Shown here in pieces: positions 1 to 64,000 of a stretch of DNA of 64,000 nucleotides. Origin of the DNA: Humisphaera borealis (lineage in GTDB: Bacteria > Planctomycetota > Phycisphaerae > Tepidisphaerales > Tepidisphaeraceae). The stretch is from positions 2,790,001 to 2,854,000 of the forward strand of contig NZ_CP063458.1 of assembly GCF_015169395.1 (NCBI RefSeq), given 5' to 3'. The notes beneath the pieces were generated by a model. It had not been told where the DNA came from. It made no database searches and was given only the letters and a program-made list of their open reading frames with translations. The position numbers and the translations under genes were made by a program. Position 1 is the stretch's first letter. Every line of letters starts with the position of its first letter.

Positions 1-2
1 TA

Positions 3-899
3 CACAGGTTCATGGCCTGGCCGGGGCCGATCCTGACCGACTCCGGCGGTTTCCAGGTCTTCTCGCTGGCCGACATCAACAAGGTCACCGACGAGATGGT
101 GGTCTTCAAAAGCCACATCGACGGCGCGATGGTCGAGCTGACGCCGAAGCGCAGCATCCACGTACAAAACGACTTAGGCGCCGATATCATCATGGCGTTC
201 GACGAATGCCCGCCCGGCGACGCCCCGTGGGAAGTCCAGCGCCGCGCCGTCGATCGCACCCTCCGCTGGGCCGAAAAGTGCAAGGTCGCCCACCAGCGGC
301 CGACCGAACAGGGGCTCTTTGGCATCGTCCAGGGTGGCGTCAACGAAGACCTTCGCGGGGAATGCGCTCAGAAGCTGATCGAAATGGACTTCCCCGGATA
401 CGCCGTCGGCGGACTGGCGGTCGGCGAGGGGTTCGACGCGATGAAGAAGGTCCTCGGGTTCGTCACCCCGATGCTGCCGGAAAACAAGCCCCGCTACCTC
501 ATGGGCGTCGGTTTCCCGAGGGATATCGTGACGGCGGTGCTGACGGGGATCGACATGTTCGATTGCACCATCCCCACGCGCAACGGCCGCAACGCCTACG
601 CCTTCACCGCCGCCGGCGCCATCCGCATCCGCAACAGCCGTTTCACGAAGGATACCGGCCCGATCGAGGAGGGCTGCGACTGCTACGCCTGCCGCACCTT
701 CACCCGCGGCGCGATCCGCCACTATTTTTTCGCGGGCGAGATGCTTGGCCCCATGCTGGTAAGTCTGCATAATATTCGGTTCTACCAACGGCTGATGGCA
801 GACCTGAGGCAATCCCTTGCCGACGGAACCTTCACCCGGTTTGTAGAAAACGACCCACGCTGCCGGCTCGGACCGGCAGCCCCGGCGGAGGACGTGTAA
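3..899 (+). CDS. tgt: tRNA-guanine transglycosylase (queuine tRNA-ribosyltransferase), 5' end missing
   Basis: The protein exchanges the guanine at the wobble position of GUN-anticodon tRNAs for preQ1 (queuosine pathway) in the cytoplasm. The frame is open from base 3, so the true start lies to the left of the window. Visible motifs are DSGGFQVFSL with the substrate-binding Asp, GIVQGG, the nucleophile Asp in FDCTIPTRNGRN, and the zinc site CDCYAC plus the downstream His of SLHN. About 299 residues of a usual 370-380 are present. The gene sits upstream of yajC and secDF, the common bacterial order, and a large hairpin terminator follows it. Confidence 0.96.
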   Translation, partial: HRFMAWPGPILTDSGGFQVFSLADINKVTDEMVVFKSHIDGAMVELTPKRSIHVQNDLGADIIMAFDECPPGDAPWEVQRRAVDRTLRWAEKCKVAHQRPTEQGLFGIVQGGVNEDLRGECAQKLIEMDFPGYAVGGLAVGEGFDAMKKVLGFVTPMLPENKPRYLMGVGFPRDIVTAVLTGIDMFDCTIPTRNGRNAYAFTAAGAIRIRNSRFTKDTGPIEEGCDCYACRTFTRGAIRHYFFAGEMLGPMLVSLHNIRFYQRLMADLRQSLADGTFTRFVENDPRCRLGPAAPAEDV

Positions 900-1015
900 A
901 CGATCGAGCCCCCGATGACATCGGGCGCCGTTGCACAGGTCACCTGGTCCTGTGTCCACCACAGACACGATGTCTGTGCCACGGCGCTTTCGTCTCGGGC
1001 TCGATCGTTTTTGTC
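898..1015 (+). terminator. Long branched terminator after tgt
   Basis: A 14-bp perfect stem (898-911 with 997-1010) is followed by a T-run, and its loop holds a second hairpin (ACAGAC/GTCTGT near 960-978). It starts on the last bases of the tgt stop codon. The inner hairpin resembles a stand-alone repeat sequence. Confidence 0.6.
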
Positions 1016-1110
1016 CCCACACAGTTTGATTGTCCCAGACCGTCGCACGCGCGGCACGGCGTCCGCGCCGACCCGCCCGGCGAGGTCTGCAAGAAACGGA
1101 GAGTCTGTCG

Positions 1111-1524
1111 GTGAACGGTTTGATCGCTACGGATGCTGTCGTCTCCTTTACCAGCCTGTTCGGCAATTCGCCTTGGGGCGTTGTCGCGCAGGCCACCGGC
1201 CCGTCCACCAAGCCCTTCCTGGTGGGCCTGCTCGAAACGCCGATGTTCCCGATCTTCGTGATCATCCTGCTGTTGTGGGTGTTCATGTTCCGCTCCAAGC
1301 GCAAGGAGGACGCCAAGAAAAAGGATCTTCTCAATGCCATCAAGCGCGGCGACCGGGTGCAGACCATTGGCGGCATCCTTGGCAAGGTCGTCGAAGTCGA
1401 GAAGGAAAAGATCCTGCTGAAGGTGGACGAAAGCTCCAACACCAAGATCTGGTTCAGCCGTAACGCCATCTTCCGCGTCGTCGGCGAGGAAAAGGCCGAG
1501 GCCGCACCGGCGGCCAAGCTGTAG
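1111..1524 (+). CDS. yajC: Sec translocase accessory subunit YajC
   Basis: A 137-residue small inner-membrane partner of SecDF. One hydrophobic helix (about residues 36-58, ending in FMFRSKRK) is followed by the conserved cytoplasmic block with GDRVQTIGGILGKV and a beta-rich tail. I chose the GTG at 1111 because a GGAGA site lies 8 bases upstream. An in-frame ATG at 1030 would add 27 basic residues unlike the family. Length and position directly before secDF fit YajC. Confidence 0.93.
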   Translation: MNGLIATDAVVSFTSLFGNSPWGVVAQATGPSTKPFLVGLLETPMFPIFVIILLLWVFMFRSKRKEDAKKKDLLNAIKRGDRVQTIGGILGKVVEVEKEKILLKVDESSNTKIWFSRNAIFRVVGEEKAEAAPAAKL

Positions 1525-1647
1525 TCCCGGAGGCGTAACGAGGAAGGTGGCAGACGGAATCCGGGCACGGCCTTCACGCCCGCCTCGTCCCACCTGTTCG
1601 TCCTTCGACCCTGATTTCCGCATCCTAGTTCTTCAAGTTGAGTGGTT

Positions 1648-4600
1648 ATGTCGCAGAATTACTCCGGCCGCATTTCGCTGATCCTCTTCGTCCTGCTGGC
1701 GGCGCTGGTGGCGATCTTCTGGCCGTCACTGGCCAATCCGTCAGGGGTTGCGTTCAACGGCAACGTCCCGTTGTCGCAGAAGCTCAACCTCAAGCCCGGC
1801 ATCGATATCGTCGGCGGCACCAGCCTGCTGTACGAGATCAAGGTCCCCGAAGGCGGCTCGCCGTCGCCGACGCTCGCCGAGGACGTCACCAAGGCGCTCA
1901 AGAAGCGTGTCGACCCCAACGGCGTGCTCAACCTGATCTGGCGTCCGCAGAACCCCAACAAGCTGGAAATCCAGATGCCGCTCAGCGGCGCCAGCAGCGA
2001 AAACGCCCGCCGGACCAAGGCGCTCGAAGACGCCGGCGCACAGCTGGAAGCGACCAACGTCCGAATCAGCGAAGCGATGGTCTGGGTGGAACGCGGCGGC
2101 GAGCCCGCTGCGTCGGCGACGACCGCACCGGCGACTGCTCCCACCACGGCTCCATCTGCTGCCCCTCGTTCGATCGCCAAGCTCGACGAACTGAGCAAGG
2201 GAAGCTCGGCCCGTCGGCAGATCCTGCTCGACCTGGCCGCCGCCTACGACGCCATCCGCCAGGCCGATGCCGCCATCGCCGCCGCCCGCCAGGTGTCGCG
2301 CGAGCACACGGAAAAGACCGGCGAGCCGGCGACGGCAGAGATGCTGGCCGCCGCGAGCAAGGCTCGCGAAGACCGCGAGGCCGCAGACAGAAAGTTCAAT
2401 TCCCTTCAGGACGATCTGACCGCGACCAACCGCTCGCTGGCGGAACTGTCCCGCCTGGTCTCGCTCAAGTCCGACGCCCAGCGGAAAGAGCGACTCGCCG
2501 CTATCAAGACCGCCGACGCTGCCTATGCGCAGCGTATCGCCGCTCTAGACGCCTACGTTTCCGCTGCCGACGCGATCGCCAAAGCCGGCGGCGGCCTGGA
2601 AAGCGCGACCGACCTCAAGCGTCTGCTTCGCGGTTCGGGTCTTCTCGAGTTCCACATCCTGCCCGATCTCTCGGCGCAGGAACTCACCGACGCCCAGCAC
2701 CCCGGTGGCTACCAGGACTGGGTTGTTCAGCTCCAGAAGTTCGGCCCGCGGGGCGCACCCGGCGACAACTACCGCTGGTTCGAAGTCGATAATCCCGAAG
2801 AGTTCAAGGGCGGCGGCCGCATGGTGCCCTACGACGGCCGCCAGTGGGTGCTTGCCTCGGTTCGCAGCACCGACTCGCTCGACCGCGAAAGCGGCGACTG
2901 GAAACTGGTCGACGCACGCCCTGAAGTCGATCCTCAGAGCGGCGGACGCGCCGTCCGATTCGGCTTCGACCGCCTCGGCGGACAGCTTTTCGGCACCCTC
3001 ACCAGCCGCCACGTCAATAAGGCGATGGCGATCATGCTCGACGGTCGGCTGATCAGCGCCCCCAATATCAACAGCGCCATCACCGGCGGCACGGGAACCA
3101 TCACCGGCGGCGGCAAGGGCGGCTTCGCACCCAAGGAACTCGAGTACCTCGTCAGCATGCTGTCGGCCGGCTCGCTTCCCGCCCAGCTCGATGACGAACC
3201 CATCTTCGAACGCACCGTCGGACCCCAGCTCGGCGAAGACAACCTCCGCAGCGGCTTGATCGCCTGCAGCCTGGGCCTCGTCATCGTCGCGATCTTCCTC
3301 GTCTCCTATTACTACCTCGCGGGACTGGTCGCCTTCATCGGCGTTCTGATGAACCTGGTCATCCTCCTGGGCGCGATGGCCGCGATCAATGCCACCTTCA
3401 CGCTCCCCGGTATCGCCGCGATCATCCTGACCGTTGGCGGCGCGGTGGACTCCAACGTGCTGATCTTCGAACGCCTGCGTGAAGAACAACACCGCGGCCT
3501 GCCGATCCGCATGGCGTTGCGCAATGCCTACGACCGCGCGTTCAGCGCCATTCTCGACTCGAACATGACGACGCTGATCACCAGCTTCTTCCTGATCATG
3601 TTCGGCACCGAGGAAGTCAAGGGTTTCGGCATCACCCTCATCATCGGTATCGTCGCCAGCCTGTTCACGTCGCTCTACGTCAGCCGCACCATCTTCGGCG
3701 TCCTGATCGACAAGTTCGGCGTGAAGAAGCTCGGCAGCCTGCCGCTGTCGATCCCCAAGTGGGACGAAATGCTTCGTCCGAATATCCGCTGGACCAAGCT
3801 TGTTCCCCCCTTCGCGATCTTCAGCGTGGTGTTCATCGTCGCCGGCTGCATCCTGTTCGGCGTTTACGCTGGCCGCGGCCAGGTGATGGACATCGAGTTC
3901 GCCGGCGGCACCGCCGTTACGTTCGAAACCACCGAAGCCAAGGACCAGTCCACTGTCCGCGGCTGGATGGCCGACCAGGAGAAGAAGAACCCGCTGGGTC
4001 TGCCGGCACCGCAGGTCGTGCGCGTCGGTACCGACGGCCGCACGTGGGAAGTCACCACCGCCAGCACGGACGCAATCAAGGTCCGCGAGGCGGTGCTGTC
4101 GGCGGTCGGGAACAACCTCAAGGCGGACCTGCCGAGCAAGTTCCTCGGGCTGGGCCAGTCGATCGAGAAAGTTCCCTTCGCGTCGCGCACCTGGACCGAA
4201 GCGGCCTCGCAGCCGACCACGCCCATCGTCATCCCCATCACCCCCGACAACCTGCTGGAACGCAGCAAGACCGTCTGGCCCGGCGGCGCGATCCCCGAAC
4301 AGGCCCGTCAGTACGTCGGCGGTGCGGCGATCGTGCTCCGCCAGCTCGACCCCCCGATCAAGGCGTCCGAAATCGCATCCCGCATCAACCGCCAGAAGCT
4401 GCAGGTGCACACCGGCGGCAGCAACATGACGGTGACGTCTGACTTCACGGTGGTCGGCGTCGGCGGCAGCGACCAGCCGGTCCGCGAGGCGATCCTCCTG
4501 ACCAGCGAACAGAACGTCGATGCCCGCAAGGACGAAGCCAAGTGGCGCGCCAACCTCGTCTCGCCGCTGTGGGAACTTGCGCAGGTCGCCGTCTCCAGCC

Positions 4601-5226
4601 CGCCGCAGCTGCAGCAGGTCAAAAACGTTAACGCATCGGTCGCCGGCGACACCAAGAAGGACGCCACCATCGCGCTGATCGCGTCGCTGGTGTTCATCAT
4701 GGCGTACATCTGGGTTCGCTTTGGCAATCTCAAGTACGGCACCGCGACAGTGTTCGCACTGATCCACGACGTGCTGTTCTGCTTCGCCGCCCTGGGTTTT
4801 GCCCACCTGCTGTCGGGCAACGCGCTCGGCGAGGCATTGCAGCTTCAGCCGTTCCGCATCAACCTGACGCTGATCGCGGCGATTCTGACGATCATGGGCT
4901 ACTCGATGCTCGACACGATCGTGGTGTTCGACCGCATCCGCGAAATCCGCGGCAAGTACGGCCACGTCAGCGCGACGGTGATCAACGACGCCGTCAATCA
5001 GACGCTGTCGCGAACGCTGCTGACCGCCGGAACGACCATCATTTCCGTGGCGATCATGTATTTCATTGGTGGCGAGGGTATCCACGGCTTTACATTCGTC
5101 CTCTTCGTCGGCATATTGGCAGGAACTTACTCCTCCATCGCCATTGCGTCGCCGATCCTGTTGGTCGGCAGCAAGGCGGAGGACGCTCCGGCCAAGGCCC
5201 GGGGCACGGCAACCGTGACGACCTGA
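1648..5226 (+). CDS. secDF: Fused protein-export membrane protein SecD-SecF
   Basis: A 1192-residue fusion of SecD and SecF, which use the proton gradient to help pull proteins out of SecYEG. An N-terminal TM helix (about residues 8-27) is followed by the SecD periplasmic domain. The SecD membrane bundle lies at about 530-690, with the signature GGAVDSNVLIFERLREE. The SecF first TM is at about 718-740, its periplasmic part at 745-1000 and its membrane bundle at about 1004-1170, with DTIVVFDRIRE. Residues 150-305 are an Ala/Thr/Pro stretch and a charged likely coiled coil not found in E. coli SecD. ATG 1648 is preferred over the in-frame GTG at 1642; neither has a strong ribosome binding site. 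Confidence 0.95.
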   Translation: MSQNYSGRISLILFVLLAALVAIFWPSLANPSGVAFNGNVPLSQKLNLKPGIDIVGGTSLLYEIKVPEGGSPSPTLAEDVTKALKKRVDPNGVLNLIWRPQNPNKLEIQMPLSGASSENARRTKALEDAGAQLEATNVRISEAMVWVERGGEPAASATTAPATAPTTAPSAAPRSIAKLDELSKGSSARRQILLDLAAAYDAIRQADAAIAAARQVSREHTEKTGEPATAEMLAAASKAREDREAADRKFNSLQDDLTATNRSLAELSRLVSLKSDAQRKERLAAIKTADAAYAQRIAALDAYVSAADAIAKAGGGLESATDLKRLLRGSGLLEFHILPDLSAQELTDAQHPGGYQDWVVQLQKFGPRGAPGDNYRWFEVDNPEEFKGGGRMVPYDGRQWVLASVRSTDSLDRESGDWKLVDARPEVDPQSGGRAVRFGFDRLGGQLFGTLTSRHVNKAMAIMLDGRLISAPNINSAITGGTGTITGGGKGGFAPKELEYLVSMLSAGSLPAQLDDEPIFERTVGPQLGEDNLRSGLIACSLGLVIVAIFLVSYYYLAGLVAFIGVLMNLVILLGAMAAINATFTLPGIAAIILTVGGAVDSNVLIFERLREEQHRGLPIRMALRNAYDRAFSAILDSNMTTLITSFFLIMFGTEEVKGFGITLIIGIVASLFTSLYVSRTIFGVLIDKFGVKKLGSLPLSIPKWDEMLRPNIRWTKLVPPFAIFSVVFIVAGCILFGVYAGRGQVMDIEFAGGTAVTFETTEAKDQSTVRGWMADQEKKNPLGLPAPQVVRVGTDGRTWEVTTASTDAIKVREAVLSAVGNNLKADLPSKFLGLGQSIEKVPFASRTWTEAASQPTTPIVIPITPDNLLERSKTVWPGGAIPEQARQYVGGAAIVLRQLDPPIKASEIASRINRQKLQVHTGGSNMTVTSDFTVVGVGGSDQPVREAILLTSEQNVDARKDEAKWRANLVSPLWELAQVAVSSPPQLQQVKNVNASVAGDTKKDATIALIASLVFIMAYIWVRFGNLKYGTATVFALIHDVLFCFAALGFAHLLSGNALGEALQLQPFRINLTLIAAILTIMGYSMLDTIVVFDRIREIRGKYGHVSATVINDAVNQTLSRTLLTAGTTIISVAIMYFIGGEGIHGFTFVLFVGILAGTYSSIAIASPILLVGSKAEDAPAKARGTATVTT

Positions 5227-5241
5227 CGGCTGCCGGGGAGG

Positions 5242-5294
5242 GGCGCGGGCATGTAGGCCCGCGCCGTCCGTTGCGAAGCGAGGGATCGCTTCGC
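5242..5294 (+). terminator. Two consecutive hairpins after secDF
   Basis: The first hairpin pairs GGCGCGGGC (5242-5250) with 5257-5265. The second pairs GCGAAGCGA (5273-5281) with 5286-5294 around a GGGA loop. Both are perfect 9-bp stems. Neither has a clear T-run, so termination is a guess. Confidence 0.35.
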
Positions 5295-5369
5295 GGGTCG
5301 AAAATCTAAGCAGGCGGATCTGGCACGCACGTGCCGAAAGTCATCCGCCTACGGGAAAGGATGCCCGAC

Positions 5370-6295
5370 ATGCGCAGGACCTACGTCTCGGTCTCGGAAT
5401 TGGTGCGCTCGCCCTTCTGTTCGCGGTCACGTTCCTCGTGGTCCGCAATCACACGGAGAACCAGGCGAACCTCGAAGTTGAAGGTACGCCGGTGGCGGTC
5501 AGCGACGGTTCTGCCACGCCACCCGTCGCCAACGTTCCTGCCGTTACGGGTGTCGGGGGGGCGAAGGTATCGACCGTCATCCTCCCTCCGCTGCAGCCGG
5601 TCGCGCAGGGGACTGCCCAACCCAAGCCTGCCGCCGATCCGTTCGATCGTCGCCCCGCCAATACACCCGCCGCGCCGCCGGCTGCAACGGTCGGCGGTCC
5701 GAGGCGTTCGACGAACAACTGGGATTCGCTGCTCGCCGAGGGCCGGCGCGAGCCGGTGTCGTCGGCGGCGCTGAACCATACGCCCCCGCCGTCGGTCACC
5801 GCCGATCCCATCCGCCAGGTCACGAACGTCGAGCCGATCGCCCCGCGCCCGGCACAGGTTAGCGGCCTGCTCTCCACCGCCACCGGCAAGCCTTACGTCA
5901 TCCGCCAGGGCGACACCTTTTCGTCGGTCGCGAAACAAGCCTACGGTGCCGAGAAGTACTACCTGCAGATCGAGCAGGCCAACCCGAACGTCAACACGAT
6001 GCGACTCAAGCCGGGACAGCAGATCATCCTGCCGGAACTGCCCGCCGAGGCTCGTGCCACACGCACTCGCACCGGCCCGTTCAATCACGAAGGCGACAAC
6101 CGCCCCGTCGACAGCCGCACCGAGTATCGCGTCGATACCGGCGACAGCCTGTATCGCATCTCGATGAAGCTCTACGGCACCCCGCGGATGTGCGATGCGA
6201 TCTACGAAGCCAACCGCGCCGCGATCGGCGAGAACCCCGACCGGCTGCGGCTGGGCATGATCCTCCGCGTGCCCCGCGCACCCGACGGCAAATAA
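5370..6295 (+). CDS. Membrane-anchored LysM-domain protein, apparent frameshift at codon 3-4
   Basis: A peptidoglycan-binding type protein. A signal-anchor segment (GIGALALLFAVTFLVV) precedes a long Pro/Ala/Thr-rich linker and two LysM domains: YVIRQGDTFSSVAKQAYG (about 5895-6040) and YRVDTGDSLYRISMKLYG (about 6125-6285). The open frame carrying the TM segment has no ATG before it. An ATG at 5370, with AAAGG 9 bases upstream, is in another frame and would join perfectly if one G were added at 5377-5378 (giving MRRDLRLGLGIGALA). The first in-frame ATG at 5438 would remove the TM helix. The substrate is not known. Confidence 0.75.
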
Positions 6296-6322
6296 CCGAA
6301 ACAGTCGTCTGCCGCGCCGGGC

Positions 6323-6420
6323 GTGACCAGTGTCCGGGCGGCAGGGAACAAACGGCGTTTGTGCGGCGGAAATGCAGGCTGAAAGCCCGCACCACAATTG
6401 CCGCCCGGAAAAATGGTCAC
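6323..6420. repeat. Imperfect inverted repeat, dispersed family (copy 1)
   Basis: GTGACCA (6323-6329) and CCGGGCGGCA (6334-6343) are repeated inverted at 6414-6420 and 6399-6408. The right half (6383-6418, beginning AAGCCCGCACCACAAT) recurs at 29109-29144. Confidence 0.6.
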
Positions 6421-6451
6421 TCCCGCCATGCCCACTCGCAGGACAAATCCA

Positions 6452-6479
6452 TTGGTGTTCTGCGGCGAGGCGATATAAT
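6452..6479 (+). promoter_or_regulatory. Sigma70-type promoter for clpS
   Basis: TTGGTG (6452-6457), a 16-base spacer and a perfect TATAAT (6474-6479), about 90 bases before the clpS start. Confidence 0.55.
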
Positions 6480-6571
6480 CTCCCCGTCCACGACTCCGGC
6501 CGACCGGATCCATCCTTCATTTCGGATGGGTCTGCAGGCCTGGTCGGGTCCGATCTTTGGAGATTCGTGTC

Positions 6572-6928
6572 ATGGCCGAGAAAAGCAAGCAGGACGAAAA
6601 GGAATCGGCCGGGGGCGACAAGGGCGGCTCCACGGCGACCGTTGCCCCCAAGAGCAAGACCAAGCCGACCCCCCGGAAGAACCCGCCGGGCCTCCTCCCA
6701 CTCTGGAAAGTGCTGCTTCACAACGACGACAAGAACAACGTCGTTTTCGTCATCGAGACGATCGTCGAACTCACGCCGCTTAACGTCCAGGACGCCGAGG
6801 AACGCACCGTCGAGGCTCACAAGTCTGGCGTGTCGCTCCTGCTCACCACGCACAAAGAACGCGCTGAGCTCTATCAGGAGCAGTTCACCAGCAAGGGGCT
6901 TACCGTAACCATCGAACCGGCGAAGTAG
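6572..6928 (+). CDS. clpS: ATP-dependent Clp protease adaptor ClpS
   Basis: A 118-residue adaptor that delivers N-degron substrates to ClpA/ClpC. A charged, Lys/Gly-rich N-terminal tail (about 40 residues) is followed by the ClpS core: WKVLLHNDDKNN, then VVFVIETIVELTPL, an AHKSGVS segment in place of the usual VH..G, and ERAELYQEQFTSKGL. The LHNDD motif is the family signature. The ATG at 6572 has GGAG 9 bases upstream. clpA/clpC is not adjacent. Confidence 0.88.
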   Translation: MAEKSKQDEKESAGGDKGGSTATVAPKSKTKPTPRKNPPGLLPLWKVLLHNDDKNNVVFVIETIVELTPLNVQDAEERTVEAHKSGVSLLLTTHKERAELYQEQFTSKGLTVTIEPAK

Positions 6929-6970
6929 GTCCGCGCCGCATGCCGGCACGCGGCATATCGCATTTCCCGT

Positions 6971-6993
6971 GTAGCCGGCGGGCTCGCCCGCCG
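6971..6993 (+). repeat. REP-like hairpin with GTAG head (copy 1)
   Basis: GTAG (6971-6974) is followed by the hairpin CGGCGGG-CTCG-CCCGCCG. Nearly the same 23 bases, with the same CCCG flank, occur at 22196-22218. A GTAG tetranucleotide before a palindrome is the hallmark of REP sequences spread by RAYT transposases. Confidence 0.6.
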
Positions 6994-7143
6994 CACAACC
7001 GCCGCCCCAGCCACACCCGCACAATTCCGCGGACATTGCCCGGTCCGCTTTCAGCGAGCTCAGGCTATACACGACCTGCGGACGATCGTCCGCGGTCGTT
7101 TTCTTTTTGTACCCCGCTTTGTCCCCAACGGCAGAGGTTTGCC

Positions 7144-8382
7144 ATGCCGCGACTGTTCGCTCCGATCGTGCTGATGGCGATTTCATTGATGACCTCCCTT
7201 TCGCACGCGCAAGTGGTGACCACCGTCGCCGCCCCCGCGACCGACCCGCCGCCGGGAACCCCTGCGACGCTGACCGTCTACTTCCTGAATACCGGCCGCC
7301 AGCCGACCGCGGTCGAACCGCCGGCGACCATCGCCGCCCGGCTGCTGGCGCGGGATACAACAATCGACGCCGTCCTGACCCGCCGGGGAAACGAGGGCTC
7401 CTCTATCGTCGCCGGTGGCGCATTCCGGGCGGTCAACTACGACCTGCCGGTGCCGGCCGACGCCGCGGGAACCGTCGCCGTCGAGCTCTTGTCCCCCGGC
7501 TCTCCCCGGACGGCACTGACCATTGCTAAATCGCCCGCCAACGCCGTCGCCGCCACGCGCAGTACCGTTGGAACCACCCAGCCGACGTTCGGTCTCGGCC
7601 GCGAAACCCTGCCGAACGAACCCGCACTGCCGCCCAATGATTCCGGCATCGCCGAGGCGATCCTGCCCCGGTTCAGCGCCCACGAGCCGATCTACTTCGT
7701 CGCCGGCCCCGACCGACCCAACGCCAAGTTCCAGGTCAGCTTCAAGTACCAGATCTTCAACCCCGAAGGGTCGTGGTCGCAGGCGTTCCCGCCGCTCTCG
7801 GGATTCCAGCTCGCCTACAGCCAGACCTCATTCTGGGATCTGGAAGGCGACAGCGCGCCTTTCCTCGACAGCAGCTACCGCCCGGAACTTCTCTGGAGCG
7901 CCAAGGACTGGCGGATCGAAGATTCAGTCGTGTCGCGACTGGGCCTGCAACTGGGCATCAACCACGAGAGCAACGGCCGCGACGGCGCCGACAGCCGAAG
8001 CCTGAACGTCGCGTACATCCGCCCGAGCATCACGCTCGGCGAAACCGACGGCCTGTTCTTCACCTTCGCGCCCAAGATCTACACCTACGTCTTCGGCATG
8101 GACGCTACCAACGACGACATCGCCGACTACCGCGGCCACGTGGATCTCAAGGCGGTCGTCGGCGAGCGCGACGGCCTGCAACTGGCCGTCATCGGGCGGG
8201 TCGGCGACGACTGGGACAAGGGGTCAGTGCAGTTCGACCTCAGCTATCCGATGCGCAAATTCTTCAACGACAACGTCGACCTCTACCTCCACGCCCAGTA
8301 CTTCACCGGCTTCGGCGAAAGCCTGCTCGACTACAACGAATCGACCAACCGCTTCCGGCTGGGTGTTTCGATCGTCCGGTGA
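7144..8382 (+). CDS. pldA: Outer-membrane phospholipase A (OMPLA)
   Basis: A 412-residue outer-membrane beta-barrel enzyme that hydrolyses phospholipids, usually when lipid asymmetry is lost. The signal peptide (residues 1-22, ending SLSHAQ) starts at ATG 7144. An N-terminal beta-rich domain of about 150 residues precedes the barrel, which contains NHESNGR with His274 and Ser276 and, 12 residues later, Asn288 in SRSLN. This reproduces the OMPLA catalytic triad spacing (H-x-S-x11-N). The C-terminal QYFTGFGESLLDYN is also a family block. The in-frame extension back to 6940 crosses the REP hairpin and is rejected. Confidence 0.9.
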   Translation: MPRLFAPIVLMAISLMTSLSHAQVVTTVAAPATDPPPGTPATLTVYFLNTGRQPTAVEPPATIAARLLARDTTIDAVLTRRGNEGSSIVAGGAFRAVNYDLPVPADAAGTVAVELLSPGSPRTALTIAKSPANAVAATRSTVGTTQPTFGLGRETLPNEPALPPNDSGIAEAILPRFSAHEPIYFVAGPDRPNAKFQVSFKYQIFNPEGSWSQAFPPLSGFQLAYSQTSFWDLEGDSAPFLDSSYRPELLWSAKDWRIEDSVVSRLGLQLGINHESNGRDGADSRSLNVAYIRPSITLGETDGLFFTFAPKIYTYVFGMDATNDDIADYRGHVDLKAVVGERDGLQLAVIGRVGDDWDKGSVQFDLSYPMRKFFNDNVDLYLHAQYFTGFGESLLDYNESTNRFRLGVSIVR

Positions 8383-8523
8383 ACCACGATGCACGGGTAG
8401 GATCGCGCCCTCCGCTACGCGTCGCGGTTAACCATTCCGGACACGATCATCGTTGCACCGCAAATGTCTCACTGGATCACGCGTATCCCGCAGAATGACA
8501 CGCGGCTCCGTAACAAGTAAAAA

Positions 8524-8551
8524 CTGACAACTGACAAGGGACCAATGACCA
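8524..8551 (+). repeat. Degenerate heptamer repeat
   Basis: Four successive 7-mers of ACTGACA type (ACTGACA twice, then AGGGACC and AATGACC) lie just before the monooxygenase start. They look like a decayed relative of the AGTCAGT heptamer elements elsewhere in the window. Confidence 0.4.
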
Positions 8552-8570
8552 TTCCAAAAACCACACGCCC

Positions 8571-18191: not shown

Positions 18192-20081
18192 TCAGCCAGT
18201 TTGGCCGTCGGACGGCACCGGCCGGCGGATTGTCGGGGAGCGGTGGGACGCCGGGCGGGCGGACGTGTCGGCGATCAGGCGGATAAGTTCGTCGGCTTCC
18301 ACGGGCTTGGTGACAAACTCGTCGAAACCCGCCTCCAGCGCGCGGGTCCGGTCTTCCGGCAGCGCATACGCGCTGCACGCGATCGCCGGGAGGTGCGCCC
18401 AGGCCTCGCGTTGTCGAAGCTCCCGGACCAGGTCACACCCGTCGCGGCCCGGCAGGCCGATGTCGCTCAGGAGCAGGTCGAACGGCTCATTCAAAGCCAG
18501 GGCGGCCTCGGCCGACTCGACCGCGGTCACCTTCGCGCCCGCCCGGCCCAGGAGGAGCGCCAGGCCGGAACGCGAGTCGGGGTCATCCTCGACCAACAGG
18601 ATGCGACGTCCGGCGAGCAGGGGTTGCCCGAGCGTTGGTTCGGCGGCGGTTGCGGGCGCTTCGTTGCAGGAGTCGTCGTCTTCGTCGTACGACGGAAGCC
18701 GTTCCCCGCCGCCGGGAATCAGCGCCGATTGTGTGGCCGCCGGGAACCGCGCAGAGAAGACAGCACCCTTTCCCAGGCCCTCGCTATCGCCGGTCACGGT
18801 GCCGCCGTGCGCCTCGACGATGTGCTTGACGATCGAGAGCCCGATTCCCACCCCCGCTTCGGTATGCTGATCCGATCCTGAGGTCTGCTGAAACCGCTCG
18901 AAGACGTGTTGCAGCTGGTGCGCGGATATTCCCCTGCCCTGGTCGATCACACGAATAAGCCAGTCGTCCCCCTCGCGGGTCAGGCGGCAGAAAACCGTTC
19001 CCTGCAACTCAGAGAACTTGATCGCATTGGTCAGCAGGTTCCAGATGACCTGCTGCACCCGACGGGCGTCGCCGAGCATGCGGCACGGGGTGGGGGCAAG
19101 AATCTCGGTGACGACGGTGACCTGATGTTCCTCGGCCATCGGGCCGAGCAACTCGACTGTTTTGACCACCACTTCGTCGAGCCGCATCGGGCGGAACTCC
19201 ACCTTCAGCCGCCCGCCGATGATACGCGTGACATCCAGCAGATCCTCGATGAGCAGTGTCTGGGTCAGCGCGCTGTGCTGGATCATCATCGCGGCTTCGC
19301 GGATCGTCGCCATGTCGTCCGGTGACGGGTCGCGAAGGACTTCAGTCCAGAGGCGGATTGCCGTGATCGGCGTGCGGAGTTCGTGCGAAAGATTGGTCAG
19401 GAACTGGTCCTTCATCCGGCTGGCCTGTTCCAACTCGCGGGCCATCTCGCGGATTCGGTCCTCGGCCCGCTGCCGTTCGGTGATATTCACGGCCAGCCCC
19501 GCCACCCAGGGCTCGCCGGTCGGACTCGACAGCGGGAAACGATGCACCAGGTAGTGGATCGTCTCGCCCTCGATATTGACGGTCTCGACCAGCTGGCTGG
19601 GCTGGCCGGTGGCGATGACGTCGTCGTCCCGCTTGACGAGGCGGGCGAAGGTTTCGGGGGAATGCAGTCCCTCGTCGGTGTTGCCGGTCATCTCTTCGGA
19701 TTTCACGCTTCCGGGCATGTCGCCGCGGATCAGCATGAAGCGGTGGGTTGAATCGCGGATGTAAACCACGCCGGGAAAGTGGTCGGCCAGCGTCAGCAGC
19801 AGTCGCTGGGTATCGGCCGCGGTGCGCTCGGCTTTGCGGGTGTGCGCCAGGCGGCGCACCACCAGCAGCCACAGCAGGGACGCCGTCACGGTGACGAAGG
19901 TCAGCCCCTTGATCGTCTGGAATCCGGTGATGCGATCGAGCCGGTCGGGCGGGACGATCATCTCGACGACGCGGTCCGACAGCAGGATCCACAGCGCCGC
20001 GAACAGCAGGTATCCCCCGGCGATTCGTCCGGCGGCGAACAGGTCGGAGCGCTTGGCGACATCAGCGATCGGTTCAGCCAT
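18192..20081 (-). CDS. Hybrid sensor histidine kinase with PAS and receiver domains
   Basis: A 629-residue signalling protein. Two N-terminal TM helices (about residues 17-35 and 54-75) precede a PAS domain (about 90-205, ending in the PAC motif VAGLAVNITERQRAE). HisKA carries the phospho-acceptor His in NLSHELRTPITAIR, and HATPase has NLLTNAIKFSE, DQGRGIS and GVGIGLSIVKHIV. A C-terminal receiver domain has Asp in LLLSDIGLPGRDG and a conserved Lys in VTKPVEA. ATG 20081 is chosen; an in-frame TTG at 20117 is the alternative. The signal and final target are unknown. Confidence 0.93.
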   Translation of the reverse strand: MAEPIADVAKRSDLFAAGRIAGGYLLFAALWILLSDRVVEMIVPPDRLDRITGFQTIKGLTFVTVTASLLWLLVVRRLAHTRKAERTAADTQRLLLTLADHFPGVVYIRDSTHRFMLIRGDMPGSVKSEEMTGNTDEGLHSPETFARLVKRDDDVIATGQPSQLVETVNIEGETIHYLVHRFPLSSPTGEPWVAGLAVNITERQRAEDRIREMARELEQASRMKDQFLTNLSHELRTPITAIRLWTEVLRDPSPDDMATIREAAMMIQHSALTQTLLIEDLLDVTRIIGGRLKVEFRPMRLDEVVVKTVELLGPMAEEHQVTVVTEILAPTPCRMLGDARRVQQVIWNLLTNAIKFSELQGTVFCRLTREGDDWLIRVIDQGRGISAHQLQHVFERFQQTSGSDQHTEAGVGIGLSIVKHIVEAHGGTVTGDSEGLGKGAVFSARFPAATQSALIPGGGERLPSYDEDDDSCNEAPATAAEPTLGQPLLAGRRILLVEDDPDSRSGLALLLGRAGAKVTAVESAEAALALNEPFDLLLSDIGLPGRDGCDLVRELRQREAWAHLPAIACSAYALPEDRTRALEAGFDEFVTKPVEADELIRLIADTSARPASHRSPTIRRPVPSDGQTG

Positions 20082-20143
20082 GGGAGCGAAAGTCGCACTT
20101 GTAGTGCCCGTTGTCAAAAAAAGCGCACGCTGGCATAAGCTGA

Positions 20144-20836
20144 CTACGCCCGGCGGATGATCATGATCTTCTGCCAGATCTTGCGAGAGAAGCCGGTGGT
20201 GAGGGTCTCAAGATCGTTGACGGCTTCGAGCGTGACCGGGTCATCGAACTCCTCCACCTGCAACGCCGCAAGCTTGCTGAGCAGCGACAACGCCTCGCTG
20301 CAGTAATCGAGGTAGCGGACGAGCAGGTCCGGCGTCAGCTGCAGCCGGGGCGGCGAATGTTCCGTCGGCCGGAGCGTCGTTTCAATCCGGTCGGGGGTCT
20401 TGGAGATCTGGTGCATATCGATCACGTGCGCCAGCGACCGAAGTTGTGCCACCAGCGACAACACCCGGCGACGTTTAAGGCGGGTTTCGATCGACCAGAC
20501 GAAATAAATCGCCGCGCCGCCAAACACCAGGATGTTGATTGTCGCCTCGATGCCCTGGGCGACGTCGATCGCGCTGGCCTCGCCGGCGGGCATGCGGAGC
20601 GACGCCGAGGCGACCATCGCGAGCCCCGCCAAACCCATCGCCAGCAATCCCACGAAGATCCGCACCGGGATATTCGCCGGGACCAGCGAATCAGCGACCT
20701 GCACCGCCTGTCGCGCGACCGGCACCAGGTCGGCCACCACCCTGGACAACCCCGAATCGGGAAGCCGCTCGGACACCCGTAGCGAAAGCTGCTCGGTGGT
20801 GGCGATGAGCTTGGCTGGTTGAAGTTGGTAGTTCAA
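20144..20836 (-). CDS. Two-TM membrane protein of unknown function
   Basis: I do not recognise this 230-residue protein. The TTG at 20836 is the best start, because GAGG lies 7 bases upstream and longer versions begin with unlikely low-quality sequence. Two hydrophobic helices (VRIFVGLLAMGLAGLAMVAS and INILVFGGAAIYFVWSIE) are followed by a basic stop-transfer ETRLKRRR and a helical, Leu-rich cytoplasmic tail with several Pro-Asp-Arg turns. It ends 63 bases before the hybrid kinase start on the same strand, so the two are probably cotranscribed and it may be a partner of the kinase. Confidence 0.6.
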   Translation of the reverse strand: MNYQLQPAKLIATTEQLSLRVSERLPDSGLSRVVADLVPVARQAVQVADSLVPANIPVRIFVGLLAMGLAGLAMVASASLRMPAGEASAIDVAQGIEATINILVFGGAAIYFVWSIETRLKRRRVLSLVAQLRSLAHVIDMHQISKTPDRIETTLRPTEHSPPRLQLTPDLLVRYLDYCSEALSLLSKLAALQVEEFDDPVTLEAVNDLETLTTGFSRKIWQKIMIIRRA

Positions 20837-21019
20837 ACGCGGACCTCGCCACGAGGGGCACACGGGCTGATTTGCGACCGCCCACTGGTCGGGACATTGC
20901 TGCCGATTGTAACCCGCTTCGTCCGGACGTACCTGCCAGATGGGCCGACACCGGCGGCACGATTCGCGACCCGTCCAACGAAGTTTAACCCGTTCGGTAG
21001 ATTTTTGACGAATATTCAC

Positions 21020-21047
21020 TTGACGCGCCGCGGAGAGACGCTACTCT
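21020..21047 (+). promoter_or_regulatory. Candidate lexA promoter
   Basis: TTGACG (21020-21025), a 16-base spacer and TACTCT (21042-21047). A start site would fall near 21054, leaving an about 220-base leader before the lexA ATG. Confidence 0.45.
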
Positions 21048-21059
21048 TCGTTAGGCGTG

Positions 21060-21072
21060 TGTTCACGGAACA
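21060..21072. promoter_or_regulatory. Candidate LexA operator TGTTC-ACG-GAACA
   Basis: A palindrome with perfect 5-bp arms placed just after the predicted lexA transcription start, as expected for autorepression. The arms equal those of the Verrucomicrobia LexA box as I recall it (TGTTC-N4-GAACA), but the spacer is 3, not 4. A weaker palindrome is at 21105-21119. Confidence 0.4.
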
Positions 21073-21274
21073 ATATCCGAACGATCTGGCGATCACAGTC
21101 TACGGTTCGCCTGCCGAACCTGTTTCGAACGGCCACGCGACCTGACCTGATCCGCCCGATCCGATCGGATGAGATCAGATCGAATTGAAAACAGTCGCTA
21201 TCGCCCCGCTATCGGCTTCGCGCGGTTATGAAAACCCGGAAGTCCGCCTGGTGGTTGGCAAGGAGCATCTTTAT

Positions 21275-21886
21275 ATGAATCTCACTCCCCGTCAGCTCGA
21301 TGTTCTGGTTGCCATCCGCAATTACCGGCATCTTCACGGCTACGCGCCGACAATGCAGGAACTGGCCGACCAACTCGGGACCAGCAAAGTGACCATTTTC
21401 GAACACGTCGGTGCCCTGGAGCGCAAGCGTGTCCTGCGGCGCGACAAGCACAAGGCCCGCTCGCTCGAGATCATCGCCGACGAGCTGTTGCCCGATGAAG
21501 AACGCAGCACCAAGCTGCCGCTGCTCGGCAACATCGCCGCCGGTGCCCCGATCGAAGCGGTCGAGAATCGCGAAGATCTCGACCTGGAGACCATGTTCCA
21601 CTCCAAGCACGGTGTTTACGTCCTGCGGATCCGGGGCGAGAGCATGATCGACGATCATCTCTGCGACGGCGACTACGTCGTCATCGAACGCCGTGAAAAC
21701 GCCAAGAGCGGCGAACAGATCGTCGCGCTCATCGACGGTCAGGAAGCGACGCTCAAGCGCTTCTACAAAGAGTCCGGCGGCAAGGTTCGCCTGCAGCCGG
21801 CCAACAAGAGCATGGAGCCCCGCGTTCTCGAGGCCGACCGAGTGAAGGTTCAGGGCGTCGTCATCGGCGTACTGCGGAGCTACTAG
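21275..21886 (+). CDS. lexA: SOS repressor LexA
   Basis: A 203-residue self-cleaving repressor of DNA-damage genes. The N-terminal winged helix-turn-helix (residues 1-65) has APTMQELADQLGTSKVTIFEHVGAL. The cleavage site is Ala89-Gly90 in NIAAGAP. The serine protease core has Ser123 (RGESMIDD) and Lys161 (EATLKRFY), the catalytic dyad. ATG 21275 has AGGAG 9 bases upstream; the in-frame ATG at 21185 would add 30 unlike residues. The upstream palindrome suggests autorepression. Confidence 0.95.
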   Translation: MNLTPRQLDVLVAIRNYRHLHGYAPTMQELADQLGTSKVTIFEHVGALERKRVLRRDKHKARSLEIIADELLPDEERSTKLPLLGNIAAGAPIEAVENREDLDLETMFHSKHGVYVLRIRGESMIDDHLCDGDYVVIERRENAKSGEQIVALIDGQEATLKRFYKESGGKVRLQPANKSMEPRVLEADRVKVQGVVIGVLRSY

Positions 21887-22294
21887 CCTGGGAAATGCAG
21901 ATCACCACGGAGGACACTGAGAACACGGAGAATACACGGAGATGCGGTTGCTGATCGACCGTCGCGACCTCCAAGACCAAGTACTTGGACCGATCACGCG
22001 GCTGGCTCACTCATCAACCGTTTCTCTGTGTTTCTCTCCGTCAAATCGGTGTCCGGTCCTGAAGTTTGAAGTGGCGCACGCCAAGACGCCGAGTTACCAG
22101 GGACGCCATCCAAGGCAGCTCTTGGCGCCTCGGCGTCTTGGCGTCTTGGTGGCGTTCGATCCTGGTCATCCCGGCCCCTTGCGAGGGGTTCCCGCGTAGC
22201 CGGCGGGCTTGCCCGCCGGGGTGTATCTTTTCAAACCATCACGCATCGAGAAACGGCAATCTGATCGCAGGATCGGCAGGCCTACAATCCCGCC
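21887..22294. other. Intergenic repeats between lexA and the aldo/keto reductase
   Basis: No gene is supported. A run of CACGGAG-type repeats lies at 21904-21942. An inverted pair AAGACGCCGAG / CTCGGCGTCTT flanks 22082-22148, followed by a direct GGCGTCTT repeat, and a GTAG-headed REP hairpin sits at 22196-22218. Confidence 0.5.
22196..22218 (+). repeat. REP-like hairpin with GTAG head (copy 2)
   Basis: GTAG (22196-22199) plus the hairpin CGGCGGG-CTTG-CCCGCCG. It matches the copy at 6971-6993 except for one loop base. Confidence 0.6.
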
Positions 22295-23221
22295 ATGGTC
22301 AAACGCAAGTTCGGCAGCACGAATCTCGATGTGACACCCCTGGGCTTTGGCGCCGCGCCGATCGGCTTTCTTAAGACCGAGCAGGACCGTGTCGCGACCA
22401 TTCTCAATCTGCTGCTCGATGAGGGCATCAATCTCATCGACACCGCAGCAATGTACGAAGGCTCGGAGTCTCTGATCGGCCAGGCCGTCGGGCACCGCCG
22501 ATCGGAATACGTGCTGGTCAGCAAGTGCGGCACCCGCGTCCCAGAGATCAGTGCCCCCCTCTGGTCGGCCGAGTTGATCTCCCAAACCGTGGATCGGGCA
22601 CTGCGCAACCTGCGGACAGACCACCTCGACGTCATGCTGCTCCACTCCTGTGACCTCAAAACTCTGCAGAAGGGTGAGGCACTGGCGGCACTCGTCAAGG
22701 CAAGGGATGCCGGCAAGGTGCGCTTCGTCGGCTACAGCGGCGACAACCAGACCGCCGCCTACGCGGCCTCTTTCCCTGACGTCGCGGTCATCGAGACCAG
22801 CATCAGCATCGCCGACCAGGCCAATCTGCAGGCCGTCCTCCCCGCCGCCGCCGAGCACCAGGTCGGCATCATCGCCAAGCGACCCATCGCCAACGCCGCC
22901 TGGATGGGTGTCGAAGGGCGATCCGGGTTTTATGGCGGATACGTCAAACCCTATGTCGACCGCCTGGAACAGATGAACGTCGCCCCGACGGACATCGGCT
23001 TCGATTCCGACGGCAGCGACGCCTGGGCCGAGATGGCCCTTCGCTTCACGCTCTCGCACCCCGGCGTTCATACCGCGATCATCGGCACGACCAACCCCGA
23101 CAACGCGCGAAAGAACATCGCCTTCGCGAACAAGGGCCCTCTCTCGCCCGAGCAGGTCGCGCAAATCCGCCAGGCCTTCCGCGAAGCCGACCCGAGCGAG
23201 AAGTGGATCGGCATGCAGTAG
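22295..23221 (+). CDS. Aldo/keto reductase
   Basis: A 308-residue NADPH-dependent oxidoreductase of the AKR fold. FGSTNLDVTPLGFGAAPIG opens the TIM barrel. The catalytic tetrad is visible as Asp and Tyr in LIDTAAMYEGSE, Lys in VLVSKCG and His in VMLLHSCD. C-terminal cofactor motifs include IIGTTNPDNARKNI. It resembles the D-threo-aldose 1-dehydrogenase / YghZ-like branch, but the substrate is not deducible. It is monocistronic. Confidence 0.9.
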   Translation: MVKRKFGSTNLDVTPLGFGAAPIGFLKTEQDRVATILNLLLDEGINLIDTAAMYEGSESLIGQAVGHRRSEYVLVSKCGTRVPEISAPLWSAELISQTVDRALRNLRTDHLDVMLLHSCDLKTLQKGEALAALVKARDAGKVRFVGYSGDNQTAAYAASFPDVAVIETSISIADQANLQAVLPAAAEHQVGIIAKRPIANAAWMGVEGRSGFYGGYVKPYVDRLEQMNVAPTDIGFDSDGSDAWAEMALRFTLSHPGVHTAIIGTTNPDNARKNIAFANKGPLSPEQVAQIRQAFREADPSEKWIGMQ

Positions 23222-23333
23222 TCCCACCGTTCGGCGTCGCCGACTGCCGCAGATCCTGAGTTTCGTGTGATACCTGCTCTGACCAAACCCCTCCTCGCGT
23301 GAAACCTTCCGCGGCTTCACGCGTCAGAAATGC

Positions 23334-23885
23334 ATGGCAATCGCACGACGAAACCCCGCGCTCCTTGCTCTCATCGGCCTGGTCGTTGCGCTAGCGATGC
23401 CGTCGGCGGCTGGCGCCAAGGCTGCATTCGCCGGCAAGACCGAGATGGTCGATCGGTCGGCGGTTGTCGCTGTCGTGGACATCACGGCTGTTGAAACGGT
23501 ATCCGTCAAAGGTGAGCACTGGACTTACCAACAGCGGGCCAAGGCCGTCGTGAAACAGGCACTGAAAGGGCCGCTGGTCGCCGGCGCGGAGATCACGCTG
23601 CACGGCGACGAAGACTTCATCTGTGCCCGGTGCCATTTCACCCCCGGCCGTTCTCTGGTGTTTCTGACGGTAGACAAATCCGCCGACGGCTCAAAACTTT
23701 GGATCGGGTCAAACTGGCACCTGTCGATACGGCCCATCACAGCCGACCCCGATAAGGGGGACCGGGTCGAGTGGTACAAGGACGATCGGAATATCGAACT
23801 CGCACCCGCGCCACTTGGCGATGTGCTGGCCGAGATCGGTCGCCTGGTTAACCAACAGAAGGACCAAGCCCAGCCAGGGAAGTGA
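23334..23885 (+). CDS. Small secreted protein of unknown function
   Basis: 183 residues with a clear signal peptide (residues 1-28, ending PSAAGAKA). The mature part has a beta-rich region (VVAVVDITAVETVSVKGEHW, RAKAVVKQALKGPL) and a CARC pair followed by HFTPGRSLVFLTVD, which resembles a tissue-inhibitor-of-metalloproteinase-like (NTR/OB) fold often seen in exported bacterial proteins; that is only an impression. A bidirectional hairpin follows at 23889-23914. Confidence 0.65.
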   Translation: MAIARRNPALLALIGLVVALAMPSAAGAKAAFAGKTEMVDRSAVVAVVDITAVETVSVKGEHWTYQQRAKAVVKQALKGPLVAGAEITLHGDEDFICARCHFTPGRSLVFLTVDKSADGSKLWIGSNWHLSIRPITADPDKGDRVEWYKDDRNIELAPAPLGDVLAEIGRLVNQQKDQAQPGK

Positions 23886-23888
23886 ACA

Positions 23889-23914
23889 AGGGCGGCCCCT
23901 CGCGGGACCGCCCT
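23889..23914. terminator. Hairpin between convergent genes
   Basis: AGGGCGGCCCC pairs with GGGACCGCCCT around TCGC. It lies between the stops of the secreted protein (plus) and the EF-Tu gene (minus) and can serve both; T-runs are weak on both strands. Confidence 0.5.
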
Positions 23915-23951
23915 CGTTCTTTCACCACACCTGACACAGCATGGACCTTCG

Positions 23952-25163
<1,212 letters not shown>

Positions 25164-25199
25164 GGGGGCCTCCAAAAATGGAGCGGAGAGCTGGAAATC

Positions 25200-25247
25200 G
25201 GGAGCTGGAAAGAAGGTCCCGGCAATGCATTCGGGCTTCCAGCTCCC
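25200..25247. other. Intercistronic hairpin between RNA ligase and EF-Tu genes
   Basis: GGGAGCTGGAA (25200-25210) pairs perfectly with TTCCAGCTCCC (25237-25247) across a 26-base loop. It has no T-run, so it may be an RNA-processing or repeat-derived structure rather than a terminator. Confidence 0.5.
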
Positions 25248-25263
25248 AACTTCGCTCCTCGCT

Positions 25264-26283
25264 CTACACGTCGTCGGTGTCCGAGATGCGCTTGCTGAGC
25301 AGGTACTCGTCACCGAGGTACTTGAGAATCACGCGGCCGACCTTCGGGTCGGTCCGCTCCTTCAGCGGCCGCACGACCACACCCTCGCGAATGTGGTCAG
25401 CGCCGGCGAACGTCGTCCGGCCGCCGCTGACGGCCTTGATAGCGCCGATGCTGAACGTGCCGCGGAAGACTTCCGGCGCCGTCGCCACGCCGAAGGCGCG
25501 GCAGCGGTCCGAGAAGTCGTCGGCGTCCAGGTACTTGCCGTCGACCAGCAGGTCGAACGCCACGAAACCCAGCTTGCCGACCGCGCCGTACGTCAGGCTC
25601 TGCACCTTGCTGCCGAACACCTCGCCGAACAGGACAACCTGCCGGCTGGTGCGCGAGAGGTTTTCCACCAGCGCCCGCACGCCCGGTTCGGTCGTCGGGA
25701 ACCAGTACGTGCTCGATGCCATCTGTTCGTCCGTCGGACGCTGACGGCGGACCTCCATCGAGCCGGCCATCCACTCGCCTTCGATCATGCCGACACGGCA
25801 GTTCGTGCCGTGCACCTTCTCGGTCGCCACGACCGGCTCGCCGTCGACGAGAATGCCCGGGAAGTTCCGCAGGTTCTCGACGTCGGTGTAGCTGACGAAC
25901 AACGGATGCGGCGGCAGCGCATCGCCCGCCGACGGACGGATCGGCGGCACGTATTTCGTGATGCCGTACCGCTCGCGGACGTCGGTGCCTTCAGCCCAGG
26001 TCGAGTCCTCCAGGTCCATGATCACGCCGAACGAAGGCTCACCCCGCAGTCGGGCGCAGCGCACCCGGCCGTTGGAGAGGTACTTCGTGACGCCGATCCG
26101 GTCCGACAGCTCGACCGGCAGCAGGCTGTCGATCGGGATGTAGACGACCCGGTCGCCGTCGGCGTACCGGCCCTTCGGGACGACGCACTGCCAGCCCTTG
26201 ATCTGGGCCAGTTCCAGCACATCGGCGTTCGGGTGCGGCAGCACTTTGTCGATCCGGCTCACTTCAACAATCAACGTGGACAT
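25264..26283 (-). CDS. RNA ligase, Rnl5 (Deinococcus DraRnl) type
   Basis: A 339-residue ATP-dependent nick-sealing RNA ligase. The N-terminal OB-like domain (residues 1-110; [21 protein letters not shown]) precedes the nucleotidyltransferase core, the order of DraRnl. Motif I is EKVHGTN with the adenylated Lys156. Motif III is FGEVFG (219-224), IIIa FVAFDLL (240-246), IV EGVVVRP (300-306) and [10 protein letters not shown] (319-327). ATG 26283 has GGAGG 7 bases upstream. It lies downstream of four tRNA genes and upstream of the EF-Tu paralog, which suggests that tRNAs are the relevant substrate (inference). Confidence 0.9.
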
Positions 26284-26393
26284 GGCGTCCTCCCTTCTTC
26301 TCCTTGGAATTTTGTTGGCAGGGTCCGCCTTGGCAGACGCGGCGCGCCCCAAGACGACGAGCGCCAGTGTCCGCCTTGGCGGACCCTACGAAA

Positions 26394-26465
26394 TGGAAGC
26401 CGGAGGGAGTCGAACCCTCATTTTCCAGGTGCAAACCGGGAGTCTTCCCGTTAGACGACGGTCCC
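26394..26465 (-). tRNA. tRNA-Ala(UGC), atypical
   Basis: The anticodon loop TTTGCAC gives UGC. The T arm GAGGG-TTCGACT-CCCTC is perfect. The acceptor has G1-C72, G2-C71, the Ala identity pair G3-U70 and discriminator A73, but needs one extra bulged C in the 3' strand. The anticodon stem CCCGG/CTGGA has a C27-A43 mismatch, and the D stem has 3 bp. CCA is not encoded. The gene ends 111 bases before the RNA ligase start on the same strand. Confidence 0.7.
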
Positions 26466-26510
26466 ATACAACTGCGACAACCGCAGCACATACAACGAAT
26501 CTCTCACAAG

Positions 26511-26593
26511 CTGTGGCGGCAGGATTCGAACCTGCAGAGGCTTTCGCGCCGCATTAACAGTGCGGTCCGCTACCAGTTACGGTCTACGCCACA
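26511..26593 (-). tRNA. tRNA-Asn(GUU), atypical long variable region
   Basis: A perfect 7-bp acceptor TGTGGCG/CGCCACA with G73 (the Asn discriminator), a perfect anticodon arm CCGCA-CTGTTAA-TGCGG (anticodon GTT) and a perfect T arm. The odd parts are a 13-base variable region (class I tRNAs have 4-5), a 4-base acceptor-D linker and a 3-bp D stem CCG/CGG. CCA is not encoded. Confidence 0.72.
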
Positions 26594-26639
26594 ATCGCTG
26601 GCCTTAACGCCTGACTTCAAACGACCGACGACTGCCCAA

Positions 26640-26712
26640 TTGCCCTGCCAGGGGTCGAACCTGGAACCTTCCGGTCCAAAGCCGGACGCGCTGCCGGTTG
26701 CGCCACGGGGCA
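26640..26712 (-). tRNA. tRNA-Gln(UUG), atypical
   Basis: The anticodon stem TCCGG/CCGGA is perfect with loop CTTTGGA, giving TTG and a G at position 37 where Gln tRNAs usually have A. The acceptor TGCCCCG/CAGGGCA has the Gln-like U1-A72 but a C6-A67 mismatch. The D arm GCGC/GCGC, the 5-base variable loop and the T arm CCAGG/CCTGG are normal. A73; CCA is not encoded. Confidence 0.75.
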
Positions 26713-26733
26713 AAGGCGGGCACTCTCTTCCGA

Positions 26734-26804
26734 TGCGCGATGCAGGAATCGAACCTGCGACCCAGCGTTGGCATGGCCGGGTGATACCACTTCACCAATC
26801 GCGC
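26734..26804 (-). tRNA. tRNA-Gly(GCC), atypical
   Basis: A perfect acceptor GCGCGAT/ATCGCGC, a 4-bp D stem GTGA/TCAC with GG in the loop, anticodon loop ATGCCAA giving GCC, and a perfect T arm GCAGG-TTCGATT-CCTGC. The anticodon stem CGGCC/CGCTG has a C31-C39 mismatch and a G-U pair, and the variable loop has 4 bases. Discriminator A73 (most bacterial Gly tRNAs have U73). It is the first gene of the block in transcription order. Confidence 0.75.
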
Positions 26805-27267
26805 GGTAGTTCACCGTCGCCGGTTGAATCGAACGCCGGGCGAGGGACGGGGTCTTCGACGGTCGAAGGCGACCGGAGTCCGCGTCGTCCCTCACTTCAT
26901 GCCGCTTCCGTCGATCTGAGACGGACAGGCCCGCCGCTAGCCCGGCGGGCGGTGCGGGTGCGTATCCCCGCGGGCACGAAGCCTCCCAGCCGGCGTTCGA
27001 TGCAACGAGCACAGGCGATCTCGATCCAGAAAGTATGTTTACCTCCAATATCACAAATCCGGCGCGAACTATGATTGCTCCCTTCATGGAACGCCTTGGC
27101 GGCGGAAGGGATCGGGCAAGTCGCCCCGTTAACACGGCAATCAACGGCAAACCCCGAACGGGCGTCGCAGACCGAGCGACCGCACTAAGGCGGCACCGAC
27201 GGCAAAGTCGATGCCGATGCCGACGTCGCTCATCGGGCAGGCGGACAGGCAGGTTCCGAGACGAAAC
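26805..27267. other. Leader region upstream of the tRNA block
   Basis: No gene is supported. It should hold the promoter of the minus-strand tRNA-ligase-EF-Tu block; I see no consensus promoter. A T-loop-like sequence (minus strand GTTCGATTC, near 26823-26831) lies inside a stem ACCGTCG/CGACGGT and could be the remnant of a fifth tRNA. Confidence 0.4.
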
Positions 27268-27307
27268 AAAAAAAAGCCCCGCCGATCCGTTGCCGGATCG
27301 GCGGGGC
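27268..27307 (-). terminator. Strong terminator for the minus-strand gene at 27341-27736
   Basis: A 14-bp perfect stem (27276-27289 with 27294-27307) and TTGC loop, followed on the minus strand by eight T's (27268-27275). It insulates the tRNA block from upstream transcription. Confidence 0.85.
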
Positions 27308-27340
27308 TTTCAAGTCCGTCAATGGACCTGTCTGCGCCGT

Positions 27341-27736
27341 CTATCCGGGCGGACCGTTATTGCTGCCTTCGTTCGTACCGCCAGCATTCATTCCATTCGC
27401 GGCTGAACCGCTCACAAAGTACGCAGAAACAAGGCTATTCTGCACCGCCGACGCATCCGAGACTGACCCGCCATCGAATGGCAGATTAAGCCAGGGCATC
27501 GCGCCAATGGCCGCCGCACGTACACCGCCGTGAGGTTGCACGCCCACGCGTCCTGCCATCGACAATGCCAGCACCGAATCCGTTGCCACCGCCGCAACCC
27601 CGACGACACCCGTCGCTGGCAAGCCAGCGAGCCCTGCACCCAACTGGGGCACGGCCACGCACGCAGCCGAATCGTGCCAAGTGGCACGCCGGGCGGCGTG
27701 AGGGGTAAATCGAGCTGTTTGCGAGGTAGGCAACAT
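27341..27736 (-). CDS. Short protein of unknown function
   Basis: 131 residues from ATG 27736 (GGAG 9 bases upstream). I do not recognise it. The sequence is Ala/Gly/Val-rich with a hydrophobic middle (GLPATGVVGVAAVATDSVLALSMAGRVGV) and a Gly/Asn/Ser-rich tail. It is supported mainly by context: an AT-rich promoter upstream (27766-27795) and a strong terminator 34 bases after its stop. It could be a small exported or membrane-associated protein, or a non-coding transcript. Confidence 0.42.
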   Translation of the reverse strand: MLPTSQTARFTPHAARRATWHDSAACVAVPQLGAGLAGLPATGVVGVAAVATDSVLALSMAGRVGVQPHGGVRAAAIGAMPWLNLPFDGGSVSDASAVQNSLVSAYFVSGSAANGMNAGGTNEGSNNGPPG

Positions 27737-27765
27737 GGTCATTAGCTCCAAACGGAGCGATGGAC

Positions 27766-27795
27766 ACTATATTACATTATAGATCGAAGAGTCAA
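27766..27795 (-). promoter_or_regulatory. AT-rich promoter for the short gene
   Basis: On the minus strand TTGACT (27790-27795) is followed by TATAGT (27766-27771, 18-base spacer) or TAATAT (27769-27774, 15-base spacer). The AT-rich patch stands out from the GC-rich surroundings. Confidence 0.5.
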
Positions 27796-27867
27796 GCACA
27801 ATTATGTTGGCTCTTCCAAAACCACTTCAGATGTCAGTTATGAAACGGGTCGCCGTCATGCAACCCG

Positions 27868-28947
27868 TTATGCCGCGTCCGATTCCCCGACGGCTTGCGG
27901 CGTCGCCGATCCGCTTTCCGTCGACGTCCCCACCCGTGCCGCCGCCAGCGTCTTCGGATCGATGTCCCGGTTCACCGTCAACTCCACTGCCGGTGCCGGC
28001 TTCGCGTCCGGTGCCGATGTCTTCTCGTCGGCGACCTTCGACGTCTTGGGCTTACGGCTGCGCTTTGGCTTGGCCCCCGCCGCCGCCACAACGGCGACCG
28101 GCGCAGGGTTCGTCTGTTCGGCCAGCGCCTTTCCTTCGTCGGCGCTGATTCCCAGGATCTCCCGCGCCAGTGCCCGGTAGTCGGCGGCCCCGTTGCTCGC
28201 CGGGTCGTACTTGATGATGTGCTCGCCGTGCCCCGGGCTCTCGGCCAGCTTGATGTTCCTGCGGATCTTCGTCTCGAACACCCGCGCCCCCGACCAGGGC
28301 ATGTTCTTCCCCTTCGACGCCTCGATGAAATCGTTCAGCTCGGTCAGCACCTCCGCCGAGAGCTTGGCCTGCGCGTCGTACAGCGTCAGCACGATCCCGG
28401 CGACCTTGAGCTGCGGGTTCATTCGCTTGCTCACCAAGTGCACAGTCTCCAGCAGCTTGGCCACGCCCTGCAGCGCCAAAAAGTGTGGCTGCATCGGGAT
28501 CAGCACTTCACTCGCCATCGCGAGGCCATTCAGTGTCAGCAATCCCAGCGACGGAGGGCAATCGAGCAGCACAAAGTCGTAGTCGAACTCCCCCGAGGCG
28601 TCCGCGATCGCCGCTTCCAGCCGCTTCTTCAGCAGCATCTCGCGACCGAGCACGCTGACCAGTTCGATCTCGGCCGCGGCCAGGTCGATGCTGCTGGGCA
28701 CCAGGCTGATGCCCTTGTCGATCCCGAGCAGCGCATCGAGCAGAGGCGTCTCGTCGACCAGCACGTTGTACAGGCTGTTAATCTCCGGCGTCGGGTCGAC
28801 GCCGTAGTTGATCGTCAGGTGGGCCTGCGGATCGAGGTCCATCAGGCAGACGCGCTTGCCGTACTCGGCCAGGGCAGCGCCGAGATTGACGGTGGTGGTT
28901 GTCTTGCCGACCCCACCCTTTTGATTCATCAAAGCAATCACGCGCAT
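27868..28947 (-). CDS. ParA/Soj-family partitioning ATPase
   Basis: A 359-residue deviant Walker ATPase: NQKGGVGKTTTTVNLG (Walker A with the signature Lys10), DLDPQAHLTIN (Walker A'), and DFVLLDCPPSLGLLTLN (Walker B). Such proteins move chromosomes, plasmids or other cargo along DNA. A Lys/Ala/Pro-rich tail of about 100 residues (KPKRSRKPKTSK) follows the ATPase and could bind DNA. ATG 28947 has GGAGGTG 5 bases upstream. No parB is adjacent in the window, so the cargo is unclear. Confidence 0.9.
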   Translation of the reverse strand: MRVIALMNQKGGVGKTTTTVNLGAALAEYGKRVCLMDLDPQAHLTINYGVDPTPEINSLYNVLVDETPLLDALLGIDKGISLVPSSIDLAAAEIELVSVLGREMLLKKRLEAAIADASGEFDYDFVLLDCPPSLGLLTLNGLAMASEVLIPMQPHFLALQGVAKLLETVHLVSKRMNPQLKVAGIVLTLYDAQAKLSAEVLTELNDFIEASKGKNMPWSGARVFETKIRRNIKLAESPGHGEHIIKYDPASNGAADYRALAREILGISADEGKALAEQTNPAPVAVVAAAGAKPKRSRKPKTSKVADEKTSAPDAKPAPAVELTVNRDIDPKTLAAARVGTSTESGSATPQAVGESDAA

Positions 28948-29108
28948 CGCCACCTCCGTGGGCTCAAAAAGCACCGCAGGCGGTCGTCCGTCGCCCGCGG
29001 CGGCCTGCAAAGTCATTACGGCCGGTGATTATCGCCCCCAGCCCCACGAGTACAAGCGGCGTCCGGGGCTTCCCAATCGACTCTGATCCGCCCGCCCGCC
29101 AGCCCCGG

Positions 29109-29144
29109 AAGCCCGCACCACAATGGCCGCCCCGGAACAATGGT
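29109..29144. repeat. Dispersed repeat (copy 2 of the 6383-6418 sequence)
   Basis: It begins AAGCCCGCACCACAAT and ends AATGGTC, matching 6383-6418 with a few changes. It lies upstream of the tRNA-Ile promoter. Confidence 0.6.
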
Positions 29145-29178
29145 CGCACCCCATCGCGTTTTGCGCGTTCGGACAAGG

Positions 29179-29206
29179 TTGACACCACTTCGACGCTCTC
29201 TATACT
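29179..29206 (+). promoter_or_regulatory. Promoter of tRNA-Ile
   Basis: A perfect TTGACA (29179-29184), a 16-base spacer and TATACT (29201-29206), 31 bases before the tRNA. Confidence 0.75.
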
Positions 29207-29236
29207 CTTCCCTCCCAACGCCGATTCACGGCTTGC

Positions 29237-29310
29237 GGGCTCGTAGCTCAGTTGGTTAGAGCGCGTCCCTGATAAGGACGAGGTCGTTGGTTCGAATCCA
29301 ATCGGGCCCA
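29237..29310 (+). tRNA. tRNA-Ile(GAU)
   Basis: A regular cloverleaf of 74 bases: acceptor GGGCTCG/CGGGCCC, D arm GCTC/GAGC, anticodon arm CGTCC-CTGATAA-GGACG (anticodon GAT), T arm GTTGG-TTCGAAT-CCAAT with one G-T pair, A73. CCA is not encoded. It is fully canonical, in contrast with the four tRNAs at 26394-26804. Confidence 0.97.
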
Positions 29311-29423
29311 TAGTTTGAGGTGGGAGAAAAGGCCTGAAATGCCGCACTGAGCGGGGTTTCGGGCCTTCTTCGTTTGCCGCCCCCCCGCCGATCTAGAACG
29401 TAAACGCACGCCCGGCCAGTGCA

Positions 29424-29918
29424 TTACGACAGTTGTCCCCAGGCCGAATCGCTCGAAGCTGCTGCCACGCTCCGGCGGCGATGCCTCGCGATCGACATGC
29501 TGATCGCAGCCAGCATTCCAACGGCGACCAGGTTAATGCCGAATCCCCAGCGTAACGGTTGGAACAGGTAGAATTGCCAGTCACTGCCGAGGCGAAGCCA
29601 GCCGAACGGGCCAGTCTCGGCGATCCCGAACCCGCCGAGCAGGCCGCAGCCGAACCGGTATGTGACCAGCGGCGACGAGACATACGGAATTTGGATCGCT
29701 AACGCTACCACCATCGGCTTGAGGATCTCCGGGTTGTGAAGGAACAGAAGTCCGCTCGCCAGGACGAACCCGTGCAGGAGCAGGAAAACGATGCAGATCG
29801 CCAGGACTGCCGGCCCGGTGATCTGTGGTGAAAAGAGAAATTGCGCCGTCAACGCGACCCCGGTGAACCCGCCGCCGACGGTCATCGTGATGAGTGTCAG
29901 ACGTAGCCAGGTACTCAT
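29424..29918 (-). CDS. Four-TM membrane protein of unknown function
   Basis: A 164-residue integral membrane protein from ATG 29918. It shows about four hydrophobic helices (LRLTLITMTVGGGFTGVALTA; GPAVLAICIVFLLLHGFVLAS; ILKPMVVALAIQIPYVSSPLV; FGINLVAVGMLAAISMSI) and a basic C-terminal tail. No family is recognised. The open frame extends back to 30053 without a better ribosome binding site. Confidence 0.55.
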   Translation of the reverse strand: MSTWLRLTLITMTVGGGFTGVALTAQFLFSPQITGPAVLAICIVFLLLHGFVLASGLLFLHNPEILKPMVVALAIQIPYVSSPLVTYRFGCGLLGGFGIAETGPFGWLRLGSDWQFYLFQPLRWGFGINLVAVGMLAAISMSIARHRRRSVAAASSDSAWGQLS

Positions 29919-30124
29919 GGAGCGGCTCGATGAATAGCGGACTGGCGTTAAGGGTCCGGGGCGGTTGACGCCCATTTTGGCCGCCTCGCGGGACCGGTAC
30001 GTTGCGCGGTTCTGAAGCACGTTGCGGCGCGGCGCAGCGACCGAGAGCGCCAACCCAAAGGCAAGCGCTGCGGCAATAGCTTACGCTCGATCGAGCAACG
30101 CCCCGCGGGGAGCCATTGGAAACC

Positions 30125-31462
30125 TCAAAGCTTCCAGCCGTCGCGATACTCTCTCTTGACCAGCGCATTGGCGGCGGCGTGGTTCGGAATCTTCATCGCC
30201 GCGGCATCCCAGGTCAGCGTTTCGCCGGGGAACGGGCTCGCCAGGCAGCCGAGCAGGACCGCCTCGGTCAGGGGGCCGGCGTAATCGAAGTTGGCACTCG
30301 GTTTCTGTGCGCCCCCCTTGAGGCAGCAGTCGATGAAGTCGAACCAGTGGTTCCGCGGCTCGATCTTCGGGATGACGACATCCTTGAACTTGTCCTTAGG
30401 ATAGAGCGTGGGCTTGCTGACGTGCGGGTGCAACAGAACGCCTTCGGTGCCGATGTAGATGCTGCCCTGTCCGGGAAACTTCTTCAGATCGTCCGTCACC
30501 AGCGCCATCACGTCGGCAGGCGGGCGGGCCGAGCCGTCGGTCCAGGTGACCTTGATCGTGTCGCCGGCGGTGTACTGCGTACCTTTGAAGGTGTACTCCA
30601 CGATACCGTCGGTGGCCCAGTTGACCTTGTTCAACGGCGCCGGGCCGGTGGACTTGACGGCAATGGGCGCGGCCAGGCCCAGTGAACGGAACCACCCGCT
30701 GAACATGTGGCAGCCCATGTCGCCGAGCGTACCCGTGCCGAAGTCGCGCCGCTTACGCCACACTCCGGGATGATAGTAACCCTTGATGAACGGGCGGTCG
30801 GTGGCGGGACCGAGCCACAAGTTCCAGTCGAACCCCTCGGGAACGGGATCCTTCGCGTCGGGCACGGGCGACATGTCGCCCCACTTCTTGTTCGAGAACG
30901 TGTGCACTTCCTGGACCTTGCCGATGATCCCCGCATGGATGTACGCCACGGTGGTACGCTCGGTGACGTCGGACGAAATCTGGATCCCCATCTGCGTCAT
31001 CACGCCCTTCTCGCGGGCTTTGGTGGTGAGCTGGCGGCACTCGTAGAGATTCTGCGCCAGCGGCTTCTGGCCGTAGACATGCTTGCCGAGCTCAAGTGCC
31101 CGCAGCCCAATCGGCCCGTGCATGTGATCCGGCGTGGAGACGTTGACCGAATCGATGCGGTCCCCTTCCTTCTCCAGAAGCTCGCGCCAATCCTGGTAGA
31201 ATTTGGCGTTGGGGAACTTTTCCTTCGCGCGGGCGAACTGCTTGGTGTCAACGTCGCAGATCGCGGCCAGTTCCCAATTGGGATGTGCCGACATCGACGT
31301 AATGTCCGACCATGACATGCCCGACGCGCCGAAGGCGGCGTGGCGCAGCTTGCCGTTCGGCGAGGCCGCCGCGAGCCCGCGTGTGACGTACGGCGCGGCG
31401 AGCACGCTCGCGCCGGCAGCCTGCAGAAATCGACGACGGGTAAGCACATGGTTCTTGGGCAT
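30125..31462 (-). CDS. Tat-exported Gfo/Idh/MocA-family oxidoreductase
   Basis: A 445-residue NAD(P)-dependent sugar or polyol oxidoreductase predicted to act outside the cytoplasm. The twin-arginine signal is LTRRRFLQAAGASVLAAP (residues 7-24). In the Rossmann part FGASGMSWSD replaces the usual GxGxxG, and VNVSTPDHMHGPIGLRALELGKHVYGQKPLA gives the conserved KPL lysine. The C-terminal half (GTGTLGDMGCHMF, HWFDFIDCCLKGG) is the planctomycete type. It is the last gene of a minus-strand run with DUF1501, PSD1 and a lactonase-like gene. Confidence 0.9.
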   Translation of the reverse strand: MPKNHVLTRRRFLQAAGASVLAAPYVTRGLAAASPNGKLRHAAFGASGMSWSDITSMSAHPNWELAAICDVDTKQFARAKEKFPNAKFYQDWRELLEKEGDRIDSVNVSTPDHMHGPIGLRALELGKHVYGQKPLAQNLYECRQLTTKAREKGVMTQMGIQISSDVTERTTVAYIHAGIIGKVQEVHTFSNKKWGDMSPVPDAKDPVPEGFDWNLWLGPATDRPFIKGYYHPGVWRKRRDFGTGTLGDMGCHMFSGWFRSLGLAAPIAVKSTGPAPLNKVNWATDGIVEYTFKGTQYTAGDTIKVTWTDGSARPPADVMALVTDDLKKFPGQGSIYIGTEGVLLHPHVSKPTLYPKDKFKDVVIPKIEPRNHWFDFIDCCLKGGAQKPSANFDYAGPLTEAVLLGCLASPFPGETLTWDAAAMKIPNHAAANALVKREYRDGWKL

Positions 31463-31554
31463 GGGAATCCTGGATGGTAGCTGGAGCTTCGGCCATCGCC
31501 GAACGACGCCTCGACGTCCATTCTCGACCTGGCAAGTCTCCGGTGAAATCTCGT

Positions 31555-32991
31555 CTACGCGACAATATCGCGAATGACTCTGCCCGCGACATCCGTCAGC
31601 CGGAAGTCGCGGCCGTTGAATCGGTACGTCAGTTTCTCGTGGTCGAGCCCGAGCAGGTGCAGGAGCGTCGCATGGATGTCGTTGACATGGGCGCGGTTCT
31701 CGGCGGCCTTGAAACCGACTTCGTCCGTCGCGCCGTAGCTGGTGCCGGCCTTCACGCCGCCGCCGGCGAACCACATCGTGAACGCGTGGGGGTTGTGGTC
31801 GCGGCCCGGCTTGGCACCTTTCTGACTGACGGGCAACCGCCCGAACTCGCCACCCCAGACGACCAGCGTGTCGTCCAGCAGCCCGCGCTGGGCCAGGTCG
31901 GCGAGCAATCCCGCCACCGGCTGGTCGGTCTCGCCGGCGAACTGCGTGTGGTTGCCGGCGATATCGACGTGGCCGTCCCAGCTTCGCTCGTTTTCCATCC
32001 CGCCGGAATAAATCTGCACGAACCGCACGCCACGCTCGACCAGACGCCGGGCCATCAGGCACTGCCGGGCAACGTGGGCGCACTTCGGATCGTCGATGCC
32101 GTAGAGCTTTTTGATGTGGTCCGGCTCGCGGTCGATGTCCAGTGCCTCGGGGGCTGCCGACTGCATGCGGTACGCGAGTTCGAAACTTTCTATCCGCGCC
32201 GTCAACTCCGCCTCGGCCGACAGTTTCGCCTGGTGTTGGCGGTTCATCTCGGCAATCAGGTCGAGCTGGGCCCGCTGCCTTGTGGCAGACTGCGCCGCAG
32301 CCGGCGAAAGGTTGGCGATCGGCGCACCGACCGGCGAAAGATACGTGCCCTGGTACGTTCCGGGGAGAAAGCCGGCGCTCCAGTTGCTCGCATTCCCCTT
32401 GGGAAGGCCGCGCAATTTCGGGTCCGACATCACGACGAACCCGGGCAGATCGCGGCTCTCCGACCCCAGGCCGTACGTCACCCAGGAGCCCACGCAGGGC
32501 AGGCCCATCTTCGGCAGGCCGCAGTTCATCATGAACAGTGCCGGGCTGTGATTATTCGACTCGGTGAAGCCGGAATGCACGAACGCCATCTTGTCGACGT
32601 GCTCGCCCAGGTGCGGGAACAGGCTCGACACCATTTTCCCGCACTTGCCGCGCGGCGTGAACTTGAACGGCGACTTCATCAGCGGGCCGACGGCATTCTT
32701 GAAGAACCCCGTCTGCGGGTCCATCCCGGACAGTTCCTGCCCGTCGGCTTTCTCGAGGCCGGGCTTGTGCTCCCACGTGTCCACATGGCTCGGCCCGCCA
32801 TTGATGAAGATCCAGATGACGCTCTTGGCTTTGGCCGGGAAGTGAGAGACCTTTGGCGTCATCGGGTCGGTGCCGGTCGTCGCGAGCAACCCCTGCTCTG
32901 CGAGCATGGTCGCCAGGCCGATCATTCCAAGACCACCGCCGGAACGTCGGAGCCAGTCGCGGCGGGTGATGAGGGGGTTCGCTGGTGTCAT
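31555..32991 (-). CDS. DUF1501 (sulfatase-fold) Tat-exported protein
   Basis: 478 residues. Tat signal ITRRDWLRRSGGGLGMIGLA (8-27). DUF1501 landmarks are VIWIFINGGPSHVDTWEHKP, FVHSGFTESNNHSPALFMMNCG, RFVQIYSGGMENERSWDGH and LVVWGGEFGRLP, the set of metal-site residues typical of this alkaline-phosphatase-like family. In Planctomycetota it is almost always paired with a DUF1549/DUF1553 cytochrome; here that is the next gene upstream. The biochemical activity is unproven. Confidence 0.92.
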   Translation of the reverse strand: MTPANPLITRRDWLRRSGGGLGMIGLATMLAEQGLLATTGTDPMTPKVSHFPAKAKSVIWIFINGGPSHVDTWEHKPGLEKADGQELSGMDPQTGFFKNAVGPLMKSPFKFTPRGKCGKMVSSLFPHLGEHVDKMAFVHSGFTESNNHSPALFMMNCGLPKMGLPCVGSWVTYGLGSESRDLPGFVVMSDPKLRGLPKGNASNWSAGFLPGTYQGTYLSPVGAPIANLSPAAAQSATRQRAQLDLIAEMNRQHQAKLSAEAELTARIESFELAYRMQSAAPEALDIDREPDHIKKLYGIDDPKCAHVARQCLMARRLVERGVRFVQIYSGGMENERSWDGHVDIAGNHTQFAGETDQPVAGLLADLAQRGLLDDTLVVWGGEFGRLPVSQKGAKPGRDHNPHAFTMWFAGGGVKAGTSYGATDEVGFKAAENRAHVNDIHATLLHLLGLDHEKLTYRFNGRDFRLTDVAGRVIRDIVA

Positions 32992-33031
32992 AAGGTCTCT
33001 GGCATTCGCACGGTCATCGATCGATTCCGGT

Positions 33032-33116
33032 TGGCATAGGCAGCGATGTTCCGTTGCCCGTGGCGTTCACCGACTGGTGAGCGCCCACGGGCAAGCGAGT
33101 ACGCTTGCCCATGCCA
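33032..33116. repeat. Nested intergenic stem-loop
   Basis: Outer arms TGGCATAGGCA (33032-33042) and TGCCCATGCCA (33106-33116), inner arms TTGCCCGTGG (33054-33063) and CCACGGGCAA (33085-33094). It lies between PSD1 and DUF1501 genes and may regulate expression or be a dispersed repeat. Confidence 0.5.
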
Positions 33117-33150
33117 CCCTCGGGGGCACGCCGGCAAACCTCATCGTTCG

Positions 33151-36100
33151 CTAATCCACATACACGAACTCGTTACTGCTCATCAAAGCCTGGCAGAAAT
33201 CGGCCAGTGCCTGAGCGGGCGGATCTTTGCGGCCGGCATCGCGATGCGCGGCAGTTTGCAGATCTAGGAATGCCACTATCCGTTTGATTTCGGCCACATC
33301 CGGCCGCCGGCCGATCGCAGTCCGGTACGCCCGCTCGATCGTCGCCTCGCCGGTCGGTTGTTGCACGCGGGTGGCGAACGCTTCGGCGTATTGCCGTGCC
33401 TGCGGGCTGTTCATGAACAGCAGCGCCTGCGGCGCAACCGTCGTCACCGGGCGAGCGCCGATGCTGTTCAGCGGCTCGGGCCAGTCGAGGACCATCATCA
33501 TCGGGATGAGTTGGCTCCGCCGCACCATGAAGTAGACGCTCCGCCGGCGGGTTGACTGATCGAGCGTGCCCGGACCGTACATGGTCGTGTCGAGCAGGCC
33601 GGCGGCGGCGAGCATGGAATCGCGGATCGGCTCGGCCTCCAGTCGACGTGGCGACCACCGCCAGAGCGTGCGATTGTCCGGATCCTTCGCGAGTCGATCC
33701 GGCGATGTGTCGGCCGACTGCATGTACACGGCACTGGTCATCATCAGCTTGTGGACGCGCTTCAATTGCCAGCCGTGCCGAATCAGGTCGGTCGCGAGCC
33801 AGTCGAGCAGTGCGGGGTTCGTCGGGCGCTCGCCTTGCGTGCCGAAGTCGTTCGGCGTGGCGACGAGCCCCCTGCCGAAATGGTGCTGCCACAGCCGATT
33901 GACGATGACCCGGGCCAGCAGATGACCCGCCCCGCTCTCGACATCCGTCAACCAATCGGCGACGGCCTTGCGACGGTAGCTCGTCCGCCAGCCCTGCGGC
34001 GGTGTGGCGGGCCAGTTGGCCTCGGTCGCTCCGCCGCGCATCAGAACGCGTGGGAACGCCAGGCTAACCGCTTCGGCCTTGTTCGCCGGGTCGCCACGGC
34101 GGAGCAAATAAACGTCTTTGTAAAAGTGCGGGTAGCCGCGTCCGTTGGCGTGATTGAAGACCGGCGGAAGTCCCTCGCTGGTCACCTGAACCTTCACCGG
34201 CTTGATGCCGGGCCCGTCGGCGTCCAGCTTCGCCAGTTCGCCTTTGAGCGCAACGTACGAAGCGTCTTTCGACGCCACCCATTCCCGAAGCGTGGAAACA
34301 TCGTCGGCGGTAAGCTCCGCACCGGACGCCACCTTGCGAAGCAGCGCAACCACCGCTGGGTCCGGCCCTTCACCGCGAAAGTCATTCGGGCTCGGCTCGC
34401 TGGTGATCGCCAGCCGCGGACGGCCGATCAGGTGCTTCCCGCCGTTGTCCTGTCGAAGCGTGAAGCTGACACTCACGGGCTTCTCAACGGCCAGTGGCTT
34501 GGCCAGATCGAAGATCGCCGCCTGCGCCTTGCCGATACCGCCGGAATCGACGGCCCAGCCGGTGCCAGACTTTCCGTCGATCGAACCGGCGACGGCGAGA
34601 TTCGTCTTGTTTTGCTGGTGCGTCGCCCGCGCCGCAGTCAGCGGCAGTGTGACTGCCTTCGAAGCCGCATCGATCGGGTCGACAGTAAGCTCGATTTCGC
34701 TCAGAACGAAGTTGCCATTGGGCGCAGTTCCCGGGCCGTTCCTCGGCAGCGACGGGTCGGTCATCACCTCAACCCGTACCGCCGTGTAGGTTCCGGCGGG
34801 CAGCTTTGTCGTAAAGCGATAGACATCTTTGTCCGCCGGCTTTCCGGTACGCAGGAATGAGCCGTCCGACTGTCGCTGCAGCATCGCCCCGCTTTGCGCG
34901 GTTGCCGTGGCGACATCAATCACCGACCAGATCGCTTTCCCAATCTCACCCCGGGCGGCGGTGGCAACGGCCTCCTTCACGCGGGCCGGGAGCGTGTCCC
35001 GCTCGTACTGCTGAAGCTTCGCCGCCGCCGACGCCCGACGCGTTTCCCAGGCCTGTTTCGCGGCGAGCTTCTCGGCGTCGGTGGACAGGTCGATGTCAAC
35101 GTCGCTGCGGATGGCGGTCGCGAATGCCGCCGTCAGCCGGTAGTAGTCGCTCGCGCCGATCGGGTCGAACTTGTGGTCGTGGCAACGGGCGCAGCCGATG
35201 GTCAAACCCAGCATCGCCGTGCCGACGGTGCTGACCATGTCGTCGAGCTGGTTGTAGCGGGTGATCTCGAACTCTTTTTCGGTGATCTGCGTGGGAAACA
35301 CGCCGGCCGTCAGGAAGCCGGTTGCCGCCATCGCGAGGTAATCGCCGGGTGCGATCTCGTCGCCGGCGATCTGCAACGCCGCGAAACGGTTGAACGGCAT
35401 GTCTTCGTTGAGGGCTCGGATGACGAAGTCGCGGTAGTGGTAAGCGGCGGGCCGGGCGTTGTCGTGCTCGAAGCCGTCGCTCTCGCCGAATCGGGCGACG
35501 TCAAGCCAGTGTCGACCCCACCGCTCGCCGTAACGCGGACTGGCGAGCAGCCGGTCAATCAATCGGTCGTAGGCGTCGGCGGCCGTATCGGCAAGGACTT
35601 CGTCCAGCTCGTCCGCTGTCGGCGGAAGGCCGGTCAGATCGAGGTACGCCCGGCGGACGAGCTTCTCCCGGGTCGCGGGACCGTTGGGCTTGATGCCCTG
35701 CGTCTCCAGCCCGCTCAGGATGAAGCGATCGATCGGGGTGCGCGGCCAGGCGGCGTCGTTTACCGCGGGCGGGGGCGAATCCTTCAGCGGCGCAAACGCC
35801 CAGAACGCCTTCCCGGCTTCGATGTCGATTTCCTTCCGGGCGGTCGCGACGCCGCCGTCGCGGGGGTCGGGAGCGCCGGCGGCGATCCACGTCTCGAAGT
35901 CGGCGATGACCGCCGCCGGGAGCTTGCCGGCGGGCGGCATCTGCATCTCTTCGTCGGTGTATTGGAGGGCACGGATGATGGCGCTTTCGCCGGGCTTCCC
36001 GGGAACGATCGCCGGCCCAGACTCGCCTCCCTTCAGAACGCCGGCCCGCGTATCCAGATACAGCTCCGCCCGAAGCTTCTTGTTCTTCTGGGCTTCGGCG

Positions 36101-36261
36101 CTGTGACACTTGTAGCAGTGTTCGACCAGGACCGGGCGAATCTTCCTCTCGAAATGGTCCAGCGACGCCGCATCTGATTGCGTTGCCGCGGCGACGGGCC
36201 CACCGGTGACCCACAATGCAACGACAGCGGCGAATACTGTCAGTGTCTGACGTGATGACAT
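33151..36261 (-). CDS. Secreted PSCyt1 - DUF1549 - DUF1553 (PSD1) cytochrome-type protein
   Basis: 1036 residues from ATG 36261 (GAGGA 7 bases upstream), with a signal peptide ending GGPVAAAT. The planctomycete cytochrome C domain has the haem motif CYKCH (about residues 45-49). DUF1549 follows (WAFAPL, TPIDRFIL, RRAYLDLTGLPPTADE, GERWGRHWLDVARF), then a LamG-like middle domain and DUF1553 (LLARVIVNRLWQHHFGRGLV, RWSPRRLEAEPIRDSML, AYRTAIGRRPD). It is thought to work with DUF1501 proteins in extracellular polysaccharide degradation; the exact reaction is not established. Confidence 0.94.
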   Translation of the reverse strand: MSSRQTLTVFAAVVALWVTGGPVAAATQSDAASLDHFERKIRPVLVEHCYKCHSAEAQKNKKLRAELYLDTRAGVLKGGESGPAIVPGKPGESAIIRALQYTDEEMQMPPAGKLPAAVIADFETWIAAGAPDPRDGGVATARKEIDIEAGKAFWAFAPLKDSPPPAVNDAAWPRTPIDRFILSGLETQGIKPNGPATREKLVRRAYLDLTGLPPTADELDEVLADTAADAYDRLIDRLLASPRYGERWGRHWLDVARFGESDGFEHDNARPAAYHYRDFVIRALNEDMPFNRFAALQIAGDEIAPGDYLAMAATGFLTAGVFPTQITEKEFEITRYNQLDDMVSTVGTAMLGLTIGCARCHDHKFDPIGASDYYRLTAAFATAIRSDVDIDLSTDAEKLAAKQAWETRRASAAAKLQQYERDTLPARVKEAVATAARGEIGKAIWSVIDVATATAQSGAMLQRQSDGSFLRTGKPADKDVYRFTTKLPAGTYTAVRVEVMTDPSLPRNGPGTAPNGNFVLSEIELTVDPIDAASKAVTLPLTAARATHQQNKTNLAVAGSIDGKSGTGWAVDSGGIGKAQAAIFDLAKPLAVEKPVSVSFTLRQDNGGKHLIGRPRLAITSEPSPNDFRGEGPDPAVVALLRKVASGAELTADDVSTLREWVASKDASYVALKGELAKLDADGPGIKPVKVQVTSEGLPPVFNHANGRGYPHFYKDVYLLRRGDPANKAEAVSLAFPRVLMRGGATEANWPATPPQGWRTSYRRKAVADWLTDVESGAGHLLARVIVNRLWQHHFGRGLVATPNDFGTQGERPTNPALLDWLATDLIRHGWQLKRVHKLMMTSAVYMQSADTSPDRLAKDPDNRTLWRWSPRRLEAEPIRDSMLAAAGLLDTTMYGPGTLDQSTRRRSVYFMVRRSQLIPMMMVLDWPEPLNSIGARPVTTVAPQALLFMNSPQARQYAEAFATRVQQPTGEATIERAYRTAIGRRPDVAEIKRIVAFLDLQTAAHRDAGRKDPPAQALADFCQALMSSNEFVYVD

Positions 36262-36362
36262 GCGATTCCTCGGAGACCAAGTCACGGGCAAAACGCCTGC
36301 AACTCGCTCATGAAACGTACCGCTCAATCGCGAGATTGTGGTGCGGGCAAACCCAGGGTCAT

Positions 36363-37658
36363 TCAGCGGGTACCGCCGGGCTTGCCCAAATCCAGCAGCA
36401 GAATCATCGACGGGTTCCCCACCGACACGTACTGGCCGGTGAATGTCAGCTTTCCCGTTGCGGCGTCGATCAAAAAGCACGCGACATTGTCACCACGCTG
36501 ATTGCAGCAATACAGGAACCGCCCGGCCGGGTCGAAGTTGAAGCTGCGCGGGTAGCTGCCGCGGGTCCATTCCTCGGCGACATAGGTCAGCCTGCCATCG
36601 GGACCGATGGCAAAGACGGCAATGCTGTCGTGCAGGCGGTTGCCGGCGTAAACGAACCGGCCGTCGGGGGACACGAGGATCTCCGAGCAGAAGTTGCTGC
36701 CAGCGAACCCCTGCGGCAACGTAGAGATCGTCTGCCTCGCGACGAGAGAACCCGTCGCGACATCGCGGTCGAAGAGCACGACATTCGACCCTTCTTCCTG
36801 GACCGAATAGAACCATCGACCGTTGGGGTGAAACGCAAAGTGCCGCGGGCCGTCGCCCGGCGGCAACGCTACGGATGGGATGGCCGCCGGGTTCAGGACG
36901 CCCTTCTTCTCGTCCAGTTGCCAGATGAACAGCTTGTCGAGCCCCAGGTCTGCGTGGTAAACGAACCGGCCGGAGGGATCGGTCAGGATCATGTGGGCGT
37001 GCGTCCGATCGTGCCCGCTGATGGCGAAGCTGCCCGGCGGTGCGTTGGTCGCCCGAGTCGGGCCGATCTTCCCTTCGGGACGTTTGACGTCCGACGGCGA
37101 GCCGAGCCGGCCATCGGCCTGAATCGGCAGGACCGCGACCGACCCGCCGAAGTAATTCGCGACCAGGAGGAAACGGCCGGACGGATGGATGCTCAGGTAG
37201 GTGGGCCCGGCACCGCCGGAAGGCACGGTATTGAGCAGCCGCAGCGAGCCATTGGTCCGGTCGATTGCGAACGCGCTGAGCGATCCCTCTTTGCTCTCGC
37301 CTTGGTGGTCGGTTTCGTTGGTCGAGTAAAGCACCGTTCCCGCGGCGTTCACCGCCAGGCAGTTGGGGCTGGTGCCCTGTTCCAGGATGCCGGCCGGCGT
37401 GAAGGTGCCCGTCTTTCGGTCAACACGAAAGAGGTGTATGCCCCGGCCGTTACCCGGCGGCAAATCCACCTGCGTCGGCAGGACATCTTTCAGCGGCGAA
37501 CTGAAGGTACCCACATACGCCATCAGCGGCCCACCGCTGCCGGACGATGGGTGTTCGTCGGCCTGCCCGACGTGGGAATGACAGCCGATCAATGTCACGG
37601 CCACTACGGCTGCCGCGACACAGCGAAGGACGCCGTGACGATAAAGGTGTGGTTCCAT
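36363..37658 (-). CDS. Lactonase-family beta-propeller lipoprotein
   Basis: 431 residues. A lipobox LIGC places a lipidated Cys at about residue 26. The rest is a seven-bladed propeller of the 6-phosphogluconolactonase (PF10282) type with repeated HPSGRFLLVANYFGGSVAVLP, DPSGRFVYHADLGLDKLFIW, HPNGRWFYSVQEEGSNVVLF and SPDGRFVYAGNRLHDSIAVF blades. Because it is exported, a role on extracellular sugar lactones is more likely than the pentose phosphate pathway. It is first in the minus-strand carbohydrate gene run. Confidence 0.88.
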   Translation of the reverse strand: MEPHLYRHGVLRCVAAAVVAVTLIGCHSHVGQADEHPSSGSGGPLMAYVGTFSSPLKDVLPTQVDLPPGNGRGIHLFRVDRKTGTFTPAGILEQGTSPNCLAVNAAGTVLYSTNETDHQGESKEGSLSAFAIDRTNGSLRLLNTVPSGGAGPTYLSIHPSGRFLLVANYFGGSVAVLPIQADGRLGSPSDVKRPEGKIGPTRATNAPPGSFAISGHDRTHAHMILTDPSGRFVYHADLGLDKLFIWQLDEKKGVLNPAAIPSVALPPGDGPRHFAFHPNGRWFYSVQEEGSNVVLFDRDVATGSLVARQTISTLPQGFAGSNFCSEILVSPDGRFVYAGNRLHDSIAVFAIGPDGRLTYVAEEWTRGSYPRSFNFDPAGRFLYCCNQRGDNVACFLIDAATGKLTFTGQYVSVGNPSMILLLDLGKPGGTR

Positions 37659-37922
37659 GTCTGTCTCGCAGAAGTGGCTCTCGATGCGTGTTGCTCGAAG
37701 AATCTAACCGAAGGGGCCGACGGATACTCCGCCGTCGCGGCTTGCGGACGCGACGAGTGTTCCGCGGTTTGAGGTGCGGGCCGCGGCGGAACAGACTCCC
37801 TTCAAAGGGATTCGCATGATAGGGTAAACGGTCGGGTTCGGAACGGATGCCGCGTCGGGATATGCCCGAACAACCCGCGCGATAAGCGGCACGTTACGCC
37901 CCAGAATGCTCAGGACCTTGCC

Positions 37923-38948
37923 ATGCCGAACATTGCCTGCCCGCGGTGCTCAAAACTGATGCCGACCGACACGGCATTCTGCCGTAGATGCGGGTACGAG
38001 TTGCGCTCGATACCCGCACATCAGCAAACGCCGGGCAACGTTCGAGCCACGCGCGTCGAACCGCAAACCCCTGCGGTGGAACGCACCGGGAGGCCGACGA
38101 CGGTGTGGGTTACCGTGCTTGTGCTCGTGATCGGGATGGGAGCGGCCTTTGTCCTGCGCTGGTCTCGCTTCAGTCATCGCGACGGCGAGAGCCAATCGGC
38201 TGAGCGGCCTGCGGGGATGCCGGGTGTCCCTTGGCGCGGCCCGCCGACGGTCATCGAACAGACGCGGCCGCCGCTTCCACCGCTTCCGCCCTTCACCCGG
38301 CATCTGCCAGCCGACCTGCCGCCAGCCGGCAGCGTACCGGCGGAACTGGACCATCGCGGACAGCTGCTGACGCAGAGCCGCTACGGCGGCGAGAAGCTTT
38401 CGGGTGCGATCTTCGCCGGCGCTCACATGCTCCAGGTGACGTTCGAAAAGGCTGATCTGCGTAATGCTGATTTCCGAGGTGCCGAGCTCCTGCAATCCAC
38501 GCTCGCCGGTGCGGATCTTGATGGTGCAAAGTTTGACGGAGCGCGTTTCAGTCAAAGCTACCTGACGTCGATCGATACGGCGGCAGTGGACGGCAAGACC
38601 CGGGTTCGAAACGGGATCGTCGAACCTGTTCCACCGCCACCGCTGCCGGCCCGGAACGTCAACCGGGCGTCGTTCCGGGCGGCACGTTTTGAGGGAACTG
38701 ATTTCGAGGGAATGGATCTGGCCGGCGCGGATTTCAGCGGGGCGGAGTTTCAGAGCGGCAGCTTCCGTAACACAGACCTACGCGGCGCGAATCTTCGCGA
38801 CACCCGGCAACGCGGCAGCAACTTCCTGGGTGCGAAGCTAAACGGGGCCGACCTGTGCGGGGCAGATCTGACCGGTGCCCGGAACCTGACGGACGAGCAG
38901 TTGGCCACAGCAAAGACCGACGAAAACACACGACGGCCTCGCCGCTGA
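37923..38948 (+). CDS. Zinc-ribbon, TM and pentapeptide-repeat protein
   Basis: 341 residues. An N-terminal zinc ribbon CPRCSKLMPTDTAFCRRCG (residues 5-24), one TM helix (about 60-78, VWVTVLVLVIGMGAAFVL), a Pro-rich linker, then two runs of pentapeptide repeats of the A(D/N)LxG kind (about 150-205 and 235-320; ADLRNADFRGAELLQSTLAGA and ADFSGAEFQSGSF). Pentapeptide repeats form a right-handed quadrilateral helix, often for protein binding. The function is unknown. Confidence 0.8.
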   Translation: MPNIACPRCSKLMPTDTAFCRRCGYELRSIPAHQQTPGNVRATRVEPQTPAVERTGRPTTVWVTVLVLVIGMGAAFVLRWSRFSHRDGESQSAERPAGMPGVPWRGPPTVIEQTRPPLPPLPPFTRHLPADLPPAGSVPAELDHRGQLLTQSRYGGEKLSGAIFAGAHMLQVTFEKADLRNADFRGAELLQSTLAGADLDGAKFDGARFSQSYLTSIDTAAVDGKTRVRNGIVEPVPPPPLPARNVNRASFRAARFEGTDFEGMDLAGADFSGAEFQSGSFRNTDLRGANLRDTRQRGSNFLGAKLNGADLCGADLTGARNLTDEQLATAKTDENTRRPRR

Positions 38949-39105
38949 CAGCGACCGGGCGGCCGAAATGAGCGGGCACGCCCTCAGTCCGATAATCCCT
39001 GCTTGGCGGGGGTTGTAGAGACCGTACGGTTTACCAATCTTCTCAAGTCTGCCCGGATTCCAATCGATACTGCCGTCAGGGACTGAAGCTTTTCCGGGAG
39101 ATCGA

Positions 39106-39990
39106 ATGTCCATCGCCGTCGCCGCGCCCGTCATCAATCCGCACGAAGCGGTCAAAAAAGTAACCACCATTGCCACGCTGCCCGAGGTGACGGCCAAGAT
39201 CATCGCGACCGTGGAGAATCCCAAGAGCAGCGCCCAGGAACTGCACAAGATTGTCTCGCACGACCCGGCACTGGTGACGCGCATTCTCAAGGTCGTTAAC
39301 AGCGCGTTCTACGGGTTGCCCGGACAGATCGGTTCGATCGAGCGGGCGATCGTCCTGCTGGGCCTCAATGCGGTGAAGAACATTGCCGTCGCCGCCAGCC
39401 TCGGTCAGCTCTTCCGCGGGGCCAAGCTCAGCGACACTTTCTCGGCGAAGGACCTCTGGCGGCATTGCATTGCGGTCGGTGTCGCTTCGCGCGATCTGGC
39501 CAAGCAGATGAAGCTGCCGATGGCCGAAGAGGCGTTCCTGGCGGGGATGATCCACGACATGGGGATCCTGGTGTCCATGCAGCTGTGGCCGGAGCAGATC
39601 CGGGCCGTCTGCGACCGAGCCAGCCATGCCATCGGTGCCAGCGACGCTGCGACCTTCTGCGAGATGGAACGCGAAATGATCGGCGCCGACCATCAGCAGC
39701 TCGGCCTGGCGCTGGCCGAACAGTGGAAGTTCCCGCAGGCCTGCCAGCTCGTCGCCGGCAACCATCACAACCCCTCAGCCCTGGGCGGACAAAGCCGGCT
39801 CCTAGTCAGCGTCGTCTACGCCGCCGACACCATCTGCTGCCAGAGCAAGCACGGCTTTAACCTGACAGCGATCAACCAGAAGCTCGACTCCGCCGGCCTC
39901 GACGATGTGAAAATCGACCGCGCGCTCATCGAGCGGACCGCGGCGAACCTCGACGAACTGGTCGAAGTCGCCTCCTCCGTGCTGGGCTGA
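39106..39990 (+). CDS. HDOD-domain protein
   Basis: A 294-residue cytoplasmic HDOD protein (an HD-related output domain, usually without phosphodiesterase activity). It begins at ATG 39106 with GGGAG 6 bases upstream. HDOD blocks include TIATLPEVTAKIIATVENP, HKIVSHDPALVTRILKVVNSAFYG, IERAIVLLGLNAVKNIAVAASL and GMIHDMGILV. A second HDOD protein fused to a histidine kinase lies at 42737-45370. The role is probably in signalling. Confidence 0.88.
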   Translation: MSIAVAAPVINPHEAVKKVTTIATLPEVTAKIIATVENPKSSAQELHKIVSHDPALVTRILKVVNSAFYGLPGQIGSIERAIVLLGLNAVKNIAVAASLGQLFRGAKLSDTFSAKDLWRHCIAVGVASRDLAKQMKLPMAEEAFLAGMIHDMGILVSMQLWPEQIRAVCDRASHAIGASDAATFCEMEREMIGADHQQLGLALAEQWKFPQACQLVAGNHHNPSALGGQSRLLVSVVYAADTICCQSKHGFNLTAINQKLDSAGLDDVKIDRALIERTAANLDELVEVASSVLG

Positions 39991-40096
39991 TCCTCCCCGT
40001 CACGACACAACAGCAAACGCAAAGAGGTCAACCGTGGTGATGACCTCTTTGCATTTGATGCGTTTGAAGCCCGGTCGGACGGCGGCAGCAAACGCC

Positions 40097-40612
40097 TCAT
40101 GCGTCCATCGAGGCCATCTCGTCGGCGTCGACCTGCGCCTGCGGGTAAATGTCGCTCATGACGATCTTCGTCAGCTTCTCGTCGGCGGCACCTTCCTCCT
40201 TCAGCGTCTGCTCCAGCAGCTTTACGGACGCCTTGTCGCCGAGGTGCTCGGCCAGGCTTCGCGCCGTGCCGTAGGCTGAGATCTCGTAGTGTTCGATACG
40301 CTGGGCGTCGGCGACGATCGCGGCATCCATCACGGCGCCCGATTCGCCCTCCTGCATCGCCTCGGTCGCTTCCTCGATCAGCCCCTTCATGGCGTTGCAG
40401 ACTTTCCCGGTGAGCTTGAAGCCCTGGGCTTCGCCGATCTTCTTGAGCCGCTCGACCTGTTGTTCAGTCTGCTTGCGGTGATCCTCAATCGCCCGGGCAA
40501 GCTTCTCAGACGAAGCTTTCTTCACCATTTTAGGCATGGCTTTGAGAAGCTGGTTTTCGGCGCTGTAGAGGTCTTTGATCTGTTCCTGGAAAAGTTCTTC
40601 GAGGGTTTCCAT
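40097..40612 (-). CDS. DUF892 (YciE/YciF-type) ferritin-like protein
   Basis: A 171-residue four-helix ferritin-like protein: METLEELFQEQIKDLYSAENQL with the Glu ligands of helix 1, LARAIEDHRKQTEQQVERL, DAAIVADAQRIEHYEISAYGTA, and a C-terminal helix. The family is linked to stress and metal binding in enterobacteria. ATG 40612 has GGAG 5 bases upstream. It is monocistronic. Confidence 0.92.
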   Translation of the reverse strand: METLEELFQEQIKDLYSAENQLLKAMPKMVKKASSEKLARAIEDHRKQTEQQVERLKKIGEAQGFKLTGKVCNAMKGLIEEATEAMQEGESGAVMDAAIVADAQRIEHYEISAYGTARSLAEHLGDKASVKLLEQTLKEEGAADEKLTKIVMSDIYPQAQVDADEMASMDA

Positions 40613-40794
40613 GGTGTCTCCGTGAATGGTTGTCGTTGTGGCGGCCGCCATCGACCGCGCCGACCGGAGACTAGGGCAGGACACCATGCGCCACAGCGCG
40701 GAAACGCCGATGAAATGTGGCTCACCGACGTTGCCCACCGATGACAATGCAACCGACGGCAGGAGGGCCAGACTATCACACCAAGAAACACAAA
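40613..40794. other. Spacer upstream of the DUF892 gene
   Basis: No gene or clear promoter is seen. It separates the DUF892 start from the end of the putative structured RNA. Confidence 0.4.
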
Positions 40795-40795
40795 A

Positions 40796-40817
40796 GGCAC
40801 GGTCCGAAGACCGTGCC
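40796..40817 (-). terminator. UUCG-tetraloop terminator
   Basis: GGCACGGTC pairs with GACCGTGCC around TTCG on the minus strand, followed by TTTTGTGTTTC. Confidence 0.7.
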
Positions 40818-41098
40818 TCAAGTGTTTTAGAATACGGTGACCACGGCTGCCGTGGGTGAGCGGGTTCAGTCAAACCCTTTGTGTCAGGTGGGTGATGTCC
40901 GAAAGTCGTCGGCCTTGCGGCTTTCGACGTTCCAGTCTTCCGCTTCCCGTCACACCCGAGCCGGCACAAAATCATACCGGCGGGAACAAGTCCCTCGGGC
41001 TCTGCAGGCTTGCGTCGGACCAGTCGGCATCCCCGTAACAAGCTTATCGGGTGACCGAATAGTGCCCACACATCTCGAACAACGCAGACGCCGTACTT
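40796..41098 (-). ncRNA. Candidate structured non-coding RNA
   Basis: A minus-strand unit: promoter TTGCCC-N17-TAGTAT (41128-41105), then a region closed at its ends by AGTACGG (41097-41091) pairing with CCGTATT (40837-40831), then a UUCG-loop terminator. Inside are several stable hairpins (AGCCCGAG/CTCGGGT, TCGAAAG/CTTTCGG with an inner GCC-GCAA-GGC, GGGTT/AACCC, CACGG/CCGTG). I do not see RNase P, tmRNA or SRP RNA signatures. The best fit is an unknown or highly diverged RNA of about 270 bases plus terminator. Confidence 0.4.
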
Positions 41099-41104
41099 CA
41101 GACG

Positions 41105-41133
41105 ATACTATCGGCGCTAAGTGCCCGGGGCAA
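41105..41133 (-). promoter_or_regulatory. Promoter of the candidate ncRNA
   Basis: TTGCCC (41128-41133) and TAGTAT (41105-41110) with a 17-base spacer on the minus strand. The predicted start coincides with the first base of the closing helix. Confidence 0.4.
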
Positions 41134-41146
41134 TTACGAAATTAGT

Positions 41147-41223
41147 GGGCAGCACGCAGTAAGCAATACGCAGTGAAAAGGCGGCTTGCGCACCCTCTTC
41201 ACTGCGTACTGCTGACTGTCTGC
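41147..41223. repeat. Solo CAGTACG-type heptamer element
   Basis: The left arm (41147-41177) and right arm (41198-41223) are inverted, with GCAATACGCAGTGAA against GCAGTACGCAGTGAA matching 14 of 15. They use the same 7-mers as the 45373-45831 element but have only about 20 bases between the arms. Confidence 0.7.
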
Positions 41224-41237
41224 TTTTCAAAAGATTC

Positions 41238-42419
41238 CTAGAACGGCGGCTCTTCGCCGCGCTTCCACCAGTCGGCGGGGTCGGGCTTGTTGCTCTTGCG
41301 CTTTTTGGGGTCGTAGGTTCCGCCGCCGTCGCTGTTGGAATCGAACGAGTCCTCCGCGCCGGTGGGCTCGGGGGCGTCGGTCTCGGCACCGCGAACGATC
41401 GTCGCCAGCGCGGACGCGAAGATCGGCGAAACCGACCGGAGCGTATCGAGGTCTGGCTCGCTGAACGGCACGTGCTCGTCGCGGAAGAAGACGATCGCCG
41501 CCAGCGATTCGCCGAGGTAGGTGCAGTCGATCGTCAGGATCTCCTGATCCTTCATCAACTGCTGCTCTTTGGGGCTCAGCTTGTCGGCCAGTTCGGACGA
41601 CTTGAACTTCATCGGGGTGTCGCGGCCGTCGCGGGCGGCGAGCGGGAGGACCACCCGGCGCAGGATTTCGCTGACCTGTTCGTCGCCGGGGATGGTGTAC
41701 TTCATGTACGCCCCGAGCTGGTATCCGCCGTCGTCACCGACGAGCCACACTGCCACGTTGCTGTAGCCGAGCTGCCGCATGAGCCAGTCCATGGACTGGC
41801 AGATCAGCTGCTCGAGGTCGCGGGCCGGTTCAATCGTTTTGCGGAAGCTCTCCTGCGTGCGAAGGACGTCGAACTGCTTCGAGAGTTCGCCGTAGGCGCT
41901 GACCAGGTCGTTGCAGAGGATGTCGACCTTCTGGCTGATGGTCTTGCGGGCGGCGTTGAGGCGCTTCACGGCCCGCTTAAGCTTGACGATCTTCTGGTCC
42001 TGGCGTGCGACCTGCTCCGACAGCGAAAGTGCCGATCGTACGTGCGCCGTGATCGCCTTGGCGTCGAAAGGCTTGGCGACAAAATCGACCGCGCCGTGGC
42101 GGATCGCTTCGGTCGCGGCGGCGACGGTGGGCTCGCCGGTCATGACGATCGCCCGCGCCGACGGTTGATACTTCCGCAGGCTCCGGAGCAGCGACATCCC
42201 GTCGCCGTCGGGCAGCTTCATGTCGGCGACCATGACCTGGACCGACTCCCGTGCGATGATGCGGCGCGCCTCGGCGATGTTGGCCGCCTTGACGACCGTG
42301 CAGTCCATCGCGCCGACGACATCACCCAGCATCTCCGTCATTCCCGGCTCGTCGTCCACGACGAGCACCATGGGGCGTACCGGCAAAACCATCGAGCCTG
42401 ACTTGCCCGTTGCGGACAT
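41238..42419 (-). CDS. Response regulator with receiver, coiled-coil and GAF-like domains
   Basis: 393 residues from ATG 42419 (GAGGA 5 bases upstream). The receiver domain (about 17-135) has acidic VLVVDDEP, phospho-acceptor Asp in VMVADMKLPDGDG, MTGEP and Lys in VAKPFDA. A coiled coil (about 140-195) leads to a GAF-like domain (DLEQLICQSMDWLMRQLGYSNVAVWLV). The tail is acidic, then Lys/Pro-rich. It lies downstream of the HDOD-kinase on the same strand, so it is probably that kinase's partner. Confidence 0.87.
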   Translation of the reverse strand: MSATGKSGSMVLPVRPMVLVVDDEPGMTEMLGDVVGAMDCTVVKAANIAEARRIIARESVQVMVADMKLPDGDGMSLLRSLRKYQPSARAIVMTGEPTVAAATEAIRHGAVDFVAKPFDAKAITAHVRSALSLSEQVARQDQKIVKLKRAVKRLNAARKTISQKVDILCNDLVSAYGELSKQFDVLRTQESFRKTIEPARDLEQLICQSMDWLMRQLGYSNVAVWLVGDDGGYQLGAYMKYTIPGDEQVSEILRRVVLPLAARDGRDTPMKFKSSELADKLSPKEQQLMKDQEILTIDCTYLGESLAAIVFFRDEHVPFSEPDLDTLRSVSPIFASALATIVRGAETDAPEPTGAEDSFDSNSDGGGTYDPKKRKSNKPDPADWWKRGEEPPF

Positions 42420-42736
42420 GCATTCCTCACGTTCGGCCGCGCCCCGCGTCCGCAGCCTGACCACCTCGGACGCCATCATTCGATGGTCCCGGCGGTCACG
42501 GTGCGCACGATCGGCGCGAAGCATTTTCTTCCCGTCCCGGATGCCTCGGATCGGCCGCGATTGGGACTGCGGCCACCGGAGCCGAACGGCTATTGAGCCG
42601 CCGGCGATTTCTCCACTCTCCTTGAGTGCGTGCGAATCGATATGGTCCTGCGTCCGGACCCGGTTCGATTTCAGCACATCCCGTTCCCTCGGGATTTCGG
42701 CCGGTTCTTCGCTCACCCACTGAACGACCGCGGACA
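42420..42736. other. Spacer within the signalling cluster
   Basis: 317 bases between the HDOD-kinase stop and the response regulator start. The minus strand stays open in the regulator frame, but the translation is low-quality and Arg-rich, so I treat it as non-coding. No promoter is evident. Confidence 0.4.
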
Positions 42737-45370
42737 TTACATCTGCGGCGTTCGTTCCTGCCCGGCCGGCAGGGGTTGTCTTTTCTGGTCATCGGACGGC
42801 GATTCGACCGGCGTTTGTCCTACCCGCCTGCCGGAAGCGTCCGATTCACTTGCGAGGGCACCGGCGGGGGAACCGGCAACGCTTATGACGGCGGATCCGC
42901 CACTTGAGCCGTTCTGCCGTTCCGACGGGGACTTTGCGCCCGTGCCACGCCCGGGATTGCCCGCTGCCGCCGGATCGCCCGGCAGAACGACCAGGACGCG
43001 CGTGCCTTCACCGGCCCGGCTTTCCAGCCGGATTGATCCGCCACTGGCCTCGACCCACCGCAACGCCTTGGCCAGCCCCAGGCCGCGGCGACGGCCGGCC
43101 GGCTTGCTGCTGAAGAACGGATCGAACGCCCGCTTGAGCGTCGCTTCGTCCATGCCGCAGCCGTTGTCCTTGATGTTGATCACCACGCGTCCGGACCAGG
43201 GGTCATGACCCGCCTGCACCGCGATCCGCCCGGTCTTGGGGTCGGTCGCGTGAATAGCGTTGATCAGCACTTCCGAGAGTGCCGCCGTCACCTGCTCGGC
43301 GTCTACAGCAACTTTCGGAACCGCTCCAATTTTGACTTCAACACCCCTATCGGCGGGATCGGCCTGGGCCTTGGCGCGAGTAAGTCCGCCGGTAATGAGG
43401 CTCCCCACTTCGCAAGGTAAGGCCTTCGGCGGGTTCGGCTTCGCGAACGCCATCATCTCCGTAATGATGTCGCTCAGCCGGTCGGCCTGCTCGTGGATGA
43501 GCCGGGCCATCGCCTTCTGCTTGTCGTCGGTGATCGTGCGGGCGAGCAACTGGCTGCGTCCGGAAATGACCGCGAGCGGGTTGTTCATTTCGTGCGCCGC
43601 ACCGGCGGCCATTTCGCCGACGGTCGTCAACGCGCGCGTCCGCAGCAGCACGTCCTGGGTCGTATGCAGCTGGCGGTTGGCCTCGGCGAGTTCTTCTGAC
43701 AACGTGCGGGCCTCGTCACGGACCTGCGCCATGCGCAGCGCCAGCGACCACCCGTGCGACAACGCCGCCAGTTCCTGCGCCTGGGGCAACAATCGCTCCG
43801 CCTCCCCCGCCGGCGCACCCCACACGAGCCCACCAATGCACGCCCCCTCGGCCTGCAGGCAGATCCAGAATCGGCGTTCATTCGGCAGCTTCGGCGACAG
43901 CGCACCGGTGAGCCATTCGATGGAATCGCCGGCGGGAAGCACCGGGCCGTCGCCGGGGAGTAGACTTGCGGGCACGCGCTTGGAAGACGCTGCCGGGAGT
44001 GCATTTGCACCCATTGCCGGAGAACCCGCGGCCGAGCCGTTGTGCTCACCAGGCTCTCGTTGTGTTTCACCGCTTAACGCCCGGATCGCCGACAGCTCTT
44101 CCTCTGTCAGCGGGCTGCTTTCGGTGACATCCGACATCCCCGGCAGCTCGACCAGTTGCGATTCGATCACCCCGCCGTCGGCGTCGCACAGCGCGGCCTC
44201 GGCGTAGTCCTGGGCGGGCGTCAGGCTGAAGGCGGCGGTGCGGTCCAGGCCGATCACCCCCGCCGCGGTGCGGGCAATCGCCGACATCACCAGCAAGGGC
44301 GTGGCGTCGCCGCGCAGGCCGGATTGAAACTGCTGAAGTGCGTCGAAGAAGTGAGTTCGCTGCGACAGGCGTTTGCTCTTGGCGGCCAATTGCCCGCTGA
44401 CTTTGCCCAGCTCGCGATTGGCCTGGTCCAGCGCCCGTCGATAGAGCTCGTCGCCGGTGGATTGGTCCAGGCCCAGCGCCGAGAGGCGCGGCTCCATCCG
44501 CGGGATGATCGCCGCGACGACCGCTTCAACCTTTGCCGCAGTCAGGCCCGTCGCCGACAGCAGCGAGTCGCGGGCGACCGAGAACGCGTAGTTGCCGCTG
44601 TAGCCCAGGTGCTGCTGGCGGACGAGCTGATCGGCGAGGGTAACGAGGTTGATGAGCTGCGATTTGACCGCCTGCGGCAACGCCTCCGGCGGCTGTCCGT
44701 GCAGCCAGCAGACGTCCCGTACCGCCGCCGGCAACTGCCACCGCTCGGCGAGCCGTTTACCCGCCACCTGGTGATCCACGCCGATGACGGTGCGCTCCAG
44801 GTCGGCGATGTCGCCCCGCAGCAGCTCGGCGGCCTCCACCACCCGCGCGTAGCTCTTGGGGATGGCCACATCGAGCGCGATCTTGCCCAGATCGTGCAGA
44901 AGTCCACAGACGAACGCGTCCGACGTGTGCACGCCCCCGGCCTCTTCGGCCAGCAGTTCCGCGCAGCACGCGACGGCCAGGCAGTGTTTCCAGAACTCTT
45001 CCCTGCTGAACTTTTTCGCTTCCGAGCCGCCCGCGCCGGCCGGCGACTTTGCGGTGGACGGACTGGTGGTCCCCAACGCCTGAAACACGGATACCGCCAG
45101 CACGGCGTTCCGGACGGCATCAAACCCCAGCATGACGACGGCACGGTCAACGGACTGAATCTCGTCCCGAACGCCACGATCGGCCCGGCGAGTCAGTTGC
45201 AGGATACGAGCGGTCAGTGAAGGGTCGGCGGAAATGGTCTGAACAACATCGCTTGCCGACGAAGCATCGTCCGAAGTCACCTGCAACACGCGCACCGCCA
45301 CCGCCGGCAGCGTGGGGAGCTCCTCAAGCTGCTGAAGGATCAGATCGAGGCGCTTGTCGCGTAAGTCCAT
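42737..45370 (-). CDS. HDOD-GAF-histidine kinase fusion
   Basis: 877 residues. The N-terminal HDOD domain (about 5-260) has LEELPTLPAVAVRVLQVT, SADPSLTARILQLT, AVVMLGFDAVRNAVLAV and GLLHDLGKIAL. A coiled linker and divergent GAF-like middle (about 300-560) follow, then HisKA with His in GAAHEMNNPLAVISGRS and HATPase with EVLINAIHAT, DNGCGMDE and PFFSSKPAGRRRGLGLA. The last 70 residues are low-complexity. The ATG at 45370 is immediately preceded by the arm of a heptamer element, and no ribosome binding site is visible. Confidence 0.9.
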   Translation of the reverse strand: MDLRDKRLDLILQQLEELPTLPAVAVRVLQVTSDDASSASDVVQTISADPSLTARILQLTRRADRGVRDEIQSVDRAVVMLGFDAVRNAVLAVSVFQALGTTSPSTAKSPAGAGGSEAKKFSREEFWKHCLAVACCAELLAEEAGGVHTSDAFVCGLLHDLGKIALDVAIPKSYARVVEAAELLRGDIADLERTVIGVDHQVAGKRLAERWQLPAAVRDVCWLHGQPPEALPQAVKSQLINLVTLADQLVRQQHLGYSGNYAFSVARDSLLSATGLTAAKVEAVVAAIIPRMEPRLSALGLDQSTGDELYRRALDQANRELGKVSGQLAAKSKRLSQRTHFFDALQQFQSGLRGDATPLLVMSAIARTAAGVIGLDRTAAFSLTPAQDYAEAALCDADGGVIESQLVELPGMSDVTESSPLTEEELSAIRALSGETQREPGEHNGSAAGSPAMGANALPAASSKRVPASLLPGDGPVLPAGDSIEWLTGALSPKLPNERRFWICLQAEGACIGGLVWGAPAGEAERLLPQAQELAALSHGWSLALRMAQVRDEARTLSEELAEANRQLHTTQDVLLRTRALTTVGEMAAGAAHEMNNPLAVISGRSQLLARTITDDKQKAMARLIHEQADRLSDIITEMMAFAKPNPPKALPCEVGSLITGGLTRAKAQADPADRGVEVKIGAVPKVAVDAEQVTAALSEVLINAIHATDPKTGRIAVQAGHDPWSGRVVINIKDNGCGMDEATLKRAFDPFFSSKPAGRRRGLGLAKALRWVEASGGSIRLESRAGEGTRVLVVLPGDPAAAGNPGRGTGAKSPSERQNGSSGGSAVISVAGSPAGALASESDASGRRVGQTPVESPSDDQKRQPLPAGQERTPQM

Positions 45371-45372
45371 GG

Positions 45373-45831
45373 GAAGTAGGCAGTACGCAGTAAGCAGTAC
45401 GCAGTAAAGACGGCATCCCAATACCTACCGCTTTTCATCGTTCGCCTTGATAAGGCCGTTGATCACCCTGCCGAGTTCGGCGGCAATATCCAGTTGAGCA
45501 TCGACCCACGCAGCGTCTGCGTACTCCAATCGCTTGGCGATCATGGTAAGCGTCTCAACTTCACGCAGCGATCCATAGGCAATGCGCAGGAACCTCACGA
45601 AGTCGCCCGGGCTGCCTCGCCCCTGACCTTCGGCGATGTTGGCGGGAATCGACACCGCCGCCCGCCTGAGTTGGCTCGTCAGCCCGTAGATTTCATCCTT
45701 GGGAAAGGTCTTCGTCTGGCGGTATATCGCCTCGACGAGGTCCATTCCAATCCGCCAGGCAATGAGATCCCGGTAGTTCCGCATTGGGCATTCTCTTCAC
45801 TGCGTACTGCTTACTGCGTACTGCCTACTTC
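45373..45831. mobile_element. 459-bp unit: four-helix-bundle gene between 38-bp inverted heptamer arms
   Basis: The left arm 45373-45410 and right arm 45794-45831 are inverted copies matching at 37 of 38 positions, each built of 7-mers (CAGTACG, CAGTAAG, CAGTACG, CAGTAAA). The space between holds one gene (45425-45784) and almost nothing else. No transposase is encoded. Confidence 0.65.
45425..45784 (-). CDS. Four-helix-bundle protein (S23 / 23S rRNA intervening-sequence family)
   Basis: 119 residues: NYRDLIAWRIGMDLVEAIY, TKTFPKDEIYGLTSQLRRAAVSIPANIAEGQGR, then two more helices. This is the hallmark pattern of the TIGR02436 family, which includes proteins encoded in 23S rRNA intervening sequences and the Avd accessory proteins of diversity-generating retroelements. 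There is no rRNA or reverse transcriptase nearby. It sits inside inverted heptamer arms, the start only 10 bases from one arm. The molecular function is unknown; a nucleic-acid-binding role is plausible. Confidence 0.9.
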   Translation of the reverse strand: MRNYRDLIAWRIGMDLVEAIYRQTKTFPKDEIYGLTSQLRRAAVSIPANIAEGQGRGSPGDFVRFLRIAYGSLREVETLTMIAKRLEYADAAWVDAQLDIAAELGRVINGLIKANDEKR

Positions 45832-45840
45832 CTACCTCTC

Positions 45841-46404
45841 TCACACCACCAGCAACTCCCCAATCCGTCCCACGAGCTTTTCGATATTGAACGGCTTCTT
45901 CACGAAGTCGTCCGCGCCGGCCTTGAGCAGGTCGTTGATCTCGTCCTGATTGACCACGCCGGAGACGATGATGATCTTGGTGTGTTCGAAGTTCGGGTTC
46001 TTGCGGATCGTCTGGCAGACGACGTTGCCGTTGATGTCCGGGAGCATGTAGTCCAGGATGATCAGGTCGGGCATGAACTCCTGCGTGATCATCCCCGCGT
46101 CGTAACCCGTGCTGGCGGTGCGGATTTCGAACCGGCCGTCGCGCTCCAGCACGTCGACGAACAATTCCACAATTTCCGGGTCGTCGTCGACGACCAGGAC
46201 CTTGCTCTTGCCCGAATCGAGCCCCTCGATCGGGATCTGGTTGTCCTTCATGAACGCGACCAGCGCGTCGCGCGGAATCCGGCGGAACCGGCTGCCGGGA
46301 ACGCGGAACCCTTTGAGCCGGCCGCTGTCGAAGCAACGAATAATCGTCTGCTGCGAGACCTTGCAGATGTCGGCGGCTTCGCCGGTCGTGAATACGGTCT
46401 TCAT
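45841..46404 (-). CDS. Response regulator with N-terminal MerR/excisionase-type DNA-binding domain
   Basis: 187 residues from ATG 46404 (GGAG 8 bases upstream). The N-terminal helix-turn-helix (MKTVFTTGEAADICKVSQQTII, then RLKGFRVPGSRFRRIP) is of the excisionase/BldC type. The receiver domain (about 68-185) has VLVVDDDPE, Asp in LIILDYMLPD and Lys in FVKKPFN. The order DNA-binding then receiver is reversed from most regulators. It lies upstream of the four-helix-bundle unit and HDOD-kinase on the same strand. Confidence 0.9.
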   Translation of the reverse strand: MKTVFTTGEAADICKVSQQTIIRCFDSGRLKGFRVPGSRFRRIPRDALVAFMKDNQIPIEGLDSGKSKVLVVDDDPEIVELFVDVLERDGRFEIRTASTGYDAGMITQEFMPDLIILDYMLPDINGNVVCQTIRKNPNFEHTKIIIVSGVVNQDEINDLLKAGADDFVKKPFNIEKLVGRIGELLVV

Positions 46405-46771
46405 GTCGCTGCTCCGAGTGCAGGGCGGGGAACGGTCCGTCATCCAGTGTGCTGGCTCACCATGGCCGCAACATCGACCATGCCCGCACACAGGTTATCG
46501 GTTCTCCCGATTCCCCATCTTTCCTATTTCACCATCGTCGTCCAGTTTACGCAACTTAACTTTGGAGCGTGTCAGGGGAAAGCCGCTGGCGGGGTGGGGT
46601 GCCGGGCGGTGGGGTAGGCCGATGATGTCGGCACCAACGACGCCCCGTTCGATCCGGCCATCAAAACACGAAAGGCGGGCCGCACGGCGATCGATGGCTC
46701 GATCGCGGACGACCCGCCTTTCGGCGGTGGGGCCTCACCCTCCAGGGGAGCCCCGAAACTATCAGACCCGA
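46405..46771. other. Spacer with terminator between pilin genes and the regulator
   Basis: No gene is supported. It contains the terminator hairpin at 46671-46721. Confidence 0.5.
46671..46721 (-). terminator. Terminator of the pseudopilin cluster
   Basis: AAAGGCGGG (46671-46679) pairs with CCCGCCTTT (46713-46721), with an inner GATCGATGG/TCGATCGC-type palindrome. On the minus strand it is followed by CGTGTTTTG. Confidence 0.55.
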
Positions 46772-49700
46772 TTAGTTCTGCGGCACGTTGGTGATGCTCG
46801 GCGAGGTCACCTGTACGTCGCCGGTGACCGGGCCACTGAGATTCGGCACGACGGTCGAGCGATCGATGATAATCGCCGCCCGGCGTTGTGCGACGAGCTC
46901 AGGCAGGCTCGTGCCGGCATTCCGCCAGCCCTGCACGACGACGTACGCGGTGAACGAATCGGAACGGAAACAGACCATGTTGCTGATGCGGTTGAGCAAC
47001 AGATACCGGGCTTCAAAGTCGCCGGCAACGCGGTCATCGCCGCCGGAGCTCGAAAGGTTCGTCGCATAAGGGGTGATGTCCCCGTGCACCAGCGTCGGAT
47101 CGAGCGCACTGACCGCACCCCAGTTCCCTTCCATGATGAACCCGCCGGCACCGGGACCGTTGGGCGGACTGGTGAGTGGCGTATAGGGCGCACCCGGGAT
47201 CGTGACCTTCATCAGGTCGAACAGCGACCGGAACGGGCCCTGGTTGTTACGGTGCGTCACGATCGCAAAGGCAATGTCTTCGTTCAGCTGCCGGTTGGTC
47301 GTGAACGGAATCTGAGCGATGACGTACGGCGGTGCTGTATTGAGGTTGATCAGGCCGTGATTGGCGGCGGTATCTTCGCGGACGCCCGTGTTCAACGACG
47401 TATAGGTTGATCCCACCGTGTTGGGCACCGGCTGAGGCTGGTAGGGAGCGCCGGTATTTCCGCCCGGCCATTTCGGGGTGGCGACCGAGAGTGTTGGGTC
47501 GGCACCGACGGCAGGATCGATGTTCGGGTAGTAGTCGTCCTGCGGACTGAGCACGCTGAAGTAATCGAAGATATCGGCCGCCCAGGCGTACCGCTGGTTG
47601 CCCAGTGGCGCCAACGGATTGGGCTTGCCGCCGACGTCGTCGATTCCGCCATGAACGATCGGGCAGAACCGTCCGAGTTGTTCGAGCGAATTGGTGGCAC
47701 CGGTACCACCGCTCTGGTCGTCGTCGTTCATGTCGCCATCTTCGGCGAACGCCGCATCCACGGAGATGCTGTTCATTTCGAAGAACGTGCCTTGTTCAAT
47801 GCGGTATCCGCCGACGAAGGTGACCTGAAGGATGTCACCCGTGCGGGCAAACCCGCCGAAGGGGAACGCCGGTGCCGACGTCGTGTTGTCCGGAAGGGTA
47901 GCGTTCGGTGGTGTCACCGGGCTGAAGGTGCCGACGTTGGTCGAGACGATACCCTTCCACGGGCCGCCCATGCCGGCGCTGTTGGCCTGCAGCGTTCGGG
48001 TGCGATAGGTGGACGCGTTGGCGGCACCCGCGAAATTGTTGTGGGCGGCCGTCGCCGACATGGTCTTGTTGCCGAAACCCGCCGGCGTCAGCATCATCTC
48101 GTCGTCCGGCGTCAACGCCGACGGTCGCGGGTCGCGAACCCAGCCACGCTGGTGTCGCTCGTTGGCCGGTGGATTGCGGTTGTACGGGCCGCTGTACACC
48201 GAGTGCCACGCGTTGGCCGGCTGGTTCGTGTTGGCCCGGCGGTAGTGGTAGCGGTCGGCGATGGGCAACAAAAGGTTGGGCGGCATCGGCTGCGGGCCTC
48301 CGACTTCGGGTGCCACCCGGTTCGCGCCGAGCGTATCGCCGTACGAGATGTCGAAGAACTCCAACTGGTCCACCGGAATCTGCTGCTCGAGTGCCGATTC
48401 GTCGAAGAGGTTGGCGGGATTGGCGCTGGACGTGGCCGTCCCGTCGTAGCGACGGGTACGCATGAGCACAAACTCCCGGGCGGCGGGGGTTTCGTTATTC
48501 GGGTTAACCAGGTCGTCCAGCAGCGGCATTTCGGTAATCACCGAATCGGCCGGGAATGCGCCGGCCTGCGAAGTCGGCCGACGGCTCTTGTTGCTTTCCA
48601 GGTACAGGTAGCCCCTGGCCGGGATGGTCTTGCCGGCGAGCGAGCCGATCTGGGTGATCGCGCCCGTGCCCCGGTCACGATAGCAGGCCTTGAACGCGGT
48701 GAGCGTGATCGGCGCTTCGTGCGGGTTGTACAGTTCGATCATCACATAGGGTACGTCCTCCTTGGTGATGTGAACCATCGCCTCGGTGATGAACGGCTGC
48801 CGTTCGGTTCCGTAGACCCGGGCCGTGATCGCGTTGGTTCCGTCCATCGCCGACATCGTGACGGTCCGGCTGGTGACGTCGTCGTCCTGGTCGCGGATGT
48901 CGATCGTGTTGACGGCAGCCAGCGCCGCCCGGAGTTGCTTGACGTAGTAGGGCTGGAGAGGCACGGCACCGCCGCCTGAGGGGCGTACGACGTCGCCGAA
49001 CGTCCAGACATCGCCGCCGCCGTAGCCGGCGTCGAGGTTGCCCGTCGGTTTCACCAGGGGCCCGTCCGCCATCACCGCCCAGTAGGCCGCCATGAGCGAC
49101 CCGAAGTTGGCAGTGTTGGGATTGAGCTTGACCGGCTGATTGTTCCAGGGCACTTCGGCCCAGGTGCGCAAGCCGTTCCCGGTCGCCGGCTGAAGCCCGC
49201 CGTGATTCGCGATCGCGACGTACGAACGCCCGCCGTGCTTGACCCATTCGCCGATGTGGTAGAGCGTTGCAGCGTCCCAGTTGCCGCGGTAGCGGTACTG
49301 TCCGTTGCGCTGGATTTCCTTGGGGTCCATGCCCGGGGGCAGTGCGCCGGGGAGTGGGTCGGTCGGGTCGCTTGTAAACGACGGGACCGCGTTCGACACC
49401 GGGTTGTGGGCAACCACCCACGGCCGAATCGGCCTGGCGTTGGTCGCGATGTACCCGGTGTTGAAGATCGTGTTGAACCACTGGACGGACTGGTCCGGCG
49501 TAAACGGCTGACGGTTGACGGCCGCCATGCGGGTGGAATTGGGGAAATACTGTTCCAGGACCGATTGCGAGCCGAGCGGATTGGCGAGCGTGAAGCGGTA
49601 CGCCATCGACGCCGATTCGGCCAGACCCAGCGAGCGGAACTTGACGCCCGCCAGGTTCAAACCCGGATTATCCAGGCGCTGACCGAGCCCGAAGTAGAAC

Positions 49701-50815
49701 GCGTCGTACCGGGTCGCCCACTGAAAATACGGGGAATTGCCGTCGTCACGCACGGGCCTGAGGTTCGAATAGGTCTGGTCACCCTGGCGATACATCTGAA
49801 ACGCCTGGAACCGCCCGGAATCCGGACCATCCGTATAAGCCGGGCCTTCCACCAGGCGCTGCAACTCGATGTTCGCCGGCGTGAAGTTGCCGACCAGCCG
49901 CGCGTCTTCGGCAAACTGCGAACGCCAGTTTTCCCACGCGACCGACGCGTTGATCGCCGCGGCGTTATCGACGATGCGGATCGCGGCGAAGTAGCGCACG
50001 CCGTCGATCTGTCCGACCGGGAGCTCGAACAGGCCGGCGTCGGCGATGCCGTCGCCGTCGGAGTCGGCGGCCATGACGGTCTTGCCGTTATTGGGATCGG
50101 CCGGGTCCAGGATGATGAACGCCGGGTAGAGCCGAACCTGCCCGTTGGGCAGGGTCGCGCTGATGTACGACGCTTCGACGCGGAACCGCGAGCTGTAGTA
50201 CTCGGGGTTGTTCGTTGTCACGAGCGGCGAGCGGAACTGGTTGGGGAAGACGCCGGGGTTAACCGGGTCGCGATTGGTCGCCAGCGGGCTGGCGCTGATG
50301 TACTGCCACCGGGCGGCGGTCGCCACCGTATTGGGCCCGGCAGGCTGAACGCCGCTGGGCGTGCGGTCGGCGAGGATCGCGTCCCACGGCAGGTAATCGA
50401 TGTTCGCAAACTGCTTCGGAACGACATTGGTCGTCGGAGGGGACTGCACCGGACGCGAGGGGTCCGGCGACAGCGGTATCGCCGGGCGGTAGGTCGCCTT
50501 GCCGGTGGCCAGGTCCGTCGGGGCGACCTTCGTGACGATCGCGTTGATCATCAGGTCCTTCACACCCTGCACCAGCATCTCGATCTGCGTGTTGTACTTG
50601 TGCTGGGTGGCGGCATCGCGGTCGTTGCCGGTGGTCGTGATGAATGCCGTCCCGATGAGTGCGAGCAGGACCAGCAGCGCGATGACAAGGATCAGGACCG
50701 ATCCGGAACGGGCGCGGCGGAAACGGCGGTGGGCGGCATTCAGCAGGCCGAAGGCCGAGCGCAGCCGGGTCATCATCGGGCGGGGTTCGGCTGGGGATGG
50801 TGTTGCGTTCTTCAT
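46772..50815 (-). CDS. Very large PilX/GspK-like pilin-associated protein
   Basis: 1347 residues from ATG 50815. The type III-like leader ends at RSG, followed by a hydrophobic helix SVLILVIALLVLLALIGTAF without Glu at position 5, as in GspK/PilX tip pilins. The remainder is a huge Asn/Pro/Gly-rich beta-type ectodomain; near the C-terminus GLINLNTAPPYVIAQIPF and NEDIAFAIVTHRNNQGPFRSLFDLMKV resemble the helix-hairpin-helix of GspK. Ordinary GspK is about 330 residues. It is the last gene of a five-gene pseudopilin run. Confidence 0.8.
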   Translation of the reverse strand: MKNATPSPAEPRPMMTRLRSAFGLLNAAHRRFRRARSGSVLILVIALLVLLALIGTAFITTTGNDRDAATQHKYNTQIEMLVQGVKDLMINAIVTKVAPTDLATGKATYRPAIPLSPDPSRPVQSPPTTNVVPKQFANIDYLPWDAILADRTPSGVQPAGPNTVATAARWQYISASPLATNRDPVNPGVFPNQFRSPLVTTNNPEYYSSRFRVEASYISATLPNGQVRLYPAFIILDPADPNNGKTVMAADSDGDGIADAGLFELPVGQIDGVRYFAAIRIVDNAAAINASVAWENWRSQFAEDARLVGNFTPANIELQRLVEGPAYTDGPDSGRFQAFQMYRQGDQTYSNLRPVRDDGNSPYFQWATRYDAFYFGLGQRLDNPGLNLAGVKFRSLGLAESASMAYRFTLANPLGSQSVLEQYFPNSTRMAAVNRQPFTPDQSVQWFNTIFNTGYIATNARPIRPWVVAHNPVSNAVPSFTSDPTDPLPGALPPGMDPKEIQRNGQYRYRGNWDAATLYHIGEWVKHGGRSYVAIANHGGLQPATGNGLRTWAEVPWNNQPVKLNPNTANFGSLMAAYWAVMADGPLVKPTGNLDAGYGGGDVWTFGDVVRPSGGGAVPLQPYYVKQLRAALAAVNTIDIRDQDDDVTSRTVTMSAMDGTNAITARVYGTERQPFITEAMVHITKEDVPYVMIELYNPHEAPITLTAFKACYRDRGTGAITQIGSLAGKTIPARGYLYLESNKSRRPTSQAGAFPADSVITEMPLLDDLVNPNNETPAAREFVLMRTRRYDGTATSSANPANLFDESALEQQIPVDQLEFFDISYGDTLGANRVAPEVGGPQPMPPNLLLPIADRYHYRRANTNQPANAWHSVYSGPYNRNPPANERHQRGWVRDPRPSALTPDDEMMLTPAGFGNKTMSATAAHNNFAGAANASTYRTRTLQANSAGMGGPWKGIVSTNVGTFSPVTPPNATLPDNTTSAPAFPFGGFARTGDILQVTFVGGYRIEQGTFFEMNSISVDAAFAEDGDMNDDDQSGGTGATNSLEQLGRFCPIVHGGIDDVGGKPNPLAPLGNQRYAWAADIFDYFSVLSPQDDYYPNIDPAVGADPTLSVATPKWPGGNTGAPYQPQPVPNTVGSTYTSLNTGVREDTAANHGLINLNTAPPYVIAQIPFTTNRQLNEDIAFAIVTHRNNQGPFRSLFDLMKVTIPGAPYTPLTSPPNGPGAGGFIMEGNWGAVSALDPTLVHGDITPYATNLSSSGGDDRVAGDFEARYLLLNRISNMVCFRSDSFTAYVVVQGWRNAGTSLPELVAQRRAAIIIDRSTVVPNLSGPVTGDVQVTSPSITNVPQN

Positions 50816-50965
50816 ACGGTTGCTCCCCGAAAACGGGGTGGAGTAGGGGCACACGGCGTGTGCCCGCACGGCCCGGGCCGACGATCGGACGGGAAGGTCG
50901 CCGTCGGCGTGTTCGATGGAAAAACTGACCCGGCACCGGGAATGACCCGAGCGCCCCGCCGCAGA

Positions 50966-52561
50966 TCACGGCAGTTCGACGACGTACTCGTAATACTGCT
51001 CGCGGGCGATCCGCGCGGCCGGGTCATCCACCGCCATCACGATGCGAATCATCTTCGGACGGGGATAGCTCGAGGTATCGGGGCCCCAGACGCAGCGGTA
51101 GTGAGCATTGGTACCAACCCCCTGGGCAGTGCCGTAGTCGTTGCCCGCCGGAATGGGCAGAACGGTGCGCTCGAACTTCAGCGGAGTCGAGGTGTAGTCG
51201 CGAAGCGGTACGACGTCTGCGTTCGTGGAAGTCGGTCCGGTATTGCGAACGATCTTGCCGTCGTTGTTCACATCGCGGGGGAAGCCATACCACCGGATCG
51301 ATCGCTTCAGGACGCCACCTTCGTTCGACACGTTGTAGTCGATGACGCCATCGGTGCCGTTGCCGGAACCGTCGGCGAACCACTTGCCGCTGCCCGGGCC
51401 GGTGCTCGGATCGGGGTCCTGCGTGCCGTCGTCCTTCTGCCGCATGAAATCCCCGGCGTACTCAACGACGAACTGGGTGCAGGACTTGACGAAACAGGGC
51501 ACCGTACGGGCGACGCCCTGGCTGGTCAGCGGTCGGCTGGGGGCCGGGTAGGCTGAATGACGGAAAGCGATCGCATCATGCCAAGTGGCCTGCCGTCCGG
51601 CATTGATAAAGAACGGCATGATGTCCGTGCGGTGCCGCTCCATTCCCATGCCCATCAAGTCATAGAAGGAATACTGAATCAACTCTGAGGCGATCATCGT
51701 TCCAGTCGTCGTCGACTGCGAGTTCTCAGAAAACGGCGACATGGAGGACGCGGGAGTCGCAGAATTGCCACGGCCGTAGTAGGTCTGCTGAGGCGATCCT
51801 GGCAGCGTGGTGTCGCGAATAATCTTGTTGGAACCGCTGATTTCAGGCTCTCGAAGCAGGAACACGACGCGACCCAGCACCCACTGTGTTGCATAAAAGT
51901 TGTTCGGATTTGCCGCGAGCGTCAACGCAGTCCCGGTCGGACCAATCCCGGGCAACTGACCTGTGGTCAAATTGTCGATCACCGCCGGCTGTCGCACGTG
52001 GCCGTAGGTGATGTACTGCTCACTGGCGGAGACCCCGGAAACGAACGTGGTCTTGTTTCCGGTCTGTCGCCGGCCGCTCTGGCGGCTGAAGAACTTGAGA
52101 ACGTCGGTCCGATGGGTGCGGCTGGTCAGGAATGCCCGCGGGGTCTGGTCGCCGGGGTCGTTCTCCCGACCGTTCTTGTCGCGATCGACCGTGAGCAAGG
52201 AGGTCTCGACGGTCCCCCGAGCTGTACTGGCCGGGTTGAAGTCGATGTCGGCGAGTTGCTCTTCCTTGTTCCGGAAAGCCAGCATCACTTCGGAATCGAG
52301 ATACAGGAATGGAGCACGCTCGATCTCCGCATTGCTCAGATCGTTGGTGATGATCGACTGCACGTTCCGCGCGTCGCGGACCGCCGTGGACAGCGCGTTG
52401 CCCGCGCCGACCGCCCGGCTCGTCAGCGCGAACACCTGGTTGACGCCGAGAATGATCAGCAGCACCAGAGAGATCGACACCAGCACTTCGAGCAGCGTGA
52501 ACCCCGAACGCCGCGGACAGCGGCGGGCGTTCGAACGAGCGATGGGGAAAGTCATTTGCAT
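50966..52561 (-). CDS. PilW/GspJ-like pseudopilin
   Basis: 531 residues. The prepilin leader ends RRSG, and the mature helix FTLLEVLVSISLVLLIILGVNQV has the conserved Glu5 for peptidase processing and N-methylation. The long beta-rich globular part has no further recognised domain. It is cotranscribed with the pilins on both sides. Confidence 0.82.
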   Translation of the reverse strand: MQMTFPIARSNARRCPRRSGFTLLEVLVSISLVLLIILGVNQVFALTSRAVGAGNALSTAVRDARNVQSIITNDLSNAEIERAPFLYLDSEVMLAFRNKEEQLADIDFNPASTARGTVETSLLTVDRDKNGRENDPGDQTPRAFLTSRTHRTDVLKFFSRQSGRRQTGNKTTFVSGVSASEQYITYGHVRQPAVIDNLTTGQLPGIGPTGTALTLAANPNNFYATQWVLGRVVFLLREPEISGSNKIIRDTTLPGSPQQTYYGRGNSATPASSMSPFSENSQSTTTGTMIASELIQYSFYDLMGMGMERHRTDIMPFFINAGRQATWHDAIAFRHSAYPAPSRPLTSQGVARTVPCFVKSCTQFVVEYAGDFMRQKDDGTQDPDPSTGPGSGKWFADGSGNGTDGVIDYNVSNEGGVLKRSIRWYGFPRDVNNDGKIVRNTGPTSTNADVVPLRDYTSTPLKFERTVLPIPAGNDYGTAQGVGTNAHYRCVWGPDTSSYPRPKMIRIVMAVDDPAARIAREQYYEYVVELP

Positions 52562-52695
52562 GGCTTGAAACTCTACGGGTTGTCCTGCGGCGGACCGACG
52601 CTTGTTCGATGATTATCTGCCGGGCCGGGGCCCGCGATCCTGCGTCGCACGAATCGCCAAAAGTGGACGCGTGTGCATCCGCCCCCGCCGCTCGG

Positions 52696-53565
52696 TCACT
52701 GCCGCAGCGGGATGTAGGTCACGTACGTGCCGATCGCGATCGACTGGCCGGTGAACGTACCGCCGATCTTGCGTCGGCCGACGATGTAGGCGTCCACCGC
52801 GCCGGCGGTGTTCTCGGCGGAGGTTGGCAGGTCGTTTCCGGGCAGCAACTGGTACACGCTCGTGCTCCCGTCCTTGAGATCGCCGAGCCGGTAAATCTTG
52901 CCCGTGCGCAGCACGATTACCGCGCCCGGAGCGGCCGCGTCGGCGAACGTGCCGCTCACAACGCACTCGTCGGCGTCGTTGCCTTTGTCCGTCAGCGTCA
53001 CCTGCACGGGGTACGGCAGCAGACCGGCTTCGGCGTTGTTGCCGGTGCCGCTTTGGGTCAGGTCGGCCGTGCTGAAGTTCGATTCACCGCGGATCTGAAC
53101 GGGAATCACGATCAACTGTGCGTTGTTGGGGGGCTGGCCGCGGTAGTCGGTCGTGTCGCGCTTCACCAGCGCGACCCAGCCGAACCGGGGCTCGTCGGCG
53201 AGGATCTGGTTGCCCTTGATCAGCGACCAGGGCTTGAGCGTCAGCGAGCCGGCGCTGGGGGTGAGCACGCTCACGTCGTCGTCCGTCAGCCGGGTGACCA
53301 CGCCGCTGTTGGGAATCAGTTGCGACAGGTAAGGCATCGAGCCGTAAGCGGCGACGGCGGACCGGGCCATGCTGGCACCGATCGTTTCTTCCTGGCTGGC
53401 AGCGGTCTGGCTGATCGCGACGGGGAACACCCCGGCGATCATGATGAACCCGATCCCCAGGATCATCACCGCGAACAGCACCTCCGTGAACGAAAAACCA
53501 CGGCGCGGGCGGTGCCCGCGAAGGATGACGGATGAGGGATGAAGGATGAAACGGGATGGTGCCAT
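52696..53565 (-). CDS. PilV/GspI-like pseudopilin
   Basis: 289 residues from ATG 53565. The leader is unusually long (about 22 residues) and includes FILHPSSVIL encoded by GGATGAA-type heptamers. The processing site is RRG-FSFTEVLFAVMILGIGF with Glu5. The globular part is beta-rich with three YxxG-like turns. A shorter leader from a lost start may have been replaced when the heptamer element arrived. Confidence 0.8.
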   Translation of the reverse strand: MAPSRFILHPSSVILRGHRPRRGFSFTEVLFAVMILGIGFIMIAGVFPVAISQTAASQEETIGASMARSAVAAYGSMPYLSQLIPNSGVVTRLTDDDVSVLTPSAGSLTLKPWSLIKGNQILADEPRFGWVALVKRDTTDYRGQPPNNAQLIVIPVQIRGESNFSTADLTQSGTGNNAEAGLLPYPVQVTLTDKGNDADECVVSGTFADAAAPGAVIVLRTGKIYRLGDLKDGSTSVYQLLPGNDLPTSAENTAGAVDAYIVGRRKIGGTFTGQSIAIGTYVTYIPLRQ

Positions 53566-53629
53566 GGAACCGCTCGCTCTTGAACTTGTTTGTATGTCCG
53601 CCTTCATCCTTCAGCCTTCATCCTTTGAT
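53521..53629. repeat. Inverted GGATGAA heptamer element (copy 1)
   Basis: The left arm 53521-53552 is four GGATGAA-type 7-mers. The right arm 53599-53629 is the inverted form (TTCATCC, TTCAGCC, TTCATCC). The middle (about 46 bases) is similar to that of the copy at 54293-54381. It overlaps the 5' end of the PilV-like gene. Confidence 0.7.
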
Positions 53630-53637
53630 TCGAGCGC

Positions 53638-54333
53638 TTACTCGCCACGCAGCAGCGTTCCGTTGTAGCGGTTGACGAGGAACGGGATGGCGTTTTCGTC
53701 CATCCACTTTTTCTGAGCAGCCGCGCCGACCTGACTGTCATAGGCAGGCTTGTCATAGAGGACGAAACCGATGTTCGTGAGTGTCGTCGGGAAATTGGCG
53801 GTCGCCCGGAGGCGCTTACCGAGGTTCGAAGTCGACGTGTACGAGACATTGTCGAGCAGCAGTTTGCCGTCGCCGTCGAACATGACGATCGCGGTCGCCG
53901 GCCACGGGTAGGCCGGCGGGCTTCCGCTTGCGCCGGTACCGTTGGGGACGGCCTGCAGCCCCACACCCACCGGCAATGCCATGTCATCAGCAACACCCAG
54001 CAGATCGATCTGCGGGCGGGTGACGCCCGGCGGATACTGCACCTGCACGAGGGTGACCCGGCCGGTGCCGGCATCGGTGAAAAGAACAACCCCGCGCGGC
54101 TCCTGAAGGCCGATCGCCTGGGCACGCGTGGACGCGAGGTACGACGAGATCTGGTTCTCGGCCGATTCGAGCGTTCGGCTTCCGGTGATCGCGTTGAACG
54201 CCGGCAGCGCCAGCGCCAGGATCAGCACGGCCAGCGCGATCACGACGAGCAGTTCGTTCAGCGTAAAGCCGAAAGATCGCCGCCTCCGGGCTGGAAGGAT
54301 GAAAGACGAAGGATGAAGGATGAATCGTGCCAT
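53638..54333 (-). CDS. GspH-like pseudopilin
   Basis: 231 residues from ATG 54333. The leader again contains FILHPSSFIL from heptamer repeats. The processing site SFG-FTLNELLVVIALAVLILALALPAF has Glu5. The globular domain has GspH-like features (SYLASTRAQAIGLQEPRGVVLF; a typical RA(Q/E)AI stretch after the helix). Confidence 0.82.
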   Translation of the reverse strand: MARFILHPSSFILPARRRRSFGFTLNELLVVIALAVLILALALPAFNAITGSRTLESAENQISSYLASTRAQAIGLQEPRGVVLFTDAGTGRVTLVQVQYPPGVTRPQIDLLGVADDMALPVGVGLQAVPNGTGASGSPPAYPWPATAIVMFDGDGKLLLDNVSYTSTSNLGKRLRATANFPTTLTNIGFVLYDKPAYDSQVGAAAQKKWMDENAIPFLVNRYNGTLLRGE

Positions 54334-54381
54334 TGAATCGCTCGTTCTCGGTCGTGTTTTCAGTTCCGCCTTCATCCTTCG
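54293..54381. repeat. Inverted GGATGAA heptamer element (copy 2)
   Basis: The left arm 54293-54324 and right arm 54367-54381 are inverted TTCATCC/GGATGAA 7-mers. The middle sequence CGTGCCATTGAATCGCTCG parallels the copy at 53521-53629. It overlaps the start of the GspH-like gene. Confidence 0.7.
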
Positions 54382-54387
54382 ATCTCA

Positions 54388-55122
54388 TCAGTTCTGGAAC
54401 GAGTACAGATTGTCGTCACCCTTGGTGAAGTCACCGTCCGGTCCGGCGGAGGCCCAGAACGCGCGATTGGCCGGACTGGTCGTCTGGCCGCTGCTGGTGA
54501 TCGTCTGGTTATTGCTGCCGTTTTCAAAGTTCACACCCTTGAGCCCACCGGAGGGCACCAGAAGCAACGGGTTGTCCCACGCATCAGAGATGATGGGGAC
54601 GGTACGGGCAGGCTGGCCGGGATCGGCCGTCAACAGCGCCTGCGAGGGGAACCCCGCGATCATCGACGCGATCTTGGGGTTGGACCGCAGGATCTTCATC
54701 AGCCTGACCTGGCTGGGCGTGTTCACGGTGGCGTCGTCGTTGGCGATCTTGGCCCGGCCGGCCTTGCCGACCGTGACGTCGCCGGGGTTGGTCAGCGAGA
54801 AACCCAGTTCGTAGAACGGCGGCGGGATCTGATCCTTGGGACCTTCGACCCGCGCGTAGGAGCCGGTGCTGTTCATTTCCTTCAGCAGGCCGGCGGCGCT
54901 GCCGAGCGTGGTGCGGGTGAGCTTCTTCGAAGCGCTTTCTTCCAGAGAGCGGTACCCGTAGATGCCGATCCCGAAGAGGATCGTGATGATTGCGATCACG
55001 ATGAGAATTTCGAGCAGCGTGAAACCAGCCCGGCGAACCGGACGGGGTACGCGATGGGGGCGCTGAACACCCCCGGCGACGGGGCTGAGCACGCGGGAAC
55101 GTTGCGCGAGACAAGTTAGCAC
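54388..55122 (-). CDS. GspG/PilA-like major pseudopilin
   Basis: 244 residues from GTG 55122, chosen because GGAGG lies 7 bases upstream; no ATG is suitably placed. The leader ends RRAG, followed by FTLLEILIVIAIITILFGIGIYGYRSLEE with Glu5, the classic type II pseudopilin helix. The rest has an AWDNPL motif (SDAWDNPLLLVPSGG) and a tail ASAGPDGDFTKGDDNLYS, both hallmarks of GspG. It is the first gene of the cluster. No pilin ATPase or peptidase is in the window. Confidence 0.88.
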   Translation of the reverse strand: MLTCLAQRSRVLSPVAGGVQRPHRVPRPVRRAGFTLLEILIVIAIITILFGIGIYGYRSLEESASKKLTRTTLGSAAGLLKEMNSTGSYARVEGPKDQIPPPFYELGFSLTNPGDVTVGKAGRAKIANDDATVNTPSQVRLMKILRSNPKIASMIAGFPSQALLTADPGQPARTVPIISDAWDNPLLLVPSGGLKGVNFENGSNNQTITSSGQTTSPANRAFWASAGPDGDFTKGDDNLYSFQN

Positions 55123-55566
55123 GTAAGGTCCTCCGCCAGATGGCAATCCGCAGGGGCCGCCGGGATCACCCCGGTCGGCTGGGTTACTGTTCGCGGTGTC
55201 CACCACCGAGGGAGTGCGGAATCCACCTGGCCGACATCTTACTCGAATCTGCAAGTCAATAGCATACAAGCATTTATGGCGACCTTTGAAGGATCCGAAC
55301 ACGCAGTGTACTCACGGAGTGAGCGGGAACTGTGACGGTTCGGGGCTCATTCCCGCTTACTCCGTGAGTACACTGCGTGCGCGGCTACTCAACAATTCAC
55401 GCCCTTTGGCCATGATCACCGCGGGCGAAGCACGGAGGATTCGAACTGCCCTGCGTAACAGCAGGTTGTGTCGCGTTTGGCCGTCGGGGACAGTACCATG
55501 GCGTTCCCGCGCCGCCTGACGGGCGGAATGCCGGGTTTTATCCGCAACATTCAGGAGGATTCCATC
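55123..55566. other. Divergent region between pseudopilin cluster and DUF1080 gene
   Basis: It should hold promoters for both directions. The only clear feature is a long inverted repeat (55300-55379). No gene is seen. Confidence 0.5.
55300..55379. repeat. About 30-bp perfect-like inverted repeat
   Basis: The left arm (55300-55329, starting CACGCAGTGTACTCACGGAG) and right arm (55350-55379) match over about 29 bases with one mismatch, separated by 20 bases. On either strand it would fold into a very stable hairpin; no T-run follows. Confidence 0.65.
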
Positions 55567-56517
55567 ATGTCCGATCGCTTACAGGGTCTGCCCGTGGTTG
55601 ACGCGTCGTCCGAGAACACCCCGGCGTGCTGCGCCTTTTCCGCCCGCGGCTTACGCCGGTGGGTGCTGATGCCCGTCGCCGCGATCGCGGTCGGCGTGGC
55701 AGGGTTCTCGTACGTCTACGGCCAGGCCAAGGAAGCCAAGCGGGTGCCGGACCAGGTGTCGGGTGGCCGCTGGGTGATCCACGACCTGTCGCGTCCCAAG
55801 CCGCCGGTGGTGACGCCGGGCACTTTCCCCGACGGCGAGAAGCCGGGCACCCCGCCGAGCGACGCGATCGTCCTGTTCGACGGCAAGGACCTGAGCAAGT
55901 TCAAGAGTGGCAATGGCGACGCTTCGTGGAAGGTCGAGAACGGCGCGATGATCGTCGACGGCAAGGCCGGCGTCGAGACGCGCGAGCCGATCGGCGACAT
56001 GCAGCTTCACGTCGAGTGGGCCTCGCCCGCGCAGGTGAAGGGCGACAGCCAGGGTCGCGGCAACAGCGGCATCTACATCATGGGCAAGTACGAGGTGCAG
56101 GTGCTCGACACCTTCGAAAACAGCACCTACGCCGACGGCGGCGCCACCGCGATCTACGGCCAGAACCCCCCGATGGTCAACGCCTGCAAGAAGCCCGGCG
56201 AATGGCAGGCGTATGACATCATCTGGCGCGGCCCACGGTTCGACGCCGAGGGTAAAGTCACCCGTGAAGCGACCGTCACGGTCATTCACAACGGCGTGCT
56301 GACGCAGGACCACTACCGCCTGACCGGCGGCAGCGGCCACTACAACCAGCCGAAGTATTCGAAGCACGACGAGAAGTTGCCGCTGCAATTGCAGAACCAC
56401 GGCAATCCGGTGAAGTACCGGAACATCTGGTATCGCCCGCTGCAGCAGTTGGGCGAAAGGAACAACGTGGTCGACTGGAAGCCGGAAACCCCCGCCGGCG
56501 CGGCCGAGGCGAAGTAA
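55567..56517 (+). CDS. DUF1080 (3-keto-disaccharide hydrolase-like) secreted protein
   Basis: 316 residues from ATG 55567, with AGGAGG 8 bases upstream. One N-terminal TM or signal helix (about residues 30-50, LMPVAAIAVGVAGFSYVYG) precedes the jelly-roll DUF1080 domain: IVLFDGKDLSKFKSGNGDASWKVENGAMIVDG, DMQLHVEWASP, GRGNSGIYIMGKYEVQVLDTFENSTY and WQAYDIIWRGPRF. Family members bind or cleave sugars; some hydrolyse 3-keto-disaccharides. It is predicted to be periplasmic and membrane-anchored. Confidence 0.92.
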   Translation: MSDRLQGLPVVDASSENTPACCAFSARGLRRWVLMPVAAIAVGVAGFSYVYGQAKEAKRVPDQVSGGRWVIHDLSRPKPPVVTPGTFPDGEKPGTPPSDAIVLFDGKDLSKFKSGNGDASWKVENGAMIVDGKAGVETREPIGDMQLHVEWASPAQVKGDSQGRGNSGIYIMGKYEVQVLDTFENSTYADGGATAIYGQNPPMVNACKKPGEWQAYDIIWRGPRFDAEGKVTREATVTVIHNGVLTQDHYRLTGGSGHYNQPKYSKHDEKLPLQLQNHGNPVKYRNIWYRPLQQLGERNNVVDWKPETPAGAAEAK

Positions 56518-56611
56518 GACCGGACTTTCGGCATCCACCGTCTCACTCGGTAACCCAAGCGCGTCCCCCGCCTGCCCACAAGCATGCGGGGGACGCTTGT
56601 TCATGGGACTT

Positions 56612-57541
56612 CTACCGTGGGGGCGTTGCGGCCGGCGCTACATGAAACGCTCCCTTCGCGCCGTCGCAAATCGCGACGACCGCGGGGTGGCGGAGTTTGC
56701 GATCGACCGTCACCGCGTAGAACCGCTCGCGTACTTCGCTGGTGCGACCGACCATCTTCACCTGGTACTGGCGGCAGACCTCTTTCTCAACGACCGTTGG
56801 TGCTGGAAAAACACCCAGGCCGGCCTGGCCGAATGTCTTGAGCAAGGCACTGTCTTCGATCGAGGCGACCACGCGTGGCCGCAGGGATCGGGATCGAAAC
56901 CACTGGTCCAGTGCCCGCCGCAACGCCGTCTCCTCGGTCGGAAGCAGCAGGTCGGCGTCGGCAATGGAGGCGGGGAACTTGCCCTGAAGCCGACGTGCCA
57001 GCGCCGGCGCCGCGAAGAAACTGACGCCGCTCTCGCCGAGCAGGTGACTGTGGCTCTTCAGCTTCACCCCGCCACCGACGGGGGCATCGCTCAGCACTAG
57101 GTCAAGACGGAAGGTGGACAGGTCGACCAGGAGCTTGTCCAGCGTGTCTTCGTGACAGGTTAGCTCGACGCGTGGCGGCCCGTGCATCGCCGGGGCCAGC
57201 AGCCGTCTCGCCACCAGCTTGGGCATCGCGTCGGTGACGCCCACCGAAAGCCGCAGCGGCCGATCGGTCGGCCTCTGCCGCACCGTGTCGAGCATCTGCC
57301 GGCCGAGCGAGAAGATGTCGCCGGCGTAGTCGAAGACGACCTTGCCCATTTCGGTCAGTACCAGCCGCCGGCCCGACCGGACGAACAGCTTCTCGCCGAA
57401 GAATCGCTCCAGTTCCTTGACCTGTCCGCTGATGGTGGGCTCGGCCACCAGGAGTTCACGACCGGCGGCGGCAATGCTCCCCTCCCGCGCGACCATCCAG
57501 AAGTAAAGCAGATGATGGTAATTGAGCCACTGGAGCTGCAT
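56612..57541 (-). CDS. LysR-family regulator, NhaR-like
   Basis: 309 residues from ATG 57541 (GAGG 8 bases upstream). The N-terminal winged HTH is LNYHHLLYFWMVAREGSIAAAGRELLVAEPTISGQVKELERFFGEKLFVR; the YHHLLYFW start is diagnostic of the NhaR branch. The substrate-binding domain follows (RLSVGVTDAMPKLVARRLL, DLVLSDAPVGGG). E. coli NhaR activates the nhaA antiporter with Na+; no antiporter gene is next to it here. It is divergent from the HPF gene. Confidence 0.88.
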   Translation of the reverse strand: MQLQWLNYHHLLYFWMVAREGSIAAAGRELLVAEPTISGQVKELERFFGEKLFVRSGRRLVLTEMGKVVFDYAGDIFSLGRQMLDTVRQRPTDRPLRLSVGVTDAMPKLVARRLLAPAMHGPPRVELTCHEDTLDKLLVDLSTFRLDLVLSDAPVGGGVKLKSHSHLLGESGVSFFAAPALARRLQGKFPASIADADLLLPTEETALRRALDQWFRSRSLRPRVVASIEDSALLKTFGQAGLGVFPAPTVVEKEVCRQYQVKMVGRTSEVRERFYAVTVDRKLRHPAVVAICDGAKGAFHVAPAATPPR

Positions 57542-57682
57542 TTCAATACCTCGTAAAAACCGTGGATATACCGCCGAACTTCGTAATTGTCGATCTGGGG
57601 CGGCGTGCCGATGATCTTCGCGTCGGCGGCAAGCGGGAACGTTGCCCGCGACCGACACGCCATTCGTACGAGGAACCGAATC

Positions 57683-58033
57683 ATGGAACTGAGCATTCGC
57701 GGACTGAACGTCTCTGTGACCGAATCGATCCAATCCCATGCCCGGGTGCGGCTCATCAAGGACCTGTCCCACTTCACCCGGCGGATCAGGGGCGTGATCG
57801 TGCGGGTGAGCGACGTGAACGGCCCGCGCGGCGGCATCGACAAGCGGTGCCACCTGGAAGCAACGGCCCCGGGAATGCCGTCGGCCGCCGTCGTCGAGGT
57901 CGACGCCGATCTCTACCGCGCGATCGACCGCGCTTCCGACCGCCTTCGCAGGCACCTCGGCAGGCTCTTCGAGCGCAGCCGCGGCCATGGTCTGCCCGGC
58001 CGCAGAGTGTCGGCGTCCGGATATCCCACGTGA
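57683..58033 (+). CDS. Ribosome hibernation promoting factor (HPF/RaiA family)
   Basis: A 116-residue HPF/YfiA-fold protein that binds the 30S decoding region in resting cells. MELSIRGLNVSVTESIQSHARVRL is the usual family opening, followed by VIVRVSDVNGPRGGIDKRCHLEA and ADLYRAIDRASDRLRRHLGRL. ATG 57683 has GAGGA 8 bases upstream. It lacks the C-terminal dimerisation domain of long HPF. Confidence 0.88.
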   Translation: MELSIRGLNVSVTESIQSHARVRLIKDLSHFTRRIRGVIVRVSDVNGPRGGIDKRCHLEATAPGMPSAAVVEVDADLYRAIDRASDRLRRHLGRLFERSRGHGLPGRRVSASGYPT

Positions 58034-58280
58034 AGCCCGCCCGCAGCCGCCAATACGTCTTCCAAACGGGTCCGCCTTACGGACGATAAGTGCTGCTTCC
58101 GACTGCCTCTTCTGAAGGGTTTGAAATCCGGCGGCATGTCTGGCGAGATTTTTGAACCTTCTCCGCCGCCGTGGGTACACTATTGCTGGCGGACCGTTCG
58201 TCGATAATAGGGCTGTAACCGTCTGTGCCCGCGCCCTGGCAAAGGCACTGACGGCGTTCTACCGGCTCGGAGGAGCAAAA
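58034..58280. other. Spacer between hpf and the thioredoxin-fold gene
   Basis: 247 bases; nothing beyond ordinary spacer is seen. Confidence 0.4.
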
Positions 58281-59753
58281 GTGGCACTACGCAACCTGAT
58301 TCGCACCCTTGAAAATGCACGATGCACCGCGGTGATGACGGCGTCCGTCGTCCTGATCGCCGGCGGCATGGCCTTCGGCCAGGCCAAGCCTGCCGCCAAA
58401 CCCGCGGCCAAGCCCGCAGCGGCACCGGCTCCGGCCGCGGGAACGGGCGGCGTCAAGCCCGCCCCGCCGGTGCCCGCCGCCGCCCCCAAGAAAACCGCCA
58501 ACTGGATGAGCGACTTCCTACTGGCGCAGAAGACCGCCCAGCGGATCGAGAAGCCGATCCTCCTCTACTTCTGCTCCACCGACCGGGACGACTACACCAA
58601 GAAGCTCGAAGACGAGGTCATCAACACCCCCTACTGGGTGGATTGGGCCAACGAAAACCTCATCCTGGTCAAGATCGACTTCATTTTGAACGACAAGCGG
58701 GCGGCGAACATCAAGGCCCAGGCCGGTGAAATGAAGAGCCGGTTCAATGTCGCCAAGGTGCCGACGTTCATCTTCCTCGACCCTTGGGGCGAACTGCTCG
58801 GCCGGTGCGGGTACAACACCGCATCGCTCCGCGAAACAGAGTCTGAAGGCAAGCCCCAGAAGTGGCTCGAATACTGCCAGACGGTGGTCGCGAGCCGCCC
58901 GACCAAGGAAAAGCTCGTCGAACAGCCCGACCTTGAGGCCGCCGTCGCGTCGGCCAAGAAGACGGCAATCCCCGTCTGCATCGCGATCCATCAACTGGCC
59001 AATAACCAGGTCGCGGCAAAGCTGAAGGACTCACTGCTGACGAACCAGCTCTTCGTCCGGTGGATCAACCGGAACATGGGCTTCGTGCAGGTTGCCTGGC
59101 CTGAAGACGTCGACCAGAGCCCCAAGGCCAAGTACATTCGCGATTTCGCCGCCAAGTGGAAGTTCGGCCCCTCGGCATTGCAGCTGGTCATCTGGGATCC
59201 GGGTGGCCTCGGGCAGAACAAGGCGATGATCCCCGTCTCGTTCGACCCCGTCGATTGCGGCCCGCTCATCAAACGCCTGGAGCCCATGCTCCCCGCGATC
59301 GACTACGGCGGCGGCTGGCTCGACAGCTGGAAGGTCGCCCAGGCGCTGTCTGTCCAGCAGTCGAAGGACCTGCTGATTTCGTTCGTCAGCTCCGATGGCA
59401 GCGAGTTCTCCAAGAAAATGGACGACGAGATCTACAACACGCCGGAGTTCAAGGCCTACTCGCGGAACAACCTGATCCTGCTGAAGGTCGACTTCCCCGC
59501 CGCCGCCGACCTGCAGGCCAAGCAGTCCAAGGAGCTGAAAGAGCAGAACAACATGCTCGCCGAGATGTTCGGCGTCCGCGGCTACCCCACCGTCGTGGTG
59601 CGAAACCCCAAGGGGCAGAAAATCCTCGACGGCAAGTACATGAAGGGCGGAGCCCCTGTCTTCGTGCAGGAGCTCAAGATGGCCGTGCAAAAAGACAAGG
59701 ACCGCCGAACACTGTTGAGCCAGGAACTGTCGAAAGACGTGGCACCGAAGTAG
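58281..59753 (+). CDS. Exported protein with two thioredoxin folds lacking CXXC
   Basis: 490 residues from GTG 58281, where GGAGGAG is 6 bases upstream. Signal peptide (VVLIAGGMAFGQA), then an Ala/Pro/Lys-rich linker. The two thioredoxin-like domains (about 75-230 and 355-480) have matching openings, KPILLYFCSTDRDDYTKKLEDEV and KDLLISFVSSDGSEFSKKMDDEI, where the usual CXXC is replaced, and cis-Pro motifs KVPTFIFLD and GYPTVVVRN. A middle region looks like a third, weaker copy (AIPVCIAIHQL). Without CXXC it cannot do ordinary disulfide chemistry. Confidence 0.8.
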   Translation: MALRNLIRTLENARCTAVMTASVVLIAGGMAFGQAKPAAKPAAKPAAAPAPAAGTGGVKPAPPVPAAAPKKTANWMSDFLLAQKTAQRIEKPILLYFCSTDRDDYTKKLEDEVINTPYWVDWANENLILVKIDFILNDKRAANIKAQAGEMKSRFNVAKVPTFIFLDPWGELLGRCGYNTASLRETESEGKPQKWLEYCQTVVASRPTKEKLVEQPDLEAAVASAKKTAIPVCIAIHQLANNQVAAKLKDSLLTNQLFVRWINRNMGFVQVAWPEDVDQSPKAKYIRDFAAKWKFGPSALQLVIWDPGGLGQNKAMIPVSFDPVDCGPLIKRLEPMLPAIDYGGGWLDSWKVAQALSVQQSKDLLISFVSSDGSEFSKKMDDEIYNTPEFKAYSRNNLILLKVDFPAAADLQAKQSKELKEQNNMLAEMFGVRGYPTVVVRNPKGQKILDGKYMKGGAPVFVQELKMAVQKDKDRRTLLSQELSKDVAPK

Positions 59754-60346
59754 TCCCGGCATCGAACAGGGAAAACCCAAAGCAGTGTCGTCAACCCGGG
59801 CGACTTCGGGAGAACCGAAGTCGCCCGGGTTGCGTAAAGGGGCGGCGGATGGTCGGGTGCCACGCGTCGCCGAAGGATGACTCTGTGATTTGCCGGACAA
59901 AATTTCCCCTCTTTCTAATGAGCGTTCATCCTCTACGTGATCTCTCGTGACGCCCTGTCGCCGGGCCCGTGGATTATGGGTCGGTCGAACCCATACCGAG
60001 GCATTGGGTGAAGGCCGCCCGTGCAGACGTCGAAGAAGGAATAAGCGGTACTATCGTCGGGATTGCGCCGCAGGCGGAGTGGACGGGTTGAATTGGTGTA
60101 AGTGCCGCGAAGGTCTTTGGATGAGCTGCGGGAACGGGCAACCCCGGCTGATCCGGCCGGGACCCCGGGATGCCGAGCCTTAAGGGCTTGCCCCGGGGAA
60201 ACCCCGACCAGCCTTCCTTACAGACGTCGCCTCGATTCCTCCGCCGATAGTTCTTCCGTTTAGTCGTCCAATTTGGGATACTTGTGGCACATTCCTGTGA
60301 GGGATCATCGCGGAATGCCCACCGGTTCATCCGAGGAGAAGACAAC
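59754..60346 (+). other. Long, structured leader before the DUF1800 gene
   Basis: 593 bases without a gene. It contains the 59793-59831 hairpin, a possible promoter TTGCCG-N18-TCTAAT (59890-59919), a perfect hairpin TATGGGT/ACCCATA (59975-59995) and a GC-rich nested stem (CCCCGGG 60171-60177 with CCCGGGG near 60192-60199). It may be a structured 5' untranslated region; I do not recognise a known riboswitch. Confidence 0.4.
59793..59831. terminator. 17-bp hairpin after the thioredoxin-fold gene
   Basis: AACCCGGGCGACTTCGG (59793-59809) pairs perfectly with 59815-59831 around GAGAA. There is no T-run, so it is a factor-dependent or processing structure, or a weak terminator. Confidence 0.55.
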
Positions 60347-62023
60347 ATGAGCTCGTTAGATCTTCAGAAAATGGGTCGCCTGCGCAAGGCGATCATCGGT
60401 ACGCTGGCAGCGGTCACGCTCGCCGGTGGCGCGTGTTTTGTCGCACTGACCACCTCCCCCGCCAGTGCCCAGTCGGACCCGAAGATGTCCGACAACAACC
60501 CGGCCAATTACCAGCCGGGCCGCCGTAAGGCCCGTATCACCTCCGAAGAGCTCGGTCGGCTCCGCATGCTCGAGATCCAGTCGGGCGCGTTCCGCGAAGC
60601 CCACAAGGATCCCGGCTCCCAGCAGCTCGTCGGTCCCCCGCTGTCCGACCGCGAAAAGGTCATGCACGTCATGAACCGCATGGCGTTCGGCCCCAAGCAG
60701 GGCGATGTCGAAAAGGTGCTCCTCGAAGGCGGCATGACCGACCAGTGGAAGGGCTGGGTCACCCAGCAGATGAAGCCCGAGTCGATCGACGACGCCGAGC
60801 TCGAAAAGGACATCCTCAAGCGCTTCCCCGAAGCCAAGATGTCCGTCGCCGAACTTTACAAGAAATACCCCTACGAGCAGGGCGGCCGCGGCCCCTGGCG
60901 CGAACCGGGCAAGATCCTCCAGGACGAAGTCGTCACCCGCGCCATCTACTCCAACCGCCAGTTGCAGGAAGTTCTCGCTGAGTTCTGGCGCAACCACTTC
61001 ACGGTCGATATCTCCAGCGCCGAGCAGAAGACCCGGTCCTGGGCCGCGACCAACTACGAAGCGACCGTCATTCGCCCGCACCTGTTCGGGAAGTTCAAAG
61101 ACATGGTCTTTGCTTCCGCCCGTCACGCCGCGATGCTCGACTATCTCGACAACCAGCTCTCCAAAGCCAACAACTGGAACGAAAACTACGCCCGCGAGCT
61201 GATGGAACTGCACACCGTCGGCGTCGACCGCGGCTATACCGACTTCGACGTCATCGAACTGTCCAAGGTCCTCACTGGCTGGCAGTACGAAAAGGGTAAC
61301 TACGACTTCAAGTTCAACGACGGCATCCACCAGGCCGGTGCCAAGAAGGTCATGGGCGTCACCATCAAGCCGGGCTACGAGGGCGGCGAACAGGCGATCT
61401 ATTACCTCGCCACCCACAAGTACACTGCCAACTTCATCGCCACCAAGCTCTGCAAGTACTTCGTCAACGATGCCCCCCCGCCGGCCCTGATCAGCCGCGT
61501 GGAAGGTGTCTTCCTTTCGAGCAAGGGTGACCTGCCGAAGGTGTACGAGGCAATCTTCCTGAGCCCCGAGTTCCTCGACCGCGGCAACTTCCGCTCGAAG
61601 TTCAAGACCCCGTTCGAGTTCGTGATCAGCGCCAACCGCGCCGTCGATGCCAAGGTCGATTCGGCCCGCAAGGTCAACGCCGTCCTCCAGAAGATGGGCC
61701 AGGAAGTCTACATGTGCCCCGATCCGACCGGTTACTACGACCGCTCGGAAGCCTGGCTTGACGCCGGCGTGCTGACCGCCCGCTGGGACTACGCCCTGTC
61801 GCTGACCCGTGGCGGCATCGACGGTATCGTCCCCAGCGAAAAGGTCTTCGCCAAGCACAAGGGCAAGAAGGTGGACGACCTCTATAAGGACATCGTCCGC
61901 GAACTGATCTGCGACGACATCGGCGACAAGACCCGCCAGGTCCTCAAGGAAGCCGCCGACGAAGGCGACATCAAGCGGATGTACAGCGTCCTGATCGGCT
62001 GCCCGTCGTTCCAACAGCAGTAA
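60347..62023 (+). CDS. DUF1800 secreted protein
   Basis: 558 residues from ATG 60347 (GAGGAG 9 bases upstream). Signal peptide ending PASAQS. DUF1800 landmarks are VMHVMNRMAFGPKQGDVEKVL, LAEFWRNHFTVD, NWNENYARELMELHTVGVDRGYTDFDVIELSKVLTGW and LCKYFVNDAPP. The role of DUF1800 is unknown, but it is nearly always followed by a DUF1501 gene, as here. Confidence 0.93.
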   Translation: MSSLDLQKMGRLRKAIIGTLAAVTLAGGACFVALTTSPASAQSDPKMSDNNPANYQPGRRKARITSEELGRLRMLEIQSGAFREAHKDPGSQQLVGPPLSDREKVMHVMNRMAFGPKQGDVEKVLLEGGMTDQWKGWVTQQMKPESIDDAELEKDILKRFPEAKMSVAELYKKYPYEQGGRGPWREPGKILQDEVVTRAIYSNRQLQEVLAEFWRNHFTVDISSAEQKTRSWAATNYEATVIRPHLFGKFKDMVFASARHAAMLDYLDNQLSKANNWNENYARELMELHTVGVDRGYTDFDVIELSKVLTGWQYEKGNYDFKFNDGIHQAGAKKVMGVTIKPGYEGGEQAIYYLATHKYTANFIATKLCKYFVNDAPPPALISRVEGVFLSSKGDLPKVYEAIFLSPEFLDRGNFRSKFKTPFEFVISANRAVDAKVDSARKVNAVLQKMGQEVYMCPDPTGYYDRSEAWLDAGVLTARWDYALSLTRGGIDGIVPSEKVFAKHKGKKVDDLYKDIVRELICDDIGDKTRQVLKEAADEGDIKRMYSVLIGCPSFQQQ

Positions 62024-62032
62024 ACGAAACGA

Positions 62033-62113
62033 AGTAGTCAGTAGTCAGTAGTCAGTAGTCGGTGGCCAGGGCATTTTCCTCTCTGACCACTGACTACTGA
62101 CTACTGATTACTC
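62033..62113. repeat. Inverted AGTAGTC heptamer element (DUF1800 3' side)
   Basis: The left arm 62033-62070 and right arm 62081-62113 are inverted AGTCAGT-type 7-mers with an about 10-base spacer, 9 bases after the DUF1800 stop codon and between two genes that normally form an operon. Confidence 0.8.
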
Positions 62114-62194
62114 TCAATCGAAACAAACAGGTTCCAACACCAGGTTCATCGAACGATTCTGAAACGATCGTTCCCAACTCGTCGGAGGCTCAAT

Positions 62195-63652
62195 ATGAGC
62201 ACGTCACGCCGCGATTTCCTTCGTAACTCCGGGCTGGCCGTCATGGCCGGTGGAGCCGTTCTGTCGACCGAGCAGTGGCTCGCCGGCGCCGATCTGGAAA
62301 ACGACTTCAAGAAGAAGTTCCAGTCGGGTTCCGTCCCCACCCCCGCCGCCCCGTCGGCGTCGGGTTCGGAAGACTCGGCCTCGGTCATCAAGGACAAGCG
62401 CCTTGAAGTCCCGACGCTGGTCACGATCTTCCTTCGCGGCGGTGCCGACGCGCTCAACGCGATCGTCCCCTACGCCGACGACCACTACTACAAGGTCCGT
62501 CCGCGTATCGCGATCCCGGTCCGCGCCAAGCGCGGCGAGCCGGTCATCAAGCTCAGCAAGGGCATCGGCATGAGCGACATCTTCGGGCTCAACCCCGGGA
62601 TGAGCGCCTTTGCCAAGCTCATGGAAGAGGGCAAGGCGACCGCGTTCATGAACATCGGTTCGCCGAACGGCTCGCGCAGCCACTTCTCCGCCCAGGACAA
62701 CATGGAACGCGGCACCACCGGCGACGCCCGCGTCTCCAGTGGCTGGCTCAACCGCTACCTGATGGCCACCCGCAAGCAGACCGACGCCCCGCTGCGTGGC
62801 CTGTGCGCGATGAACCTGCTCCCCCGCTCGCTCCGCGGCGAGTACCCGGTCCTGGCCGGCCAGAACCGCACCGAAAACATGGAGCTCTTCGAGGACCTCT
62901 ACGCCCCCTCGAACCTGATCAACCAGACGGCTCGCGATAGCGCCAACATGGAGAAGGGCACCCGCCTGGATGACCTCCCCACCGGCGAAATGAAGCGTCG
63001 CCAGCTCACCAGCGACTGGGCCCGCGACGTCATCTCCGACTCCGGCACCAACGCGGTCGTCCGCATCAAGGCCCTGGAAGCCGCGATGGCCCAGCCGTCC
63101 ACCGGCAACTACCCCAACGGCGGCCTGGGCAACCAGCTCCGCACGATCGCCAAGGTCATCAAGGCCAACGTCGGCCTGGAAGTGGCCCAGGCCGATTACG
63201 GCGGCTGGGATCACCACGCCGACCTGGGCGAATCCGACGGCAAGCATGCCCGCATGCTCAAGCACGTCTCCGACTCGATCGCCGCGTTCCTCGAAGACCT
63301 CGGCACCCGTTCCGAAAAGGTCATGGTCATGGTCATGAGCGAGTTCGGCCGAACCGTCCATGAAAACGGCAGCAACGGTGCCGACCATGGTCGCGGCGGC
63401 ATGATGCTCGTCGCCGGTGGCCCCATCAAGGCCGGCAAGTTCTACGGCACCTACAAGGGCGTCGCGGACATGGTCGGCGACTACCAGCCGGTCTACACCG
63501 ACTTCCGCGCCGTCTACGCCGAAGCCGTCTTCAAGATGTTCGGCTACGACCCGTTCAATCCGCAGGCGCTCGTCAAGATGTTCCCCGAGTACAAGCCCAA
63601 GCCGACGGATTACCTCGACTACCTCAACGTCATGAAGGCCGTAAAGGCCTGA
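62195..63652 (+). CDS. DUF1501 Tat-exported protein
   Basis: 485 residues. Tat signal TSRRDFLRNSGLAVMAGGAVL (3-23). DUF1501 motifs are VTIFLRGGADALNAIVPY, NIGSPNGSRSHFSAQDNMERG, GGWDHHADLGESDGKHARML and VMVMSEFGRTVHENGSNGADHGRGG, giving the His/Asp metal-site set of the alkaline phosphatase fold. This branch (with LRGGADALN) is the DUF1800-associated type, distinct from the one at 31555-32991. Confidence 0.94.
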   Translation: MSTSRRDFLRNSGLAVMAGGAVLSTEQWLAGADLENDFKKKFQSGSVPTPAAPSASGSEDSASVIKDKRLEVPTLVTIFLRGGADALNAIVPYADDHYYKVRPRIAIPVRAKRGEPVIKLSKGIGMSDIFGLNPGMSAFAKLMEEGKATAFMNIGSPNGSRSHFSAQDNMERGTTGDARVSSGWLNRYLMATRKQTDAPLRGLCAMNLLPRSLRGEYPVLAGQNRTENMELFEDLYAPSNLINQTARDSANMEKGTRLDDLPTGEMKRRQLTSDWARDVISDSGTNAVVRIKALEAAMAQPSTGNYPNGGLGNQLRTIAKVIKANVGLEVAQADYGGWDHHADLGESDGKHARMLKHVSDSIAAFLEDLGTRSEKVMVMVMSEFGRTVHENGSNGADHGRGGMMLVAGGPIKAGKFYGTYKGVADMVGDYQPVYTDFRAVYAEAVFKMFGYDPFNPQALVKMFPEYKPKPTDYLDYLNVMKAVKA

Positions 63653-63715
63653 AGTGACAGCGGTACCGGTCGCAAGACCGCGGCAAGACCTGTTGTGAAC
63701 TCAAGTTGAACCTGG

Positions 63716-63749
63716 ACCCCTCCGAGTCGAAAGATTCGGAGGGGTTTTT
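63716..63749 (+). terminator. Rho-independent terminator after DUF1501
   Basis: ACCCCTCCGA (63716-63725) pairs with TCGGAGGGGT (63736-63745), capped by a GAAA tetraloop, then a T5 run. Confidence 0.9.
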
Positions 63750-63787
63750 CGTTGCGCCGCCCGCTTACCCCCGCAAAAGCGCCCTCT

Positions 63788-63811
63788 GGGAACGCCGAGC
63801 TCCAGCTCGGC
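63788..63811. repeat. REP-like palindrome GGGAAC-GCCGAGCT-CC-AGCTCGGC (copy 2)
   Basis: Identical to 12035-12057 over 23 bases and located 91 bases past the 3' end of a RAYT-type transposase fragment. Confidence 0.65.
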
Positions 63812-63901
63812 CCTCTCTCCACATGCGCCGGGAACGCTGCCCCCGAACTATGAGCTCCGGCCGGGCCATTGTCTTACTTAAAGGCGCGCCTCAGTGCCGA
63901 G

Positions 63902-64000
63902 TTATAGCCCGTTGATCCCAAAGCTGCCCGAGAGTACCTCGTTGGCGCTGCTCCACCGCCACGCGGTAGGACTGCTCACGATGCCGGCCTTTACCGGGTT
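63902..64000 (-). CDS. REP-associated tyrosine transposase (RAYT, Y1 family), C-terminal end only
   Basis: The last 32 codons of a minus-strand gene that enters from the right edge, ending TAA at 63902-63904. NPVKAGIVSSPTAWRWSSA is the characteristic C-terminal block of IS200-like RAYT proteins (NPV.AG.V..P..W.WSS). These proteins mobilise REP hairpins; the palindrome at 63788-63811 is a plausible target. The catalytic HUH and Tyr lie outside the window. Confidence 0.8.
   Translation of the reverse strand, partial: NPVKAGIVSSPTAWRWSSANEVLSGSFGINGL

Follow-up and report, generated by a model that had tools for sequence, protein, structure and literature searches.

The element and its surroundings

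An element of about 0.46 kb, consisting of a single small protein gene bracketed by mirror-image 7-mer repeats, was found in a 64,000-nucleotide stretch of the Humisphaera borealis genome (the window). The gene (45425–45784, minus strand, 119 codons) is the only one between the arms, and its product matched PF05635 (E = 1.9e-35) and TIGR02436 (E = 1.2e-34), passing the curated cut-off. The arms lie at 45372–45410 (left arm; 3' in the sense of the gene) and 45794–45832 (right arm; 5'). Each is 39 nt long, and 38 of the 39 positions are complementary, which is far above chance. The repeat units are GCAGTAC, GCAGTAA and GCAGTAG, with AGTACGC and AGTAAGC units in the right arm, which continues with one extra, degenerate unit past the 39-nt repeat and so reaches about 45838. 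A search with a three-unit pattern gave 16 matches in the window, against 0.01 in shuffled sequences. No transposase, nuclease or reverse transcriptase was found between the arms, where the PF05635 gene stands alone. The initial annotation had described 38-bp arms of 37/38 identity, made of CAGTA-type 7-mers, around an S23/IVP-family gene and nothing else. The inverted heptamer arms and the lone gene are as described, but the arms measure 39 nt, of which 38 are complementary.

The gene product was modelled with AlphaFold (pLDDT 97.3). A fold search returned the solved family members 2gsc and 2rld first, followed by Avd and the ribonucleoproteins of diversity-generating retroelements (DGRs) at Z ∼16; unrelated entries scored at most 13. 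The solved family structure XCC0516 (2gsc) shares 48% identity with the window protein (Z 21.5), and Avd aligned with it at Z 15.9 over 108 residues with 12% identity.

The element separates two genes of a signalling run, as had been proposed for this DNA: an HTH-response regulator gene (45841–46491, minus strand), which ends just beyond the right arm at 45841, and an HDOD-histidine kinase gene (42737–45370, minus strand), which directly follows the response-regulator gene in relatives. The proposal that one arm sits directly before the kinase start is also borne out, the ATG (45368–45370) lying one base outside the arm. The locus is thus not within a 23S rRNA gene. The two signalling genes are neighbours in about 14 relatives, with a gap of 30–190 nt and no four-helix gene. 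The site is thus not fixed; fixation in all relatives would have spoken against a mobile element. The same gap holds short non-coding arms in one genome (G002) and a single array in another (G011), so that the gene may have been lost from an older insertion. Compared site by site, the element is present in the window genome and the gene is absent from the same place in relatives.

Arms-only copies

Inverted arms without the gene occur elsewhere in the window. One copy (41149–41225) is built of GCAGTAC units like the element itself and lies directly after the stop codon of a second response-regulator gene, a position where G011 carries a full element. Pairs made of AGTAGTC units are found at 15616–15725, 17074–17146 and 62033–62112, and pairs made of GAAGGAT units at 53520–53625 and 54294–54380 (right end approximate), the latter two having similar loops. 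The pair at 53520–53625 overlaps the predicted N-terminus of a prepilin-like open reading frame (52696–53607), which reads through its arms. The short relatives that the initial annotation saw elsewhere in the window thus exist as arms-only pairs, but only 41149–41225 has the same unit as the element at 45372–45838.

A census of repeats over 864 kb of the 7.19-Mb genome gave about 20 arms-only pairs, compared with 4 full elements in the whole genome. Within these 864 kb the family gene was the only gene seen between paired arms. The comparison indicates that the arms-only copies are reduced forms or relatives of the full element. Together with the inverted flanks of other family genes (see below), their existence agrees with the view that the window holds a full-length member of a class.

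Paired arms at family genes across genomes

The window genome contains four family genes, every one of which lies between inverted 7- or 8-mer arrays. The array units differ from gene to gene: GCAGTAC, GGCACGAA (period 8), GTCGGAA and TCAGATC. When upstream arms were scored against downstream arms for the four elements, the scores on the diagonal were 36, 25, 11 and 13 and all others were 5–7; each arm thus matches the partner at its own gene.

Flanking inverted 7-mers at other members of the family had been suggested as a check, their absence counting against the proposal, and they were found. Among 41 related genomes, an inverted flank score of at least 14 was obtained for 79 of 112 family genes (all that were measurable) and for 1 of 752 control open reading frames from the same loci. 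A period of 7 common to both flanks was seen in 56 of the 112 genes versus 10 of the 752 controls, and a period of 8 in 8 genes versus 0 controls; other periods were near zero. About a quarter of the family genes in these genomes have no arms. A first sample had given flank scores of at least 16 in 66/118 versus 0/469 places. In a second sample, of named genomes from many phyla, strong inverted flanks were present at 48 of 84 genes; resemblance to the window gene had guided the choice of these genomes, and the related-genome set is therefore the fairer one. A score of at least 14 was reached with the own partner arm in 55% of cases and with arms of other elements in the same genome in 1.2%. 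On the strand of the gene, upstream arms are G-rich and downstream arms C-rich, and the orientation of the units relative to the gene is constant. The units, aligned in register, have a consensus of approximately AGTGGTC, yet 93 different units were counted among 117 arrays. Overall, the comparison supports well, at the level of a class, that 5' arm, four-helix gene and 3' arm form one unit.

Some members have unusual surroundings. On plasmids of Anabaena and Pseudanabaena, a four-helix gene with 7-mer arrays lies between cas6 and cas4 in CRISPR operons (L319:1495–1863 and L322:1501–1860; the arrays of L322 are direct, not inverted). On a Nostoc plasmid, a four-helix gene with TAGGGAG arms is placed between two ribonucleotide reductase genes (L320:1498–1866). 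At L033:700–1845, one full and three partial copies of a four-helix gene follow each other in tandem every 254 bp.

Elements inside host protein genes

The initial annotation had not anticipated that elements would also be located within host protein genes (for Type III methyltransferase, DnaE2 and others). This is so for 31 of the 193, with the host frame free of stops throughout the element. All 31 of these through-reading elements are in the sense orientation and in one relative frame. Of the 82 family genes outside host reading frames, just 7 are stop-free in the host-readthrough frame, and the remaining sense frame always contains stops; the constancy of the relative frame is thus partly due to the protein sequence. 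As recognition of in-gene elements by the open frame itself is circular, homology of both host halves was used instead. The most common host in the named set was the Type III methyltransferase (PADLOC PDLC03632), whose halves flank an element in 25 cases, 24 of them in frame without a stop and 1 frameshifted; several of these are more than 90% alike, which lowers the effective number of cases. In a sample of Planctomycetota, the site was empty in 27 and filled in 3 of the 30 best-matching methyltransferase genes. Other hosts were DrmMI/IIG methylases, a hybrid histidine kinase, a GNAT protein and a prepilin-like gene. The methyltransferase reading frames of L095 and L100 contain, elsewhere along their length, additional short inverted 7-mer elements in frame (peptides such as SGQWLVDS...SPLTTNHS).

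The two frames are not under equal constraint. In the methyltransferase copies, amino-acid identity is 72% for the four-helix frame versus 51% for that of the host, and the third codon position of the four-helix frame accounts for 54% of the changes. Host-frame peptides from four unrelated hosts matched the PADLOC PglX model PDLC02522 at positions 288–396; the insert therefore seems to be present, and read in the same frame, in some curated PglX proteins. It appears that the PDLC02522 profile holds a translated insert, by which domain annotation may be misled. A search for host-frame insert peptides in plasmids found nothing.

The dnaE2 gene of the window genome (L144:3509–7558, minus strand) is an open frame of 1349 codons through three in-frame insertions of the GGCACGAA type, two of which consist of arms only while the third includes the four-helix gene. 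Among 19 relatives that have dnaE2, four carry an element at the site of the full insertion, and most others are empty there, with short linkers; G012 has arms without a gene, and G004 and G014 have longer, remnant-like linkers. The tree unites the four copies from dnaE2 in a single clade (support 0.98), which is consistent with an old insertion followed by losses or with repeated return to one site. In a Caldilineaceae genome (L067:3206–7215), copies flank a gene whose translated start resembles dnaE2, recalling the insertions of the window genome.

Evidence on movement

Several observations bear on mobility. Two copies in G034 are 87% identical over 507 nt, the match stopping at the arms with unrelated flanks, and two copies in Caldilineaceae (L067) have 89% identity across 492 nt. 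Caldilineaceae copies located at other sites group in one clade with the methyltransferase copies (support 0.74). Arms at one orthologous site differ in type between genomes: at dnaE2, arms scored 25–40 with their own partner versus 9–13 across types, and at the methyltransferase site 17 and 12 versus 6–7. That both arms change together suggests that they pair, or that one arm converts the other.

From these comparisons the element is apparently mobile. The single dnaE2 clade also fits vertical descent with losses. Active transposons usually show near-identical multicopy families, and no such family was seen. No clear target duplication was seen at the two G034 copies. A pair of Calothrix NIES-22 plasmids was considered as a recent jump and rejected, because a phage integrase is part of the block that they have in common, and a search for carriage by phages gave no match in the phage collection.

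Discussion

We regard the window element as probably a small selfish insertion element, similar to an intervening sequence and tolerated in frame. For this to work, the two arms would have to pair with each other into a hairpin of DNA or RNA, and the four-helix protein would recognise the paired arms, its fold being known from the nucleic-acid-binding Avd. Since the element contains no enzyme, replication or repair enzymes of the host would cut and copy it. Such an element would survive where the host is hardly harmed: in intergenic space, behind stop codons or within genes, in the last case in the one frame in which its coding strand can stay free of stops. The host frame is then probably translated through the in-gene element, which would give the host protein a loop of about 140 residues. 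Such translation, like the part of the four-helix protein in movement, is something we infer.

The closest known system is the 23S rRNA intervening sequence (S23/IVP) of Leptospira and Coxiella, in which one small gene of the same protein family lies between terminal inverted repeats. That of Coxiella has an S23 gene, a 28-bp terminal inverted repeat and tandem GACAGAT heptamers before the start codon, and RNase III cuts at the first repeat (PMC4990558). In contrast to these sequences, the present class is located outside rRNA, between and inside protein genes, with heptamer arrays as both arms, and has four elements per genome with differing arms; no 23S motif was found in the loci scanned.

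An element acting at the RNA level is the best of the alternatives, though an unlikely one. Its arms would pair in the transcript, RNase III would trim the hairpin and the protein would be an RNA chaperone for protection or processing, spread being rare and incidental. Besides the parts shared with Coxiella and the cut there, this is favoured by arm pairing that is kept while arm sequence changes, and by the match of the fold to Avd within DGR ribonucleoproteins. However, most elements lie between genes, and excision from mRNA without ligation would lose host genes such as dnaE2, whereas the host frames stay open.

Cyanobacterial STRR heptamers and the inverted GGGAATC pairs of Xanthomonas (PMC4692102) likewise consist of 7-nt tandem units, and several family genes on cyanobacterial plasmids sit between STRR-type arrays. 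The difference is that gene and arms form one unit in the present class. The accessible part of the Xanthomonas/Nostoc paper does not mention a four-helix gene (PMC4692102). Nor does that of a Beggiatoa heptamer paper, which suggests that the mobile part might be a repeat-binding protein itself (PMC4679880). In the papers searched, a set to which subscription papers and preprints do not belong, no link of the family to heptamer arms in general was found; priority for this link is uncertain.

In another, rather improbable reading, the arms would be dispersed repeats of an ordinary kind that some other factor moves, such as a Y1 REP transposase, with the four-helix gene as a passenger or a hitchhiker captured once. 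The excess of arms-only pairs over full elements fits this, as does the presence of Y1 transposases in 37 of the 41 genomes. Three genomes with family genes (G036, G029 and G030) have no Y1 match, however, the assembly of G036 comprising two contigs at 100% completeness, and a Y1 REP transposase was rejected as the sole mobiliser. Moreover, the surveyed 864 kb showed no other gene between paired arms, and the orientation of the units relative to the gene does not vary.

Retro-movement, in which the protein would act like Avd and direct copying of the element RNA by a resident reverse transcriptase, is very improbable despite the related fold (see also PMC10053308), because G009, G015, G036 and G039 (some assemblies incomplete) have no reverse transcriptase match and G011 only a sub-threshold one, with 1 to 8 family genes each; on present evidence the enzyme is not needed, and dependence on it was rejected as unsupported. 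The window element shares the four-helix fold with DGRs but is itself without a reverse transcriptase, and the two RVT_1 matches of the genome are at 3.49 and 6.72 Mb, the window being at 2.79–2.85 Mb. With DNA transposons and MITEs it shares terminal inverted repeats, but a transposase gene is absent between its arms.

Rickettsia palindromic elements insert in frame inside protein genes, as do members of the present class, although not the window copy. They are not known to carry a gene of their own, in contrast to the present class with its conserved gene in a second frame.

A wider extension of the selfish-element reading is more tentative, and we place it somewhat short of an even chance. 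The class may be a separate kind of mobile element, distributed over many phyla, whose sole gene encodes a four-helix protein that is not an enzyme and in which the paired heptamer arms serve for both recognition and copying; the second-frame gene would allow it to settle in protein genes without breaking them, and rRNA intervening sequences would be the branch that dwells in rRNA.

The in-frame cases are natural examples of DNA read in two frames, one under selection at the protein level and the other maintained mainly without stops. The annotation of methyltransferases, BREX PglX and DnaE2 is affected by them. If true, the proposal would tie together three puzzles, namely the origin of the 23S intervening sequences, the unexplained heptamers seen in cyanobacteria, in Xanthomonas and elsewhere, and the large number of orphan four-helix-bundle genes, and would make all three testable with one assay.
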